DNA of 64,000 nt. It comes from Streptomyces aurantiacus. Its GTDB lineage: Bacteria; Actinomycetota; Actinomycetes; Streptomycetales; Streptomycetaceae. Below the pieces are notes generated by a model, which was not told where the DNA came from, made no database searches, and was given only the letters and a program-made list of their open reading frames with translations. How positions within the stretch are numbered: the stretch's first letter is position 1; each line of letters starts with the position of its first letter. Below are positions 1-64,000 of the stretch, piece after piece. The translations under genes and the position numbers were made by a program. The stretch covers positions 1 to 64,000 of the forward strand of contig NZ_LIPP01000004.1 of the NCBI RefSeq assembly GCF_001418335.1, written 5' to 3'.

Positions 1-728
1 AGTGCGGGGACATGCCAGGCGCCGCACACCACCGCCACGTCGTCCGCGAACTCCCTATGAGCCGCGCGCACCTGAAGGCGCATGTAGGCCTCGCGCACGA
101 GATCCCGGTCGTGTCCCCCGGTGCCGTAGACCTCCCGCAGTGCCTCCATGGCCTCGCCGAGCACGTCGAACGGTGCGAACGCGTCCCCTTCCCGCGCCCC
201 CGCTCCCGCCCCCCGGTGCTCGATCACGTCCTCCCACCACCGCTCGGGGTCGTCGTACCCGGCGGTCTCGGCGAGCACGCCGAGCGGGTCGATCCGCACG
301 GACCGATCGGCTCGATCGGGTTCGGCTTCTTCGCTCTCCCCCTCCTCGCGTCCCCAGGCGAGCGTGTGGGCGGCCGGGAGGTCGATGAAGCGGGCCGGCA
401 CCTTGTGCTCCAGGGCCCAGCGGATGGCCACCCACTCCGGTGAGAACTCGGCGAGCGGCCAGAACGCCGACCGTCCCGGCTCGTCCACGACATGCGCGAG
501 GAGCGCGACGGGCGGCCGCATGTCCTCGTCGGCGGCGAGCTCGATCAACGCGTCGGCCTCCGGCGGCCCTTCGAGGAGCACCACGCGCGGGTTCGCCTCG
601 TCGAGTGCCGCCCGTACGGCCCGCGCCGAGCCGGGCCCGTGGTGGCGCACTCCGAGCAGCAGGGGCCCGGGCGCCCGCCGGGCCCCGCTCACCGCAGCAT
701 GCTCGCTCACCTCGTCGTGCTCGCTCAC
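1..728 (-). CDS. DUF5682 family protein (N-terminal part, cut by window edge)
   Basis: The reading frame is open from a GTG at 728 to the window edge, so about 242 N-terminal residues are visible. The motif GVRHHGPGSAR near residue 30, followed by VVLLEGPPEAD, is the hallmark I associate with DUF5682 proteins, which accompany MoxR ATPases and von Willebrand A proteins in actinobacteria. The biochemical function is unknown. The GTG start overlaps the stop of the MoxR gene (GTGA), which suggests translational coupling and one transcript with it. A second GTG lies 18 bases further in. I chose the outer one because of the overlap. A vWA gene would be expected just outside the window. Confidence 0.75.
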   Translation of the reverse strand, partial: MSEHDEVSEHAAVSGARRAPGPLLLGVRHHGPGSARAVRAALDEANPRVVLLEGPPEADALIELAADEDMRPPVALLAHVVDEPGRSAFWPLAEFSPEWVAIRWALEHKVPARFIDLPAAHTLAWGREEGESEEAEPDRADRSVRIDPLGVLAETAGYDDPERWWEDVIEHRGAGAGAREGDAFAPFDVLGEAMEALREVYGTGGHDRDLVREAYMRLQVRAAHREFADDVAVVCGAWHVPA

Positions 729-1921
729 GCGCTCACCTCCCGGCACGCCCGGTAGAAGTCCTTCCAGCCGTCGCGCTCGCGGACGACCGCCTCCAGATAC
801 TCCTGCCAGATGACACGGTCGGCCGCCGGGTCGCGGACGACGGCGCCGAGGATGCCCGCGGCGACGTCACCGGCGCGCAGGACGCCGTCCCCGAAGTGGG
901 CCGCCAGGGCGAGGCCGTTGGTGACGACGGAGATCGCCTCGGCGGTGGACAGCGTGCCGCTGGGCGACTTGAGCTTCGTACGACCGTCGGCGGTGACGCC
1001 GTCGCGCAGCTCGCGGAAGACGGTGACGACGCGGCGGATCTCGTCGACGCCGTCGGGCACGGCGGGCAGGTCCAGGGACCGGCCGATCTGGTCGACCCGG
1101 CGCGAGACGATGTCGACCTCGGCGTCGGCGCTCTCCGGCAGGGGCAGGACCACCGTGTTGAAGCGGCGGCGCAGGGCGCTCGACAGGTCGTTCACCCCGC
1201 GGTCGCGGTCGTTGGCCGTCGCGATCAGGTTGAAGCCCCGCACGGCCTGCACCTCCGAGCCCAACTCCGGTATGGGCAGGCTCTTCTCGGACAGGATCGT
1301 GATGAGCGAGTCCTGTACGTCGGCGGGGATGCGGGTCAGCTCCTCGACCCGGGCCGTCATTCCCTCGGCCATCGCCCGCATGACCGGGCTGGGCACGAGC
1401 GCGTCGCGGCTCGGGCCGTGCGCAAGCAGCTGCGCGTAGTTCCACCCGTACCGGATCGCCTCCTCCGGTGTGCCGGCCGTGCCCTGCACGAGAAGTGTGG
1501 AGTCGCCGCTGACCGCCGCGGCCAGATGCTCGGACACCCAGGTTTTCGCCGTGCCGGGCACGCCGAGCAGGAGCAGCGCCCGGTCGGTGGCGAGCGTGGT
1601 GACAGCGACCTCGACGATGCGGCGCGGGCCCACGTACTTCGGTGTGATCACCGTGCCGTCCGGCAGCATGCCGCCGAGCAGGTACGTGGCGACGGCCCAG
1701 GGGGACATCCGCCAGCGGGCGGGCCGCGGGCGGTCGTCCTGCGCGGCCAGCGCGGCGAGCTCGACGGCGAACGCGTCCTCGGCGTGCGGCCGCAGCTCCT
1801 CGCCCTTGTCCTGCTTGTCCTGCTTGTCCTGCGCGACCGAGGATGCGGGCGCGGGCGCGGACTGGTGGTGGTTCGGGTCGACGGACGTCGGGTCCACGGA
1901 CACGGACATGGGCACGGACAT
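725..1921 (-). CDS. MoxR-type AAA+ ATPase
   Basis: This 398-residue protein has a Walker A motif GVPGTAKT near residue 120, sensor-1 LIATAND and an arginine-finger region ALRRRF, typical of MoxR AAA+ ATPases. These act as chaperone-like remodelling machines, often with vWA partners. Where MoxR proteins usually have Asp-Glu in Walker B, this one reads RVEELTRIP, so the first acid is Glu. I chose the ATG at 1921 because AAGGGGGACC lies just upstream. The frame extends to 1987 but that extension runs through the promoter. The N-terminus is Asp/Pro/His-rich with a repeated QDKQDK. It is the first gene of a leftward pair with DUF5682. Confidence 0.85.
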   Translation of the reverse strand: MSVPMSVSVDPTSVDPNHHQSAPAPASSVAQDKQDKQDKGEELRPHAEDAFAVELAALAAQDDRPRPARWRMSPWAVATYLLGGMLPDGTVITPKYVGPRRIVEVAVTTLATDRALLLLGVPGTAKTWVSEHLAAAVSGDSTLLVQGTAGTPEEAIRYGWNYAQLLAHGPSRDALVPSPVMRAMAEGMTARVEELTRIPADVQDSLITILSEKSLPIPELGSEVQAVRGFNLIATANDRDRGVNDLSSALRRRFNTVVLPLPESADAEVDIVSRRVDQIGRSLDLPAVPDGVDEIRRVVTVFRELRDGVTADGRTKLKSPSGTLSTAEAISVVTNGLALAAHFGDGVLRAGDVAAGILGAVVRDPAADRVIWQEYLEAVVRERDGWKDFYRACREVSA

Positions 1922-1964
1922 GGAGCGGTCCCCCTTGCGGCTCGGCCGGTTCGGATCTGGTTCC

Positions 1965-2054
1965 ACCGTGCACCACGCCACTGACAATCACTCTGACCTG
2001 CACAAACACGCTCGGCGCAGTCGATTGTCAGTGGTGGGACCTACCTTCGATTGC
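1965..2054. promoter_or_regulatory. Divergent promoter region with inverted TTGTCAGTG elements
   Basis: A 12-base inverted repeat (CCACTGACAATC at 1978-1989, GATTGTCAGTGG at 2023-2034) carries TTGTCAGTG on each strand. Rightward, TTGTCAGTG (2025-2033) is followed after exactly 8 bases by TACCTT (2042-2047). This fits the tTGTCRgtg-N8-TAnnnT consensus of actinobacterial LexA-independent DNA-damage promoters. The ATG of the SWIM gene lies 7 bases after TACCTT, so that mRNA is probably leaderless. Leftward, the same element is followed after 8 bases by CACGGT, a poorer -10. Damage control is an inference from the motif. Confidence 0.7.
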
Positions 2055-3410
2055 ATGACTCAGCAGGGGGTGCGCTGGACTGCGGATCAGGTGCTGGCAC
2101 TGGCGCCTGACACCGCGTCACGCAAGGCGGGCAGCAAGCTCGGCGCGGCAGGGCCGTGGTCTGAGGCGGGCAGTTCTGACGAGGGGACGGTGTGGGGGCT
2201 GTGCAGGGGAAGCGGCAGCAAGCCGTATCGGACGGTGATCGACATCGCGGACTCGACCGGGCCCGCGTACAAGTGCAGTTGCCCGAGCCGCAAGTTCCCG
2301 TGCAAGCACGCGCTGGGGCTGCTGCTGCTCTGGGCCGGCGAGGACGGCACGGTGCCGCGGGGGCAGGCGCCGGACTGGGCGGACGAGTGGATCGAGGACC
2401 GGAGGAAGCGAGCGGACGACAAGCGGGCGGCGGCGAGCGCGGCCGGTTCCGCGCCCGCGGGTGATCCGGAGGCGGCGCGGCGCAGGGCGGAGCGGCGAGC
2501 CGAGTGGATCACCGCGGGGGCGGCGGAGCTGGAGCAGCGGCTGACCGATCTGCTGCGAGGCGGTCTGGCCTCGGCGGAACAGGCGGGGTACGGGCTGTGG
2601 GAGGAGACAGCGGCCCGCATGGTCGACGCGCAGGCGCCGGGACTTGCCGCGCGGGTGCGGGAGTTGGGGGCGATACCGTCGTCCGGCCCCGGCTGGCCGG
2701 TGCGGCTGCTTGAGGAGTGCGCGCTGCTCCACCTTCTCGACCAGGGGTGGCTGCGCCGTGACGTGCTGCCCGGCGGCCTGGCCGCGACGGTCCGTTCCCG
2801 GATCGGGCTGCCCGGCTCGGCGGACGGTCCGCCGGTGCGCGACCAGTGGCTGGTCCTGGCCCAGTACGACACCGCGGACAGCCGGCTGACGACTCGCCGT
2901 ATCTGGCTGTACGGGGCCGAGTCGGGGCGTACGGTCCTGGTCCTTTCCTACGGGGCCGCCGGGCGTGCGCCGGAGCTGGTGTTGCCCGTCGGGCTGACGC
3001 TCGACGCGGAGGTGTCGGCATATCCGGGTGCCGGGCAGTCGCGGGTGGCGCTGGGCGAGCGGTTCGCCGCTCCGGCGCCCACGGGGTTCCGGCCGCCCGG
3101 AGTGGGCGTGGCGCGGGCCGTGGCCCAGTACGGCGAGGCGCTCCGGGACGATCCGTGGCTGGAGTCCCGGCCCGTGACGCTCGGCCGCGTCATACCGACT
3201 CCGGACGGCGACGACTGGCAGCTGGCGGACGCCGACGGAGAACTCGCCCTGCCGCTCGCTCCGCCCGCCCGGTCCCGCTCCGGTCTGTGGCGTCTGGTCG
3301 CGCTCTCCGGCGGCGCGCCGCTGACGGTGTTCGGGGAGTGCGGTCACCGCGGCTTCTCCCCCCTCGCGGCGTGGCCGGAGGGCCGGGGCGAGGCAGTGCC
3401 CCTGTGCTGA
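2055..3410 (+). CDS. SWIM zinc-finger protein
   Basis: This 451-residue protein carries a CxC-x6-CxH zinc-binding SWIM motif (C74, C76, C83, H85, within YKCSCPSRKFPCKH). SWIM domains bind DNA or protein and occur with MoxR and SNF2 systems. The rest is Ala/Arg/Glu-rich then globular, and I recognise no enzyme motif in it. The ATG at 2055 lies 7 bases after a -10 box, so leaderless initiation is likely. The longer frame upstream is an artefact of the promoter. It is followed after 46 bases by the DUF5691 gene on the same strand, and it faces the MoxR gene. The job inside the module is unknown. Confidence 0.85.
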   Translation: MTQQGVRWTADQVLALAPDTASRKAGSKLGAAGPWSEAGSSDEGTVWGLCRGSGSKPYRTVIDIADSTGPAYKCSCPSRKFPCKHALGLLLLWAGEDGTVPRGQAPDWADEWIEDRRKRADDKRAAASAAGSAPAGDPEAARRRAERRAEWITAGAAELEQRLTDLLRGGLASAEQAGYGLWEETAARMVDAQAPGLAARVRELGAIPSSGPGWPVRLLEECALLHLLDQGWLRRDVLPGGLAATVRSRIGLPGSADGPPVRDQWLVLAQYDTADSRLTTRRIWLYGAESGRTVLVLSYGAAGRAPELVLPVGLTLDAEVSAYPGAGQSRVALGERFAAPAPTGFRPPGVGVARAVAQYGEALRDDPWLESRPVTLGRVIPTPDGDDWQLADADGELALPLAPPARSRSGLWRLVALSGGAPLTVFGECGHRGFSPLAAWPEGRGEAVPLC

Positions 3411-3456
3411 AGCCACCCTGCCCCGCGCTCCCCACCTCCCGATGAAAGGGACACGC

Positions 3457-5100
3457 ATGATGAACGAAACGGCCGTGCCCGGCACCCCCGCTGCCACGAA
3501 GACGCCGCCCGACGGGAACCGTTGGGAGGAGCTCGTGACCGTGGCGCTGCTGGGGACCGCACGGCGTACGCCGTCGGGGATGACGGCCCGGCGCGACGCA
3601 CCGACGGCGCTGCTGGACGCGGCGGCCGTGGAGACCGTACGGCGCAGGGCCGGGATGCGGCCGGGGCGGGCGGCGGCCCGGATCGAGCCGGCGGCGGAGG
3701 ATTCCCGTCCCGCGCTGCCGTCGGCGGCGGCGCGCAGGCTGACGATGCTGCTCGCCGACCGGCCGGGGGCGGGGAGCGGCGGCCGCAGGGGGACGACCCC
3801 CGATCTCATGGAGCTGCTGCCGCAGTGGCTCGCCACGGCGAACCGGCACGGTTTCGCGGCTCCCGCACCGGCACTGCCCGCCCTGCTGGACGCGGCCCGG
3901 GGGCGTACGGACATCCGGCCTGCGGTGCTGGCGTTCGCGGGACCGCGCGCACTGTGGCTGGCCCGGCTGAACGCGGACTGGCGGTTTGCGCTGCGCGCGG
4001 CGCCGGGCGGTGGTGCGGCCCTGCCCGGGCCCGAGGAGCCGGAGCGGATGCGTGAGTTGTGGGAGGAGGGGCTGTTCGCCGAGCGGGTCGCGCTCCTCGC
4101 GGCGGTACGGGGGCGGGACGCCGGAGCCGCGCGGGACCTGCTCACCACGACGTGGGCTTCGGAGCGGGCCGAGGACCGGCTGATGTTCCTCGACTCGTTG
4201 CGGACGGGGCTGTGCGCGGCGGACGAGCCGTTCCTGGAGCAGGCGTTGGCCGACCGGAGCCGCAATGTGCGGTCCACGGCGGCGGAACTGCTGTCCGCGC
4301 TGCCCGCCTCGGCACTCGCGGGGCGGATGGCGGAGCGAGCGGGGTCCTGCGTCGCGGTCGACCATACGCGCGGCACGCCGACGATAGTGGTGGAGGCGCC
4401 GCACGAATGCGATCCCGGCATGGAGCGGGACGGCGTGGTGGCCAAGGCTCCGGCCAGGCGTGGTGAACGGTCGTGGTGGCTGGGTCAGTTGGTGGACGCG
4501 GCGCCGCTCGGCACCTGGTCACGGCGGCTCGGGGGACGTACGCCGGAGGAGATCGTGGCGCTGCCCGTGGCCGACGACTGGCGGGACGAACTGCATGCCG
4601 CGTGGTGCAGGGCGGCGGTGCGGCAGCGTGATCCTTCCTGGTCAAGAGCGCTGCTGGGGACACCGGCGGTGCCCGAGGCGGGCGGGCCCGGCGCGATGTC
4701 CCTGGCCGAGCGGGCGAAGCTGCTCAGCACGCTGGGGGCCGCGGAGCGGGCCGAGTGGGTGGCGGGATTCATAGCCGTGCACGGACTGTCCGAGGCGTTC
4801 CAACTGCTCGGGGTGTGCGCGGTGCCGTGGGCCGGCCCGTTGGGCCGGGCTGTGGTGGACGCGCTCAACATCGCACGGGACGCGGGGAGTTACCCATGGA
4901 GTTTCAGCGGAGTCATGGGACTGGCCGAACGCTGCCTGGACCCGGCGGAGGCCATCCGCCTCGAAGCACTCACCGCGGTCCCCGACGAACCGGAGCACGC
5001 GGCACCGGGCGCCGGCGGCTACTGGGCCGAGTCCTTCCAACGCCTGCTCACCACACTCCGCCTACGCGCAACAATCCAAACAGAACTCACACCCCCGTAA
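3457..5100 (+). CDS. DUF5691 family protein
   Basis: This is a 547-residue protein. The N-terminal WEELVTVALLGTARRTP and the general make-up match the DUF5691 proteins found beside SWIM and MoxR genes. The middle, around DRSRNVRSTAAELLSALP, looks like a helical HEAT-type repeat, so a scaffold role is possible. No catalytic motif is visible. AAAGGGA at 3445-3451 points to the ATG at 3457, and a second ATG follows directly. The ATG at 3442 lies before the ribosome site and was rejected. It is probably cotranscribed with the SWIM gene from the damage-type promoter. Confidence 0.75.
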   Translation: MMNETAVPGTPAATKTPPDGNRWEELVTVALLGTARRTPSGMTARRDAPTALLDAAAVETVRRRAGMRPGRAAARIEPAAEDSRPALPSAAARRLTMLLADRPGAGSGGRRGTTPDLMELLPQWLATANRHGFAAPAPALPALLDAARGRTDIRPAVLAFAGPRALWLARLNADWRFALRAAPGGGAALPGPEEPERMRELWEEGLFAERVALLAAVRGRDAGAARDLLTTTWASERAEDRLMFLDSLRTGLCAADEPFLEQALADRSRNVRSTAAELLSALPASALAGRMAERAGSCVAVDHTRGTPTIVVEAPHECDPGMERDGVVAKAPARRGERSWWLGQLVDAAPLGTWSRRLGGRTPEEIVALPVADDWRDELHAAWCRAAVRQRDPSWSRALLGTPAVPEAGGPGAMSLAERAKLLSTLGAAERAEWVAGFIAVHGLSEAFQLLGVCAVPWAGPLGRAVVDALNIARDAGSYPWSFSGVMGLAERCLDPAEAIRLEALTAVPDEPEHAAPGAGGYWAESFQRLLTTLRLRATIQTELTPP

Positions 5101-5168
5101 CCCCACCCCACCCCACCAACGACACCGTCTCGCCAGAGCCGCGCGGGCTTCCGGCCAGGGGCACGGCT

Positions 5169-5297
5169 TCCAGGGACGCGGGGAACGGCGCCGTCTTCCA
5201 GGGGCGCGGGGAACGGCGCGATCTTTGTCTTTGAGGGGCGCGGGGAACTGCGCGATCTTTGTCTTTCAGGGGCGCGGGGAACTGCGCGACCAGCCAC
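5169..5297. repeat. Tandem array of four GGGGCGCGGGGAACTGCGCG-type units
   Basis: Four copies of a GC-rich unit start at about 5171, 5199, 5233 and 5267. The last three are spaced 34 bases apart and the first gap is 28. The linkers between the last copies repeat ATCTTTGTCTTT. Similar single copies occur at 23800, 41905, 43899 and 52589, so this is a dispersed intergenic family. It lies between two converging genes. Confidence 0.85.
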
Positions 5298-5339
5298 AGG
5301 CAACCCGCACCCAACAAACCACCCCACCCCGGCGGAGCC

Positions 5340-5750
5340 CTACACCGACTGCCCCACATTCACCCGCACCCAGTCCACCACAGACGTCGTCGTCGCCCCA
5401 GGCGTAAAGATCTCAGCCACACCCATCTCCTTGAGCGGCGCGATATCCGCCTCAGGAATGATCCCCCCACCGAACACCTTGATGTCCTCCGCATCACGCT
5501 CCTTCAGGAGCTCAAGAACCGCGGCGAACAACGTGTTGTGCGCGCCCGACAAGATGGAGAGACCGATCGCGTCGGCGTCCTCCTGGATCGCCGTGCCCAC
5601 GATCTGCTCGGGCGTCTGGTGAAGACCGGTGTAGATGACCTCCATACCCGCGTCCCGCAGAGCCCGCGCGATCACCTTCGCCCCGCGATCGTGTCCGTCG
5701 AGCCCCGGCTTGGCCACCACCACACGGATCGGACCGGCTGCCACACCCAT
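5340..5750 (-). CDS. icmB: Isobutyryl-CoA mutase small (B12-binding) subunit
   Basis: This 136-residue protein is a complete stand-alone cobalamin-binding domain. It has the DGHDRG motif (the His is the lower cobalt ligand), GLSILSGAH and FGGGIIP, in the order and spacing of the B12 domain. Its length and sequence closely match what I recall of Streptomyces IcmB. IcmB pairs with a separate IcmA catalytic subunit to interconvert isobutyryl-CoA and n-butyryl-CoA, feeding polyketide precursor supply. No icmA is in this window. The start at 5750 is fixed by GGAGG 6 bases upstream; the ATG at 5762 overlaps that site. A B12 subunit of another acyl-CoA mutase is the main alternative. Confidence 0.85.
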
Positions 5751-6220
5751 CACTGCCTCCATGAACCGACTACACCGATCTCTGTCGAGCGACGGCGGCC
5801 ACCGACCACCGCTCCGAACCTATGCGGACATGCCCGACACAGCCACCCCGCACCGCGCGGTCCGGAGAAGTGAACGAGCGTTATCCGCAGCATCCCGCAA
5901 CCGGCAGTTTCGGGGCGGAGACCGAGGGGGAAATCACACGGTGGGACAAGTTCGCAGCGCACCGATCCCGCGCACCACGACACACGGTTCGCACCCGGGA
6001 CGAGCGCAAGGGAAACCGCTACGAGGTCTCCGCGCCTCCGCGCCGTCAGCCGCGCGACGGGGTGGTGCGGCGCATCGGCTATCGCACGACGACGGGCACC
6101 CCGTCGCTCCACCGGTGTCACCCACGCCGTACGTGCACCGTCGCCGTCCTCGCCATCGGCTTCCCACGAGGGCACACGGGGGACAGAGGGGTCCTGCCGT
6201 GCGCCGACGGGAGGTCGGCC
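5751..6220. other. Intergenic region, no convincing gene
   Basis: About 470 bases lie between icmB and the lipase. The lipase frame extends back to 5822, but the extension has no ribosome site and an unnatural Arg/Thr/Pro composition. Promoters for both flanking genes must lie here. I could not place one with confidence. Confidence 0.5.
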
Positions 6221-7195
6221 ATGCAGGTCACCAGGGCGCTACCGCCCCTTCTTCCACTCTGCCGGCACCTGCTCCCCGCCAGACTGGCCGGACTCTCACT
6301 GACCCTGCTGAAGGCGACGGCCCTGGAGATCGCCATCCTCGCCGGCCACCTCGTCCTCTATCCCTCCGGCATCACCCCGGAGCGCCGCCCGTCCCCGTCC
6401 CCAGTCCCGGCCCAGCCCCTGACCGACCTGTCCGACCCGGCAGACCTGTCCGACCCGGCCACCTCGGCCCTCGACACGGAGAGCACCGCCGAGGCAATCC
6501 GGCTGCCCACCCCGGACAGGCCCCCGGTCGTCCTGCTGCACGGCTTCATAGACAACCGCTCGGTCTTCGTGCTGCTGCGCCGTTCCCTGACCCAGCACGG
6601 CCGGCAGCAGATCGAGTCGCTCAACTACTCCCCGCTGACCTGTGACATACGGGCCGCCGCCGAGTTGCTCGGCCGGCACATCAAGGAGATCTGCGAACGC
6701 ACCGGCCACCAGGAGGTGGACATCGTCGGGCACAGCCTCGGCGGACTGATCGCGCGCTACTACGTGCAGCGCCTGGGCGGTGACATCCGCGTCCGGACCC
6801 TGGTCACCCTGGGCACACCGCACGCGGGCACGCGTGTCGTGCCGCTGCTGAACGCGCACCCGATCGTCCGGCAGATGCGCCCGGGCTCCGGCGTACTTGA
6901 GGAACTGCGCCAACCGGCCCCGCACTGCCGCACGCGGTTCGTGAGTTTCTGGAGCGACCTGGACCAGTTGATGGAACCGCTGGAAACGGCGTGCATCGAG
7001 CACCCGGATCTGCTCGTGCAGAACGTACGGGTGACCGGAATCGGACACCTCGCCCTACCGGTGCACCCGGCGGTCGCGGCGGGCATACGCCAGGCCCTGG
7101 ACACAGCGGAGGAAACCGCCCACGCCGCCACCCACGCCACCCCCCGCACCACCGCCGACACCGGCGCCCACACCGGCGCCCTGACAGTGGCGTAA
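6221..7195 (+). CDS. Alpha/beta-hydrolase, triacylglycerol lipase/esterase type
   Basis: This 324-residue protein has the oxyanion strand VVLLHGF followed by VDIVGHSLGGLIARYYVQRLGG, in which the GHSLG Ser is the nucleophile. A C-terminal GHLALPVHP supplies the likely catalytic His. It begins with a hydrophobic stretch (residues about 15-45), so it is secreted or membrane-anchored. GGGAGG lies 6 bases before the ATG at 6221. The C-terminal tail is an Ala/Thr/His-rich low-complexity stretch. The likely role is hydrolysis of lipids or esters outside the membrane. The substrate cannot be told from sequence. Confidence 0.85.
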   Translation: MQVTRALPPLLPLCRHLLPARLAGLSLTLLKATALEIAILAGHLVLYPSGITPERRPSPSPVPAQPLTDLSDPADLSDPATSALDTESTAEAIRLPTPDRPPVVLLHGFIDNRSVFVLLRRSLTQHGRQQIESLNYSPLTCDIRAAAELLGRHIKEICERTGHQEVDIVGHSLGGLIARYYVQRLGGDIRVRTLVTLGTPHAGTRVVPLLNAHPIVRQMRPGSGVLEELRQPAPHCRTRFVSFWSDLDQLMEPLETACIEHPDLLVQNVRVTGIGHLALPVHPAVAAGIRQALDTAEETAHAATHATPRTTADTGAHTGALTVA

Positions 7196-7267
7196 CCGGA
7201 AGCGGACATCCGGCGGCCATCCTCCCCGTACCGGGGCAACGGAGAGCGGCGGGAAGTGCCGTAAGCG

Positions 7268-7300
7268 GAAGCCGTATTCGGCTTCGCAGCCGTCTTTTCT
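7268..7300 (+). terminator. Hairpin with T-rich tail after the lipase gene
   Basis: GAAGCCG (7268-7274), TATT and CGGCTTC (7279-7285) form a 7-base-pair hairpin, followed by CGTCTTTTCTT. It is a plausible rho-independent terminator, 70 bases after the lipase stop. Confidence 0.5.
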
Positions 7301-7474
7301 TCGAACGCTCATCGAACACAAGGCCAAAGGTGTCCCCATCCTCCGCCGAAAGGCGGCCGAATGCCCGTTTCCCGAGAGGAGGAAACCTGCCGAAGATTGT
7401 CGCGCCCTCATACCGCCGGGTACAGTCACCGCACTGCTCTGCCAGCCCCTGTTGTCGAGGCGAAAGAGAAGTTG

Positions 7475-9169
7475 GTGAACGACCGTCACCCGTCGGGGAC
7501 CGTAACTCCCCCGGCTCCGGCTCCCGAGGCCACCTCGGCGCATTACGCGTCCTATGGCCAGCAGGGAGACCAGTACGGCGACTTCACCACGTACGACACA
7601 TACTCCGCCACCGGTTTCGACCCGGCCGCCGCCGGCTCGTACGACACAACGGGCGGTTACGGCACGGCGGGCGCCTACGCGACGTCCACGTTCGACACCG
7701 ACCCCCTCTTCGGCGACCTGCCCGGCAACGGAAGCGGAACCGACGGCGGCAGCGCGGGGACCGGTTCGTACGACGCCACGGCCGGGGCGGCTCCCAGCAA
7801 CAACTGGGGCGATTCCACGGGCAGTCATCAGACGCTGAACTACGACCCGTACGCGGCCCAGCACCACACCGCCTACGAGACCGGCAGTTACGACACGAGC
7901 GGTGTCTGGGCGCAGGCCGGTTACCAGCAGCTGGGCGGGATCCCGGCGCAGGCCGCGAGCCCCGACGGCACGGGTCAGTGGGACGCGAACGCCTGGCTCC
8001 AGGCCGAACAGGTCGACCCCACCCAGCAGTGGAGCGCGCCGACCTTCGAGACGGGCACGTACGACGCCACGGCGTGGAACTCGGACGGCGGCGAGCAGCA
8101 CCAGGCGCAGCCCCATACACACAGCGACCAGCCGGACGCGTACGACCAGCAAGAGTCGTTCCATCAGCAGGCCACGCGCACGTTCGAGCAGGTTCCGCAC
8201 GAGGAACAGGTCACCGCGCAAGGCGACTTCGGCCACTACGACCAAGCCGATGGCATCGCCGGCGCGGACCCCGACACCCACGCCGACACCCACACTCACG
8301 GTCACGGTCACGGTCAATCTGATCAAGCTCACGACGACTCCCCGCTGCTCGACGACGTCGAGGACGTCGCTCCCGACTCCCCGGCCCCGGCCTCCCGTGT
8401 CGCGTCCCGCGCGACGAACCGTTCCGGTTCCCGGTCGCGCCGCCGCCCCCCGGCCAAGCGTTCCGCGCTGATGACGATCGCCGTGCCGTCGGCGTGCGTG
8501 ATGGGTGTCGCCGGGATCGCCGCCGCGTCCGTGACCGGTGGCGACGGCGGTGACGACGTCCAGACGACGGCCGCCGCGCCCGACGCGAGCGCCGTGAAGC
8601 CGTCGGCCGTGAACAACAAGCTGGACACGCAGCTTGAGAACCTCTCCGCGGACGCTGACGACTTCGCCGACCGCGCGAGCCGTACGCAGGAACGTATCGA
8701 CTTGAAGGCCGAGCAGGCCGCCGAGAAGCAGAAGGCGGCGGCGGACGCGGCCCGCAAGGAGCGGCTGCGCCCGAAGTTCGCGCTGCCGGTCTCGCGGCAC
8801 GGACTCAGCGCCTACTACGGTCAGGCCGGCGTCAACTGGATGTCCGTGCACACCGGCATCGACTTCCCCGTCTCGTTCGGCACGACGGTGATGGCCGCGA
8901 CCGACGGGACCGTCCGTACGGAGTGGAACAGCGCCTACGGAAACATGGTCATCGTGACGGCCAAGGACGGCACGGAGACCTGGTACTGCCACCTCTCCAC
9001 GTACAAGGTCGCCTCGGGGACGGTCGTGAAGGCCGGCGACCCGATCGCCTACTCAGGCAGCTCCGGCAACTCCACCGGCCCCCACCTGCACTTCGAGGTA
9101 CGCCCCGCCGGCGGTTCGGCGATCGACCCGCTCCCGTGGCTGCGCAGCCACGGGGTGGACCCGACGTAG
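7475..9169 (+). CDS. M23 family metallopeptidase with long disordered N-terminus
   Basis: This 564-residue protein ends in a complete LytM/M23 peptidase domain. HTGID near residue 458 and HLHFE near 537 supply the zinc ligands, and WYCHLS lies between them. Before that come a membrane helix or signal anchor near residues 330-350 and a charged coiled coil near 385-430. The first 320 residues are Tyr/Gly/Gln/Thr-rich with repeated GSYDT-like pieces and a His-rich patch near residue 270. The GTG at 7475 gives a start like known relatives, with GAGAAG upstream. The ATG at 7361 adds an improbable leader. The likely role is a peptidoglycan endopeptidase outside the membrane, with the long N-terminal part inside. 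Confidence 0.85.
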   Translation: MNDRHPSGTVTPPAPAPEATSAHYASYGQQGDQYGDFTTYDTYSATGFDPAAAGSYDTTGGYGTAGAYATSTFDTDPLFGDLPGNGSGTDGGSAGTGSYDATAGAAPSNNWGDSTGSHQTLNYDPYAAQHHTAYETGSYDTSGVWAQAGYQQLGGIPAQAASPDGTGQWDANAWLQAEQVDPTQQWSAPTFETGTYDATAWNSDGGEQHQAQPHTHSDQPDAYDQQESFHQQATRTFEQVPHEEQVTAQGDFGHYDQADGIAGADPDTHADTHTHGHGHGQSDQAHDDSPLLDDVEDVAPDSPAPASRVASRATNRSGSRSRRRPPAKRSALMTIAVPSACVMGVAGIAAASVTGGDGGDDVQTTAAAPDASAVKPSAVNNKLDTQLENLSADADDFADRASRTQERIDLKAEQAAEKQKAAADAARKERLRPKFALPVSRHGLSAYYGQAGVNWMSVHTGIDFPVSFGTTVMAATDGTVRTEWNSAYGNMVIVTAKDGTETWYCHLSTYKVASGTVVKAGDPIAYSGSSGNSTGPHLHFEVRPAGGSAIDPLPWLRSHGVDPT

Positions 9170-9241
9170 CAGTACGTACGGGCAGTAAGTACCGGCAGTA
9201 AGTACGGTACGTACGAACCGAGCGAGTTCCTGCTCCTGCTC

Positions 9242-11773
9242 CTACAACTTCTCCACCGGCGCGTACCGCAGCAGCAGACGCTTCGGCTTCTCTCCGCCGA
9301 AGTCGACCGTCGCTTCCGAGTTCACCCCCATGCCCTTCACGCCGACCACCGTGCCGAGGCCGAACTGGTCGTGCGTGACCCGGTCTCCGACCGCCAGCGA
9401 CACCACCGGCTTGTCCGAGGCACCGCGCCGCGTCGCGAAGCCCGACGCGCCCGAAGCCGCCGAGCGGGAGCGGGTGGAGGACAGGGAGGCCGCGACGCCG
9501 GCGGCCGGTCCGGAGGCCACCGCTCCCATGGATCCGGTGCGCTTCCAGTCCAGATGCGCGTCCGGGATCTCCTCCAGGAAGCGGGACGGCGGGTTGTACG
9601 AGGGCTGCCCCCACGCGCTGCGCATCGACGCCCGTGTCAGGTACAGCCGCTCGCGCGCGCGGGTGATGCCGACGTACGCGAGCCGCCGCTCCTCCTCCAG
9701 CTCCTTGGCCTGGCCGAGCGCACGCATGTGCGGGAAGACGCCGTCCTCCATGCCGGTCAGGAACACCACGGGGAATTCGAGGCCCTTGGCGGTGTGGAGG
9801 GTCATGAGCGTGATGACGCCGGACCCGTCCTCTTCGTCGTCCGGGATCTGGTCGGAGTCGGCGACGAGCGCGACCCGCTCCAGGAAGGCGGACAGCCCGC
9901 CCGGGGCCTCGCCCTCACCGGCCTCCTGCTCGAACTCCAGTGCCACGGCGGCCAGTTCCTGGAGGTTCTCGATGCGGGTCTCGTCCTGCGGGTCGGTCGA
10001 GGCCTGCAACTCGGCGAGGTAGCCGGTCCGTTCGAGTACGGCCTCCAGAACCGTCGCGGGGCCCGCGCCCGACTCGACGATCGTCCGGAGGTCTTCCATC
10101 AGCGTGTTGAACCGCTTGACGGCGTTCGTCGAGCGGGCCGCCATGCCGTACGCCTCGTCGACGCGGCGCAGTGCCTGCGGGAAGCTGATCTTCTCGCGCT
10201 GGGAGAGCGCGTCGATCATCGCCTCGGCGCGGTCGCCGATGCCGCGCTTGGGAACGTTCAGAATGCGGCGCAGCGGTACGGAGTCCTCGGGGTTCGCGAG
10301 CACACGCAGGTACGCGAGGACGTCCCGGACCTCCTTGCGCTCGTAGAAGCGGACGCCGCCGACGACCTTGTAGGGCAGGCCGACCCGGATGAAGACCTCT
10401 TCGAAGACACGGGACTGGGCGTTCGTACGGTAGAAGACGGCGACGTCGCCCGCCTTCGCGTCGCCTGCGTCGGTGAGGCGGTCGATCTCGTCGGAGACGA
10501 ACTGGGCCTCGTCGTGCTCCGTGTCGGCGACGTAGCCGGTGATGCGCGCGCCCGCGCCCGCGTTGGTCCACAGGTTCTTGGGGCGGCGCGATGCGTTGCG
10601 CTCGATGACCGCGTTGGCTGCGGTCAGGATCGTCTGCGTGGAACGGTAGTTCTGCTCCAGCAGGATCGTCGTCGCGTTCGGGTAGTCCTCCTCGAACTGG
10701 AGGATGTTGCGGATCGTCGCGCCACGGAATGCGTAGATCGACTGGTCGGCGTCACCGACGACGCACAGCTCGGCGGGCGGCAGGTCGCCCTCCGCCGACG
10801 GCACGTCCCCGGAGTGGTCGCCGGAGTGATCCTCGGGGAGAGCCTTGGAGTGATCCGAGGTGCCGACCAGCTCCCTGACCAGCGAGTACTGCGCGTGGTT
10901 CGTGTCCTGGTACTCGTCGACCAGGACGTGGCGGAAGCGGCGGCGGTAGTGCTCGGCGACGTCGGGGAAGGCGCGCAGGAGGTTGACCGTCGTCATGATC
11001 AGGTCGTCGAAGTCCAGCGCGTTCGCCTCGCGCAGCCGCGACTGGTACATCGCGTAGGCCTGGGCGACGGTCTTCTCGAAGCCGTCGGCGGCCTGGGCGG
11101 CGAAGTCCTCCTCGTCGATCAGCTCGTTCTTCAGGTTCGAGACCTTGGCGCTGAAGGACTTCGGCGGGAAGCGCTTGGGGTCGAGCTCCAGATCGCGGCA
11201 GACCAGGGCCATGAGGCGCTTGCTGTCGGCGGCGTCGTAGATCGAGAAGGACGACGTGAACCCGAGCTGCTTGCTCTCGCGGCGCAGGATCCGCACACAG
11301 GCGCTGTGGAAGGTCATCACCCACATCGCGTTGGCCCGCGGGCCGACGAGCTGCTCGACGCGCTCCTTCATCTCGCCCGCGGCCTTGTTCGTGAAGGTGA
11401 TCGCGAGGATCTGGCCCGGGTGCACCTTGCGCTCGCCCAGCAGGTGGGCGATCCGGTGCGTGAGCACGCGGGTCTTGCCGGAACCGGCGCCCGCCACGAT
11501 GAGCAGGGGCGAGCCGTGGTGGACCACCGCCGCGCGCTGGTTCTCGTTCAGCCCGTCCAGGAGCGCGGCCGGGTCCACGAGCGGCCGGGGGGCGCCGTCG
11601 CGGTAGTAACCGTCCCTGGTCGGCGGCACCGGGGGCACGTCGAAGCGCCCGCCGAACAGGTCGTCCGGAACCGGGTCCGGCGCCTCGTCCTCGGGCGGCG
11701 GCGGGGGCTCTTCCTCATGGGCCCGCGAGGGCTGGAGGTCCGCCAGGAAGCTGTCATCAAAGAGGCTGCTCAT
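9242..11773 (-). CDS. pcrA: ATP-dependent DNA helicase PcrA (UvrD/Rep superfamily 1A)
   Basis: This is a full-length 843-residue helicase. Visible motifs are LNENQRAAV (Q motif), AGAGSGKTRVL (Walker A), DEYQDT (Walker B), DADQSIYAFRGA, QNYRST, TLHTAKGLEF and GITRARERLYLTRA. The C-terminal VGDRVTHDQFGLGTVVGVKGMG is the tudor-like tail that binds RNA polymerase in PcrA. It unwinds DNA 3' to 5' in nucleotide-excision and transcription-coupled repair and replication restart. An acidic Pro-rich N-terminal extension of about 60 residues precedes the core. GGAGAGCG precedes the ATG. An insertion rich in DHSGDHSGD sits after the DEYQDT block. Confidence 0.95.
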   Translation of the reverse strand: MSSLFDDSFLADLQPSRAHEEEPPPPPEDEAPDPVPDDLFGGRFDVPPVPPTRDGYYRDGAPRPLVDPAALLDGLNENQRAAVVHHGSPLLIVAGAGSGKTRVLTHRIAHLLGERKVHPGQILAITFTNKAAGEMKERVEQLVGPRANAMWVMTFHSACVRILRRESKQLGFTSSFSIYDAADSKRLMALVCRDLELDPKRFPPKSFSAKVSNLKNELIDEEDFAAQAADGFEKTVAQAYAMYQSRLREANALDFDDLIMTTVNLLRAFPDVAEHYRRRFRHVLVDEYQDTNHAQYSLVRELVGTSDHSKALPEDHSGDHSGDVPSAEGDLPPAELCVVGDADQSIYAFRGATIRNILQFEEDYPNATTILLEQNYRSTQTILTAANAVIERNASRRPKNLWTNAGAGARITGYVADTEHDEAQFVSDEIDRLTDAGDAKAGDVAVFYRTNAQSRVFEEVFIRVGLPYKVVGGVRFYERKEVRDVLAYLRVLANPEDSVPLRRILNVPKRGIGDRAEAMIDALSQREKISFPQALRRVDEAYGMAARSTNAVKRFNTLMEDLRTIVESGAGPATVLEAVLERTGYLAELQASTDPQDETRIENLQELAAVALEFEQEAGEGEAPGGLSAFLERVALVADSDQIPDDEEDGSGVITLMTLHTAKGLEFPVVFLTGMEDGVFPHMRALGQAKELEEERRLAYVGITRARERLYLTRASMRSAWGQPSYNPPSRFLEEIPDAHLDWKRTGSMGAVASGPAAGVAASLSSTRSRSAASGASGFATRRGASDKPVVSLAVGDRVTHDQFGLGTVVGVKGMGVNSEATVDFGGEKPKRLLLRYAPVEKL

Positions 11774-12237
11774 CGCTCTCCGAGTCTAGGCGCCCCCACT
11801 GACACCCTGCCGCCACCCCGGAAACTCCGCGAAATCCGAACCCGGACCCGGACTCCAACCCGGACACGAATCCGATCCTTACTCCGGTCCTGAATCCGGT
11901 CCTGAATCCGGTCCCGACAGGGTGGATCGCTCATAGCTACTACCCGAACACGTTCCGGAACCAAACGGCCGACCGGGCCGACCGAGGGCCAACCAGACCG
12001 ACCGGGGCCGAAACATGCGCCTTGCCGCCGAACGGGTCACCCCACCCGGAACTTGCCACTCCGGGCAACTCGGCGCATATCCCGCCCAATTGAAGCCAGC
12101 GAACGAGTCTCCATACCCAGGTCACGAAAATGTATCGGGCATATCGCACATCAAACTTCACAGGCGCCACACGAATTGGCTAACTTTCGGGTAGGCCGCT
12201 CGACCCGCACCGGCGAACAACGCCGGGCCGAGCGGGC
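11774..12237. other. Intergenic region upstream of pcrA and of the ydaO riboswitch
   Basis: This stretch of 464 bases separates the divergent pcrA and P60 genes. Near 11840-11920 it has short imperfect repeats of CCGGTCCTGAAT and CCGGACAC type. The part around 12110-12190 is AT-richer and should hold the promoter for the riboswitch transcript. I see no gene here. Confidence 0.5.
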
Positions 12238-12388
12238 TCCGCCGAATCCGGTACGCCCTCGTGGCACCGGAACCGGGGACCCAACCGAACTTGGGGTGAA
12301 TCGGTCCGAACTCCCTCGCGGGACAAGGGCCGTAGGGCAAACCTTCCGAAGCATTCGCCCGAACCCGACAGCTAACTCGGTAGGCGGA
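12238..12388 (+). promoter_or_regulatory. ydaO-type cyclic di-AMP riboswitch
   Basis: The element shows the conserved ydaO blocks in order: GGGGACCCAAC near 12275, TTGGGGTGAATC near 12291, GTAGGGCAAACC near 12332 and CCGAACCCGACAGCTAAC near 12360. The ends pair as P1: TCCGCC at 12238-12243 with GGCGGA at 12383-12388. It lies 20 bases before the GTG of the P60 hydrolase. In Streptomyces this class binds cyclic di-AMP and turns down cell-wall hydrolase genes such as rpfA, and the same is expected here. Confidence 0.93.
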
Positions 12389-12408
12389 TGACGGAAGGAG
12401 ACGCCCTC

Positions 12409-13563
12409 GTGGCGCCACATCGCAAGTCGCGGCCCCCCGCTTCCATGAGCATGCGGACGCCGGCCCTCGCCACCGCGGCCCTGACCTCGGTGGCCCTGCT
12501 CTCCCAGTCGGCGGACGCCTCACCGGCCGCGGAGCCCAAGCCGAGCATGGAGGAAGTCCAGAAGAAGGTGGACGACCTCTACCAGCAGGCGGGCACGGCC
12601 ACCGAGAAGTACAACGAGGCCAAGGCGAAGACCACCAAGCAGCGCAAACGTGTCGACACCCTCCTCGACGACATGGCGCAGCGCACCGAGAAGCTCAACG
12701 ATGCACGCGAGGAGCTCGGCACCTTCGCCGCCGCGCAGTACCGCACGGGAGCCTCCGCCCCCGACACGGCTTCCCTCCTCCTCGCGGACAACCCGCAGGA
12801 CTACTTCGACCAGACCCAGCTGATGAACCGGCTGACCGCCCGGCAGAAGCAGGCAGTCGAGGACTACGCGACGCAGCGGGCCGCCACGACGCAGAAGCGA
12901 CAAGAGGCGTCCGAGGGCCTGGAGACGCTCACCACGACGCAGAGCACGCTGAAGACGTCCAAGGCGGACGTCCAGCGGAAGCTCGCCGAGGCGCGCGAGC
13001 TCCTCTCGAAACTGACCGCCGAGGACAAGGCCCGGCTCGCCGCGATCGAGCGGGAGAGGCAGGAGAAGGCCCAGCGCAAGGCAGACGAGCTCGCCCGGCA
13101 GCAGGCGGCCGACGCGGCGGCTCAGGCCCAGCAGGACGCGGGGACCGCCACAGGTACAGGCACAGGCACGGGTACGGGTACGGGGAGCGCGCCGGGCTCC
13201 GATTCCGCCGCCACCTCGAAGGCGGCCAAGGCGCTCGCCTTCGCGCGCGCACAGATCGGCAAACCGTACGTATGGGGTGCGAGCGGCCCCGGTTCGTACG
13301 ACTGTTCCGGGCTGACCCAGGCCGCCTGGAAGGCCGCCGGTGTGACCCTTCCCCGTACGACATGGGACCAGGTCGAGACCGGCACGACGGTCTCCGTGGA
13401 CCACGCCCAGCCCGGTGACCTGGTCTTCTTCTACGACGACATCAGCCACGTCGGCATCTACATCGGCGACGGCATGATGATCCACGCCCCCAAACCGGGT
13501 GCGTACGTCCGCGAGGAGTCGATCTACTACATGCCGATCCACAGCGTGGTGCGGCCGGCGTAA
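12409..13563 (+). CDS. Secreted coiled-coil NlpC/P60 peptidoglycan hydrolase
   Basis: This 384-residue protein has a signal peptide (cut near SADA-SPAA, residue 40), a long Lys/Glu/Gln-rich coiled coil (about 45-245), a Thr/Gly linker from a hexamer repeat, and a C-terminal NlpC/P60 domain. YDCSGLTQAAW holds the catalytic Cys (C299) and ISHVGIYIG the His. The family cleaves the D-Glu to diamino acid bond of stem peptides. GGAAGGAG ends 8 bases before the GTG at 12409, which I prefer over the ATG at 12388 inside the riboswitch. Expression should fall when cyclic di-AMP binds upstream. It is a paralogue of the gene at 14341. Confidence 0.92.
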   Translation: MAPHRKSRPPASMSMRTPALATAALTSVALLSQSADASPAAEPKPSMEEVQKKVDDLYQQAGTATEKYNEAKAKTTKQRKRVDTLLDDMAQRTEKLNDAREELGTFAAAQYRTGASAPDTASLLLADNPQDYFDQTQLMNRLTARQKQAVEDYATQRAATTQKRQEASEGLETLTTTQSTLKTSKADVQRKLAEARELLSKLTAEDKARLAAIERERQEKAQRKADELARQQAADAAAQAQQDAGTATGTGTGTGTGTGSAPGSDSAATSKAAKALAFARAQIGKPYVWGASGPGSYDCSGLTQAAWKAAGVTLPRTTWDQVETGTTVSVDHAQPGDLVFFYDDISHVGIYIGDGMMIHAPKPGAYVREESIYYMPIHSVVRPA

Positions 13564-13633
13564 CGACGGACCGGCGTAACGACAGACCTGCGGAAAACGA
13601 CGGACCTGCGCAACGAGGGAGGGGACGGTTCGC

Positions 13634-13987
13634 TCAGGTCCAGAGGACCGCGATGAAGACGTTCACCGCGGTCAGTCCGCCCACCAGGGCGAACAGTCCC
13701 TTCTCCACCTTCTCCTCGTCACGTTTCACGTAGACGAGTCCGAGGATCACGACCAGCAGTGCCAGCTTTGTGCCGATCTTGATGTTGTTGACGGTCTGGT
13801 CGTCGGCCTGGTTCAGGCCGACGAGGACCGCGCCGGTGACCAGCATGGTCAGTGCGCCGTGGAGCATGGCGGGGGTGAAGCGGGCCGTGCCGTCGCCCAT
13901 GGCCTTCAGCTGGGTGAGGAATCCGCCCAGCAGGGCGGCGATGCCGATGATGTGCAGGGCGACGAAGACATGAATGAGTACGTCCAT
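13634..13987 (-). CDS. Small integral membrane protein, four predicted helices
   Basis: This 117-residue protein is almost entirely hydrophobic, with helices near residues 2-25, 40-60, 70-90 and 98-115. It carries a conserved-looking GFLTQLKAMGDG and a charged loop KRDEEKVEKG. I recognise no enzyme motif and cannot assign a function. The ATG at 13987 begins a proper membrane segment. The longer frame to 14146 is Arg-rich and was rejected. The gene faces away from the second P60 gene. A perfect 20-base palindrome lies about 100 bases upstream of its start. Confidence 0.75.
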   Translation of the reverse strand: MDVLIHVFVALHIIGIAALLGGFLTQLKAMGDGTARFTPAMLHGALTMLVTGAVLVGLNQADDQTVNNIKIGTKLALLVVILGLVYVKRDEEKVEKGLFALVGGLTAVNVFIAVLWT

Positions 13988-14340
13988 GAGCCCGGACCCT
14001 AACCGGATGCCCGCATACCGCCTCGCACCGCCCCGGTCACCACACCCCGCACGAAGCCCGTGATACGAGCCTGCACTGCGGGCCCGTGCTACGAGCTCGT
14101 AGCACTGTCCGGCCCGCCGTTCCTCCACAACCCGCGCATCGGTCACCCTCCGTGCCGAGCTGGTGGCGTCGGGCCCGGATCATGGTCGTACCCGGTCAGC
14201 TCGTGGCCGAGTGTCACCACTTCCGCACAAGTCGTTACTCCCAGTGCACCACCAGGCTTAGCGTCCTTCCCCAGGTGACCGGCTCCGCCCGGCACCTCGG
14301 CGGCCGTACGGAAGGAACACGGAAGGAACGTGGATCGCAC
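13988..14340. other. Divergent intergenic region with a perfect palindrome
   Basis: This region of 353 bases lies between the small membrane protein and the second P60 gene. Its main feature is the palindrome at 14086-14105. I see no riboswitch-like sequence before this second P60 gene, unlike the first, and no gene. Confidence 0.5.
14086..14105. promoter_or_regulatory. Perfect 20-base palindrome, candidate operator
   Basis: GTGCTACGAGCTCGTAGCAC is a perfect inverted repeat with no spacer. It lies 98 bases upstream of the membrane protein gene and 235 bases upstream of the P60 gene. A related half site, TGATACGAGC, sits 16 bases to the left at 14061. It is not followed by a T run, so a repressor operator is more likely than a terminator. 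Confidence 0.5.
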
Positions 14341-15405
14341 GTGGCAGCGCATCGCAGGCCCAGACAGCGCTCACTCGGCGGCGGCGGTACGGCCCGTACC
14401 GCCTTCACCATCGCCCTCGCGGGCGCGGCGAGCGCGACCGGGTTCGACGGGACGGGGGTTGCCGCGCCCGAGCTGACACCGGCGCAGGTGGAGGCGAAGG
14501 TCGACAAGCTGTACCAGGAGGCGGAGGTCGCCACCGAGAAGTACAACGGGGCGAAGGAGAAGGCCACGAAGGCGGCTGGCCGGTACGACACACTGCAGGA
14601 CGAGGCCGCGCGCAGGACGGAACGGCTCAACTCGGAGCGGGACGCCCTCGGTTCGCTGGCGACCGCCCAGTACCGGGACGGGAGCGTCGATCCCTCGCTG
14701 GAGCTGATGTTCTCCTCGGACCCCGATCAGTACCTGGACGGGGCCGCGTTCGCCGAGCGGGTCGGCGACAGGCAGGCGTCGACGGTGTCGCGCGTACGCA
14801 CACAGCTGCGCGAGATCGAACAGCTGCGCGGAGCCGCACACGTCGAACTCGCCTCGCTCAAGGCGCGGCAGGCCGACCTGAAGCGCCACAAGAAGGCGGT
14901 CACCGGGAAGCTGGGCGAGGCGCGTCAGTTGCTGTCGCGGCTGTCGGAGGCGGACCGGGCCCGCATCGGGGCGGACGACCCGGACACCGCACGTGCCTCG
15001 CGTTCCGGCTCGGAGCCGCGCGGCGCCGGGGCGGGTTCCGCCACGGCCGCCCCCAACTCCCGTGCGGCAGCGGCGATCTCGTATGCCTACGAGAAGCTCG
15101 GCAGCCCGTATGTGTGGGGTGCCACCGGCCCCGACGCCTTCGACTGCTCGGGGCTGACGCAGGCCGCGTACCGCGCCGCGGGCATTTCGCTGCCGCGGAC
15201 GACGTACGCGCAGATCAACGCGGGCCGGCACGTCTCGCGGTCCGGACTCCTCCCCGGTGACCTGGTGTTCTTCTACTCGGGCATCAGTCATGTGGGGCTG
15301 TACGTGGGCAACGGGCAGATGATCCACGCGCCGAGCCCGTCGGCACCGGTACGGGTGGCGCCGATCGACGAGATGCCGTTCGCGGGGGCGACGCGCGTGG
15401 CATGA
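14341..15405 (+). CDS. Secreted coiled-coil NlpC/P60 peptidoglycan hydrolase (second copy)
   Basis: This 354-residue protein has the same layout as the gene at 12409: signal peptide, Lys/Glu-rich coiled coil (residues about 45-220), Ser/Gly linker and NlpC/P60 domain. FDCSGLTQAAY holds the catalytic Cys (C269) and ISHVGLYVGNG the His, followed by IHAPSP. It should cleave peptidoglycan stem peptides outside the cell. The GTG at 14341 gives a classical signal peptide. The ribosome site GGAAGGAA is 13 bases away, rather far, so the start is less certain. Unlike its paralogue it has no cyclic di-AMP riboswitch, so the two are probably regulated differently. Confidence 0.88.
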   Translation: MAAHRRPRQRSLGGGGTARTAFTIALAGAASATGFDGTGVAAPELTPAQVEAKVDKLYQEAEVATEKYNGAKEKATKAAGRYDTLQDEAARRTERLNSERDALGSLATAQYRDGSVDPSLELMFSSDPDQYLDGAAFAERVGDRQASTVSRVRTQLREIEQLRGAAHVELASLKARQADLKRHKKAVTGKLGEARQLLSRLSEADRARIGADDPDTARASRSGSEPRGAGAGSATAAPNSRAAAAISYAYEKLGSPYVWGATGPDAFDCSGLTQAAYRAAGISLPRTTYAQINAGRHVSRSGLLPGDLVFFYSGISHVGLYVGNGQMIHAPSPSAPVRVAPIDEMPFAGATRVA

Positions 15406-15496
15406 GGGACCCGCGTGGCGTGAGCGATCAGCGATCAGCAATGCCTGAGCTGTCAGCGATGCTCGGCGACGCCGGCTGACGCCGCAGGAACACTGC

Positions 15497-16372
15497 TCAT
15501 TCGATGGGAGCGCCTGCGCCGCTGACACGGACGCGCGAGTCGCCCGCGCGCAGCGTCACCGTGAGTTCGCCGGGGCGGCCCAGGTCCTCGCCCTGGTGCA
15601 GGGTGAGGACGGCGTCCTCGGGGACCAGGCCCAGCTCACGGGCGTACGCACCGAACGCGGCGGCCGCGGCGCCGGTCGCCGGGTCCTCGACGACGCCGCC
15701 CACGGGGAAGGGGTTACGGACATGGAAGACGGTGGCCGACGCCCGCCACACCAACTGGACCGTGGTCAACTCCAAGCGGTGCATCAGGGCTTCGAGGCGC
15801 GTGAAGTCGTACGCGAGATCCGCGAGACGAGCGCGCGTCGCCGCCGCGAGAACGAGATGGCGGGCGCCGGCGAACGCGATATGGGGCGGGAAGTCCGGGT
15901 CGAGATCGCCGGCCGGCCAGCCGAGCGCGGCGAGCGCCTCCGCGAGGTCGGCGTCGGCGATCTTCGCGATGTGCGGCTCGACGCTGGTGAGCGTGGCCCT
16001 GACGGTTCCGCCCTCCTCGGCCACCTCCACCGGTACGGTGCCGACGCCCGTCGCGAACACCAGCTTCCCGGGGCCCGTCCGTTCGGCGAGCGCGACGGCG
16101 GTCGCGACGGTGGCGTGCCCGCAGAACGGCACCTCGGCCTTGGGGCTGAAGTAACGGATGCTGTACGCCCGTTCCTCCTTGCCGCCGAGGCCCTCCGGGG
16201 CCGCGGTCAGGAACGCGGTCTCCGAGTATCCGAGGTCGGCGGCGATGGCCAGCATGTCGCTGTCGTCCAGGGCGCTGGCGTCCAGCACGACACCGGCGGG
16301 GTTTCCTCCGTCGGGGGTGTCGGAGAAGGCTGTGTATCGCAACACCTCGGGCCGCGGCGCGTTCGTCGTCAT
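15497..16372 (-). CDS. PhzF family isomerase-like protein
   Basis: This 291-residue protein has family motifs in order: GNPAGVVLD, SETAFLT (the Glu matches the catalytic acid), FCGHATVATA and DPATGAAAAAFGAYA. PhzF proteins have a diaminopimelate-epimerase-like fold and isomerise small acids, as in phenazine biosynthesis. Most bacterial members have no known substrate, and no phenazine genes lie nearby. The ATG at 16372 begins MTTNAPRPEVLRYTAF. The frame to 16447 adds an unlikely leader. It appears to be a single-gene unit between the P60 gene and the monooxygenase. Confidence 0.85.
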   Translation of the reverse strand: MTTNAPRPEVLRYTAFSDTPDGGNPAGVVLDASALDDSDMLAIAADLGYSETAFLTAAPEGLGGKEERAYSIRYFSPKAEVPFCGHATVATAVALAERTGPGKLVFATGVGTVPVEVAEEGGTVRATLTSVEPHIAKIADADLAEALAALGWPAGDLDPDFPPHIAFAGARHLVLAAATRARLADLAYDFTRLEALMHRLELTTVQLVWRASATVFHVRNPFPVGGVVEDPATGAAAAAFGAYARELGLVPEDAVLTLHQGEDLGRPGELTVTLRAGDSRVRVSGAGAPIE

Positions 16373-16483
16373 GCTCGCCGCAACGCGAGGCGGGCCCGCG
16401 GTTATTCCTGAACACTCCTGAACGCTCCCCGTCTGGCGAAGCCTCACGCCGACAGAGCTTCACGTCTAGGAGCTTCACGTTGA

Positions 16484-18325
<1,842 letters not shown>

Positions 18326-18331
18326 ATTCAC

Positions 18332-18360
18332 GAACAGTGTTCTACAAACGAACAGCGTTC
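18332..18360. promoter_or_regulatory. Twin TetR-type operator between monooxygenase and repressor
   Basis: GAACAGTGTTC (18332-18342) and GAACAGCGTTC (18350-18360) are near-identical dyads, 18 bases apart start to start. They lie between two divergent starts. The second ends 10 bases before the TATAGT box of the TetR gene, so a bound repressor would block both promoters. Confidence 0.75.
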
Positions 18361-18369
18361 GTGTCAAGT

Positions 18370-18375
18370 TATAGT
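18370..18375 (+). promoter_or_regulatory. -10 box of the TetR gene, leaderless mRNA
   Basis: TATAGT at 18370-18375 is a strong -10 hexamer. The GTG start at 18382 lies 6 bases beyond it, where transcription should begin. No ribosome site is present, which fits a leaderless message. Confidence 0.6.
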
Positions 18376-18381
18376 GGCCGA

Positions 18382-19146
18382 GTGAACCCGAGAGAGCGAC
18401 GCGCGGCGCGCCACCAGCCGCCGACCCCCGAGGCCGGAACCGGGACCGGAGCCGGAGCGAAAGCCGGAACCGGAGCCGGATCCGACCACCGGCCACGGCG
18501 CCGCAAGGTCCCCATCACCGTGGAGCAGGTAGTCGACACCGCGCTGGGCGTCATCGCAGACGAGGGCTACGAGGCGCTGACCATGCGCCGACTGGCGGGC
18601 GCGCTGGACACCGGCCCCGCCTCGCTCTACGCCCACGTGGTCAACAAGGCCGACCTCGACGAGCTGCTCATCGGGCGGCTGTGCGCCGCGCTCGTCCTGC
18701 CTGAGCCCGACCCCGCGGCCTGGCGGGAGCAGATCCGCGGCGTGTGCGTCCAGATACGTGACCAGTACCTGAGATACCCCGGCATCTCCCGCGCCGCGCT
18801 CGCGATGGCCCCCACCGATCTCGAAACCATGCGTGTGAGTGAGGGAATGCTGGCGGTCCTGCTGGCCGGCGGAGTCGCCCCACAGGCCGCCGCCTGGGCC
18901 ATCGACGCGCTCCTGCTGTACGTGGCCGGCTACTGCCTGGAGCTCTCGGTCCTGAAGCAGCGCAAGGTCGACGACGAGACGGAGTGGGTCGTCGACACCG
19001 CCGAACTCCGGCGCCGACTGACGGCGCTGCCCGCCGAAACCTTCCCCCACACCATCCGCTACGCGTCCGAGCTCACCGCGGGCGAGGGCCACGACCGGTT
19101 CGACTTCACCCTCAACCTGATGATCGACGGCCTCGCTCACCGCTAA
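18382..19146 (+). CDS. TetR family repressor with TetR_C_1-like domain
   Basis: This 254-residue protein has a helix-turn-helix near residues 55-95 (TMRRLAGALDTGPASLYAHV) of the type seen in tetracycline-repressor relatives. Its ligand domain includes RDQYLRYPGISRAALAM. The first 40 residues are an Ala/Gly/Thr-rich tail made by short repeats. It faces the flavin monooxygenase gene over 56 bases that hold two GAACA-type dyads. It most likely represses that gene and itself until an aromatic ligand binds. The GTG start 6 bases after TATAGT implies a leaderless mRNA; the ATG at 18337 lies inside the operator and was rejected. Confidence 0.85.
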   Translation: MNPRERRAARHQPPTPEAGTGTGAGAKAGTGAGSDHRPRRRKVPITVEQVVDTALGVIADEGYEALTMRRLAGALDTGPASLYAHVVNKADLDELLIGRLCAALVLPEPDPAAWREQIRGVCVQIRDQYLRYPGISRAALAMAPTDLETMRVSEGMLAVLLAGGVAPQAAAWAIDALLLYVAGYCLELSVLKQRKVDDETEWVVDTAELRRRLTALPAETFPHTIRYASELTAGEGHDRFDFTLNLMIDGLAHR

Positions 19147-19408
19147 GGGCTGTCCCGTCACCGGGCAGTTCATACCGCCGGCCTCGTTGGCCAGATCCTC
19201 ATCCTGACGACTGGCCCCGGCCTCTTCCCTCCACATCTCGACCTGGCTGCCGCAGTACCGCCAAGCCCGCTGCGGCTGCTGCGGCTGCTACGGCTGCTAC
19301 GGCTACGGCTGCTGCGCGCTCCCGGACGTCACCACGCCTGACCCACCCGCCTCCCACCATCAAGTGGCGCCTGCCGTGGCACACAAGCTCGGTGCTCACC
19401 CCCTGAGT
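19147..19408. other. Intergenic region with CGGCTGCTA tandem repeats
   Basis: Between the TetR and AraC genes, 19269-19318 consists of 9-base CGGCTGCTA/CGGCTGCTG units. No hairpin with a T run is visible, and I found no gene or clear mobile-element end. Confidence 0.55.
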
Positions 19409-20395
19409 TCAGCCGCTGCCCCCGGTAACCCAGTCGCGATCATCGTCGCTCGGAACGGGCCTCGTACCCTCCGCGCGCACGCGTTTCCGGTACCGCAGCG
19501 GCGGCTCCCCGGTCTCCCGCTTGAACGCGGTGCTGAAGGCGCTCTCCGAGGCGTAACCCAAGGTGGACGCCAGCGCGCCGACGTGATCGTCCCCGTCGCG
19601 CAGGGCACGCTGCGCGAGCAGCATGCGCCAGTGGCTGAGGTAGGTGAGCGGTGGCATGCCCGCCACTTCCCGAAAGCGCGTGGCGAATGCGGTGCGGGAC
19701 ATCGCCGCCGCTTGTGCGAGGGTCTCCAGCCGCCAGGCTCTGCCCGGTTCGGCGTGCATGAGGGTCACCGCCGCGTGCAGCCGCTCGTCGACCAGCAGCC
19801 GCAGCCAGCCAGAGGGAAGCGCGGCCTGGCCGAGATAGACGCGCAGCATGTCGAGTACGAGCAGCTGTCCGTGTTGGCGGATCGCGAAGGCGGAGCCGAC
19901 GCGCTCGCCGGTGACTTCGTCCAGGAGCTGATCCAGCCGGGCGCGCAGCGGAGCGGTGGCGGTCGCGGCCCGGACGTGTCCTACCGGCGGAAGTGCTTGC
20001 GTGAGCAGGGCTTCGCCGATCGGGTTGAGGGCGATGTGACCACCGAGGAGGGCGTCGGCCCCCTCCTGCCCCGCTTCCCCCTCTTCGTCACCGAGAAGGT
20101 GACTCGCGCTCGACACGTCGACCTCGTACGGGACCTGATCCTCAGGCCCTCCGCGTACTTCCAGCCAGGCCTGGTTGTTCAGGATGGCGACGTCGCCGGG
20201 TTCGAGGTCGAGCGGCTGGTCGGTACCACTGGCGGTCAGTCGGGCCTGACCGCGGACGACCGCGATGAACTTCAACCTGCGCGTGACGGAGCCGCGGGCC
20301 ACCCAGGCGCGCCCGTGCGGGGTGGTGAAACCGCTGCTCATCAGCCCCTTGATCTCGATCAGGTCGAAGACGTCGGACAACGGGTCGCTCACCAT
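19409..20395 (-). CDS. AraC family regulator with cupin-type N-terminal domain
   Basis: This 328-residue protein has an N-terminal cupin (LDLEPGDVAILNN) and two C-terminal helix-turn-helices (LETLAQAAAMSRTAFATRF and VGALASTLGYASESAFSTAFKRETGEPPLRYRK), as in AraC activators that sense small molecules. It is divergent from an SDR gene and probably controls it. A TTGACA box (20430-20425, minus strand), a 17-base spacer and AATCGT lie directly upstream. The ATG comes 6 bases after that -10 with no ribosome site, so it is probably leaderless. Confidence 0.85.
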   Translation of the reverse strand: MVSDPLSDVFDLIEIKGLMSSGFTTPHGRAWVARGSVTRRLKFIAVVRGQARLTASGTDQPLDLEPGDVAILNNQAWLEVRGGPEDQVPYEVDVSSASHLLGDEEGEAGQEGADALLGGHIALNPIGEALLTQALPPVGHVRAATATAPLRARLDQLLDEVTGERVGSAFAIRQHGQLLVLDMLRVYLGQAALPSGWLRLLVDERLHAAVTLMHAEPGRAWRLETLAQAAAMSRTAFATRFREVAGMPPLTYLSHWRMLLAQRALRDGDDHVGALASTLGYASESAFSTAFKRETGEPPLRYRKRVRAEGTRPVPSDDDRDWVTGGSG

Positions 20396-20401
20396 GTCTG
20401 A

Positions 20402-20430
20402 ACGATTGCGAAAGAAATGCGAACTGTCAA
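20402..20430 (-). promoter_or_regulatory. Promoter of the AraC-type gene
   Basis: On the minus strand TTGACA (20430-20425), 17 bases and AATCGT (20407-20402) form a housekeeping-type promoter. The ATG at 20395 follows 6 bases later. The region also holds two TGCGAA repeats that could bind the regulator. Confidence 0.55.
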
Positions 20431-20468
20431 TTATTCAGCGTGCGCCCCCCGATCCATAACGTGGAGAT

Positions 20469-21509
20469 ATGAACCACGATCGGAATCAGCACAGGAACCC
20501 TGCCATGAGCCCTGCCATGAGCCCTGCCATGAACCACAAACAGCATCCTCTCGGGTCCGGCTTCACCGCGGCCTCCACGGCCGACGAGGTCATCGCGGGA
20601 GTCGACCTGCGCGGCAAGAACGCCATCGTCACCGGTGGCCACGCAGGGATCGGTCTGGAAGTCACCCGCGCCCTGACCGCGGCAGGCGCGTCCGTGACCA
20701 CGGCCTCGCGCAACCCGGACCGCACCAAGGAACTACTGGCCGGGATCGAGAACGCCGACGCCGACCGGCTGGACCTCCTCGACCCGGCGTCGATCGACGC
20801 CTTCGCCGCACGGTGGCTCGATTCCGGCCGCCCGCTGCACCTCCTGATCAACAGCGCCGGCGTCCCGGCACCCCGGGAACGGTCCGTGGACGCCCGAGGC
20901 TACGAGGTGCAGTTCGCCACCAACCACCTCGGCCACTTCCAACTGACCTCGGGGCTGCTGCCTGCCCTGCGCGCCGCTCACGGCGCCCGGGTCGTCAACG
21001 TCACCTCCGGCGCCCAGCGACTGTCCGCCATCCGCTGGGACGACCCGCACTTCACCGCCGGCTACGACCACACCCTCGCCTACGCCCAGTCCAAGACGGC
21101 CAACGTGCTCTTCGCCGTCGAACTGGACCGCCGTTGGGCCCCGGACGGCATCCGCGGATACGCCACTCATCCCGGCATCGTCGTCGGCACCAGCCTCAAC
21201 GGCGCCGGAGGCCAGGAGGAACTGCGCGCCATGGGACTCATCGACGAGTCCGGCCGCCCGATCATCGACCCCGACCACGAGAAGAAGACACCGCAACAGG
21301 GCGCGGCCACCATCGTGTTCGCGGCCACCAGCCCCCTCCTCGCCGACATCGGCGGTATCTACCTGAGGAACAGCGACATCTCAGAACTGGACGACGACCT
21401 GAGCCCCTTCGACCCCCAGAACCCCAACTCCGCCGTCGCATCCCACTCCATCGACCCGGACTCCGCCCAACGCCTCTGGGACCTGAGCGAAGAACTGATC
21501 AAGGCGTAG
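20469..21509 (+). CDS. Short-chain dehydrogenase/reductase
   Basis: This 346-residue protein (if started at 20469) is an SDR of the retinol-dehydrogenase/WW-oxidoreductase type. GGHAGIGLEV binds the nucleotide, NSAGV and NVTSGAQ follow, and YAQSKTAN holds the catalytic Tyr and Lys. The substrate is unknown. The start is ambiguous: GGAG before the ATG at 20469 is only 2 bases away, while AGGAA at 20493-20497 is 7 bases before the ATG at 20505. Two further in-frame ATGs at 20517 and 20529 arise from a 12-base tandem repeat encoding MSPA. It is divergent from the AraC regulator, its probable controller. Confidence 0.85.
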   Translation: MNHDRNQHRNPAMSPAMSPAMNHKQHPLGSGFTAASTADEVIAGVDLRGKNAIVTGGHAGIGLEVTRALTAAGASVTTASRNPDRTKELLAGIENADADRLDLLDPASIDAFAARWLDSGRPLHLLINSAGVPAPRERSVDARGYEVQFATNHLGHFQLTSGLLPALRAAHGARVVNVTSGAQRLSAIRWDDPHFTAGYDHTLAYAQSKTANVLFAVELDRRWAPDGIRGYATHPGIVVGTSLNGAGGQEELRAMGLIDESGRPIIDPDHEKKTPQQGAATIVFAATSPLLADIGGIYLRNSDISELDDDLSPFDPQNPNSAVASHSIDPDSAQRLWDLSEELIKA

Positions 21510-21650
21510 TAGCTCCTCTCGCCGCACACAGGCGAACCACGTGCTCGCCCACGCGCCACCGGGCGGTCGAACCAGTGCGCGGCGCGGAGCCGGGGCGGCA
21601 CGGGGCCGGACCCCGACCAGCCGGACCGGTCCGGACCGAGCTGGGCCGCG

Positions 21651-22427
21651 TCACACCAGCCGACGCGCCGTCGCCCACCTCGTCAGCTCATGCCGGTTCG
21701 ACAGCTGGAGCTTGCGCAGGACCGCCGAGACATGGGACTCGACCGTCTTGACGGAGATGAAGAGTTGCTTGGCGATCTCCTTGTACGCGTATCCACGGGC
21801 GATGAGACGCAGGACCTCGCGCTCGCGCTGGGTGAGGCGGTCGAGGTCCTCGTCGACGGGCGGGGCGTCGGTGGAGGCGAAGGCGTCAAGGACGAAGCCG
21901 GCCAGCCGGGGAGAGAAGACGGCGTCGCCGTCCTGGACGCGGAAGACGGAGTCGACGAGGTCCGTGCCGGTGATCGTCTTCGTCACGTAGCCGCGGGCGC
22001 CGCCCCGGATCACACCGATGACGTCCTCCGCGGCGTCCGACACGGACAGCGCGAGGAACCGGACCGGCTGCGCGGCGTCGGCCATCAACGGCGAGCAGCG
22101 ACGCAGCACTTCGACCCCGCCGCCGCCAGGAAGATGCACGTCGAGGAGGACGACCTCGGGGCGGGTCGCCGTGATGACCGTGACCGCCTGGTCGACGTCC
22201 GCGGCCTCGCCGACCACCTCGACACCGGTCCGCTCGGTCTGCCCGATCTCCGCCTGGACCCCCGTACGGAACATGCGGTGGTCGTCGACGAGCACGACGC
22301 GCACCTGCCGCCCTGGCGCGGGGGCCGTCGAGTCGGAGGCGCCCGCCGGGTCGTTGGCCGGCGCCGCCCCTGACGACGCGCCGGGATTCGGCCCGACCGC
22401 TCCGGTCGGTTCGTTCGCGTCGCTCAT
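21651..22427 (-). CDS. LuxR-type response regulator
   Basis: This 258-residue protein has a receiver domain (acid pocket VLVDDHRMF, phosphorylation Asp in EVVLLDVHLPG, Lys in GYVTKTI) and a LuxR helix-turn-helix (LTQREREVLRLIARGYAYKEIAKQL). A disordered Ala/Pro/Gly tail of 40 residues precedes the receiver. It forms a two-component pair with the kinase gene directly upstream, whose stop overlaps its start (ATGA). It is expected to be phosphorylated by that kinase and to control the divergent PspC/LiaF-like gene or itself. Targets cannot be read from sequence. Confidence 0.92.
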   Translation of the reverse strand: MSDANEPTGAVGPNPGASSGAAPANDPAGASDSTAPAPGRQVRVVLVDDHRMFRTGVQAEIGQTERTGVEVVGEAADVDQAVTVITATRPEVVLLDVHLPGGGGVEVLRRCSPLMADAAQPVRFLALSVSDAAEDVIGVIRGGARGYVTKTITGTDLVDSVFRVQDGDAVFSPRLAGFVLDAFASTDAPPVDEDLDRLTQREREVLRLIARGYAYKEIAKQLFISVKTVESHVSAVLRKLQLSNRHELTRWATARRLV

Positions 22428-23722
22428 GTCTCCGCCCTCTCCATCTCCAGCTCGACCTCCGTGCCGCCGTCCGGCACCGCACGCAGCCGGGCCGTACCGC
22501 CGTTGCGCTCCATGCGGCCGATGATCGATTCTCTGACGCCCATACGGTCGGCGGGTATCGAGTCCAGGTCGAATCCGGGACCGCGGTCCCGGACCGACAC
22601 GAAGACGGTCCTCCCCTCGACCTCGGCGAAGACCTGCACCGCGCCGCCCTCGCCACCGTACTTGGCCGCGTTCACCATCGCTTCCCTCGCGGCCTGCATC
22701 TGGGCGCCGATCCTGTCGTCGAGCGGGCAGTCGCCGACGACCACGACCTCGATGGGCACCCCGTGCTTGTCCTCGACCTCCGCGGCGCTGCGCTTGACGG
22801 CCTCGGCGAGGGTGTCGGGCTCGTCCGCCTCGTCCTTGCCTGTGCCCTCCGGTTTGTAGAGCCAGTTACGCAGGTCGCGCTCCTGGGCGCGGGCGAGGCG
22901 TCGTACCTCGCTCGCGTTCTCCGCGTTGCGCTGTATCAGCGTGAGCGTGTGCAGCACCGAGTCGTGGACGTGCGCGGCGACCTCGGCCCGCTCCTGGGCG
23001 CGGATGCGCATCAGTCGCTCCTCGGAGAGGTCCTGGGTCATGCGCACGAGATACGGGCCGGCCAGCAGCGCTATCCCGACGAGGACGGCGAGCGCGGCCT
23101 GGAGGACCGAACCGAGGTGGGCGGCGGAGCCCTGCAGCACGAATATCCCGGAGACCCCCGCGGCGACGAGCAGGACCCCGGCCGCGGAGCGCAGCAGTGA
23201 GATGGTGCGCTTGCGGCGGCCCACCTCCATCCAGCGGGCCCGGCGCGCGTTGTCCGCCTGGCGCCAGACCAGGGCGACGCCGGCGCCGACGAGGACGGTC
23301 GGCCAGAGGTAGGCCTTGGCGCCACCGCTCAGATCGACGTTTCCCACGAAGACCAGGGCCACGACGACCATCGCGAGCAGCGCGACGATCTGCCCCTTGT
23401 CGGGCTTGCGGGCCACCAGTCTGCGGCGGCCGTCGGGGGCGGTCTCGGTGGCGAGGGCGGGGGGCCGCTCGGCGTCCACACCGCCGACGCCGAGCGGGAC
23501 GAAGAACCAGAACGCTCCGTACAGCAACGCCCCCAGGCCGTCCGCCATGAACAGGCCCACGAAGACCAGCCGCACCCAGATCACGGGCAGGCCGAGATGC
23601 CCTGCGAGCCCCCGCGCCACGCCCCCGAGCCAGCGTCCGTCGCTGCTGCGGTAGAGCTTGCGTGGAGGCCGCGGGACCTCGACGGTCAGAGCTGCGGCAT
23701 CCGGCATGCCATCGATATTCAC
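22424..23722 (-). CDS. PspC-domain sensor histidine kinase
   Basis: This 432-residue protein begins with a PspC domain (LYRSSDGRWLGGVARGLAGHLGL), then four or five more membrane helices. The HisKA_3-type box is AHVHDSVLHTLTLIQ. The ATPase domain has its N box in EAMVNAAKYGG and G box in VRDRGPGFDLD. It should autophosphorylate in response to envelope stress and pass phosphate to the adjoining LuxR-type regulator. I set the start at the GTG at 23722, because GGAGGGGGGC lies directly upstream. The frame to 24163 crosses the divergent gene and was rejected. Confidence 0.9.
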   Translation of the reverse strand: MNIDGMPDAAALTVEVPRPPRKLYRSSDGRWLGGVARGLAGHLGLPVIWVRLVFVGLFMADGLGALLYGAFWFFVPLGVGGVDAERPPALATETAPDGRRRLVARKPDKGQIVALLAMVVVALVFVGNVDLSGGAKAYLWPTVLVGAGVALVWRQADNARRARWMEVGRRKRTISLLRSAAGVLLVAAGVSGIFVLQGSAAHLGSVLQAALAVLVGIALLAGPYLVRMTQDLSEERLMRIRAQERAEVAAHVHDSVLHTLTLIQRNAENASEVRRLARAQERDLRNWLYKPEGTGKDEADEPDTLAEAVKRSAAEVEDKHGVPIEVVVVGDCPLDDRIGAQMQAAREAMVNAAKYGGEGGAVQVFAEVEGRTVFVSVRDRGPGFDLDSIPADRMGVRESIIGRMERNGGTARLRAVPDGGTEVELEMERAET

Positions 23723-23799
23723 ACGCCCCCCTCCGCCAGGCATCAGGGTCGACCCCCGAGACTTCCCTGATCTGCAGATCCCCCGGCAGGAACGAATTC

Positions 23800-23878
23800 C
23801 AGGGGGCGCGGGGAACTGCGCGACAAGCAACGGCGCGGCCCCGCAGCCGGCAAACCGGCAAACCGGCAAACCGGCCGG
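23800..23878. repeat. Dispersed GGGGCGCGGGGAACTGCGCG copy plus CCGGCAAA repeats
   Basis: A single copy of the dispersed element lies at 23800-23830. It is followed by three 9-base CCGGCAAAC-type units at 23847-23878. Both sit between the divergent sensor kinase and PspC genes. Confidence 0.75.
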
Positions 23879-23974
23879 AGCAAGCGGCATGAGGGTCGCC
23901 CCGGGGCCGATTTCAGGGTTCGGCCAGGGTCGTACCGACTGCCGCCGAGCCCTCGCGGCCGTCACCATGGACGC

Positions 23975-25426
23975 ATGAGCGATCAGCAGCACGCCGCGGC
24001 GAGCCCGGGGCCCGGGCCGGAACCCGCCCCGGGCCCCGCCCCGGGCCCGGGATCCGGCACCGAGCCGCAGGACGCCGTGCCCACGGCGGGCCCCAAGCCC
24101 CTCGCGGCCGAGGACCCGCCGGTGCCCGAGCTGCCGCGCAGGTTCCGGCGCGACTCGCGGCACAAGATGCTGGGCGGTGTGTGCGCGGGGCTCGGGCGGC
24201 AGTGCGACATGGACCCGGTGATCTTCCGGATCGTGCTCGCGGTGCTCTCCGCGACCGGCGGCATCGGCCTCATCTTCTACGGCTTCATCTGGCTCTTCGT
24301 CGCGTACGACGACGAAGAGGAGAACGAGGTGCGCAAGCTCCTCACCGGCCGCGTGGACGGCCAGGCGATGGCGGCCGTGCTCTTCGCCCTGGTCGGCTGC
24401 GGTGTGTTCCTCTCCATGCTGAGCAACAGCGGCGTACTGACCTTCGCGGCGACGCTCGCGCTGCTCCTCGCGGGCGCCGGCTACTGGTCACGGCAGCGCG
24501 GCAGCGACGCACCCGACCCTTCCCCCACCGCTCGGCCGCGTGGGAACAGGGGAAGCCCCATAGCCGCGCAGGCCGTGGCCGACGCTCCGCCGGAGGCACA
24601 GGCACCGCCCGTGCCCGGCTCCTTCCCCTCCTGGTGGCGGGAGCCCATCGTCAAGGACGGGACGTACGAGGGCGGCACGGGCTATCTGTGGGGCCCCAAG
24701 GGCACCTGGGACCGGGACGTCGCGGCGGCGATCACCATCGCGCGCGGCGGCGGCCCCGGCCGGGACAGACGGACGCGGGAGACCAAGCCGCGCGGCCCCC
24801 GCGGGCTCGGCGGCCCGATGTTCCTGTTCGCCCTCATAGCGAGCGCGCTCGGTACGGGGCTGACGTGGGACGACCACACGCTCGGCAGCAGCCTGCAGAC
24901 CGGCCTGGCCTGTGCGCTGGCCGTGTTCGGCCTGGGTATCGCGGTCAGCGCGTTCCGCGGGCGTACGGGAGCGGGGTCGGTCTTCCTCGCGATCGTCACG
25001 GCGGGGCTGTTGGCCTGCTCGGCGGCTCTGCCGAAGGACATCACCACCCACTGGGAGCGTACGAACTGGACTCCGGCCGCGGTGGCCGCCGTACAGGAGG
25101 GGTACGACCTCGGTACGGGCGTCGGCAAGCTCGACCTCAGCCGGATCGACCTGGACAAGGGGCAGACCGTGGCGACACGCGCCGAGGTGGGCATAGGGCG
25201 GCTGAAGGTCGTCGTGCCGAAGGACGTGACGGTGAAGCTGTCCGTCGAGGTGGGCGTCGGCGACATCCAGTTGCCGGGTGACAAGCAGCAGGACGTGGAC
25301 GTGGCTCCCGGCAAGCACAAGCAACTGACCCTCACGCCCGCGGACGGGAGCAAGGACGGCGGCACGCTCGACCTCACTCTCGACGTCGGCGTCGGACAGG
25401 CGGAGGTGGCCCGTGCCACGTCATGA
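23975..25426 (+). CDS. PspC-domain membrane protein with LiaF-like C-terminus
   Basis: This 483-residue protein starts with a Pro/Gly-rich tail of about 50 residues. It then has a PspC domain (HKMLGGVCAGLGRQCDMDPVIFRIVLAVL), further membrane helices and a loop of about 100 residues. The C-terminal part, VGIGRLKVVVPKDVTVKLSVEVGVGDIQLPG, has the repeated pattern of LiaF-type domains. LiaF proteins restrain envelope-stress kinases. Divergence from a PspC sensor kinase suggests a negative partner for that kinase. The downstream 79-residue gene overlaps its end by 14 bases. Confidence 0.85.
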   Translation: MSDQQHAAASPGPGPEPAPGPAPGPGSGTEPQDAVPTAGPKPLAAEDPPVPELPRRFRRDSRHKMLGGVCAGLGRQCDMDPVIFRIVLAVLSATGGIGLIFYGFIWLFVAYDDEEENEVRKLLTGRVDGQAMAAVLFALVGCGVFLSMLSNSGVLTFAATLALLLAGAGYWSRQRGSDAPDPSPTARPRGNRGSPIAAQAVADAPPEAQAPPVPGSFPSWWREPIVKDGTYEGGTGYLWGPKGTWDRDVAAAITIARGGGPGRDRRTRETKPRGPRGLGGPMFLFALIASALGTGLTWDDHTLGSSLQTGLACALAVFGLGIAVSAFRGRTGAGSVFLAIVTAGLLACSAALPKDITTHWERTNWTPAAVAAVQEGYDLGTGVGKLDLSRIDLDKGQTVATRAEVGIGRLKVVVPKDVTVKLSVEVGVGDIQLPGDKQQDVDVAPGKHKQLTLTPADGSKDGGTLDLTLDVGVGQAEVARATS

Positions 25427-25652
25427 ATTCCAGCCCGGCCGCCTCGTCGCGGGCTTCTTCCTCACCCTCACGGGCGTCATCTACGCCGGTGACGCGGGTG
25501 ACCTCTGGGAGACCCCGTGGTTCACGGTGATCCCACTGGTCGCAGGAGGTCTGTGCCTGGCGGCCGTGGCAGGCAGCCTGGCCCACGGGATACGCCGCCA
25601 CCGCCGCGAGTCGCCCACACGGGACAGCACGCGTACCGGGGGCGGGGGCTGA
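25413..25652 (+). CDS. Small membrane protein, two helices
   Basis: This 79-residue protein has two hydrophobic segments (about residues 10-27 and 36-58) and an Arg-rich C-terminus, so it is probably an inner-membrane protein. It begins at GTG 25413 inside the end of the PspC gene, with GGAGG at 25402-25406 ideally placed, so it is translationally coupled. I recognise no family. The context suggests an accessory of the PspC stress system. Confidence 0.75.
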   Translation: MPRHEFQPGRLVAGFFLTLTGVIYAGDAGDLWETPWFTVIPLVAGGLCLAAVAGSLAHGIRRHRRESPTRDSTRTGGGG

Positions 25653-25714
25653 GCCCCGCCTCGGCGCGTACCGGCGGCTTGAGTTCTCAGTGGTCGAGTC
25701 GGACGGGGCGGGGT

Positions 25715-26248
25715 CTAGTACGCGCCGACTCGGCGCCTGCGCCTGGACCTCAGTTTGGCGTCGATGGAGAAGACGCCCGCTCCGGCGAGTACGAGGGGCA
25801 GCCAAGCCATCAAGTAGGGGAGGTCATTTCCGTAGTAGTACGGGTCCGAGGCCCAGCTCATCGTCAGCCAGAGGCTGAGGGAGATCAGTGCTCCGCCGAC
25901 CGCGGCGAGGCGGGCCAGCAGGCCGATCAGCGTGCCGATCCCCACCGCGAGCTCACCCAGGGCGATGGCATAGCCGAAGCCGACGGGGTTCTTGAGAGAG
26001 AGGTCGAGGAGCGCGGGAATGGCGGACGAGTCACGGACCGCACGCATCATGTCGCCGATCGAGCCCGCCCCGGAGTCGGACATGAAGGCGCTGTCGGTGA
26101 GTTTGTCGATCCCCGCATAGATGAAGGTGACGCCCAGGAAGACCCGTAGGGGGAGCAACGCGTATCGGGTGGCGGTGTCCCGCCAGTCCCCTCCGCCGCC
26201 GCCGTCCACGTACCCGGAGTGCGTGTCCATCCGCATGCCGTGAGTCAT
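25715..26248 (-). CDS. DoxX family membrane protein
   Basis: This 177-residue protein has four membrane helices with DoxX-type sequence (RVFLGVTFIYAGIDKLTD, GFGYAIALGELAVGIGTLIGL). DoxX proteins take part in thiol-stress or quinone-linked redox processes in actinobacteria. The specific role here is unknown. A Gly-rich soluble N-terminus of about 25 residues precedes the first helix. I chose the ATG at 26248; a GTG at 26260 is possible, and both have purine-rich sequence upstream. It converges with the small PspC-linked gene. Confidence 0.85.
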   Translation of the reverse strand: MTHGMRMDTHSGYVDGGGGGDWRDTATRYALLPLRVFLGVTFIYAGIDKLTDSAFMSDSGAGSIGDMMRAVRDSSAIPALLDLSLKNPVGFGYAIALGELAVGIGTLIGLLARLAAVGGALISLSLWLTMSWASDPYYYGNDLPYLMAWLPLVLAGAGVFSIDAKLRSRRRRRVGAY

Positions 26249-26377
26249 AGCCTCCGCCACCTCTCAACCGCCGAACGGTTCACCCCTCAACAAGACAATA
26301 CGTATGGCAGCGAGTTCCCGCTCAAGACCGGGCGCACAAATTTCACCACGCACACCGGAACATCCCCTTTGATCCCC

Positions 26378-26418
26378 TGAGGGAAGGAAGGAGAGGAATG
26401 AAGGGAAGGAAGAAGAGT
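26378..26418 (+). repeat. Polypurine tract
   Basis: From about 26378 to 26418 the plus strand is almost purely A and G, made of AAGG and GGAA units. It directly follows the end of the leftward membrane-protein gene. It may be a termination or structure-forming signal. I have no further evidence. Confidence 0.5.
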
Positions 26419-26424
26419 GCCGTC

Positions 26425-27771
26425 TCAGTCCGTGACGTCGACCTCCACCCGGTTCGTCTCCACGCCCGCCGCGGTGACGACCTGGACCTCCACGCGCCCC
26501 GGCTCCACGTCCACGGGTACCGGCACGGTGAGCACCGCGTCGGACGGGTTGCTGAACCCTCCGGGCACCGGGACCAACGGCACGTGCACATGGACCGCGC
26601 CGATCCGTACCACCATCCGCGACAGCCGGTCCGCGCTCTGCGCCCCGGGCGGCACGAACCCGGCGCCGCGGATCTCGATGTCGTCCCCGGTCCGGATCGG
26701 CGCGTCCAAGTCCCCGGCCTCGCGCGCCCGCACGACCGAGAGAATGACCGGCCGCCCGCCTTCGGCGTACTTCGCGGCGACGTACGTGGCGGCCGACACC
26801 AGCACCACCACCGCGAGCCCCCACGGCAGGTCCGGCAGTTGTTCGGGCCGCCGGGCCAGCCGCACCGCCGCGAACACGAGCGCGACGGCGCCCAGGACCA
26901 CGTACTGCGTGTCCGCGAAGCTCCCGCGCCCGGAGTCGTCGGTCATCAGGTCGGCGGCTCGGGGCCGGTCGGCCCGCACCTTCTGCAGCCGCTGCCCGAG
27001 GACCCGCAGTCCCACCACGCGCCGCACCAGTACGGCGATCCCGGACACGACGGCGAGGACGGTCACGATGCCGGCGCCGCGCGCGAGTTCGAGTCCCTCG
27101 ATCAGGGAGTCCCGCTCGGCGTGCGAGGACGCCCCGGCGAGCCGGCCCGCCAGCACGAGTACCGCGTAGACGACGAACAGCACCCAACCGCCCGCCACCA
27201 CACGGGAGGTGGACAGCCGGTTGTCCTCACCGATGACCGGCGCCAGCACCCCGCCCCGCGCCCGGTGGAACCACGAGGCCACGGTCAGCAGCCCGGCCAC
27301 GACGACCGCCGCGAGCAGCCCCGCCGTGCGCGCGGACGTCCAGCCCGCCCCGATCGCGGTGAGCGTCTGCACCAGGAGCAGGATCAGGACAAGTCCCCAC
27401 ACGGCCATGACGGTTCGCCGCCACACGAGACCGAGCCAGACCTCCCCCTCGGCCCGGCCGCGTTCGGCGACGAGGTCCGCGGACTGGGTCAGCTCGTCCG
27501 ACACCCACTGCCGCGAGGCCCCGGCCGAGTGCGCCACCGCGGCCGGCAGCCCGTGTCCCGACGCCAGTTCGTCCCGCTTGGCGAGGAACGCGGCGACGGC
27601 CCGCCGATGGCCCTCACGTGCCCCGTGCGGGCAGTCCCCGCAGGTACAGCCGCCCTCGTGCCCGCCCCGGCCGGCACCCCGGTCGGGACCCCGACCGGCA
27701 TTCCGGCCGGCCTCACGTCCCGCGCCCTGTCCAGCCTCCTGCACCGCCACGCCCCTTGCCGCCTTCCGCAC
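26425..27771 (-). CDS. Multi-pass membrane protein with N-terminal Cys motif and C-terminal Ig-like domain
   Basis: This 448-residue protein is of unknown function. The Gly/Arg-rich N-terminus carries GGCTCGDCPHG, a Cys cluster that could bind zinc. About six membrane helices follow between residues 120 and 330. The last 100 residues contain GDDIEIRGAGFVPPGA and regular beta-strand patterns, suggestive of an IPT/TIG immunoglobulin-like fold. Starts at GTG 27771, 27756 and 27750 are all possible. It is divergent from the DUF4429 gene. Confidence 0.75.
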   Translation of the reverse strand: MRKAARGVAVQEAGQGAGREAGRNAGRGPDRGAGRGGHEGGCTCGDCPHGAREGHRRAVAAFLAKRDELASGHGLPAAVAHSAGASRQWVSDELTQSADLVAERGRAEGEVWLGLVWRRTVMAVWGLVLILLLVQTLTAIGAGWTSARTAGLLAAVVVAGLLTVASWFHRARGGVLAPVIGEDNRLSTSRVVAGGWVLFVVYAVLVLAGRLAGASSHAERDSLIEGLELARGAGIVTVLAVVSGIAVLVRRVVGLRVLGQRLQKVRADRPRAADLMTDDSGRGSFADTQYVVLGAVALVFAAVRLARRPEQLPDLPWGLAVVVLVSAATYVAAKYAEGGRPVILSVVRAREAGDLDAPIRTGDDIEIRGAGFVPPGAQSADRLSRMVVRIGAVHVHVPLVPVPGGFSNPSDAVLTVPVPVDVEPGRVEVQVVTAAGVETNRVEVDVTD

Positions 27772-27946
27772 CGCTCCGTCGAATGTTCATCGGCCGTACA
27801 CCCGCCCACCGCACAACTGCGCAGCCGCACAACTGCCTCGTGCCGACGCGCATTGTGCCGTACCCCACAGCCCCCGCTGCCGCCAGGTCTGGTCAGCGCG
27901 GGTGAACCGCCCGCCCCCGTGTTGACCCGGCTGCGAGAATTTCCGT

Positions 27947-28894
27947 ATGGCCGAGATCATCCAGCGCGACGGAACCTGGGCCTTCGACGGCAGCACGGTC
28001 CGGATCACCCCGGGACTGCACCGTTCCGTGCCGCTGTTCCGGCAGACGTACGGAGAGATCGCCGTGCCCCTCGAAGCGGTCGCGGGCGTCGTCTACGAAC
28101 CCGAACGCAAGCGCGGCCGCCTGCGCCTGAGACTCCGCGAGGGAGCCGACCCGCTGCTCCAGGCGACCGGGGGCAGGCTGCCCGACGCGGCGGACCCGTA
28201 CCGGCTGTCCGTGGCCATCGACCGCTCGGGCGTCGCCGAGTACGTCGCCGAGGAGATCCGCCATGCCCTGCTCATCGAACAGATCCCCAAGGAACCGGCC
28301 AGGGAATATCTGCTGCCGGGCCCGCCCGTGCCCGTCTCGGTGCGCTCCAGCGACGGCACGGTCTCCTTCGACGGCACCCGGGTCCGTATCGACTGGAGCG
28401 ACACCTCGGACCGGGTGAAGCGCGCGACGGGCCCGCGCATCATCGGGCTGCCGGATCTCGTGCAGGTGGAGTGGCTGCCCAACTCCGGTTACGAGGACGG
28501 GTTCCTGCGTTTCGTGACGCGCGACTCGGTGTTCTCGAAACTGCCGCCGGAGAAGGACCCGTTCGCGCTCGACCTGTGGGGCAGCGCGCGGCGCGACCTG
28601 CTGACGGCGCTCGTCGCGACCGCGGTCATGGCCCGCCTCCCGCACCCGTCCGTCCGGACCGGCGAACTCGCGCGGGGCGATCCGCCCCGGCTGCTGTCCG
28701 CCCCCGGGGACTCCATACCGCCCCAGGGACCCGGGACATCCCAACAAGTACCCCAGGCACCCCAAGTGCCCCCGCAGGACATTCACGACGTACTCCTGCG
28801 CCGGCTGAGGGAGCTGGGCGAACTGCATCGCGACGGCGTGCTCACCGACGACGAGTTCGCGACGACGAAGGCGGCCGTGCTCCGCGACTTCTAG
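27947..28894 (+). CDS. DUF4429 protein with C-terminal SHOCT-like domain
   Basis: This 315-residue protein has two copies of a beta-rich domain (GTWAFDGSTVRI at residue 9 and GTVSFDGTRVRI near 137). I associate this with DUF4429, related to tubby/PH-like folds. The last 35 residues (LRRLRELGELHRDGVLTDDEFATTKAAVL) form a SHOCT oligomerisation helix pair. It is a soluble protein with no catalytic motif. Upstream of it two CCGCACAACTGC repeats lie 16 bases apart near 27809. It appears to be a single-gene unit. Confidence 0.82.
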   Translation: MAEIIQRDGTWAFDGSTVRITPGLHRSVPLFRQTYGEIAVPLEAVAGVVYEPERKRGRLRLRLREGADPLLQATGGRLPDAADPYRLSVAIDRSGVAEYVAEEIRHALLIEQIPKEPAREYLLPGPPVPVSVRSSDGTVSFDGTRVRIDWSDTSDRVKRATGPRIIGLPDLVQVEWLPNSGYEDGFLRFVTRDSVFSKLPPEKDPFALDLWGSARRDLLTALVATAVMARLPHPSVRTGELARGDPPRLLSAPGDSIPPQGPGTSQQVPQAPQVPPQDIHDVLLRRLRELGELHRDGVLTDDEFATTKAAVLRDF

Positions 28895-28956
28895 CAAGGC
28901 ACGTGTTCCGGTTCCGGTTCCGGCGAGGCACGTGAGCATATGAGTACGTCAGCACG

Positions 28957-29751
28957 TCAGGACAGCAGGTCCGGCTCGCTGCGGCTGATGTCCTGCCACA
29001 GCGGCTGGTAGTTGATCCACGCCACCAGGTCCCCGCCGGTCTGCTCCCGCGTCGCGACCGCCTGCTTGTGGTCGATCAGCACCGGGCGGCCCGCCGCGCA
29101 CGCGGTCAGCTGCACCTGGCAGGACCGTTCCATCGACAGGAACCACCAGGCCGCCGCGTCCACCGAGTCGCCGACCGTCAGCAGCCCGTGGTTGCGCAGC
29201 ACGAGCGCCTTGAACGAACCGAGCGCGGAGGCGATCCGCCGCCCCTCCTCTGCGTCCACGGCCACCCCCGAGTAGGCGTCGTACAGCGCGTGGTCCTCGT
29301 AGAACGCGCAGCTCTCCTGGGTGATCGGGTCGAGCAGGTCGCCGAGCGCGGACAGCGCGCGCCCGTTCACCGAGTGGCAGTGGGCGACCGCGACGACGTC
29401 CGGCCTGGCCGCGTGCACCTGGGCGTGCACGGTGAACGCGGCCTGGTTCACGTGGTAGCGGCCCTCAAGCACCTGCCCTTCCCCGTTGGCCATCACCAGG
29501 TCACCGACGGTGACATGCTTGAAGGGCATCCCGAACGGGTTGACCCAGAAACAGTCGCTGTACTCCGGGTCGCGCGCGGTGATGTGGCCGGAGACCCCGT
29601 CCTCGAAGCCGAGTCGCCCGAAGAGCCGCAGCGCGCCCGCGAGGCGTTCCTTGCGGTGTCGGCGCTCGTCGTCGAGCGACTCGTGCATCGGCGGCATCGA
29701 GAAGCGCAGTCTGTCGGTGGGAAGGGGCAGGGGCGGGGTGGGCCCGTGCAT
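28957..29751 (-). CDS. Class II aldolase/adducin family protein
   Basis: This 264-residue protein has class II aldolase metal-binding features: GVSGHITARD, the His pair of AVAHCHSVNGRA, and a later His in LRNHGLLTVGDSV. These zinc enzymes cleave or form sugar phosphates such as fuculose phosphate, or decarboxylate related acids. The bacterial group with FWVNPFGMPF is mostly uncharacterised. GGAGGACAT precedes the ATG. No sugar genes flank it, so the substrate is unknown. Confidence 0.85.
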   Translation of the reverse strand: MHGPTPPLPLPTDRLRFSMPPMHESLDDERRHRKERLAGALRLFGRLGFEDGVSGHITARDPEYSDCFWVNPFGMPFKHVTVGDLVMANGEGQVLEGRYHVNQAAFTVHAQVHAARPDVVAVAHCHSVNGRALSALGDLLDPITQESCAFYEDHALYDAYSGVAVDAEEGRRIASALGSFKALVLRNHGLLTVGDSVDAAAWWFLSMERSCQVQLTACAAGRPVLIDHKQAVATREQTGGDLVAWINYQPLWQDISRSEPDLLS

Positions 29752-29831
29752 ATGTCCTCCAGCCCTGAGGAACGGACTCCGTACGTGGTTACGGGCGGGA
29801 AGTTACCGGCGGTCAGCACAGGAGAACAGAG

Positions 29832-30026
29832 ATGTCGGAGAAGAGAGTGCACAACCGTTGTAAGAGGTCGCTGGTCTGCCTGACCGGAGCCAACGAACCC
29901 GTCGGGCACCTGCGCCGACGTCCCCTGGAGGAACCCCCCGTGCACCGCCTTCCCCACCCGCTGCGCGGACCGCGCCGCCCCACGACCGCCTACCCGTTCC
30001 CGCCCCTGTCCTCGTCGCGCCCGTGA
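29832..30026 (+). CDS. Possible small ORF coupled to the next gene
   Basis: A 64-codon frame starts at ATG 29832 with GGAGAA 5 bases upstream. Inside it, GTG 29940 has an even better site (GGAGGAA at 29927-29933), giving a 28-residue version. Its TGA overlaps the GTG of the next gene (GTGA), which has no ribosome site of its own. Translational coupling through this small frame is therefore plausible. The peptide is Pro/Arg-rich and of no known family. It may act only as a leader. Confidence 0.4.
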   Translation: MSEKRVHNRCKRSLVCLTGANEPVGHLRRRPLEEPPVHRLPHPLRGPRRPTTAYPFPPLSSSRP

Positions 30027-30619
30027 AGAGAACCGAGCGCCTCATCGCGAACATGCTCAGACAGATCGCCACGCGCGACGTGGTCGTCCTGGACGAAGCC
30101 TTCGGATCCCCACGCCGCCTCGCCGCACTCAGCTACGTCGCCGTGCAGTACGGGTTCCGGTACGAGGGAGCGAGCAGACTCGGCCAGACACTTCAGGTCC
30201 GGCTGGTCCGCGACGCCCGCCCCGAGGCCCGCGAGCGCAGCACGGCGGCGCTCGGCCGGCTCGCCGCGGGCCGCGCCCCGGGCATGCGTCCCGGCACGCT
30301 GAAGCCCCTGCCGGACGTGGCACCGGCGGTAGCTCTTCTCAGGGCCCGCATCGAGTTCGACGCCCTGGCCGGAGACGTCCCCGACTGGCGCCGCAAGGCC
30401 GTCTTCATGACCGCGAGCGCGGCCCTCATGGCGCTGCTGCTGATCCCCGTGGGCTGGCGGTCCTCACTTGCCGCGAGCGCCACGATGGCCGCGGTGTTCG
30501 CGCTCTTCCTGCGCCGTGAGGTGATACGGAAGGACCGGCTCGCCCGGAGGCTGCGGTCGGCGGAACGGCTCTTCGGCAGAGGTCGTCCGAGGAACACCCT
30601 GCCGAAAAGACGCCACTGA
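30023..30619 (+). CDS. Hypothetical protein with membrane hairpin
   Basis: This 198-residue protein is of unknown family. The N-terminal half is soluble (LIANMLRQIATRDVVVLDEAFGSPRRLAALSYVA). Two adjacent hydrophobic helices lie near residues 128-165, and an Arg/Lys-rich tail follows. The start GTG 30023 has no ribosome site and overlaps the stop of an upstream small frame, so it may rely on coupling. It could start further in. Confidence 0.55.
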   Translation: MKRTERLIANMLRQIATRDVVVLDEAFGSPRRLAALSYVAVQYGFRYEGASRLGQTLQVRLVRDARPEARERSTAALGRLAAGRAPGMRPGTLKPLPDVAPAVALLRARIEFDALAGDVPDWRRKAVFMTASAALMALLLIPVGWRSSLAASATMAAVFALFLRREVIRKDRLARRLRSAERLFGRGRPRNTLPKRRH

Positions 30620-30700
30620 CACTACGGAAATTACGGCGTCGAAGGACGACGGCGCGGAAAGGCGACACCGGATGTCGGGTATCGGCGCCAGAATCCTCGT

Positions 30701-31210
30701 ATGACCCGCATGCCTCGCACGACTCCCACGAACCGTACGACGTCGAACTGGGCGGCCTTCTGCGCCGCGGAAGCGGAGCTCGCCGGAACCGTCGAGGAAC
30801 GGTTCGCGGCCTTCACGCACCACACCGTGGCGACCCTCCGCAAGGACGGGTCGCCCCGCACCTCCGGTCTTGAGGTCCGTTTCCTGCACGGGGAGTTGTG
30901 GCTCGGCATGATGCCGGACTCCCTCAAGGTGCTGGACCTGCACCGGGACCCGCGCTTCGCCCTGCAGGCGAACCCGGGTCCGGGCACGGAGATGGCCGGC
31001 GGCGACGTACGGATCGCGGGCCGGGCCGTCGAGGTCCTCGATCCGGCGGAGAAGGCCGGGTACGTCGAAGAGGTGGAACCGCCGGAGCCGTTCCACCTCT
31101 TTCGCACCGAGCTGACGGAGGTCGTACGGACCTACGTCGAGGACGACACATATCTGGTCGTCGAGATCTGGAAACCGGGAGCACCGGTGCGCACGCTCAG
31201 GCGGACCTGA
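30701..31210 (+). CDS. Pyridoxamine 5'-phosphate oxidase family flavoprotein
   Basis: This 169-residue protein has the split-barrel pattern of flavin or F420-binding PNPOx-like proteins (ERFAAFTHHTVATLRKDGSPRTSGLEVRFLHGELWLGMMP). Members reduce or bind small substrates with FMN, haem or F420. No active-site residue here settles which. It is a compact single-domain protein, probably monocistronic, next to a shift to lower GC at about 31220. Confidence 0.8.
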   Translation: MTRMPRTTPTNRTTSNWAAFCAAEAELAGTVEERFAAFTHHTVATLRKDGSPRTSGLEVRFLHGELWLGMMPDSLKVLDLHRDPRFALQANPGPGTEMAGGDVRIAGRAVEVLDPAEKAGYVEEVEPPEPFHLFRTELTEVVRTYVEDDTYLVVEIWKPGAPVRTLRRT

Positions 31211-31310
31211 GCGGGACCCTTCCCACTTATGAGTGACCACCGACCCGAAATGACCATTTGAGTTCAGTAAGCTCAGTAACGAGTGGGGGTTCGGGGCCCG
31301 CATCGGGGAC

Positions 31311-31937
31311 CTATTTGGCGTTGACGACGACGACGGTCTGATGGACAAAGGTGTCTTTCACGGCGGCCTGGAGGAGGAAGTCGGCGACGTTCGCGCGAGA
31401 GGTCGAGGGGAAGATCGGCAATTTCGTGACGTCCTCAAGCACGATCTCGGTGTAGCGGCTGATGCCTCCGTCGTTCAATGGCCCGGGGTATTCGAGGGTC
31501 CACTGCAGACCGCTTGCCTTCAGGAGCGCTTCCGCCGCGGCTTTGTCCGCATACTTCTTCCGAAGCATGGTGCGGGATATGAAGCGTACGAGGAATGAGG
31601 TCTTGGCGAGAGAGTCGCCGACTCCGAACGCAGACACCATGATGAATCGGTCAACGCCTGATGTCTTCGCGGCGGTGATGACTGCACGGACGGTGTCGGT
31701 GATCAGCGTGGGAGCTTCGGGGGCGTTTCCGAGGGCACTGATGACAGCGTCGTGGCCTTGGGCTGCCGTCGCGATCACGGCGGCGTCGGTGACGTCGCCG
31801 CTGACGATGTGAGCGCGCGGGTCAACGGTGGCGTCGAGCCTCCGAACGAGAGCGGTGACCTGGTGTCCCTGGTCGAGTGCCTTTTTGACGAAGAGGACGC
31901 CGGTGCGACCGGTTGCTCCCAGGACAAGAAACCTCAT
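31311..31937 (-). CDS. NAD(P)H-binding atypical SDR
   Basis: This 208-residue protein begins MRFLVLGATGRTGVLFVKKALD, a Rossmann nucleotide motif GATGRTG of the NmrA/biliverdin-reductase-like atypical SDR group. DVTDAAVIATAAQGHDAVISALG and YADKAAAEALLKASGLQWTLEYPG follow. It probably reduces a quinone or carries out a related redox or sensing role. TAGAAT lies 10 bases before the ATG at 31937 and no ribosome site is visible, so near-leaderless translation is likely. The gene is less GC-rich than its neighbours. A TAGTCA-type dyad lies upstream, next to the MarR gene. Confidence 0.8.
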   Translation of the reverse strand: MRFLVLGATGRTGVLFVKKALDQGHQVTALVRRLDATVDPRAHIVSGDVTDAAVIATAAQGHDAVISALGNAPEAPTLITDTVRAVITAAKTSGVDRFIMVSAFGVGDSLAKTSFLVRFISRTMLRKKYADKAAAEALLKASGLQWTLEYPGPLNDGGISRYTEIVLEDVTKLPIFPSTSRANVADFLLQAAVKDTFVHQTVVVVNAK

Positions 31938-32030
31938 GACATTTCGCATTCTATTGAAGGCCGAATCGAACCTCGTCAGGCCGCTGCCGGGTGTCGGCGC
32001 GCCGTGCGGCGAGGATCCCATCGGGAAAGT

Positions 32031-32049
32031 TAGTCAGTAGAACTGTCTA
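32031..32049. promoter_or_regulatory. TAGTCA dyad upstream of the NAD(P)H-binding gene
   Basis: TAGTCAG (32031-32037), TAGAA and CTGTCTA (32043-32049) form a dyad with one mismatch. It resembles the perfect TAGTCA/TGACTA dyad at 32810 on the other side of the MarR gene. It is probably an operator for MarR. Confidence 0.55.
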
Positions 32050-32153
32050 TGTCAAGGCAAGGTCGAAGCCTGCGGGTGCCCGCCGGTCCCGGCGGTCCCG
32101 GCGGTCCGGGGTGAGCGGAAACGGGGGAGGCGGGTGACTCGGCGTGGCCGGGG

Positions 32154-32636
32154 TCAGCGTCCGTAGGGGTCGGTGATCTCACGGAGCTGATCCAGGATCT
32201 GGTGCAGCAACGCGAAGTTGCGGGTGCCCAGGTAGGCCTTCCACTCCGCGAGGATCTCGTCGAGCGTCGCCCTGGCGACCTCGACCGCCCGCCGGCCGCG
32301 TTCCTCGATCACGATCAGCCGGGCGCGGCCGTCGGTGGGGTCGGGGACCCGGCGGACGTAGCCCAGGCGCTCCAGCTGGTCGACCATCACACCGGCGCTC
32401 TGCTTGGTCATTTGTGCCTGCTCAGCGACGTCCGTGAGGCGCGAACCGTCCGGGGCGACGCGCTGGAACACCCGGCACTGGGCGAGTGTCCAGTCGTCGA
32501 ATCCGGCGTCCTGCAGAGCCCGGAACATCCGGTCCTCGGTGTACCGGTACGGGATGAACAACGCCACCCCTAGATCAACCCGCTGCTCGTCGTCCCGCTG
32601 CTCGTCGTCCATGCCGCTTTCGGCTCCATCACTCAT
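32154..32636 (-). CDS. MarR family repressor
   Basis: This 160-residue protein has a winged helix of MarR type (SRLTDVAEQAQMTKQSAGVMVDQLERLGYVRRVPDPTDGRARLIVI). MarR dimers bind 16-20-base palindromes and release on ligand or oxidation. One Cys lies near residue 50 (TLAQCRVFQ), a position that could sense oxidants. Similar TAGTCA dyads lie before the genes on both sides, so it likely controls both. The start is uncertain between 32657, 32636 and a Met at DDEQ; I chose 32636. Confidence 0.85.
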   Translation of the reverse strand: MSDGAESGMDDEQRDDEQRVDLGVALFIPYRYTEDRMFRALQDAGFDDWTLAQCRVFQRVAPDGSRLTDVAEQAQMTKQSAGVMVDQLERLGYVRRVPDPTDGRARLIVIEERGRRAVEVARATLDEILAEWKAYLGTRNFALLHQILDQLREITDPYGR

Positions 32637-32809
32637 CTGATCCGGCGAGTTCCACACCCTACGTCAACGCCGCCCCGCTCGGATCGCCGCCGACCGGACC
32701 GCGGCAGCGCGTGCCACAACGCTGCGCACACCGCGCCCCGCACGCGCCGTCCACCCCTCGGCGACTTCCCACCTGCGCTGTTGGCTTCGGAGCTGCCACA
32801 CGAGTACGG

Positions 32810-32845
32810 TAGTCAATGTTCCTGACTAGTTCGTGCTAGTTCGTG
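32810..32845. promoter_or_regulatory. TAGTCA/TGACTA dyad and CTAGTTCGTG direct repeat upstream of the SDR
   Basis: TAGTCA (32810-32815), a 7-base spacer and TGACTA (32823-32828) form a perfect dyad. CTAGTTCGTG then occurs twice head to tail (32826-32835 and 32836-32845). It is the likely MarR operator for the SDR, NmrA and hemerythrin genes. Confidence 0.65.
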
Positions 32846-32900
32846 TGGCGGCGCCGACGAGGACGGTTCGGTGCGACCCAAGGATTGTTCGCGTCCGGAG

Positions 32901-32948
32901 CAGACAGAAAAAGCAGAGAAAACAGAGAAAACAGAGAAAGAAGACAGG
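32901..32948 (+). repeat. A-rich purine repeat in the 5' leader of the SDR gene
   Basis: The stretch is almost pure A and G with a repeated CAGAGAAAA unit, very unlike the surrounding DNA. It lies directly before the ribosome site of the SDR gene, so it is probably an unstructured leader that keeps the site open. Confidence 0.7.
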
Positions 32949-32955
32949 TAGCGCG

Positions 32956-33729
32956 ATGACATCGACATCAAGCCTGGCGGGCAAGCGGGTCCTGGTCACC
33001 GGGGGCAGTGGTGGAATCGGCGCCGCGATCGTGCGGCGGCTCGCCGCCCAGGGAGCCACCGTCGCGGTCAACTATCGATCCGACAAGACCGGCGCCGATG
33101 AGCTCGTCGGCGAACTCCGCGACAACGGATCCACCGCTTCGGCTTTCCCGGCAGACATCAGTGACATGGCGCAGACCCACGAACTGGTCGGCGCGGTGGT
33201 ATCCGAGTTCGGCGGCCTGGACCTACTGGTCAGCAACGCCGGCGTCGAACACTTCGGCGCGCTGGAAACCATCACCCAGGCCGACTTCGACCACCTCTTC
33301 CGGACCAACGTGGCCGGACAGCTGTTCGTCACCCAGGCCGCAGTCGCCGCGATGACCGACGGCGGCCGGATCATCCTCAGCTCCTCGGTCAGCGTACGCC
33401 TGGCGGTCCATCACCACGCCCTGTACGCGGCAAGCAAAGCCGCCATCCCGGCCATGGTGCGCAATCTGGCCCCCGAACTCGCCGAACGAAACATCGCCAT
33501 CAACGCGATCTCCCCCGGCGCCACCAACACCCGCATGACCCGCTACGCCCCCCACTACATCCACCCCGCACTCACCGACGTACCGTTCCCCGAACTCCTC
33601 CGCTCGATGAGCGCACTCGGCCGGTTGGGCCGACCCGACGAAATCGCCGCCGTGGTCGCGTTTCTGCTCTCCCCAGACGCGTCTTACATCACCGGCACCA
33701 CCATCGAAGCCGACGGCGGCTGGAGTTAG
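32956..33729 (+). CDS. SDR oxidoreductase, 3-oxoacyl-ACP reductase type
   Basis: This 257-residue classical SDR has [11 protein letters not shown] (cofactor), SNAGVEH, SSSVSVR and [14 protein letters not shown] (catalytic Tyr/Lys), and ends [14 protein letters not shown]. It fits the FabG-like family that reduces keto groups with NAD(P)H. The likely start is ATG 32956 after a purine-rich leader. It is first in a rightward cluster with the NmrA-like and hemerythrin genes, under a probable MarR operator. Confidence 0.88.
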
Positions 33730-33740
33730 CGAGTTGGCGA

Positions 33741-33776
33741 ATTAGCCAGATAGCCAATTAGCCAATTAGCCAATTT
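33741..33776 (+). repeat. AATTAGCCA tandem repeat between SDR and NmrA genes
   Basis: About four 9-base AATTAGCCA-type units lie in tandem directly after the SDR stop. They are AT-rich and form no long hairpin with a T run. Confidence 0.75.
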
Positions 33777-33832
33777 CACCGGCTGCCCACCTAGTTCACT
33801 CACACCAAACACCTCCTATCGAAGGAAACATC

Positions 33833-34723
33833 ATGTCCATTGTCATCACCGGAGCGTCGGGTCATCTCGGCCGGCTCGTCGTCGATCAACTCCTCGCCGC
33901 CGGTACGTCGCCGGCGCAGATCGTGGCCACCGGCCGGGACATCGACAAGCTCGCCGACCTCGCACGCAGCGGGGTCACCGTGCGGCGGGCGGACTTCGCC
34001 GACCCGAGCACCCTCGACGAGGCCTTCGCAGGCGCCGACGCGATGGTGCTGGTCTCCACGACGACGGTCGGGGAGCGGTTCGACAACCACCGCAACGCCA
34101 TCGACGCGGCGCGCCGGGCGGGTGTGTCCCGGATCGTGTACACCAGCCTCGTCAATGCCTCGACCGCGCGGATGACGCTCGCCGACGAGCATCGCCGCAC
34201 CGAGGAGTATCTGCGGGCCGGCGGTTCGGAGTTCGTCGTCCTGCGCAACGGGTGGTACCTGGAGAACTACACCGATCAGCTCCCGATGATCACCCAGTAC
34301 CACGCCTTGCCGGGCAGCGCGCGCGACGGTCGCGTCAGCGCGGCCGCCCGCAGTGACCTGGCGGCTGCCGCCGTCGCGGTGCTGACGCAGGACGGGCACC
34401 TGGGAGCCACCTACGAGCTGGGCGGCACGCCGTTCACCCTGGCCGAACTGGCCGCCACCATCAGCGACGTCCTGGGCACCCCCATCGCCTACCAGGACAT
34501 GCCGGTCGCCGACTACACCGCCGTCCTGACCGGTGCCGGGCTGCCCCCGGGGATGGCCGCCGTCGTCGCCGACGCGGATGCCGGCCTGGCCCGCGGGGAA
34601 CTGTTCACCACCAGCGACGACCTCGTAAAGCTCATCGGCCGGCCGGCGACCACGGCGCGCGAAGCCGTCCGCGACGCCGCCGCGGCGATCGAGGCCGCAG
34701 CGGCGATCGAGGAGTCACGGTGA
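33833..34723 (+). CDS. NmrA-like NAD(P)H-dependent quinone oxidoreductase type protein
   Basis: This 296-residue protein starts MSIVITGASGHLGRLVVDQLL, the GASGHLG nucleotide motif of NmrA/QorB-like SDRs. RNGWYLENYT matches the substrate region of the quinone-reductase 2 group. It would reduce quinones with NADPH or act as a redox sensor. GAAGGAAACATC precedes the ATG. Its TGA overlaps the GTG of the hemerythrin gene (GTGA), so the two are coupled. Confidence 0.85.
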   Translation: MSIVITGASGHLGRLVVDQLLAAGTSPAQIVATGRDIDKLADLARSGVTVRRADFADPSTLDEAFAGADAMVLVSTTTVGERFDNHRNAIDAARRAGVSRIVYTSLVNASTARMTLADEHRRTEEYLRAGGSEFVVLRNGWYLENYTDQLPMITQYHALPGSARDGRVSAAARSDLAAAAVAVLTQDGHLGATYELGGTPFTLAELAATISDVLGTPIAYQDMPVADYTAVLTGAGLPPGMAAVVADADAGLARGELFTTSDDLVKLIGRPATTAREAVRDAAAAIEAAAAIEESR

Positions 34724-35427
34724 GCCCCGTGAACCCTTCCGGACCGGGCCCCGTGAACCCTTCCGGACCGGGCCCCGTGTGCCCTTCCGGACCCGGCGTC
34801 GACACCCACGAGATGGTGCTGATCCACCGCGTCATCCGCCGCGAGTTCGGCCGGCTCCCCCAACTGCTGCGCTCCGCGGCACATGACCGTGCACGGTCCA
34901 AGGTCATCGGCGCACACGCCCGGGAGATGCTGGACTTCCTCCACACGCACCACACCGGCGAGGACGAGCTGCTCTTTCCCCTGCTGCGCGAGCGAGCCAC
35001 CCTCGACCCGGAGCTGATGGACCGGATGGACGCGCAGCACGCCCAGGTCGACGACGCCGTGACGGGTGTCGGTGCCGAGCTGCCGGCATGGACAGCGAGC
35101 GCGGACGCCGCCGCCGGCGAGCGGATGGCCGCTCTCATCGAGGCCATGATGCCGACACTGACCGACCACCTGGCCGAGGAGGAACAGACGATCCTCCCCA
35201 TCGTCTCCACCACACTGACGCAAAGCGAATGGGACGCACTCGGCAAACACGGCATGAGCGCGATCCCGCTCACCCGACGGCTGGTCTTCCTCGGCCACAT
35301 CACCGAGGAAACCGACGACGCCGAACGGCGGAAATTCCTACAGGTCGTACCGGCCCCGGCCCGGCTGGCCTACAAACTGATCGGCCACCGCCAGTTCACC
35401 CGCGAAACCACCGCGATCCGCCGCTGA
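34720..35427 (+). CDS. Hemerythrin HHE-domain protein
   Basis: This 235-residue protein has a four-helix hemerythrin domain with metal ligands in LIHRVIRREF, LDFLHTHHTGEDELLFPLL, DAQHAQVDDAV and DHLAEEEQTILP. Such di-iron proteins bind oxygen, nitric oxide or act in oxidative stress. The N-terminus holds three 8-residue repeats (PVNPSGPG, third copy PVCPSGPG) from a 24-base tandem repeat at 34726-34797. The GTG start overlaps the stop of the quinone reductase gene, so the two are coupled. The likely job is oxygen or nitrosative-stress handling within the MarR-linked cluster. Confidence 0.88.
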   Translation: MSPVNPSGPGPVNPSGPGPVCPSGPGVDTHEMVLIHRVIRREFGRLPQLLRSAAHDRARSKVIGAHAREMLDFLHTHHTGEDELLFPLLRERATLDPELMDRMDAQHAQVDDAVTGVGAELPAWTASADAAAGERMAALIEAMMPTLTDHLAEEEQTILPIVSTTLTQSEWDALGKHGMSAIPLTRRLVFLGHITEETDDAERRKFLQVVPAPARLAYKLIGHRQFTRETTAIRR

Positions 35428-35451
35428 CCCCCGCACCAATCGCTACTCCCG

Positions 35452-37029
<1,578 letters not shown>

Positions 37030-37140
37030 GGTTTGCCTTCCGGCGGGTCTGTGGGGCTGTGGTTCCGAGTCTAACGGGGGTCGTGAGTGCGGCGCTCACG
37101 GCGGGGATTCTCGCCCCCGCCGCCCCTGCCCTTCCCGTCC

Positions 37141-37243
37141 GTTTCTGGGGGCTGCGCCCCCAGACCCCCGCATCGCGCTGAACACGCTCGTCCTCAAACT
37201 CCCCCAGCTACCGCTGGGAGGTGCCCCCAGACGGGCTGAAAGA
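37141..37243. repeat. Second dispersed-type repeat with two hairpins
   Basis: Upstream of guaA, CTGGGGGCTGCGCCCCCAG (37145-37163) is an 8-pair hairpin. A second hairpin, CCCAGC TACC GCTGGG, lies at 37203-37218, and CGTCCTCAAACTCCCCCAGC joins them. I recognise this arrangement as a repeat common between Streptomyces genes. No gene is present. Confidence 0.65.
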
Positions 37244-37249
37244 ACCGGC

Positions 37250-37278
37250 TTGGCCGGGGGCGGCCTCGCGGGCATACT
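37250..37278 (+). promoter_or_regulatory. Promoter of the chorismate mutase leader
   Basis: TTGGCC (37250-37255), a 17-base spacer and CATACT (37273-37278) form a housekeeping-type promoter. The leader ATG at 37285 follows 6 bases later, so the transcript should start at or next to it. Confidence 0.6.
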
Positions 37279-37284
37279 GCTTTC

Positions 37285-37356
37285 ATGCTCACGCACCAGA
37301 CCTTCGTCTTTATCTATGGCAACCGGCCCGCCGGCTGCCATGGTCGTGCTGCTTGA
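37285..37356 (+). CDS. Leader peptide of the chorismate mutase attenuator
   Basis: A 23-codon frame encodes MLTHQTFVFIYGNRPAGC and a short tail. It has Phe, Phe and Tyr within five codons (TTC GTC TTT ATC TAT). TTT and TAT are rare in Streptomyces. It starts 6 bases after a -10 box with no ribosome site and ends 21 bases before a 14-pair terminator hairpin. This is the layout of an aromatic amino acid attenuator: slow reading of Phe/Tyr codons would favour readthrough into the chorismate mutase gene. Confidence 0.7.
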   Translation: MLTHQTFVFIYGNRPAGCHGRAA

Positions 37357-37377
37357 GCAACTGACAAGCGACTTCCC

Positions 37378-37418
37378 AGGCGCCCCGGGCCGACAAGGCC
37401 CGGGGCGCCTGCGTTTTC
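37378..37418 (+). terminator. Attenuator terminator before chorismate mutase
   Basis: AGGCGCCCCGGGCC (37378-37391), loop GACAA and GGCCCGGGGCGCCT (37397-37410) form a perfect 14-pair stem followed by GCGTTTTCC. CGGCCCG in the leader frame (37324-37330) can pair with CGGGCCG (37386-37392) in the left arm, giving a possible antiterminator. Confidence 0.8.
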
Positions 37419-37465
37419 CGGACCTTGTCGCTCCGGGGCACCTCATCCGAAGAGGAGCCCACGAG

Positions 37466-37771
37466 ATGAGCACAGCCACCCCGGGTCCGGCCCCCACCGC
37501 GGACAAGACCGGCGCCCGTACCGAAGAGGCCGCCGGCGTGATCACCGGCGCCCGAGAACGCATCGACGCCCTCGACGACCGCATCATCGGTCTGGTCCAG
37601 GAACGCATGGCCGTCTCGGCCGTCGTCCAGGAGGCCCGGATCACCTCCGGCGGGCGCCGCGTGAACCTGTCGCGCGAGATGGAGGTGCTCGGCCACTACC
37701 GGGAAGCCCTGGGCAAGCCCGGCACCTCGCTCGCGATGACGTTGCTGGAGCTGTGCCGGGGCCGCATCTGA
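37466..37771 (+). CDS. Chorismate mutase, AroQ type
   Basis: This 101-residue protein is one all-helical AroQ chorismate mutase domain: ITGARERIDALDDRIIGLVQERMAVSAVVQEARI holds the first helix with the R, D and K/E positions typical of the family. It turns chorismate into prephenate, the branch to Phe and Tyr. GAGGAG lies 8 bases before the ATG at 37466. It is controlled by the leader-peptide attenuator directly upstream and seems monocistronic. Confidence 0.88.
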   Translation: MSTATPGPAPTADKTGARTEEAAGVITGARERIDALDDRIIGLVQERMAVSAVVQEARITSGGRRVNLSREMEVLGHYREALGKPGTSLAMTLLELCRGRI

Positions 37772-38351
37772 GTGCGCGCGCCCATGACATCCGCCTACGG
37801 GCAGCCACGTACGACGTCCGCGCAGGCCATTCCCGTACGCCATCCCCGTACGACGGATGTCCGGTGCACTCACGTACGCACTCCCTCTCACCCGTACGGC
37901 ACGTGACTGCCCCGCCGCGGGCTTCGTTGTCCCGATGTCCGTGTCAGCCAGGGGCGGGCCCGAAGAAAACCACGCGTGGCTCCGCTGGAACGGGAGGCGT
38001 ACGCATGTGCGCCGTGGGACCTCGTTCCGGAGAAGTGACCGGACGGCAGGGGACAGCGGCCCGGTCATCCCAGAAGGTCGGCTCCGGGGACGCTCGGAGC
38101 CGACCGCCGGAATCTGTGCAAGGGCGGTCGAAACGGTTGCGAAGGCCGCGGCCCATCGAGCACGATGCCTAGAACAACCCCCAAAACCAAGCAGACATCC
38201 GTATTGCACCGCCCTACCGCCATTGGTCGATACCACGCGCACTCCCCGAGTGCGCCGGAGTGCAGACCGGCGGACAAGCCAACAAGCGGCGCTACCCCCC
38301 GGCGCCGCTTCCCAAGGCACCGGCGCTGCCCTGACGTCGGTGCTGACCCCG
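37772..38351. other. Long intergenic region with a 10-pair hairpin, no convincing gene
   Basis: About 580 bases lack a believable gene on either strand. A hairpin of GGTCGGCTCC (38076-38085) and GGAGCCGACC (38096-38105) lies in the middle, not followed by T residues. An A-rich patch near 38165-38205 stands out. A non-coding RNA is possible but unproven. Confidence 0.4.
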
Positions 38352-38392
38352 AAGGGCCCCGCGGATCGTCCCGCGGGGCCCTTCGCTTTCCC
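38352..38392. terminator. Terminator between convergent transcripts
   Basis: AAGGGCCCCGCGG (38352-38364), loop ATCGTC and CCGCGGGGCCCTT (38371-38383) form a perfect 13-pair stem, followed by CGCTTTCCC. It lies just after the end of the leftward lipoprotein gene and can serve both strands. Confidence 0.85.
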
Positions 38393-38423
38393 GTCTCTCT
38401 GTCACCTGCCTCTGCCCCGTGTC

Positions 38424-39313
<890 letters not shown>

Positions 39314-39317
<4 letters not shown>

Positions 39318-40540
39318 GTCCGGGACACCGTCCCGCACTGCTGGCTCTCGGAGTCGTCACCGATGTCCCGGCTCCGGTCGTACGGGTCGACCGTGGGCCC
39401 GCTCGGCGGCGCGCCCGTCGGATCGGCCGAGGACAGCCGCGGGTGCAGGAAGCCGTCGTAGACCTCGCAGGCGGAGTTGGCGACGTCGTCGTCGTAGCGG
39501 ATGATCGCCAGCCTGCCCGGCGTGACCCGGACCTTCGCCGGATCGGCCATCTGCAGGTCGATGACGCGGCGGACGATGGTGCGGGCCACCTCGGTGGAGT
39601 CCGGGTCGGCCGGGGCCAGCGCGTAGACGAAGGTGTAGTCGACGTGGATGTCCACCGCGCCGTCCGCACCCGCCTCGAACGTCGTACGGCCACGGGTCTT
39701 GACCACGTCACCGACGAGCCGCACCTCCTTCGCGTCGAAGCGGCTGAAGAGGCGCAGTGGATCGTCGTCCTTGCCGGGCTTGCGCAGCCGGGACCGCAGG
39801 TCGTCGACCAGCTCGGGCTGTTTGGGGTCGAGCACCTTGTCGAGCACGGTCTCGGGGGTGGCGCCGAGCAGCGTCCCGCGGTCGAGATTCGCGTCTACGA
39901 GCAGGGCTCTGGTCTGCTCCAGGGCCTGGGCGACCTGGGCCTTGGAGAACGCGCCGACGGCCTTCGCCTCCGGCAGTACGATCCCGGCGGCGCCGTCGGC
40001 GTACCGCGCGGCCGGGGAGCCGGCGAAGGGCTCGTCCAGGGTGGGGGTTCCGGGCGCGGAACCCGGGGCCGCGGTCTCGGGCACCGTCTCGGCGGGGAGT
40101 GGGCGCGTGCCCGTGCCGACGCCGGTGCCCGTGCTCGTACCCGTGCCCGAGTCCGTGCCGAACAGGTCGCCCGGCAGCAGGGACGGTTTCATCGCGACCA
40201 CGGCCACCGCGAGCGCGAGCGGGATGCCGATGATCGTCCACATCTTGCGGCGCCGGGCCTGCCGCCCGCTCGCCCCCTGTCCGACGGGATCCGTGCGCCA
40301 GCCCTGGGGCAGTTCGCCGCGGGCCTCCTGTTGCCGCAGCCGCTCGGTCACCATGCGGGCGCGCGCGGACGGTTCCTTGGGCGCCTCCGAGGTCCGGATG
40401 TCCCGCTCGCTGTCCTGGACGAAGCGTTCCCACACGTCGTCCGGTATGGACTCTCCCGGCTCCCTCGACTCCGCTGCCCCCCTCGACTCCCCTGGCTCGC
40501 TGGGCTCCTCGGGTGACTTTTCGGACGACTTCTCGGTCAC
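39314..40540 (-). CDS. Hypothetical single-pass membrane protein
   Basis: This 408-residue protein has an acidic Ser/Glu/Pro-rich cytoplasmic part (residues 1-105) and one membrane helix (about 108-128, MWTIIGIPLALAVAVVAM). A Gly/Thr low-complexity linker follows, then an external domain of about 240 residues containing TRALLVDANLD and VDIHVDYTFVYALAP. No known motif is seen. It is coupled to the downstream lipoprotein gene. The arrangement suggests a two-part envelope complex of unknown role. Confidence 0.75.
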
Positions 40541-40847
40541 GGCCCTCGCGCCTCTCCCCCATCGCCGGCCCGACGGCCGACTCGCTGTTCGACGTATTGA
40601 TCAACTTACTGATCGACGTGCTCGACAGCCGACCGACGGTCAGTTCTAGGGTGTCGGCACGGGAGTTCACAAGTCGACCCCGCATGTGACCCAGGCCACA
40701 TAAAAATTCTGTGAGTTTCAGGACAACCCTTCACAGGGGTCACAGGTCTCACTTTCGGAACCAACGGCCGTACCCGCGCCCGCCACGCGGAGGCCTCCCG
40801 AATCTCGTGCCGTTACGTTGCGGCACACCGGACTTTCCGAGGTCTTC
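40541..40847. other. Divergent intergenic region, AT-rich promoter patch
   Basis: The region holds TTGATCAA-type short dyads near 40595 and an AT-rich patch CACATAAAAATTCTGTG near 40695-40712. Promoters for both divergent genes should be here. I see no gene. Confidence 0.5.
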
Positions 40848-41864
40848 ATGAAGCTTCGTCGTGTCATGGCCGCTGCGGCCGTGACGGCTGTCATCGCCCC
40901 GCTCACCCTGCTGTCGGCTCCGGCCGCGTTCGCGACAGGGACCGAGCCCACCGGGTCCGAGTCCACGTCGCCGACCCCGGACCCGTCCACCACCGAGACC
41001 ACGTCGCCGTCCGCCACGCCGCCCTCGACGACGCCTCCGGGCAGTGAGATCCCCTCGGCCACGCCGGACCCGAGCACCAGTGTCACCACGACGCCGCCCT
41101 CCGGGTCGCCGTCCGCGTCGGCCGATCCGAGCGAGGAGCCGACCGACCCGGAAGAGGACGCTCCGTACTGCGAGGACCTCGACGAGAACTACGGCGACGC
41201 CAAGGTCTCCGCGGACATCAAGGGTCTGCCCGGCAAGATCGTCGCGGGCGACGGCGCCCACCCCTTCGAACTCGTCGTCACCAACGAGTCGAAGGAAGAG
41301 CTCAAGGGTGTGGCCTTCTACGCCGAGATCGAGAACTACGAGCTCGACGAGTCGAAGTTCCTGAGCAAGTACGTCACGCTGGAGTTCAAGAACGACGAGT
41401 CCGGCAAGTGGGAGCGGATCGGCGACGAGAACTGGGCCGGTGACTACTTCTTCTACGTCGAGGCGCTCAAGGCCAAGGCGAGCCAGACGGTCGACCTGCG
41501 CTTCAGCGTCGACAAGGGTGCCCCGGCCGGCGACTCGTACTCCTTCGGCTCCGGTGCCTACGTCGACAACATCGACGGCCAGGACTGCATCGCCGAGGGC
41601 TGGGCGCAGTACGACTTCGAGGTCCTGAAGGCCGGCTCGACCAACCCGAAGCCGGGTACCGCCACGCCGAACGACAACGGCGACAGCAAGGACCCGGTGA
41701 AGAAGCCGCAGGGCAACGTCTCCGACCTGCCGACCGGCAACCTCGCCGAGACCGGGTCCAACTCCGCACTGCCGACCATCGGTCTGGTGGGCGGGGCCGC
41801 GCTGGTCGCCGGTGCGGGTGCGGTGTTCATCGCTCGTCGTCGTAAGGCCGGCAGCGACGCGTAA
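40848..41864 (+). CDS. Cell-wall-anchored surface protein with LAETG sorting signal
   Basis: This 338-residue protein has a signal peptide (cut near APAAFA-TGTEP, residue 30), a Ser/Thr/Pro-rich stalk (31-105) and a beta-rich domain (110-265) with Cys near its ends. The sorting signal is LAETG followed by a hydrophobic stretch and RRRKAG. LAxTG is the preferred site of class E sortases in Streptomyces, as in long chaplins, so the protein should be covalently fixed to peptidoglycan. GAGG lies 6 bases before the ATG at 40848. No sortase gene is in the window. A strong terminator follows. Confidence 0.88.
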   Translation: MKLRRVMAAAAVTAVIAPLTLLSAPAAFATGTEPTGSESTSPTPDPSTTETTSPSATPPSTTPPGSEIPSATPDPSTSVTTTPPSGSPSASADPSEEPTDPEEDAPYCEDLDENYGDAKVSADIKGLPGKIVAGDGAHPFELVVTNESKEELKGVAFYAEIENYELDESKFLSKYVTLEFKNDESGKWERIGDENWAGDYFFYVEALKAKASQTVDLRFSVDKGAPAGDSYSFGSGAYVDNIDGQDCIAEGWAQYDFEVLKAGSTNPKPGTATPNDNGDSKDPVKKPQGNVSDLPTGNLAETGSNSALPTIGLVGGAALVAGAGAVFIARRRKAGSDA

Positions 41865-41904
41865 CGCTCCGCTTGGCCCGCAGTGACGACTGCGGGTCGG
41901 TGGG

Positions 41905-41940
41905 GGCTTGGCGCGCAGTTCCCCGCGCCCTTTGACGGGG
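41905..41940. repeat. Dispersed GCGCGCAGTTCCCCGCGCCC copy (reverse orientation)
   Basis: This is the reverse complement of the element seen in tandem at 5169-5297. It sits between the LAETG gene and its terminator. Confidence 0.75.
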
Positions 41941-41989
41941 CGCCTGGGCTGCTCAAGACGCGTAAGGCGTAACCCGCTTCACGCACAAG

Positions 41990-42037
41990 AAGACGAAGGA
42001 CCTGCGCTCGGAGGGGGGCGCAGGTCCTTCGTCTTTT
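41990..42037. terminator. Strong intrinsic terminator
   Basis: AAGACGAAGGACCTGCGC (41990-42007) pairs with GCGCAGGTCCTTCGTCTT (42018-42035), an 18-pair stem, followed by a T run (TTTTTT including the arm end). It ends the LAETG gene transcript and, on the other strand, follows the GMC oxidoreductase gene. Confidence 0.93.
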
Positions 42038-42079
42038 TTGGGCCCGATGGGCCCGATGGGACCGGATGGGGGCGTGCGG

Positions 42080-43858
42080 TTACTTTTTCGGGGGCATGGT
42101 CGGCATGCCCAGGAACGGCAGTTTCAGGGCGCCGAAGGCGTCCGCCGGGACCGCGGGCTTCAGCGGCTCGACCGGCTTCAGGCGCTCGTACGCGGCGCCG
42201 GGTGCCGGACGCGGGTCCGCCTCCCCCTTGTTGGGCCAGTACGACATCGCGCGCTCGGCCTGCGCGGTGATGGTCAGCGACGGGTTCACGCCCAGGTTCG
42301 CCGAGATCGCGGCGCCGTCGACGACCGAGATGCCCGGGTGTCCGTGCAGCCGGTGGTAGGGGTCGATGACACCCTCGTCCGCCGTCGCGCCGATCGGGCA
42401 GCCGCCCAGGAAGTGGGCGGTCAGCGGCGTGCCCATCAGCTCACCGACGTTCGAACCCGCGAAGCCGTTGATCTCGGCGGCGATCGCGGAGGCGCCCTCC
42501 GAAGCCGCCCTGATCTGCTTCGGGTTGGGGGCACCATGGCCCTGGCGTGCCGTCAGCAAACCCTTGCCCGCCCCCTTCGGCTTCAGGTACGTCGTCAGGG
42601 AGTTGTCGAGGGACTGCATCACCAGGCCGATGATGGTCCGCTCCGACCAGCGGCGGTTGGAGAGCGAACGGGCCACGAGGGTGGGGTGTTTCACCGCGTT
42701 GACCAGCCAGCCGAGCACCCGCGACGAGCCCTCCGAGTAGGGGACCTGGAGGATCGACAGGCTGCCCATCGAGTTCGAGCCCTTCCCGTAGCGGACGGGC
42801 TCGATGTGGGTGTTGGCGTCCGGGTGGATCGAGGACGTGATCGCCACCCCGCGGGTGAAGTCGGCCTTCGCCTCGCCGGTGGCCTTGCGGTAGCGGCGGT
42901 CGGTCGTCTGCGCGCCGACCAGCGCCTCGGAGTTCGTACGGGTCAGCTCACCCAGCCTGCCCGACAGGTGCGGGAGCTGACCGCCCGCCTTCATCCGGTG
43001 CAGCAGGGTCTGCGTGCCGTACGTACCGGCCGCGAGGACCACCCGGCGGGCCTTGAGGACGCGCCCCTCGCCCTTGCGCATGCGGTCCGTCGGCAGCGTC
43101 GAGACGGCGTACCCGCCCTGCGAGTCCTCCGTGACGGAGACGACGGTCGTCAGCGGGTGGACGACCGCGCCGGCCTTCTCGGCGAGGTACAGATAGTTCT
43201 CGTTGAGGGTGTTCTTCGCGCCGTGCCGGCAGCCCGTCATGCACTCGCCGCACTCGGCGCACGCGCTGCGGGCCGGTCCCGCGCCGCCGAAGTACGGGTC
43301 GTCGACCTGCTGTCCCGGCTGCGCCTTCACGGTCCCGTCGGCGTCCTCGCCGTCACCGAAGAAGACACCGACCGGCGCCAGGTGGAAGGTGTCGCCCACG
43401 CCCATCCGCCCGGCGGCCGCCTTGAGATGGACGTCCGACGGGGTCATGGTCGGGTTCAGCCGTACGCCGAGCATGCGCTGCGCCTGGTCGTAGTACGGCT
43501 TCAGCTCCTCCTGCCAGTCGGTGATGTCCTTCCACTGCGGGTCCTCGAAGAACGGCTTCGGCGGTACGTAGAGGGTGTTGGCGTAGTTGAGGGAGCCGCC
43601 GCCGACGCCTGCGCCCGCGAGCACCATGACGTTGCCGAGGAGGTGGATGCGCTGGATGCCGTACATGCCGAGTTTCGGCGCCCAGAGGTAGTTCTTGAGG
43701 TCCCAGGAGTTCTTGGGGAGCGTGCCTCTGTCGAAGCGGCGGCCTGCTTCCAGGACGCCGACGTGGTAGCCCTTCTCCGTGAGGCGCAGGGCGGTGACGG
43801 ATCCGCCGAAGCCGGAGCCGACGACGATGACGTCGTAGTCGTAAGCGTCCTTGGGCAC
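42080..43858 (-). CDS. GMC-type FAD oxidoreductase with Cys-rich segment
   Basis: This 592-residue protein has the FAD motif VIVVGSGFGGSVTALRL, GGGSLNYANT, and the C-terminal GMC pattern GGCPIGATADEGVIDPYHRLHGHPGISVVDGAAI with the active His. It resembles cholesterol-oxidase-like enzymes. Near residue 210 it has CAECGECMTGCRHGAKN, a C-x2-C-x2-C-x3-C pattern like that of ferredoxins. It lies downstream of the succinate-semialdehyde dehydrogenase gene on the same strand and may share its transcript. The natural substrate is unknown, perhaps a sterol or long-chain alcohol. Confidence 0.87.
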   Translation of the reverse strand: MPKDAYDYDVIVVGSGFGGSVTALRLTEKGYHVGVLEAGRRFDRGTLPKNSWDLKNYLWAPKLGMYGIQRIHLLGNVMVLAGAGVGGGSLNYANTLYVPPKPFFEDPQWKDITDWQEELKPYYDQAQRMLGVRLNPTMTPSDVHLKAAAGRMGVGDTFHLAPVGVFFGDGEDADGTVKAQPGQQVDDPYFGGAGPARSACAECGECMTGCRHGAKNTLNENYLYLAEKAGAVVHPLTTVVSVTEDSQGGYAVSTLPTDRMRKGEGRVLKARRVVLAAGTYGTQTLLHRMKAGGQLPHLSGRLGELTRTNSEALVGAQTTDRRYRKATGEAKADFTRGVAITSSIHPDANTHIEPVRYGKGSNSMGSLSILQVPYSEGSSRVLGWLVNAVKHPTLVARSLSNRRWSERTIIGLVMQSLDNSLTTYLKPKGAGKGLLTARQGHGAPNPKQIRAASEGASAIAAEINGFAGSNVGELMGTPLTAHFLGGCPIGATADEGVIDPYHRLHGHPGISVVDGAAISANLGVNPSLTITAQAERAMSYWPNKGEADPRPAPGAAYERLKPVEPLKPAVPADAFGALKLPFLGMPTMPPKK

Positions 43859-43898
43859 GTGCCTTCTCCCCTTTGAGTGTGCAGTGCGGGTGCTCTGT

Positions 43899-43933
43899 GG
43901 CTGGTCGCGCGGTTCCCCGCGCCCCTTACGGGG
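43899..43933. repeat. Dispersed GCGCGGTTCCCCGCGCCCC copy
   Basis: A reverse-oriented copy of the 5169-type element lies in the short gap between the GMC and dehydrogenase genes. Confidence 0.7.
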
Positions 43934-43955
43934 CCCGAGCCCCTGACGGGGGCGC

Positions 43956-45656
43956 CTACCTGAACCTGAACGCCTTCATCAGGCGCAGGCTGCGGCTCAT
44001 GAAAGCGGCGTACTTCTCGTCGTCCATGCCGAGTGACGGGGCCATCGGCAGCAGGCGCTGCTGGGCGACCGTCTGGGCCTCCGTGTACTTGAGGATGCCC
44101 TCGGAGCCGTGGCGGCGGCCGAGGCCGGAGTCCTTCATGCCACCCATCGGCGACTGGACGCTGCCGTACGCGGGCCCGTAGCCCTCGTTGATGTTGACCG
44201 TGCCGGTCCGCAGCCGGGCCGCGACCTTCGCGCCGCGACGGCCGTCCTTCGTCCAGACCGACGAGTTGAGGCCGTACGCCGTGGCGTTGGCGGCCTCGAT
44301 CACCTCGTCCTCGTCCGCGAAGCGGTAGACGGACACGACCGGGCCGAAGGTCTCCTCGCCGCAGACCGCCATCGGCGCCTCGACGCCGTCGAGGATGGTC
44401 GGCTCGAAGAAGTACGGGCCGATGTCGGGGCGCGCGACCCCGCCCGCGACGACCGTCGCCCCCTTGGCGACGGCCTCCTCCACGTGCCGGGTCACGGTCT
44501 CCAGCTGGCGTTCGCCGACCAGCGAGCCCATCTCGGCCCCGTACGCGAGGGACGTGCCGAGCCGCATGGCCCGGGTCCTCGCCGCGAACCGCTCCAGGAA
44601 CGTGTCCGCGATCGACTCATGGACGTACAGCCGTTCGATGGAGATGCACAGCTGGCCGGCCGACGAGAAGCAGGCGCGGATCGCGCCGGCCGCGGCCCTT
44701 TCGACGTCGGCGTCCGCCAGGACCAGCATGGCGTTCTTGCCGCCGAGTTCGAGGGACACGCCGACCAGCCGGGCCGCCGCGCTCCGGGCGACCTCGCGGC
44801 CCGTACGGGTGGAGCCGGTGAAGGAGACGTAGTCGGCGTGCTTGACGACCTCCGGGCCGACGACGGGGCCCTCGCCGAGGACGACCTGGAAGACATCGGC
44901 CGGAAGACCCGCCTCGATCAGCAGGTCACGGGCCCACAGGGCGGTGAGGCAGGTCTCGGTGTCGGGCTTCATCACGACGGCGTTGCCCGCGACGAAGGCG
45001 GGCAGCGCGTCGCCGACGGAGAGTTCCAGCGGGTAGTTCCAGGGGGCGATCTGGCCGACGACGCCTCGCGGGTGGCGCAGCTCGGTGACCTTGGTGAGGG
45101 TCGGCATGGCGCCCGCGTGCCGCCTGGGGCGCAGGTAGAAGGGGGCCCTGCGGCCGTAGTGGCGGGCCGCGACGGCGACCGCCTGGACCTCCTCGTGGGC
45201 GTGCAGGCGGGCCTTGCCGGTCTCCAGCTGGATCAGGTCGAGCACCTCGGCCTGGCGGGCGAGCACCAGGTCGTGGAAGCGCAGGAGGACGGCCGCGCGC
45301 TGCCTGACGGGGGTCTGCGCCCAGAGGGACTGGGCCGCGCGGGCCCGCTCGTAGGCCAGCTCCACGTCCTGCGGGGTGGACTCGGGCAGGTCGGCCAGCT
45401 TCTCGCCGGTGAACGGCGTGTGGTTGGCGGTGCGGCCCGAGCCGACCACGCCCCGCGTGAGCTGGGCTATCAGCTCCGGCGTGACCACGTCGGCAGCTGT
45501 ACGGGCGCCTTCGGGCGCGGGCGCGAGGGGGTTGGTGCCGGTCTTCGCCGGAGCCTGCGCCGGGTCGTCCTGCGCCGGGTCCTGTGCCGCGTCCTGCGCC
45601 GAGTCCTGTGCTGGGGCCTGTCCTGGGGCCTGTCCTGGGGCCTGCGAGTCCGTCAT
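43956..45656 (-). CDS. gabD2: Succinate-semialdehyde dehydrogenase (NADP-type)
   Basis: This 566-residue aldehyde dehydrogenase has IAPWNYPLEL, FTGSTRTG, LELGGKNAML (general base Glu) and SAGQLCISIERLYV (nucleophile Cys). This sequence group corresponds to the GabD2-type NADP+ succinic-semialdehyde dehydrogenases of actinobacteria, in the 4-aminobutyrate and alternative TCA route. The first 45 residues are a Gln/Ala/Pro/Asp repeat (GQAPGQAPAQDSAQDA), unusual for the family. Two perfect palindromes lie about 75-110 bases upstream. It is probably cotranscribed with the GMC gene. Confidence 0.85.
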   Translation of the reverse strand: MTDSQAPGQAPGQAPAQDSAQDAAQDPAQDDPAQAPAKTGTNPLAPAPEGARTAADVVTPELIAQLTRGVVGSGRTANHTPFTGEKLADLPESTPQDVELAYERARAAQSLWAQTPVRQRAAVLLRFHDLVLARQAEVLDLIQLETGKARLHAHEEVQAVAVAARHYGRRAPFYLRPRRHAGAMPTLTKVTELRHPRGVVGQIAPWNYPLELSVGDALPAFVAGNAVVMKPDTETCLTALWARDLLIEAGLPADVFQVVLGEGPVVGPEVVKHADYVSFTGSTRTGREVARSAAARLVGVSLELGGKNAMLVLADADVERAAAGAIRACFSSAGQLCISIERLYVHESIADTFLERFAARTRAMRLGTSLAYGAEMGSLVGERQLETVTRHVEEAVAKGATVVAGGVARPDIGPYFFEPTILDGVEAPMAVCGEETFGPVVSVYRFADEDEVIEAANATAYGLNSSVWTKDGRRGAKVAARLRTGTVNINEGYGPAYGSVQSPMGGMKDSGLGRRHGSEGILKYTEAQTVAQQRLLPMAPSLGMDDEKYAAFMSRSLRLMKAFRFR

Positions 45657-45730
45657 GAGGCGCAGGGTATGCCCGCCCGCGCTCTTTGGGTACCCGTCGG
45701 TAACAGGGTTTCACCGACTGCACACACGAC

Positions 45731-45767
45731 GCCAGTGATCACTGGCAACGAATGCCCTGATCAGGGC
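45731..45767. promoter_or_regulatory. Two perfect TGATCA-centred palindromes
   Basis: GCCAGTGATCACTGGC (45731-45746) and GCCCTGATCAGGGC (45754-45767) are perfect palindromes with the same TGATCA centre, 7 bases apart. They lie between the end of a kinase gene and the start of the dehydrogenase gene, so they are probably operators of the latter. Neither is followed by a T run. Confidence 0.55.
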
Positions 45768-45801
45768 GTCGCCGCAGTCACGACCGTGGATATGAGCGTG
45801 G

Positions 45802-47460
45802 TCACGGGTCGATCTCAAGGCCCTCTCGTGCGCCCTTGAACACCGCCGTGCCGCGTTTCTCGTCCGCCGTCCCCTTGGGCATGTCCACGCGCAGCTCGTA
45901 CATACGGCTGTCGCGGGTGAGGATCACCAGCTCCATGACGCGGGTCAGGGTGCCCTCGGTGTCGTAGGTGGTGTCGGCGAGTGTGGCCTCGTACCCGTCG
46001 AAGGTCGTCGGCGTGTACAGGCTTTTCGAGTCCCCGTAGCCCGCCCAGGTGTCGCCCTGCTCCTTCGCCCGGACCATCGACGAGCTCGGTGCCTCGTCCC
46101 ACTGCGTGAGCCGGACCTGGATGACCTCGTCGTTGTCGAAGATCGCCATCCGCGGCTGGTCGTCGGCGTCGCCCTGCTCGTGGAAGCGCACGTACTGCTT
46201 GGGGAGGTGCAGGACGGCGCGCATCTCCTTCTCCGGGCGGGCGGTCCACACCCCGGTGCCCGAGGGTGCCTTCGGGCCCGGGGTGGTGGTCGCCGGCGAG
46301 CTCTTCGAACTCCCCGATGCCGCCCCGCCCCCCGCCGTTCCGCCGGCGGCGTCGCTGTCGACGTCGGTGAGCGAGGTGCCCAGCCAGACGCCGCCCGCTA
46401 TGAGCAGGGCGCCGGCGACGGTGCCGGCGACAAGGCGGGGAGTGCGGCGCCTGCGCTTCGGGGGTACGGCATCGGGGTGGGCGCTATTGTCGGCTTCGGG
46501 CGCGGAGACGGGGCCGGAAGCGGGGCCGACCACGACGGGTTCGTCCGGGCGCCGCCCGAACCGTACCGTTCCGGAGTCGTCGGCGAACTCCCGTAAGTGC
46601 GAGGCGTCCTGCGGTGCCGTCAGGTCGCCCCTCGGGACCGGCCAGCCCTCCGCCACCGCCTCCAGCGCGGCAGCGACCTCGTCGGCGTCCGGCCGCTGGT
46701 CCGGGTCCTTCGTCAGGAGCCGGACGATCAGCGGCCCGAGCGGTCCCGCGTGCTGGGGCTCCGGCGGCTCGGCGGACAGGATCGCGGCGAGGGTGGACTC
46801 CAGCGTCGTACGCCGGAACGGGGACCAGCCCTCGACGGCCGCGTACAGGCAGACGCCCAGGGACCACATGTCCGCGGCCGGGCCCGCGCCCCGCCCCGAC
46901 ATCCGCTCCGGTGCGATGAACTCCAGGGAGCCGACGAACTCCCCGCTCATGGTGAGGGATTCCTCGCCCTGGATGTGCGCGATGCCGAAGTCGGTGAGCA
47001 CGACGCGGCCGTGCTGTCCGAGCAGGACGTTCGCGGGCTTCACGTCGCGGTGCACGATGCCCTTGGCGTGCGCGGCCTTCAGGGCGCCCACCACGGCCAG
47101 TCCGATCCGCGCCGACTCGGTGGGCGGGAGCGCGCCGCGCTGCAGCACCTCGTGGAGCGACTCGCCACGGATCAACTCCATGACGATCCACGGCAGTCCG
47201 TCCTCCACGACCACGTCGTGGATCGCGACGGCGCCGGGGTGGTCGACGCGCGCGGCGGCCCGCGCCTCTCGCTGCAGCCGGTGGTACGCGCGCTGGTGGG
47301 CCGCGTCCCGCGGATCGCCGGGCAGCCGGGGCTCCTTGACCGCGACGTCCCGCTCCACGAGTTCGTCCGTGGCCTTCCACACGGTGCCCATGCCGCCCGA
47401 ACCGATGCGCTCGGTCAGCCGGTAGCGGCCACCGATCAGGCGCCCCCCGTCTTCGCTCAA
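45802..47460 (-). CDS. Transmembrane Ser/Thr protein kinase (TTG start)
   Basis: This 552-residue Hanks-type kinase has IGSGGMGTVW, VAVKE, IVHRDVKPANVLL, TDFGIA and SPFRR, all key residues in place. A membrane helix lies near residues 340-362. The external domain (about 190 residues) follows a Gly/Ser/Thr linker and carries RAVLHLPKQYVRFHEQGD. The start is TTG 47460, overlapping the TGA of the DAG-kinase-like gene (TTGA), with GGAGG 4 bases upstream. The longer frame to 47619 is only the upstream gene. It is the last kinase of the array. Confidence 0.88.
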   Translation of the reverse strand: MSEDGGRLIGGRYRLTERIGSGGMGTVWKATDELVERDVAVKEPRLPGDPRDAAHQRAYHRLQREARAAARVDHPGAVAIHDVVVEDGLPWIVMELIRGESLHEVLQRGALPPTESARIGLAVVGALKAAHAKGIVHRDVKPANVLLGQHGRVVLTDFGIAHIQGEESLTMSGEFVGSLEFIAPERMSGRGAGPAADMWSLGVCLYAAVEGWSPFRRTTLESTLAAILSAEPPEPQHAGPLGPLIVRLLTKDPDQRPDADEVAAALEAVAEGWPVPRGDLTAPQDASHLREFADDSGTVRFGRRPDEPVVVGPASGPVSAPEADNSAHPDAVPPKRRRRTPRLVAGTVAGALLIAGGVWLGTSLTDVDSDAAGGTAGGGAASGSSKSSPATTTPGPKAPSGTGVWTARPEKEMRAVLHLPKQYVRFHEQGDADDQPRMAIFDNDEVIQVRLTQWDEAPSSSMVRAKEQGDTWAGYGDSKSLYTPTTFDGYEATLADTTYDTEGTLTRVMELVILTRDSRMYELRVDMPKGTADEKRGTAVFKGAREGLEIDP

Positions 47461-48839
47461 AGTTCCTCCCTGGGCAGGGCCCGGTGGTGAAGTGCCGTAC
47501 GTCCCACCGCCGCCGCGAGCTTGCGCAGCCGGCGCCAGTCCATGGGCGGCTTGGTCTCCGGAACGCCCGGCCGGTTCCCGGGGACGCGCACGCGCAGGGC
47601 GCCGGGCTCGATCCGGCACCGTACGGGAGTGGGAAGGACGAGCGCCTCGCCGTCCACGCCGACCTCTATCTCGGGGCGGTCGGCGTCCACGACCACCTCG
47701 CGGGCGGTCAGCACCGTGAGCCCGGTGGAGTGCGGGCCGAGGAGCAGCCCGGCGGCCTCGGCCGCGCTGCCGACCCTGATGCCGAGGACGCCCAGCACAC
47801 CGGACTCCAGCCGCTCGCGGTAGCCGAGCCCCGCCGGATCGTCCATGCGGTAGGGGTTGTTGCTCACCAGCAGGGCCTGAGGCGCGTCGATGACGGCCGC
47901 TTCGGCGCCGCCCTTCTCACCCACCTGGGCGGTCAGCCGCGGCCCCCGCTGGTGCGTGAGCAGTTCCGGCAGCAGCTCCAGCGTCGTACGGACCTTGTCG
48001 TCCCGGTACGCGGGGCTCTGCACGACCACCGCGTACGCCCCGAACGAGGCGTTGTTGACGAATGGATGGGTGTCGGCGAAACCGAGGTCTATGCGCAGTT
48101 CGACCCCGGCGTCGGTGAGCGCGTCCAGGCTCGCCGCCGGGTCGTCGCGGTCGAGCCCGAGGTCCATGGCGAAGTGGTTGCGGGTCCCGGCGCAGACGAC
48201 GAGGAACGGTATGTCGTGCTGGGCGGCGACCGCGGCGACGAGGGCCTGCGTACCGTCGCCGCCCGCGACACCGAGCAGGTCGGCGCCGTCCGCGACGGCC
48301 TTCTGGGCGAGTTCGGTCACGTCCTCGTGCCGCTCGGGGTCGAGGAGGTGCACCCGCGCCCCGAGCCGCTCGGCCTTCTCCCGCAGCCCGAACCGCTCGA
48401 CCTTCCCGCCCCCGGACCGCGGGTTCATGATGAGGAAGGGCTTGGCGGGAGCGGGAGTCCGGTGCTCAGGCACGCTCACCACGTGCGACTTGGTGCTGCT
48501 GAGCGCGTACTTCCCGGCCCAGACTGCGAAACCCCACAGGACCAGGGACACCACGACGACCCACAGCAGGTTCTCGGCGGCGAAGAACCAGAGGACGGCG
48601 GCGGGCGTCGCGAGGGCCAGTGCCCCGGCCGCGCCCCGGGCCGCCCCGCGCAGGGTCAGCACCCACCACAGCGCGGCCACGGTCAGCGCCGTGCCGAACA
48701 CCCCCACGGGGACGAGCAGCACGCTCTCCACCCTCGTGGTCACGGTCAGCATCAGCACCGCGCCACCGGCGGCCCCCAGCGCGCCGCGCGCCGCCCACCG
48801 CTGCCGGGCATGCGCCCGGCCGCCAAGTTCCAGGCCCAC
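47457..48839 (-). CDS. Diacylglycerol-kinase-type membrane protein
   Basis: This 460-residue protein has four hydrophobic helices in the first 105 residues. A DAGK catalytic domain follows with NPRSGGGKVERF, GVAGGDGTQALVAAVA (GGDGT nucleotide motif) and RNHFAMDLGLDRDD. It would phosphorylate diacylglycerol or a related lipid using ATP. Its stop overlaps the start of the next kinase, so its product is made together with a Ser/Thr kinase. This physical link between lipid and protein kinases suggests membrane-signal coupling (inference). Confidence 0.87.
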   Translation of the reverse strand: MGLELGGRAHARQRWAARGALGAAGGAVLMLTVTTRVESVLLVPVGVFGTALTVAALWWVLTLRGAARGAAGALALATPAAVLWFFAAENLLWVVVVSLVLWGFAVWAGKYALSSTKSHVVSVPEHRTPAPAKPFLIMNPRSGGGKVERFGLREKAERLGARVHLLDPERHEDVTELAQKAVADGADLLGVAGGDGTQALVAAVAAQHDIPFLVVCAGTRNHFAMDLGLDRDDPAASLDALTDAGVELRIDLGFADTHPFVNNASFGAYAVVVQSPAYRDDKVRTTLELLPELLTHQRGPRLTAQVGEKGGAEAAVIDAPQALLVSNNPYRMDDPAGLGYRERLESGVLGVLGIRVGSAAEAAGLLLGPHSTGLTVLTAREVVVDADRPEIEVGVDGEALVLPTPVRCRIEPGALRVRVPGNRPGVPETKPPMDWRRLRKLAAAVGRTALHHRALPREEL

Positions 48840-49006
48840 GCCTGCCGCCTCTCTCCAAGTCCAGAGGCAGCAGTATGCCTCTCCCCAGGCCGAGTTGACG
48901 TTTCACGTCTGCACCGGGCTACGGGACCACGGGACTACGGAACTGACCCGGCCCGGGCCCCAGTTCCCGCCTGCCCGCCTGTCCGCCTGTCCGCCGGCCC
49001 GCCGGT

Positions 49007-50701
49007 TCACAGCCTGTCGATGTCCAGGTTCGCGATGGCCGTCTTCGCGACCTCACGCCCGCGCTCGGTGAAGTCGCCCTTGCCCGGGTAACCGATCATG
49101 AGCCTGTACATGTCGCCGGACTTCGTCTTGTAGTAGAGGACCTGGATCTCGCGCGGACGCGGATTCTGGGTGTCCGTGCTCGTATAGACGACGGTGTTGC
49201 GGGCGGCCTTGCGGTCCTTGTACGTCGTCTCGACGGCATCGCTCCTCGGCGCGGGCTCCGAGTCCATGTCCAGGCCGTAGGCGCCGCTCTCGCGGTACGT
49301 GGCGTCGTCGTCGTACATCTCGGCCGCCGCCGTCCCGGCGATCTCGCCCGCGGTGTCCTCGGTCTTCTTCGCCAGCGACAGGGTGATCCAGAGGCTGCCG
49401 CTCAAGTCGGTCCACTGGGCCCAGTGGTCGCCCTTGGGCGCGTCGGGCTTGGGCCCCGTCCTCTGGTAGCCGGCCGGTACCGCGACCGTCGCGCCCAGCG
49501 GCTTCACGTCCGCCTTCTTCCAGTTGTCCGGCAGCGGCCCCGCGAACGGGTCCGCGACCACCAGGTATGCGGCCACCGCCGCCGCCGACGCGACGACCGC
49601 GGCGCCGACGCCGGCGCCGATCCAGCCCTTGCGGCCGACCCGGGACGACGTCCCGCCGGCTCCCGTCCCAGCGGCTCCCGTCCCAGCGGGTTCCACGACC
49701 TGGACGATCCGTGTGGGCTCCGGCTGGGGCGGGCGCGCGGTCTGTTCCAGGAGCGCGCGCACCCGCGCCGCGTCCGGGCGGCGGTTCGGGTCCTTGTCGA
49801 GGAGGCCGTTGATGGCCTCGGCGAGCGGTCCCGTGGCCGCGGTGGGCGGGGCCGGCGCGGCGTTGAGGACGGACTGGAGCGTCGCGGGCGTGTTGGTGCG
49901 GCGGAACGGCGAGACGCCCTCCGTGGCCGCGTACAGGACCACGCCGAGCGACCAGAGGTCGGAGGCCGGACCCGGGCGCTGCCCCAACACCCGTTCGGGC
50001 GCGATGAACTCGGGCGAGCCGACGAAGCCGCCCGTGTCGGTCAGGTTCGTCTCGCCCTCGATCTGGGCGATGCCGAAGTCGGTGAGGACCACCCGGTCGC
50101 CCGTGCCGAGCAGTACGTTGTCCGGCTTGACGTCGCGGTGCAGGATGCCCGCCGCGTGCGCGGCCTCCAGCGCGCCGAGCACCTCCAGGCCGATTCTCGC
50201 CGCTTCCCGTGCCCCGAGGGTGCCCTCCTGCAGCGCGCCGCCGAGCGAACGGCCCCGGACCAGTTCCATCACGATCCACGGCTGGCCGTCCACGACGGCG
50301 ACATCATGGACGTTCACGACCGCCGGGTGGTCGAGCCGGGCCGCGGCGCGCGCCTCGCGGCGCATCCGCTCGAAAACATTGGCTCGTTCACGTTCGGGAA
50401 GGTGGTCGGGGACACGCGGTTCCTTGACCGCGACCTCCCGGTCCACCGTCTCGTCCTTGGCCCGCCACACGGTGCCCATGCCGCCGTGCCCGAGCTTGTC
50501 GAGCAGCCTGTACCGGCCTGCGATGAGCCGCCCGACACCGGGGTCCTGCGGCGCCTGCTGGGCCTGCTGCTCGGGTACGACTTGGGTGGGCGTGGCGTAC
50601 GGGTTCCCTGGGTGCGGTACGGCGGCCGGTTGGCGCGGCGGTTGCAGACCGAAACTCGTTGGCTCGTCGGATCCGTAAGGGGCTCCCCCGTTGCTGCTCA
50701 T
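49007..50701 (-). CDS. Transmembrane Ser/Thr protein kinase
   Basis: This 564-residue kinase has LGHGGMGTVWRA, VAVKEPR, ILHRDVKPDNVLL, TDFGIAQI and APERV, so it should be active. A Pro/Gln-rich tail of about 50 residues precedes the domain. One membrane helix lies near 357-382. The external domain (about 180 residues) begins GATVAVPAGYQR and is related in pattern to those of its neighbours. AAGGA precedes the ATG at 50701. The frame to 50758 has no ribosome site. Confidence 0.9.
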   Translation of the reverse strand: MSSNGGAPYGSDEPTSFGLQPPRQPAAVPHPGNPYATPTQVVPEQQAQQAPQDPGVGRLIAGRYRLLDKLGHGGMGTVWRAKDETVDREVAVKEPRVPDHLPERERANVFERMRREARAAARLDHPAVVNVHDVAVVDGQPWIVMELVRGRSLGGALQEGTLGAREAARIGLEVLGALEAAHAAGILHRDVKPDNVLLGTGDRVVLTDFGIAQIEGETNLTDTGGFVGSPEFIAPERVLGQRPGPASDLWSLGVVLYAATEGVSPFRRTNTPATLQSVLNAAPAPPTAATGPLAEAINGLLDKDPNRRPDAARVRALLEQTARPPQPEPTRIVQVVEPAGTGAAGTGAGGTSSRVGRKGWIGAGVGAAVVASAAAVAAYLVVADPFAGPLPDNWKKADVKPLGATVAVPAGYQRTGPKPDAPKGDHWAQWTDLSGSLWITLSLAKKTEDTAGEIAGTAAAEMYDDDATYRESGAYGLDMDSEPAPRSDAVETTYKDRKAARNTVVYTSTDTQNPRPREIQVLYYKTKSGDMYRLMIGYPGKGDFTERGREVAKTAIANLDIDRL

Positions 50702-50866
50702 GGGTCCATCCTTATCGCGACAAGTGCTTGCGCTCCACCCTCGGCGCTTTCCGGTCACAGACCCGTGACGCGCGGTGCTCCTTATGCGCCTTTTACGGCG
50801 TCCTGCGCTGTTCTACGGCCCGCCTGCGGCCCTCCTGCGGCCTTCCTGCGGCCTTGCCGCGGCGTC

Positions 50867-52480
50867 TTACGATCCGGTACGGGCGAACGTGTCGACCGCG
50901 ACGTCGAAGTACTCCCGTGCCTGCCGTGCCTGGCCGACCGGCGCCGACACCTGCACGTCGTTCATCCGGCCGCCCTCCTCCCAGCCCAGGACGTAGGTGT
51001 GCCGTGCGCCCTCCGCCTCGCTGAAGCCGTCCCAGGTGAACTCCCACAGCGCGGCGGTACGCCCGGCACGGGTGGTCTCCGTGACCCGGCCCCCGCGATA
51101 TCCGGGGTTGGTCTCGGGCCCCTTGGCCGCGGCGCGTTTCAGCACCTTGAGCGGGCCGCCCGGTACCGGGTCGGACACCTTGACGCCGATACGGAAGGTC
51201 TTGCCGGCGGACACGTAGTAGATCCGCTCGTCCCGCGTCTCGCGGGTGAAGCCCACGGGGACGGCGAGCGAGAAGCCCGCCGCGTCCTGGACGAGGCGGT
51301 ATCCCGTGGGCACGGTGCGACCGCCGGAGGCCGAGGGCCGGGAACCCGTGGCGGCCGTACCGGACGAGGACGCCGAACCCGTGGGCAGGGCCGGCCCGCT
51401 GCCGTCGTCGCCCATCAGCAGCGCCGCCGCGGACACGCCCGCCACGGCCATCGCCGCGACGAGGGCGGTCGCGATCAGCGCGTTGCGGATCGACGAGGGG
51501 ACGCCCGAGGAGGCGGCGAAGGAGGGCCTCAGCGGGTGCGGTACGGCGGGCTCCACGGTCGTCGGCGGCGGGGTCGCGACTTCCCGGCCCGGCACGTCCC
51601 GCTCTTCCGGCGTGGCGCCGGGCGGCACGGGCGGCATGCGGCCCGTGTCCAGAAAGGCCCGCAGCAGCCACTCCGCCTCGATCGCGTCGAGCCGCCGCGC
51701 GGGATCGCGTTCGAGGAGGCCCCGTACGACGGGAAGCAGGGGCTCGACAGCGGCGGGCGGGTATATGTCCTCGTTCACCACGGCGTGCAGGGTGCCGCCC
51801 AACGAGTCGCGGCGGAACGGTGATTCACCGCTCAGAGCCGTACAGAGCAGCACACCGAGCGACCACAGGTCGGACTCGGGTCCGGTCCTGGCGCCCGACA
51901 TCCGCTCGGGTGCGGTGTATTCGGGCGAGCCGACGAACGCCCCGCTCTCGGTGAGTGTCGACGCGCCCGAGACCTGCGCGACCCCGAAGTCGGTGAGGAC
52001 GACGATGCCGTCCAGGTTGAGGAGCACGTTCGCGGGCTTCAGGTCGCGGTGCAGGACGCCGGCGTCGTGCGCCTTGCGCAGCGCGCCGAGGAGATCGACC
52101 CCTATGCGGGCCGCCTCGACGGCGTCGACGGGGCCGTACCGGGATATCCGCTCGGCGAGCGAGCCTCCTTCGAGCAGGTCCATGACGATGCAGGGGCGTT
52201 CGTCGTCCTCCACGACGTCGTGCACGACGATGATGTGCGGGTGCCGCAGTTGCGCGACCGCGCGTGCCTCACGCAGGGTGCGTTCGCGTTGCAGCCGGGA
52301 CTCCGCTGCGGAGAGCGTGGTGTCCAGGGCGAGTTCCTTGACCGCGACCTGTCGGGCGAGCAGTTGGTCCGTGGCCCGCCATACGACGCCCATGCCGCCC
52401 CGGCCGATCTGGGCCTCCAGGCGGTAACGGCCCCCGATGACACGGGCGTTGTCCTCAGGTCTCTCCCCCTCGGTCCCCAT
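50867..52480 (-). CDS. Transmembrane Ser/Thr protein kinase
   Basis: This 537-residue kinase has IGRGGMGVVWRA, VAVKELAL, VLHRDLKPANVLL and TDFGVAQV, with a complete catalytic set. One membrane helix lies near residues 327-353. The external domain starts with GYRLVQDAAGFSLAVPVGF and ends FDVAVDTFARTGS. Start ATG 52480 gives MGTEGERPED; ATG 52492 is an alternative. It follows the next kinase of the array after a spacer holding a dispersed repeat. Confidence 0.9.
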   Translation of the reverse strand: MGTEGERPEDNARVIGGRYRLEAQIGRGGMGVVWRATDQLLARQVAVKELALDTTLSAAESRLQRERTLREARAVAQLRHPHIIVVHDVVEDDERPCIVMDLLEGGSLAERISRYGPVDAVEAARIGVDLLGALRKAHDAGVLHRDLKPANVLLNLDGIVVLTDFGVAQVSGASTLTESGAFVGSPEYTAPERMSGARTGPESDLWSLGVLLCTALSGESPFRRDSLGGTLHAVVNEDIYPPAAVEPLLPVVRGLLERDPARRLDAIEAEWLLRAFLDTGRMPPVPPGATPEERDVPGREVATPPPTTVEPAVPHPLRPSFAASSGVPSSIRNALIATALVAAMAVAGVSAAALLMGDDGSGPALPTGSASSSGTAATGSRPSASGGRTVPTGYRLVQDAAGFSLAVPVGFTRETRDERIYYVSAGKTFRIGVKVSDPVPGGPLKVLKRAAAKGPETNPGYRGGRVTETTRAGRTAALWEFTWDGFSEAEGARHTYVLGWEEGGRMNDVQVSAPVGQARQAREYFDVAVDTFARTGS

Positions 52481-52588
52481 GCGCCCCATCATGCCGCACC
52501 GGACGAAACCCCTCCGGGTCCGCGCACAGGCCTGGCCGACAAGTGCCGTACAGAGCCGCGCCCCGTAAGGAGGAGCGACCCCTAGCCT

Positions 52589-52719
52589 CTAGGGGGCGCG
52601 GGGAACTGCGCGCCCAGCCACAACGCACCGGCAGCGGACACGACACGGCGCCCCCGTCAGGCACGACGAGGCACGGCAGGCACGACGAGGCACCACGGAC
52701 ATGGTGGGGGCCGGCGTCA
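52589..52719. repeat. Dispersed GGGGCGCGGGGAACTGCGCG copy and GGCACGACGA repeats
   Basis: A copy of the dispersed element lies at 52589-52621. It is followed by direct repeats of GGCACGACGAGGCAC near 52660-52695, between two kinase genes. Confidence 0.7.
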
Positions 52720-54549
52720 CTACGAAGCCGGCGGCCGCCACCCACGCAAAATCGTGTCGAACCGCTCCCGCGCCGTGTCCCAGTCCGCCGCGGGCGAGGA
52801 CATGTAGATCACGTACTCGACACCGTCACGGCCGAGATACGCCTGTTCGATGGCGCGGCGCGGGCCGGGGAACTCCGTGTCCTTGGACAGCGCGGTCCAG
52901 GTGAAGTCCCACAGCGCCCCCGGGCGGTCGCGGAAGGTGTTGGACTCCATGCTGACCTGCTGGTAGTCGACCAACCGCACCGAGACCTGCTGTTCCAGGT
53001 CCTCCAGGTGCCGGGACGGTTCGTCAAAGTCCGGCGAGTCGTCGACGGCGATGCGTACGAAGTGCTCGCCGTCGTCGGGCGTGTAGTCGACCTGGGTGCC
53101 TTCGACCTGCCGCTCCCAGCCCTTGGGCAGCACGAGGCTGAAGCCCTGGACATCGTCGACGCGCTCCCAGCCGTCGGGCACGTCACCGGTCCCGGCCCCG
53201 TCGGTCTGCTTCCCGTCGCCGTCGCCGTCCTCGGCCGAGGAGGACGGGTTCGAGGGAGACGGGTCCGAGGACGACGACGTGTCGGTGTCCCGCCATTCGT
53301 CCGAGAGCAGCATCGCCGCGACGCCACCGCCGCCGACGAGCGCGGCCGCCAGCACGACCGCGGCGACGGTGCGGAACCTGCGGCGGCCGGGCCGGGCGAC
53401 CACCGCCGGCTGGTTCGCGGTGGCGACGGCCGGGTCGGGAACGGGCCGGCCGTGGCCGCCGTAGGTGTCGTGACCGACCGGCCTGCCATAAGGGTCCTGC
53501 GCGTACTGGTTGCCCTGGGAACCGGAAGCCCCGTACGGCGACCCCTGGGCGGCGACGTGGGTGGCGTCCTGGGAGCCGGGGGCGACGGCCTGCGCCGACC
53601 CGTACGTGCCCTGGGACCCCGACGACCCGTACGCGCTGCCCTGGGACCCCGAGTCATACGTTTCCGGGGGTGCCTGTGTTCCAGCCACATGTTGCGTCGG
53701 CACATAGGCCTGCGCCGAGTTCGGTGTGCGCCCCTCCGCGGCCTCGGCGAGCATCTGCTCGGCCTCGTCAGGACCTGGCCGCTCGGCGGGGTCCTTGCGC
53801 AGCAGGGCGGTGATGACGGACGTGAGCGCGCCCGCCTTCTGCGGGGTCTCGGGCTCCTCGGCGACCACGGCCTGCATGGTGGTCAGGGGTGTCGTCCGGC
53901 GGAACGGGGACAGTCCCTCGACCGCCGTGTAGAGCGTCGCGCCGAGTGCCCACAGGTCGGAGGAGGGACCGGGATCCTCGCCGCGAATGCGCTCGGGCGC
54001 CAGATAGTCGACCGATCCGACGATCTCGCCGGTACGCGTGATCGTCGTGTCCCCCTCGACCTGCGCGATCCCGAAGTCGGTGAGCAGCACCCGCCCGTCC
54101 TGGGAGAGCAGTACGTTGCCGGGCTTGACGTCGCGGTGCAGTACGCCGGCGGAGTGCGCGGCCCGCAGCGCACGCAGGACCCACAGCCCGACCCGAGCCG
54201 CCTCCCTGGGCTCGATACTGCCCGACTCCTTGACGGCGTCGGCCAGCGAGCCGCCCTCGACCAGCTCCATCACGATCCACGGCCGGCCGTCGTGCTCCAG
54301 CACGTCGTGCACGGTGACGACGGCCGAGTGGTTGATGCGCGCCGCCGCCCGTGCCTCGGCCCGGGTACGGGCGAGGAGGACGCCCCGCTCGCCTTCGGAC
54401 ACGTACAGTGCGGCCGTCAGCTCCTTGATGGCGACGGTGCGGTGCAGCACCTCGTCGTGTGCGCGCCACACCCGGCCCATACCGCCACTGCCGATGGATT
54501 CGGCGAGCCGGTAGCGCCCCGCCAGAAGCAGGCCCTGCATCTGATTCAC
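52720..54549 (-). CDS. Transmembrane Ser/Thr protein kinase with Gly/Ser/Tyr linker
   Basis: This 609-residue kinase has IGSGGMGRVWRA, VAIKELTA, VLHRDVKPGNVLL, TDFGIAQVEGD and a full C-lobe. The linker (residues about 285-385) is SGSQGxxYG-rich with repeated GSQG units. A membrane helix lies near 390-415. The external domain contains GFSLVLPKGWERQVEGTQVD and ends FDTILRGWRPPAS. GTG 54549 follows GGGGA closely; ATG 54540 is possible. Confidence 0.9.
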   Translation of the reverse strand: MNQMQGLLLAGRYRLAESIGSGGMGRVWRAHDEVLHRTVAIKELTAALYVSEGERGVLLARTRAEARAAARINHSAVVTVHDVLEHDGRPWIVMELVEGGSLADAVKESGSIEPREAARVGLWVLRALRAAHSAGVLHRDVKPGNVLLSQDGRVLLTDFGIAQVEGDTTITRTGEIVGSVDYLAPERIRGEDPGPSSDLWALGATLYTAVEGLSPFRRTTPLTTMQAVVAEEPETPQKAGALTSVITALLRKDPAERPGPDEAEQMLAEAAEGRTPNSAQAYVPTQHVAGTQAPPETYDSGSQGSAYGSSGSQGTYGSAQAVAPGSQDATHVAAQGSPYGASGSQGNQYAQDPYGRPVGHDTYGGHGRPVPDPAVATANQPAVVARPGRRRFRTVAAVVLAAALVGGGGVAAMLLSDEWRDTDTSSSSDPSPSNPSSSAEDGDGDGKQTDGAGTGDVPDGWERVDDVQGFSLVLPKGWERQVEGTQVDYTPDDGEHFVRIAVDDSPDFDEPSRHLEDLEQQVSVRLVDYQQVSMESNTFRDRPGALWDFTWTALSKDTEFPGPRRAIEQAYLGRDGVEYVIYMSSPAADWDTARERFDTILRGWRPPAS

Positions 54550-54780
54550 GTTTCCCCGCAATGCTCTTGACAGGGTCAGACTAAGGACCGACACCCGCCC
54601 AGGGAACCGGCGGGGTACCACGGAGACAGCACTGTGACGGTTGCCTCGTCCGTGAACGAGCCGCCGCCGACCGATGACCAGGCACGGAGCACAAAACCGG
54701 GGTCACCACCCCGCCGGGAAACTGACCGAACCGATGTCACGGCCGCACAAAGGCCGCGACCGCGCAGTGTCATGACGCCA

Positions 54781-54826
54781 CATCAACGGGTGATCTGGTA
54801 CGTCATCAACCGGTGATCTGGTACGT
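54781..54826. repeat. 23-base tandem duplication covering the pseudokinase stop codon
   Basis: CATCAACGGGTGATCTGGTA at 54781 begins a 23-base unit that recurs directly at 54804 with one mismatch. The second unit holds the end of the pseudokinase frame, so the last codons and stop are duplicated downstream. Confidence 0.85.
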
Positions 54827-57709
54827 CGACGACGCCTGCTCGTACAGCCGCGTCACTTCGTCGCGCTCGGCCTCCGGACCGCGCAACTGCACCACGTGGT
54901 ACCGCCCGTCGGCGATGATCACGAGGTTCCGTACGTAGACCTCGCGCCCCGTGGAGTCCTGCCACGTGAACTGCCCCTCGGCCATGGCCCGTCCGCCCAC
55001 GTCGATGCGCCGCATCCCGCTGGACGTCGCCCACGTCGAGTCGCGGAACGGCTGCAGCTCACGCTCGTCCTCGCGCTGGTAGGCCATCGGGTCGCTGCCG
55101 AACTCCTCGGTCGTGTCGCGCCCGGGAACGACCAGCAGCTCGAAGTCGCCGTGCGAGTAGACGACTTGGCCGCGGCCGTTCTTGCCGGTCCGCTCCCAGC
55201 CGTTGGCGACCGCGACACGGAACCCTTCGGAGTCCTTGCGCAGGGTGAAGCCCTGCGGAAGCTCGGGTCCTGTGGTCTGGGTCGTGGAACCGGACGAGCG
55301 CGTCGGGCTGCTGTCCTTGCCCGGCGTCTTGTCGTCCTTCGGATCGGCGCCCGCGTTCCCGTCCGGTCCCGCGCCGGTGTCCCCGGAGTGTCCGGGGGTG
55401 GGGCTGACGACGTCCCCCGCGGAACCGGTGCGCTCGTCACCGGAGCCGGTCCTGGGCATGAACGCCATGGCGTACGCGACGGCCGCGGCCATGACGAGCA
55501 GGATCAGCAGAAGCAGGGTGCGGCCGAGCCGGCGGGGCCTGGTCTCCTTGCCGCGCTTGCCCCGCTTGTGACGGCCGTGGGGGCTGGTGGCGGGCAGCCC
55601 GGCACGGCGTCTGCGCACGAGCTCGCCCCGACGGCGTACGACAGGCAGCCGGGCGGGGTCCACGGGCGGCGCCGCGACGACGTACGTACCCGCCTCCGGC
55701 TCGGGCGCCGACCGCACCAGAGAACGCAGCCAGCCCCGCAGCTCCTCGAAGTCCAGCCGCTCGGTGGGGTCCTGGCGCAGCAGCGACTCCACGACCGGCC
55801 TGAGCGGACCGCACTCCTCCGCGAACGCGGGCGGCTCGGCGCACACCAGCTGCACCAACTCGGCGGTGCTCTCCTCCGGATAGGGCGCATGGCCCTGAAC
55901 GGCGCGGAAGAGCAGCGCGCCCAACGCCCACAGGTCGGTCGCGGGGCCGATGGGCGCGGCCAGCTGCCAGTTCTCGTGCACGGGCCCGGCCTGCTCGGGC
56001 GCCCAGCGCTCGGTGACGGGTCCCACGACGGCCATCCGCGCCTGCCGGGCCCGCTCCGCCGCCAGCGCGGTGGCCGGGCCGCGCCGGGCGGGGTCGGCGA
56101 GGGCACGGTCGACGGAGGAGCGCTCGGCGGATGTCTGGCCGGCAGCGGCACGGTCGGTGGACGCGAGCCCGGTAGAGGCAAGCTCGGTAGAGGCGAGTTC
56201 GGCGGAGACATGGCCGGCGGACGGTTCGTATCCGGCGCCGTGCTCGACGGCCTCCGTGGCCCAGCCACCGGTCGCGTCGCCGTTACCACTGGTGCGCCCG
56301 TCCGGCAGCGCGGGAGGGCGGCCCGCCCCAGGGTTTCCCACCGGGTTCCCCATCGGGCTTCCCACCGCGGGGGCACTGCCGCGGGGCGCCGCGCCGTGCC
56401 AGGCACCCGGCATCCCGCCCACCCCGTACGGGTCGGCGATCTGCCCCGGCGGCGCCGTATGCTCCACCCCTTGCCCGGCGCCGGGCCCGGAGACCGGCCC
56501 CGAGATCTGATCCGGGACGTGCCCCGGGACCTGATTCACGATCTGATGCGGGATCTGACCGGCCTCGGTGTCGCTCCCGGCGGACAGGGACCGCGGAGCG
56601 GGCAACGCCGTGTTCCGGCCGCCGCCCCGCTGCTCCTCCTGGACCCGGGCCGCCGCCCGCGCGCCCGCGCGATAGGCCGCGATGGCTCCGGCCCGCGCGG
56701 CCCGTACGTCCCCGCCCGCGTCCAGCGCCCGCTGCGCCATGTCCGAGGCCTGCGCCTGCGCCTGCGTGACGGGCAACGTGCTGCCGCCCCCGCGCACGGC
56801 CTCGACCGCGGCACGGCCACCCTCCGGCCCACGCGCTCCCGGCACCGCCTGTCCACCGGACCGCCCGGAGACACCGACGGCACCCGAGGCACCGGACTGA
56901 CCGAGCTGCGCGGGCTCGCCACCGTGCCGACCGCCGGCCGCCGTACCTGTCGTACCCACCGAGCCCGCCCCTGCCGGACCGCCCGCCGTTCCGGGCCCGC
57001 CCGTTCCGGCTTCGCCTTCGGGGGCCGGTACCGGGTCGTACCCGCAGAGCGCCTCCTCCGCGGCTCCGGAGGCGAGGCCCGTGAGCATCACCCGTCCGTC
57101 GTCGCAGACGAGCACCGTGCGGGCGGTGATGTTCCGGTGCACCCATCCGTGCGCGTGCAGCACCCGCAGCGCGGTCAGCACGTCGGAGGCCACCTCGGCG
57201 GCCCGGTACGGGCTCAGCGGTCCCTCGGCGAGCAGCGCCGCGAGCTGCCGCGAGGGCACCAACTCGCTCACCACCCACAGCGACCCGCCCTCGGCGAACA
57301 CGTCGAAGACCTGGTCGAGCCGGGGATGGTCAGGTATCTGCGCGGCGGCCTGGGCGGCCTCGATGGCCCGTCGCACGGCGGGCTCGGCGGGCTGCCGCGT
57401 GGTCCGCGCGGACGGTCGGCGCACACCGGCGTCCCGCGCCACGAACCCGTCGGGCAGCCCGTCCGTGTCGAGCACCTCCGCCTCGACGACCTCGGGCAAC
57501 GGCACCTGACGGACCAGTACTTCCTGCCCGCTGTACGTGTCGAAGGCCCGGGTCTCGGCGAACTCGTACTCGTCCGTCGGCGGGAGCGGCAGGCGGTAAC
57601 GGTCGGCGAGTACCCGTCCCGCATAGTCCTCCACGATGCCTCCCCCGGCCGCCCGGTTGGTCAATTCCGTTCGCCACGCGTCCCGTTGTGGGCTCGGTTG
57701 TGGCTGCAT
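54806..57709 (-). CDS. Large transmembrane pseudokinase
   Basis: This 967-residue protein has the layout of the neighbouring kinases but lost the catalytic residues. There is no glycine loop, and the ATP Lys is Arg (QEVLVRQVP, R67). The catalytic loop reads VHRNITARTVLV (Asp to Asn and no following Lys), and DFG is replaced by LTGLASG. A Gly/Ala/Ser-rich insert of about 340 residues splits the C-lobe, which resumes at IGPATDLWALGALLFRAVQGHAPYP. A membrane helix lies near 725-748. The external domain (about 220 residues) contains GFRVAVANGWERTG and ends SSTYQITG. It is probably a regulatory partner for the active kinases. ATG 57709 or GTG 57724 could be the start. Confidence 0.85.
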   Translation of the reverse strand: MQPQPSPQRDAWRTELTNRAAGGGIVEDYAGRVLADRYRLPLPPTDEYEFAETRAFDTYSGQEVLVRQVPLPEVVEAEVLDTDGLPDGFVARDAGVRRPSARTTRQPAEPAVRRAIEAAQAAAQIPDHPRLDQVFDVFAEGGSLWVVSELVPSRQLAALLAEGPLSPYRAAEVASDVLTALRVLHAHGWVHRNITARTVLVCDDGRVMLTGLASGAAEEALCGYDPVPAPEGEAGTGGPGTAGGPAGAGSVGTTGTAAGGRHGGEPAQLGQSGASGAVGVSGRSGGQAVPGARGPEGGRAAVEAVRGGGSTLPVTQAQAQASDMAQRALDAGGDVRAARAGAIAAYRAGARAAARVQEEQRGGGRNTALPAPRSLSAGSDTEAGQIPHQIVNQVPGHVPDQISGPVSGPGAGQGVEHTAPPGQIADPYGVGGMPGAWHGAAPRGSAPAVGSPMGNPVGNPGAGRPPALPDGRTSGNGDATGGWATEAVEHGAGYEPSAGHVSAELASTELASTGLASTDRAAAGQTSAERSSVDRALADPARRGPATALAAERARQARMAVVGPVTERWAPEQAGPVHENWQLAAPIGPATDLWALGALLFRAVQGHAPYPEESTAELVQLVCAEPPAFAEECGPLRPVVESLLRQDPTERLDFEELRGWLRSLVRSAPEPEAGTYVVAAPPVDPARLPVVRRRGELVRRRRAGLPATSPHGRHKRGKRGKETRPRRLGRTLLLLILLVMAAAVAYAMAFMPRTGSGDERTGSAGDVVSPTPGHSGDTGAGPDGNAGADPKDDKTPGKDSSPTRSSGSTTQTTGPELPQGFTLRKDSEGFRVAVANGWERTGKNGRGQVVYSHGDFELLVVPGRDTTEEFGSDPMAYQREDERELQPFRDSTWATSSGMRRIDVGGRAMAEGQFTWQDSTGREVYVRNLVIIADGRYHVVQLRGPEAERDEVTRLYEQASSTYQITG

Positions 57710-57788
57710 ACGGTCCGCAACCACTCACGATACGTGCCGGAAGCAACCCACAATGAGGAGATTCGAGATCTCAGTTGTCTCCTGCCCC

Positions 57789-60059
57789 TCAGGACTTCGG
57801 TTCGAACGACGTCGTCAGCGTCCGCCACGTGTCTTTACGAAGCTCGGTGTCCCATTTCGAGGCCTTCGCGGTATACATGATCCCGTATCCGAGAGTGTCG
57901 TCGACGACGAACCCACGGTCTATGGACCGGTATTCGGTACCGCTCTCCGCGTAGGTGAATTCCCAGTCGGCCGTGTTCCAGTCGCGGTAGTCCACCTTCT
58001 CTATTCGGACCCGCTGATACTGCGACCGCTGCATGTACTTCTCTTGGTTCTTCCAGTCGGCCACCGGGTCGTCCTTGGGCGTCGTGGTCCAGCCGACCAG
58101 CAGCTTCTGCCCGTCGGGGCCGGAGAACCGGGAACCGGCCGCACTCGTCGACTGGTATTTCCAGCCCTTGGGCAGACCGATCGAGAAACCCTGTCCGTCC
58201 TTGTGCGTCGACTCGACCCCGCTGCCCGAACCGCTGTTGGAGCCGCCGCCCGAGCCGCCCGAGCCGCTCGACTCGCCGGAAGCGCTCGCGGTGGGCGAGG
58301 TCTCCTTCGACGCGCCTCCGCCGGCGGAGTCCGCCTTCTCGCCCTTCTCGTCGTCGTCCGATTTCGTGCCGCTGTTCTCGTCCTGCTTGGTGTCGCTTCC
58401 CGCGTTCGCCCCGCTGGAAGTCGACTTGTCGGCGCCGCTCTTGTTGTCCTTGGAGCCCGAGTCGTCATCGCCACCCAGCGTGACGGCGAGGATCGTGCCC
58501 AGCACGGCCAGCACCACCACGACGGCGATGACGATCAGCGTCTGCCGGGACACCACATCGGTGAGGGGCGCCCTGGGCGTGGTGGTCCGCGGATACGCAC
58601 CGCCGCCGGAACCGCCTGAACCACCGCCCGTCGCACTGGAGTTCAGCACGGAAGTGGCAGCGTCCCGGTTTTCCGCGGAAGCAGGCGCATCGGCCCCCGC
58701 GGCGGTACCTGCGGCTGCGGTCGCGGCTGCGGAGCCGGACTTGGCACCGCGAGCGGTTCCAGAACCAGGACCGGAGCCGGAACCGGAACCGGCATCAGAA
58801 CCCGTGCCGGAACCCGAGCCCGCGCCCGAGCCGGAAGGCGACCCGGTGACCGCGGGGGCGTCCGGCGCCGAAACAGCGGCCGAGGCCGCGGCCGTCTTCC
58901 CGCCCGAGGCCTTCGCCGGCCGGTCCGCGGCCACACCGGTACCGGCTGCCGCGGCAGCCCCGGCCGCCGCGGCGCCCTTGCCCTTCCGCACGGAACGCAG
59001 CGCCCCACGCAGCCGGTCTGCCGAACCCGGCCCAGACCCCGAACCCGACCCCGGATCCTCGCTCTTCCTGCCGCCGCCCGGACTCCCCTTCCTGGAAAGG
59101 CCCTTGGAAGGACTCTTGGAAGGGCTCTTGGCCGGGCTCTCCGAAGGGACGTCCGGCAACGGCACGACCTTCGTCGCGTCCGCCGGCTCCGGCTCGTCCT
59201 TGGGCTCGGGTGCGTGGATCACCTCGGTGAGCATCGCCCGGGCCCCGGCGTCGTCGAGCCGCTGCTCGGGGTCCTTGACGAGGAGGCCGTAGATGACGTT
59301 CTCCAGCGGACCCGCGTTCTTCGGCTGCTCCACGGGCTCGGTCATCACCGCGGTGAGCGTCGCGATCGCGGAGCCCTTGTCGTACGGCGGCACGCCTTCC
59401 ACCGACGCGTACAGCAGGCCGCCGAGCGACCACAGGTCGGCCGCGGGACCCGGCTTGTGTCCGCGCGCCCGCTCCGGCGAGATGTACGAGGGCGCGCCGA
59501 CCAGCATGCCGGTCGAGGTGATGGACGGGTCGCCCTCGACCTGGGCGATGCCGAAGTCCGTGAGCACGACCCGGCCGTCCTCGGAGATCAGCACGTTCGA
59601 CGGCTTCACGTCGCGGTGCAGGATGCCCTCGCGGTGCGCCGAACGCAGCACGTCGAGAATGGCGAGCGCCACCTCGGCCGCGCGCTTCGGCGTGAGCAGC
59701 CCGTCCTCACGGATCACCTCGGCGAGGGACTTGCCCTCGATGAGCTCCATCACGATCCACGGCCGGTTGTCCTCGTCGACCACGTCGTAGACCGTGACCG
59801 CGCCGTTGTTCCGGATCCGCGCGATCGCCTTGGCCTCGCGGAAGGTCCGGGTGATCAGCCGTCGCTTCTCGTCCTCGTCGATGCGCGACGGCAGCCGCAG
59901 TTCCTTCACGGCGACCGTGCGGCCCAGCGTCTCGTCCTGGGCCCGCCACACGGTGCCCATGCCGCCGCGGCCCAGGACCCCTCCCAGCCGGTACCGCCCG
60001 GCGAGGAGACGTCCACTCTCGTCCTGACGGGATGCTCCCGCCTGCTCCGCCTCCGACAT
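57789..60059 (-). CDS. Transmembrane Ser/Thr protein kinase with long low-complexity linker
   Basis: This 756-residue kinase has LGRGGMGTVWRAQD, VAVKELRLP, ILHRDVKPSNVLI, TDFGIAQVEGD and a full C-lobe. The linker (about residues 290-490) is Gly/Ser/Ala/Lys-rich with SKSPSK repeats. A membrane helix lies near 503-526, then an acidic Ser/Gly stalk. The external domain holds GFSIGLPKGWKYQST and YRDWNTADWEFTYA. ATG 60059 (MSEAEQAG) is preferred over ATG 60071. It is the first kinase of the array, after glpD. Confidence 0.9.
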   Translation of the reverse strand: MSEAEQAGASRQDESGRLLAGRYRLGGVLGRGGMGTVWRAQDETLGRTVAVKELRLPSRIDEDEKRRLITRTFREAKAIARIRNNGAVTVYDVVDEDNRPWIVMELIEGKSLAEVIREDGLLTPKRAAEVALAILDVLRSAHREGILHRDVKPSNVLISEDGRVVLTDFGIAQVEGDPSITSTGMLVGAPSYISPERARGHKPGPAADLWSLGGLLYASVEGVPPYDKGSAIATLTAVMTEPVEQPKNAGPLENVIYGLLVKDPEQRLDDAGARAMLTEVIHAPEPKDEPEPADATKVVPLPDVPSESPAKSPSKSPSKGLSRKGSPGGGRKSEDPGSGSGSGPGSADRLRGALRSVRKGKGAAAAGAAAAAGTGVAADRPAKASGGKTAAASAAVSAPDAPAVTGSPSGSGAGSGSGTGSDAGSGSGSGPGSGTARGAKSGSAAATAAAGTAAGADAPASAENRDAATSVLNSSATGGGSGGSGGGAYPRTTTPRAPLTDVVSRQTLIVIAVVVVLAVLGTILAVTLGGDDDSGSKDNKSGADKSTSSGANAGSDTKQDENSGTKSDDDEKGEKADSAGGGASKETSPTASASGESSGSGGSGGGSNSGSGSGVESTHKDGQGFSIGLPKGWKYQSTSAAGSRFSGPDGQKLLVGWTTTPKDDPVADWKNQEKYMQRSQYQRVRIEKVDYRDWNTADWEFTYAESGTEYRSIDRGFVVDDTLGYGIMYTAKASKWDTELRKDTWRTLTTSFEPKS

Positions 60060-60278
60060 GCGTCCCCTCATGCAACCCGCCCTGACAGAGCCTCCATTGT
60101 CCCCCACCCGGCCACCGTCCGGTGCCCCGGGTGCCCCTCGCGGAGGCCGTACTTCCCTTGGCCGCCCCCTTATCCGGCCCCCACCTGCCACTCGTTCCCC
60201 GGGGAAGCCCGCGAAGTCCTCGCTTCCCGCAACGGAACGCTCGACAACGGCCCCCTCCACAACGGCACGCTGTCCGGT

Positions 60279-61985
60279 CTACAACGGCACGATGTCCGGC
60301 GCCCCCAACCGGGCCGCGTCAGCCGTCAGATCGTCCGGCTGGCGCTGCGACTCCCGCTCCGCCTCCACCCGCTTGCAGTAGTGCTCGACCTCGCGCTCGA
60401 TCTGGTCCTCGTCCCAGCCCAGCACCGGCGCCATCAACTCGGCGGCCTCCCGCGCGCTGCGCGTGCCCCGGTCGAAGGTCTCGATCGAGATGCGCGTCCG
60501 CCGCGTCAGCACGTCGTCCAGGTGGCGCGCCCCTTCGTGCGAGGCCGCGTAGACGATCTCGGCGCGCAGATAGTCCTCGGCCGCGGGCAGCGGATCGCCC
60601 AGCGAGGCGTCCGCGGCGATGAGGTCGAGCAGTTCCTCGGCGAGTGCCCCGTACCGGTTCAGCAGGTGCTCCACGCGCACCACGTGCAGGCCGGTCCGCG
60701 CGGCGATCCGTGCTCGCGCGTTCCACAGGGCCCGGTAGCCTTCGGCGCCGATCAGCGGGATGTCCTCGGTGACGCACTCGGCGACCCGCTGGTCGAGGCC
60801 GTGCACCGCCTCGTCCACCGCGTCCTTGGCCATCACCCGGTACGTCGTGTACTTGCCGCCCGCCACGACCACGAGCCCCGGCACCGGATGCGCCACGGTG
60901 TGCTCGCGCGACAGCTTGCTCGTGGCGTCCGACTCCCCGGCGAGCAGTGGCCGCAGCCCCGCGTACACGCCCTGTACGTCGTCACGCGTCAACGGCACGG
61001 AGAGCACCGAGTTCACATGCTCCAGCAGGTAGTCGATGTCGGCGCTGGACGCCGCCGGGTGCGCCTTGTCGAGGTCCCACTCGGTGTCCGTCGTCCCGAC
61101 GATCCAGTGCCGGCCCCAGGGGATCACGAACAGCACGGACTTCTCGGTGCGCAGGATCAGCCCGGTCGTCGAGGTGATCCGGTCCTTCGGTACGACCAGA
61201 TGGATTCCCTTGGAGGCCCGGACGTGGAACTGGCCCCTCTCCCCGACCATCGCCTGGGTGTCGTCCGTCCACACCCCGGTGGCGTTGACGACCTGCTTGG
61301 CGCGGACCTCGTACTCCCCGCCCCCTTCGACGTCCTGCACCTTGGCGCCGACGACCCGTTCGCCCTCGCGCAGGAATCCGGTCACCCGCGCGCGGTTGGC
61401 GACCTTCGCCCCGTACGCCGCCGACGTGCGCACCAGGGTCGCCACATAGCGGGCGTCGTCCATCTGCGCGTCGTAGTACTGCAGCGCCCCGACCAGGGCG
61501 TCCTTCTTGAGGGCGGGCGCGACGCGCAGCGCGTGACGCCGCGAGAGATGGCGGTGCATCGGCAGTCCGCGCCCGTGGCCGCGCGCCATCGACATCGCGT
61601 CGTAGAGCGCGACGCCCGAACCGGCGTACAGCCTCTCCCATCCCTTGTGCTGCAGGGGATACAGGAACGCGACGGGCTTCACGAGGTGGGGCGCGAGCCG
61701 CTCAAGGAGGAGCCCGCGCTCCTTCAACGCCTCCCGTACGAGCGCGAAGTCGAGCATCTCCAGATAGCGCAGGCCGCCGTGGATCAGCTTGCTCGACCGG
61801 CTCGACGTACCCGACGCCCAGTCACGCGCCTCGACGAGCCCGGTGGACAGGCCGCGGGTCACGGCGTCCAACGCGGTGCCCGCGCCGACCACGCCCGCTC
61901 CCACGACCAGCACATCCAGCTCGCGCTCGGCCATCGCCGCGAGTGACTCGGCGCGCTCCGCCGGTCCCAGTGTCGCTGTCCGCAC
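60279..61985 (-). CDS. glpD: Glycerol-3-phosphate dehydrogenase (FAD, aerobic)
   Basis: This full-length 568-residue flavoprotein has VLVVGAGVVGAGTALDAVTRGL (FAD), SSRSSKLIHGGLRYLE (GlpD signature) and VNATGVWTDD. It oxidises glycerol 3-phosphate to dihydroxyacetone phosphate and feeds electrons to quinone at the membrane. GGGAGGCAACT precedes the GTG at 61985. It is the first gene of the leftward series. No glpF or glpK is in the window, and the 219-base gap to the first kinase argues against tight coupling. Confidence 0.95.
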   Translation of the reverse strand: MRTATLGPAERAESLAAMAERELDVLVVGAGVVGAGTALDAVTRGLSTGLVEARDWASGTSSRSSKLIHGGLRYLEMLDFALVREALKERGLLLERLAPHLVKPVAFLYPLQHKGWERLYAGSGVALYDAMSMARGHGRGLPMHRHLSRRHALRVAPALKKDALVGALQYYDAQMDDARYVATLVRTSAAYGAKVANRARVTGFLREGERVVGAKVQDVEGGGEYEVRAKQVVNATGVWTDDTQAMVGERGQFHVRASKGIHLVVPKDRITSTTGLILRTEKSVLFVIPWGRHWIVGTTDTEWDLDKAHPAASSADIDYLLEHVNSVLSVPLTRDDVQGVYAGLRPLLAGESDATSKLSREHTVAHPVPGLVVVAGGKYTTYRVMAKDAVDEAVHGLDQRVAECVTEDIPLIGAEGYRALWNARARIAARTGLHVVRVEHLLNRYGALAEELLDLIAADASLGDPLPAAEDYLRAEIVYAASHEGARHLDDVLTRRTRISIETFDRGTRSAREAAELMAPVLGWDEDQIEREVEHYCKRVEAERESQRQPDDLTADAARLGAPDIVPL

Positions 61986-62257
61986 AGTTGCCTCCCGCTG
62001 TCCGTCGCGCCGGGCTCACCCGTACGGCGAGGCCCGGCTCACATCCCCCATGCCCAAATACTGACGGCGTTGCCCGCCATCGGCCACCAGCGGCGGTCCA
62101 CCTGTGGATATCTCTCGGCGACTTGCGGAGAAACGCAACCAAACAATCCCGCATATCGGTCATATTTACTCCTAGTCTGACATTGCGCTCGCCCGTTCTG
62201 TCCACAGGGCTTGCGCGTTCGTCCCACTCCGGCTACAGGGAAGGACGGCCCACCGCC

Positions 62258-63463
62258 ATGCCCGCAGATCTCGCCGTCATCGGCCTCGGCCAGCTCGGCC
62301 TGCCCCTGGCCCAGGCCGCCGCCACCACCGGCATCGCCACCCTCGGTTACGAGTGCGGCGACCCCGCGCCGCTGGCCGCGGCCGACCTGCGCCGGATGCT
62401 CTCCACCGGGTTCCGGCCGGCCACCGACCCGACCGAACTCGGCCGCGTACGCACCGCCGTCATCTGCGCCCCGACCCCGCGCGGCGCGGACGGAACGCTC
62501 GACCTGGGGCAGGTGGCCGCCGCCGCCCGCACCCTGGCCGCGCATCTGCGCCCGCACACCACGGTGATCCTGGAGTCCCCCGTGTACCCGGGGACCACGG
62601 AGGAATACCTCCGGCCGCTCCTCGAAGAGGGCTCCGGACTCCGGGCGGGCCGCGACTTCCACCTCGCGTACTCGCCCAGCCGGGTCGACCCGGGCAACCG
62701 CGACCACGGCCCCGCCAACACCCCGAAGGTCATCGGCGGCCTCACCCCGGCCTGCACCGAGTCGGCCGCCGCGTTCTACGGCCGCCTCACCGACAAGGTC
62801 GTACGCGCGCGTGGACCACGGGAGGCGGAGACCGTGCAGCTCCTGGAGACCAACTACCGGCACGTCAACATCGCCCTGGTCAACGAGATGGCCGTCCTCT
62901 GCCACGACCTGGGCGTCGATCTGTGGGACGTCATCCGCTGCGCCGAGACCAAGCCGTTCGGCTTCCAGGCCTTCCGCCCCGGCCCCGGTGTCGGCGGCCA
63001 CGCCGTCCCACGGGACCTCGCGGGCCCCGGGACCCGCTCCCTGCGCATGGTCGAACTGGCCCAGCAGGTCAACGACCACATGCCCCGGTACGTCATCCAG
63101 CGCGCGGCCACGCTCCTCAACGAACACGGCAAGTCGGCCCGCGGCGCGCGCGTGCTGCTCCTCGGCGTCACCTACAAGGCCGACCACGCCGACCAACAGG
63201 GCTCACCCGCCCACGAGATCGCGGCCCGCCTGCTGGAACTGGGCGCCGCCGTCAGCTACCACGACCCGCACGCCCCGTCCTGGAGCGTCGCCGGCCGCCC
63301 GGTCCCCCGCGTGGACTCCCTCTACGAGGCGGCGGCGGACGCGGACCTGACGATCCTGCTCCAGCAACACCGCACGTACGACCTCCAGGGCCTGTCGGTG
63401 AAGGCCCAGCTCCTCCTGGACACACGGGGGGCCACGCCCACGGGGGCGGCGCACAGGTTGTGA
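62258..63463 (+). CDS. UDP-glucose/GDP-mannose dehydrogenase homologue lacking the catalytic Cys
   Basis: This 401-residue protein has the N-terminal NAD motif VIGLGQLGLPLA, ESPVYPGTTEEYL, the central helix motif LLETNYRHVNIALVNEM and the C-terminal UDP-binding part VLLLGVTYKADHADQQGSPAHEI. Where active family members have GGxC(I/F)P, this one has GVGGHAVPRD, with Ala at residue 249 in place of the nucleophile Cys. Oxidation of a sugar to the acid by the normal mechanism is therefore doubtful. Context gives no partner: glpD diverges on the left and guaB3 converges on the right. AAGGACGG lies upstream of the ATG at 62258. Confidence 0.82.
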   Translation: MPADLAVIGLGQLGLPLAQAAATTGIATLGYECGDPAPLAAADLRRMLSTGFRPATDPTELGRVRTAVICAPTPRGADGTLDLGQVAAAARTLAAHLRPHTTVILESPVYPGTTEEYLRPLLEEGSGLRAGRDFHLAYSPSRVDPGNRDHGPANTPKVIGGLTPACTESAAAFYGRLTDKVVRARGPREAETVQLLETNYRHVNIALVNEMAVLCHDLGVDLWDVIRCAETKPFGFQAFRPGPGVGGHAVPRDLAGPGTRSLRMVELAQQVNDHMPRYVIQRAATLLNEHGKSARGARVLLLGVTYKADHADQQGSPAHEIAARLLELGAAVSYHDPHAPSWSVAGRPVPRVDSLYEAAADADLTILLQQHRTYDLQGLSVKAQLLLDTRGATPTGAAHRL

Positions 63464-63828
63464 AGGGGGGCGCGTGCGGCGACCGGGCCTCCGGCACCGG
63501 TGGCGCCCGGACCGGCTCCACGGCTAGCGTAGGAACAGGTGGAGCCCACCGCAGGTGGCACTGCGGCAGGCTCCTGAAAAGTGAACGGAGTGTCCACCCC
63601 TACTTGTGATGGGGGTGGCCGCTCACTTTCCGTACATCCGCAAAATCCACCTCCTCCGGCACTTCACCATCCGCAGACGGATTCGGTCCCAGCGGGTGGG
63701 CTTGCGGTGGCGGCCCATGGGCGCCCCCTTCCACGACGCCGCCCGCGGCCGTCAAGCACCCATTTGCCCTGAACGCAACCGTGCGCCCCCTGCCGCAACA
63801 CGCGCCCCACCAGGACAACTTGGGCACG
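63464..63828. other. Intergenic region, no convincing gene
   Basis: The 365 bases between the dehydrogenase and the terminator hold only short frames with unnatural composition and no ribosome site. A GGTGGAGCCCACC-type hairpin lies near 63538-63555. Confidence 0.45.
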
Positions 63829-63874
63829 CGAAGGGGCCCGGTCACTCACCTGTGTGAGTGACCGGGCCCCTTCG
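63829..63874. terminator. 21-pair terminator hairpin
   Basis: CGAAGGGGCCCGGTCACTCAC (63829-63849) and its complement at 63854-63874 form a perfect 21-pair stem with loop CTGT. It lies just after the stop of guaB3 and serves that leftward transcript. Pairing is symmetric, so it can act on both strands. Confidence 0.88.
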
Positions 63875-63907
63875 CGGCTGTCCGCTCAAGCCGAGCGCGG
63901 CGGCACG

Positions 63908-64000
63908 TCAGCGCTTGTGCTGCGAGTCCGCCACCGTGACCTCGACCCGCTGGAACTCCTTCAGTTCGCTGTAGCCGGTCGTGGCCATCGCGCGGCGCAG
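63908..64000 (-). CDS. IMP-dehydrogenase-related protein GuaB3 (C-terminal end only)
   Basis: The last 30 residues plus stop are visible, beginning at the window edge: LRRAMATTGYSELKEFQRVE and then VTVADSQHKR. This tail matches what I recall of the actinobacterial GuaB3 family, whose members resemble IMP dehydrogenase and reduce GMP in some species. The rest lies outside the window. Confidence 0.7.
   Translation of the reverse strand: MRRAMATTGYSELKEFQRVEVTVADSQHKR

Follow-up and report, generated by a model that had tools for sequence, protein, structure and literature searches.

Predicted divergent DNA-damage promoters of a ddrTUVWX-type AAA+ module in Streptomyces, with a stepwise gap between their boxes

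Promoters of the RecA-NDp type precede repair genes and have the consensus TTGTCRGTG, N8, TAnnnT. In mycobacteria, a box of this type has been tied to PafBC, according to excerpts of two reports (PMC8223512, PMC6789036). Passages of another mycobacterial report describe how PafBC, once single-stranded DNA has activated it, takes a position between the promoter and sigma domain 4, with PafB reading the -26 motif (PMC11804915). In excerpts of a 2022 study of S. venezuelae, the M. smegmatis PafBC motif was called not conserved there. A five-gene operon of unknown function, ddrTUVWX, has been described in Deinococcus deserti with an RDRM site upstream, and the available parts of that work list four of its five genes in a table of highly radiation-induced, IrrE-dependent genes. 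The authors of the D. taeanensis work, as excerpted, reported that ddrV and ddrW of its ddrTUVWX are separated by an additional 78-residue gene.

In this study, we analysed a window of Streptomyces aurantiacus DNA (the whole stretch of 64,000 nucleotides) in which a module of such genes adjoins two promoter-like sites (Table 1). The module brings together genes for SWIM, DUF5691, MoxR-type AAA, DUF5682 and VWA_CoxE proteins. Three of them (SWIM, DUF5691 and MoxR) are whole in the window and DUF5682 is represented by its beginning; because the contig ends, VWA_CoxE was seen in the orthologous locus L001 and not in the window. The gene row in D. taeanensis is SWIM, DUF5691, AAA, a small hypothetical gene, DUF5682 and VWA, and the 78-residue gene fits the small hypothetical one. 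All five proteins, taken from the window or L001, matched the D. taeanensis locus, DUF5691 weakly (E 6e-5), and the window MoxR protein was 71.7% identical to the D. taeanensis ATPase. These results indicate that the window module is orthologous to Deinococcus ddrTUVWX. The module was also present on a Hymenobacter radiodurans plasmid (Bacteroidota; L252), where DUF5682 is annotated in three pieces.

Table 1. Positions of predicted promoter elements and module genes in the window.
Feature	Position	Strand	Remarks
Right box TTGTCAGTG	2025..2033	+	Predicted -29 to -21; pattern match and conservation
Right -10 TACCTT, N8 from box	2042..2047	+	Pattern match
Left box TTGTCAGTG	1979..1987	-	Pattern match and conservation
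Left -10 CACGGT (CANNNT variant), N8 from box	1965..1970	-	Pattern match, genome-wide variant counts, conservation
Inverted repeat, 12-base, left arm CCACTGACAATC	1978..1989	.	
Inverted repeat, 12-base, right arm GATTGTCAGTGG	2023..2034	.	
Conserved TGACCTGC element (GCAGGTCA viewed from left promoter)	1994..2001	.	6 nt upstream of left box
MoxR-type AAA ATPase (AAA_5), ddrV orthologue, relative of E. coli yehL	725..1921	-	
DUF5682 gene beginning (ddrW / yehM), cut by contig end	3..746	-	Family from L001 orthologue
SWIM zinc-finger protein, ddrT orthologue	2055..3410	+	
DUF5691 protein, ddrU orthologue	3442..5100	+	

The arms CCACTGACAATC and GATTGTCAGTGG are exact reverse complements over all 12 bases, as the original prediction had said of TTGTCAGTG on both strands. 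The right site matches the RecA-NDp/PafBC type in full, as had been claimed for this side, with the TTGTCRGTG box, N8 and TAnnnT, and TACCTT is followed by 7 nt and then the ATG of the SWIM gene. With N7-N9 allowed, its pattern had a single match in the window, and 100 window shuffles gave none. The left site has the TTGTCRGTG box and N8, and its CACGGT departs from the strict TAnnnT. Read off the hexamer, the rightward transcript is predicted to start at 2054-2055 and to be leaderless; the leftward start is predicted near 1958. The bare 9-mer with one mismatch allowed was not rare in the window (9 seen against 5.9 expected), and therefore box, spacing and -10 combined, together with conservation, were taken as the evidence. 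In the whole genome, TTGTCRGTG-N8-TANNNT was found at 29 sites, and the pattern read backwards at none. A simple chance origin of the sites was rejected on the shuffle and reversed-pattern controls and on the controls for the relaxed -10 and the free spacer given below. The window holds a third damage-type site on the minus strand at 11783-11805, GTGTCAGTG-N8-TAGACT with one mismatch, which stops 9 nt short of the ATG (11773) of a UvrD/PcrA helicase gene, about 10 kb from the module promoters.

The same motif had been expected before SWIM/MoxR pairs in other Streptomyces, and it was present there. We compared 88 loci, made up of 80 from Streptomyces of named species, 7 from further Streptomyces and the window. 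The left site was intact in 87 of 88 loci, as was the right site; the two misses were an altered right box (L055) and a left box with one change (L079). All 87 matching right -10 hexamers start with TA and end with T. In a census of the genus, which may overlap with the 88-locus set, 148 of 159 genomes had the SWIM gene, and 129 of these 148 had a box pair within 250 bp. Ninety of the 129 pairs are listed exact matches, judged SWIM-adjacent by eye from their coordinates, and 39 came from fetched stretches, among which boxes with one or two mismatches occur. In the remaining 19 genomes the right box was always retained, with no more than one mismatch; a good left box near SWIM was not found in the fetched stretch of 18 of them, and in the other (G296) the left box lay 595 bp off. 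Separately, at least four divergent box pairs lay away from SWIM in census genomes (G339, G362, G326 and G320), with gaps of 29, 42, 60 and 72. The promoter type, the two-sided layout and the link to DNA damage, all part of the original prediction, were upheld by the genome comparison.

The gap between the two boxes was found to be stepwise. Among the 88 loci it measured 36-38 (43 loci), 48-49 (19), 60-61 (25) or 71 bp (1), and 120 of the 129 census pairs fell at 25-27 (14), 36-38 (71), 47-50 (20), 60-61 (14) or 71 bp (1). No gap of 28-35, 39-46, 51-59 or 62-70 bp occurred among the 129 census pairs, and the remaining gaps of 81, 84, 92, 107, 110, 110, 126, 164 and 184 bp fit the ladder poorly. 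Judged by polymerase footprints, the smallest rung (25-27 bp) is about the distance at which two polymerases would just abut. The best period was about 11.4-11.65 bp (~11.65 over genomes and ~11.45 over distinct values), and none of 5000 random sets of distinct values matched this periodicity in a test that was chosen after the ladder had been seen. Excerpts of a study of in-vivo lac repression give fitted helical repeats of 11.60, 11.08 and, without HU, 10.95 bp per turn, for comparison with ~10.5 bp per turn in free DNA (PMC1762422). The gap period is near these in-vivo repeats, and the steps amount to about one turn of the DNA helix in most Streptomyces examined.

The element TGACCTGC lies within the gap. 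Of 125 spacers, 94 carried it at 6-7 nt from the left box, 19 carried it inverted at the same distance from the right box and 3 had it at 17-18 nt; with up to one mismatch allowed, it was not found in 9. Taken as a motif by itself (YSYGACCTGCRNAAA), the element was found 8 times in the genome and not at all in the control. We also considered TGACCTGC as a half-box 12 bp upstream of a box and rejected this as a general feature, because in 54 contexts (at most 51 different sites; L098 and L170 share two) GTCAG stood in that place at two other sites only (L082 and L163). These two, which precede a second SWIM gene and a Lhr-like helicase gene, have GGTCAG upstream at the same distance from the box as in the module.

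The gap may hold a helical register that lets the two PafBC-polymerase complexes, or a factor on TGACCTGC, make contact. If the complexes, or each of them with a TGACCTGC factor, must share one DNA face, the gap would be confined throughout Streptomyces to multiples of the helical repeat in vivo (~11.5 bp), and the half-operons would act as a coupled switch; we offer this tentatively, at somewhat short of an even chance. A mutational origin without function, through 12-bp duplications or exchange of intergenic haplotypes between strains, is a possibility that deserves weight, though it probably does not hold. It agrees with the self-match of the spacers at lag 12, which is slightly raised in the shortest gap class also, and with the poor ladder fit above 75 bp. 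The MoxR leader in the 88 loci likewise has two main length classes, 42-44 and 52-54, about 10 bp apart (one locus has 50 and one is unmeasured), and these classes change often on a quick tree of the SWIM gene only, which makes homoplasy by recombination or local duplication likely. On the same tree, 16 changes of gap class were inferred, with 12 as the lower bound when branches below 95 support were collapsed; in view of the leader result, both numbers may be too high. However, no near-exact 12-bp duplication was found in 49 long spacers, the intermediate lengths are empty among the 129 pairs, and the SWIM-DUF5691 spacer had no period, with 64 values in 72 loci (those of 80 in which the anchor was found). 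Exact gap changes of 2-10 or 14-22 bp were absent from the SWIM tree, and the spacers formed 2, 4 and 8 clusters within gap classes.

The leftward CACGGT had originally been called weak. When the first -10 base was relaxed to A, C or G, 42 extra genome sites were obtained against 3 in the control; counted by hand, they comprised 25 CANNNT (the left site of the window included), 16 GANNNT and 1 AANNNT. With the spacer left free between 4 and 12, all 18 genome matches to TTGTCAGTG...CANNNT had a spacer of exactly 8, and the control gave none. In the 87 matching left sites, bases 1 (C), 2 (A) and the last (T) of the -10 were invariant and the inner three varied. Eleven of the 24 other CA sites stop 6-8 nt before the start codon of an open frame. 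Two of the 24 have no reading frame of at least 60 codons beginning within 130 nt, so chance probably accounts for some of the CA sites. Fourteen downstream genes of these 24 sites were scanned, and five belong to repair or replication, namely a DinB-type polymerase, an NAD-dependent ligase, a helicase called Lhr-like here, a clamp-loader delta-type subunit and an alkyltransferase-like protein. These results indicate that CANNNT is a recurring variant of the RecA-NDp/PafBC promoter class and not a defect. Since it recurs, in the related family f65 described below as well, and is enriched at N8, the left side need not be weak, and the earlier description of its -10 was too simple. At one locus (L168), two tandem CA-type boxes stand 63 nt apart before one gene.

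The module is divergent in the window and in the Streptomyces loci, and a colinear operon with SWIM first was not seen there; it is colinear in D. taeanensis, Nocardia farcinica, Nonomuraea and family f65, which belongs to the same order as Streptomyces. In six of eight f65 loci, a box with at most one mismatch and TAGTGT precede SWIM, with the ATG 6-7 nt further, and the same six carry an internal TTGTCAGTG-GCGTGGTG-CACAAT between SWIM and DUF5691. The eight spacer bases of this internal site, GCGTGGTG, are those of the left promoter of the window. Most simply, the left promoter would be an old internal promoter that a rearrangement in Streptomyces placed back to back with the other. Inspected by eye, the other two f65 loci have a SWIM promoter with two mismatches, Nocardia-type loci have weaker versions at SWIM, and Nonomuraea has one with two mismatches; seven other loci of the phylum had no such promoter upstream of SWIM. 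The right site alone might be a damage promoter, the left box being a relic or an upstream aid to the right one and MoxR-DUF5682-VWA being driven otherwise. This would account for the departure of the left -10 from TAnnnT and for the 18 census genomes lacking a good left box near SWIM, but it is hard to reconcile with the constant C, A and last T among varying inner letters at 87 loci, with the fixed spacer of 8, or with a TTGTCAGTG-GCGTGGTG-CA unit inside the colinear f65 operon, and we consider it unlikely.

We examined the genes behind the genome-wide sites. The scan of TA-type sites covered 25 downstream genes from 28 other sites, omitting L084 (inside long reading frames), L096 (contig end) and L103 (nearest frame 45 codons). 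Pfam assigns ten of these genes to repair or replication: recA, uvrA, uvrB, ruvC, a DinG-like helicase, dnaX, uracil-DNA glycosylase, thyX, O6-methylguanine methyltransferase and a RecD2-type helicase. Further genes include a Shedu-type protein, a second SWIM protein, DUF4132, a SUKH protein, PhoH and Pgi, and four have no Pfam family (L081, L083 and L094) or a general one only. The thyX product (L095) contains an intein-splicing domain with an HNH domain. Shedu-type, RecD2-type helicase, DUF4132 and SUKH genes stand behind TA- or CA-type boxes (L097, L102, L104, L085, L158 and L172), and several of the families named here include ones with links to defence.

The genome has a tandem pafB-pafC pair whose proteins match the PafBC chains 6sj9 and 7p5x, the latter being the M. 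smegmatis polymerase complex. In a sample of 246 genomes of the phylum, all eight Streptomyces genomes hold 10-40 exact sites. At least three sites were found in 17 of the 246 genomes, and all 17 have a PafB homologue (E up to 1e-12), an association that kinship confounds. PafB homologues occur in 153 of the 246, and four genomes of the class have one with the exact site absent. The boxes could therefore be damage promoters read by a regulator other than PafBC; the genome has seven WYL matches, so the box could be recognised by a different WYL protein, and the doubt raised in the excerpted 2022 study concerns S. venezuelae. However, it is PafBC to which excerpts of the mycobacterial reports tie promoters of the RecA-NDp kind (PMC8223512, PMC6789036), and we regard a different reader as improbable. 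These observations are consistent with PafBC acting at the two Streptomyces sites, and both damage induction and PafBC dependence would be expected in Streptomyces.

Taken together, the two sites are probably the promoters of a DNA-damage-inducible module of the ddrTUVWX type, activated via PafBC in both directions at once. DNA damage would yield single-stranded DNA, which would activate the WYL heterodimer PafBC as in M. smegmatis, and PafBC would adapt the housekeeping RNA polymerase to TTGTCAGTG at about -26. Both sides would then fire, the rightward start giving a leaderless SWIM-DUF5691 transcript and the leftward start simultaneously giving MoxR-DUF5682-VWA with a leader of about 37 nt. 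That the inverted repeat is instead a single palindromic operator for a dimeric regulator, as its exact 12-base arms and the imperfect palindrome bound by the WYL homodimer SiwR in an excerpted report (PMC10693628) might suggest, is highly improbable, because gap lengths span 25 to 184 bp, each arm is accompanied by a separate -10 at N8, and many genes are preceded by a single box of this type.

This is a known promoter class in an unusual two-sided, evenly stepped form, at a module for which damage control elsewhere is independently indicated. Among the papers listed for PafBC/RecA-NDp, Streptomyces and divergent promoters, titles and abstract openings contained no report of this layout. An uncharacterised AAA+ module is placed in the likely DNA-damage regulon of Streptomyces and tied to ddrTUVWX; it seems that the same genes came under damage control in two phyla along different routes. 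The result bears on a question that excerpts of the literature pose as open, the existence of a PafBC-type response in Streptomyces. Were the helical spacing functional, the locus would offer a natural case of sigma-adapted polymerases that have to face each other at divergent promoters.

Among described systems, the E. coli K-12 locus yehL-yehM-yehP-yehQ is a more distant relative (MoxR 40%, DUF5682 27% and VWA 37% identity) with a SWIM gene at its end. It differs in having no annotated DUF5691 gene and another gene order, and YehQ gave no significant alignment with the window SWIM protein. With the MoxR-vWA ternary conflict systems, as excerpted, the common feature is the pairing of MoxR and vWA (PMC7159879); the bpMoxR model reached 22.6 bits on the module, under its 27-bit cut-off, and PADLOC gave no match for the five module proteins. 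A profile search (E up to 0.1) returned no solved-structure relatives of DUF5682 and SWIM, and none of the papers covered by a text search mentioned DUF5691 or DUF5682.

Deinococcus ddrTUVWX, in the IrrE/DdrO regulon, shares the same five families and damage-linked control. It forms one colinear operon behind the RDRM of a repressor, whereas the Streptomyces genes form two divergent operons with activator-type promoters. That an unrelated regulator links the same genes to damage in another phylum gives the original idea of damage control more support than the motif alone. The RecA-NDp/PafBC promoters known from recA of S. coelicolor and M. tuberculosis, from SCO6735 and from the M. smegmatis regulon resemble the window sites in the TTGTCRGTG, N8, TAnnnT pattern, in the company of repair genes and in a genome that encodes PafBC. 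Unlike them, the window sites stand back to back over one module, with CANNNT on the left and a quantised gap between the boxes.
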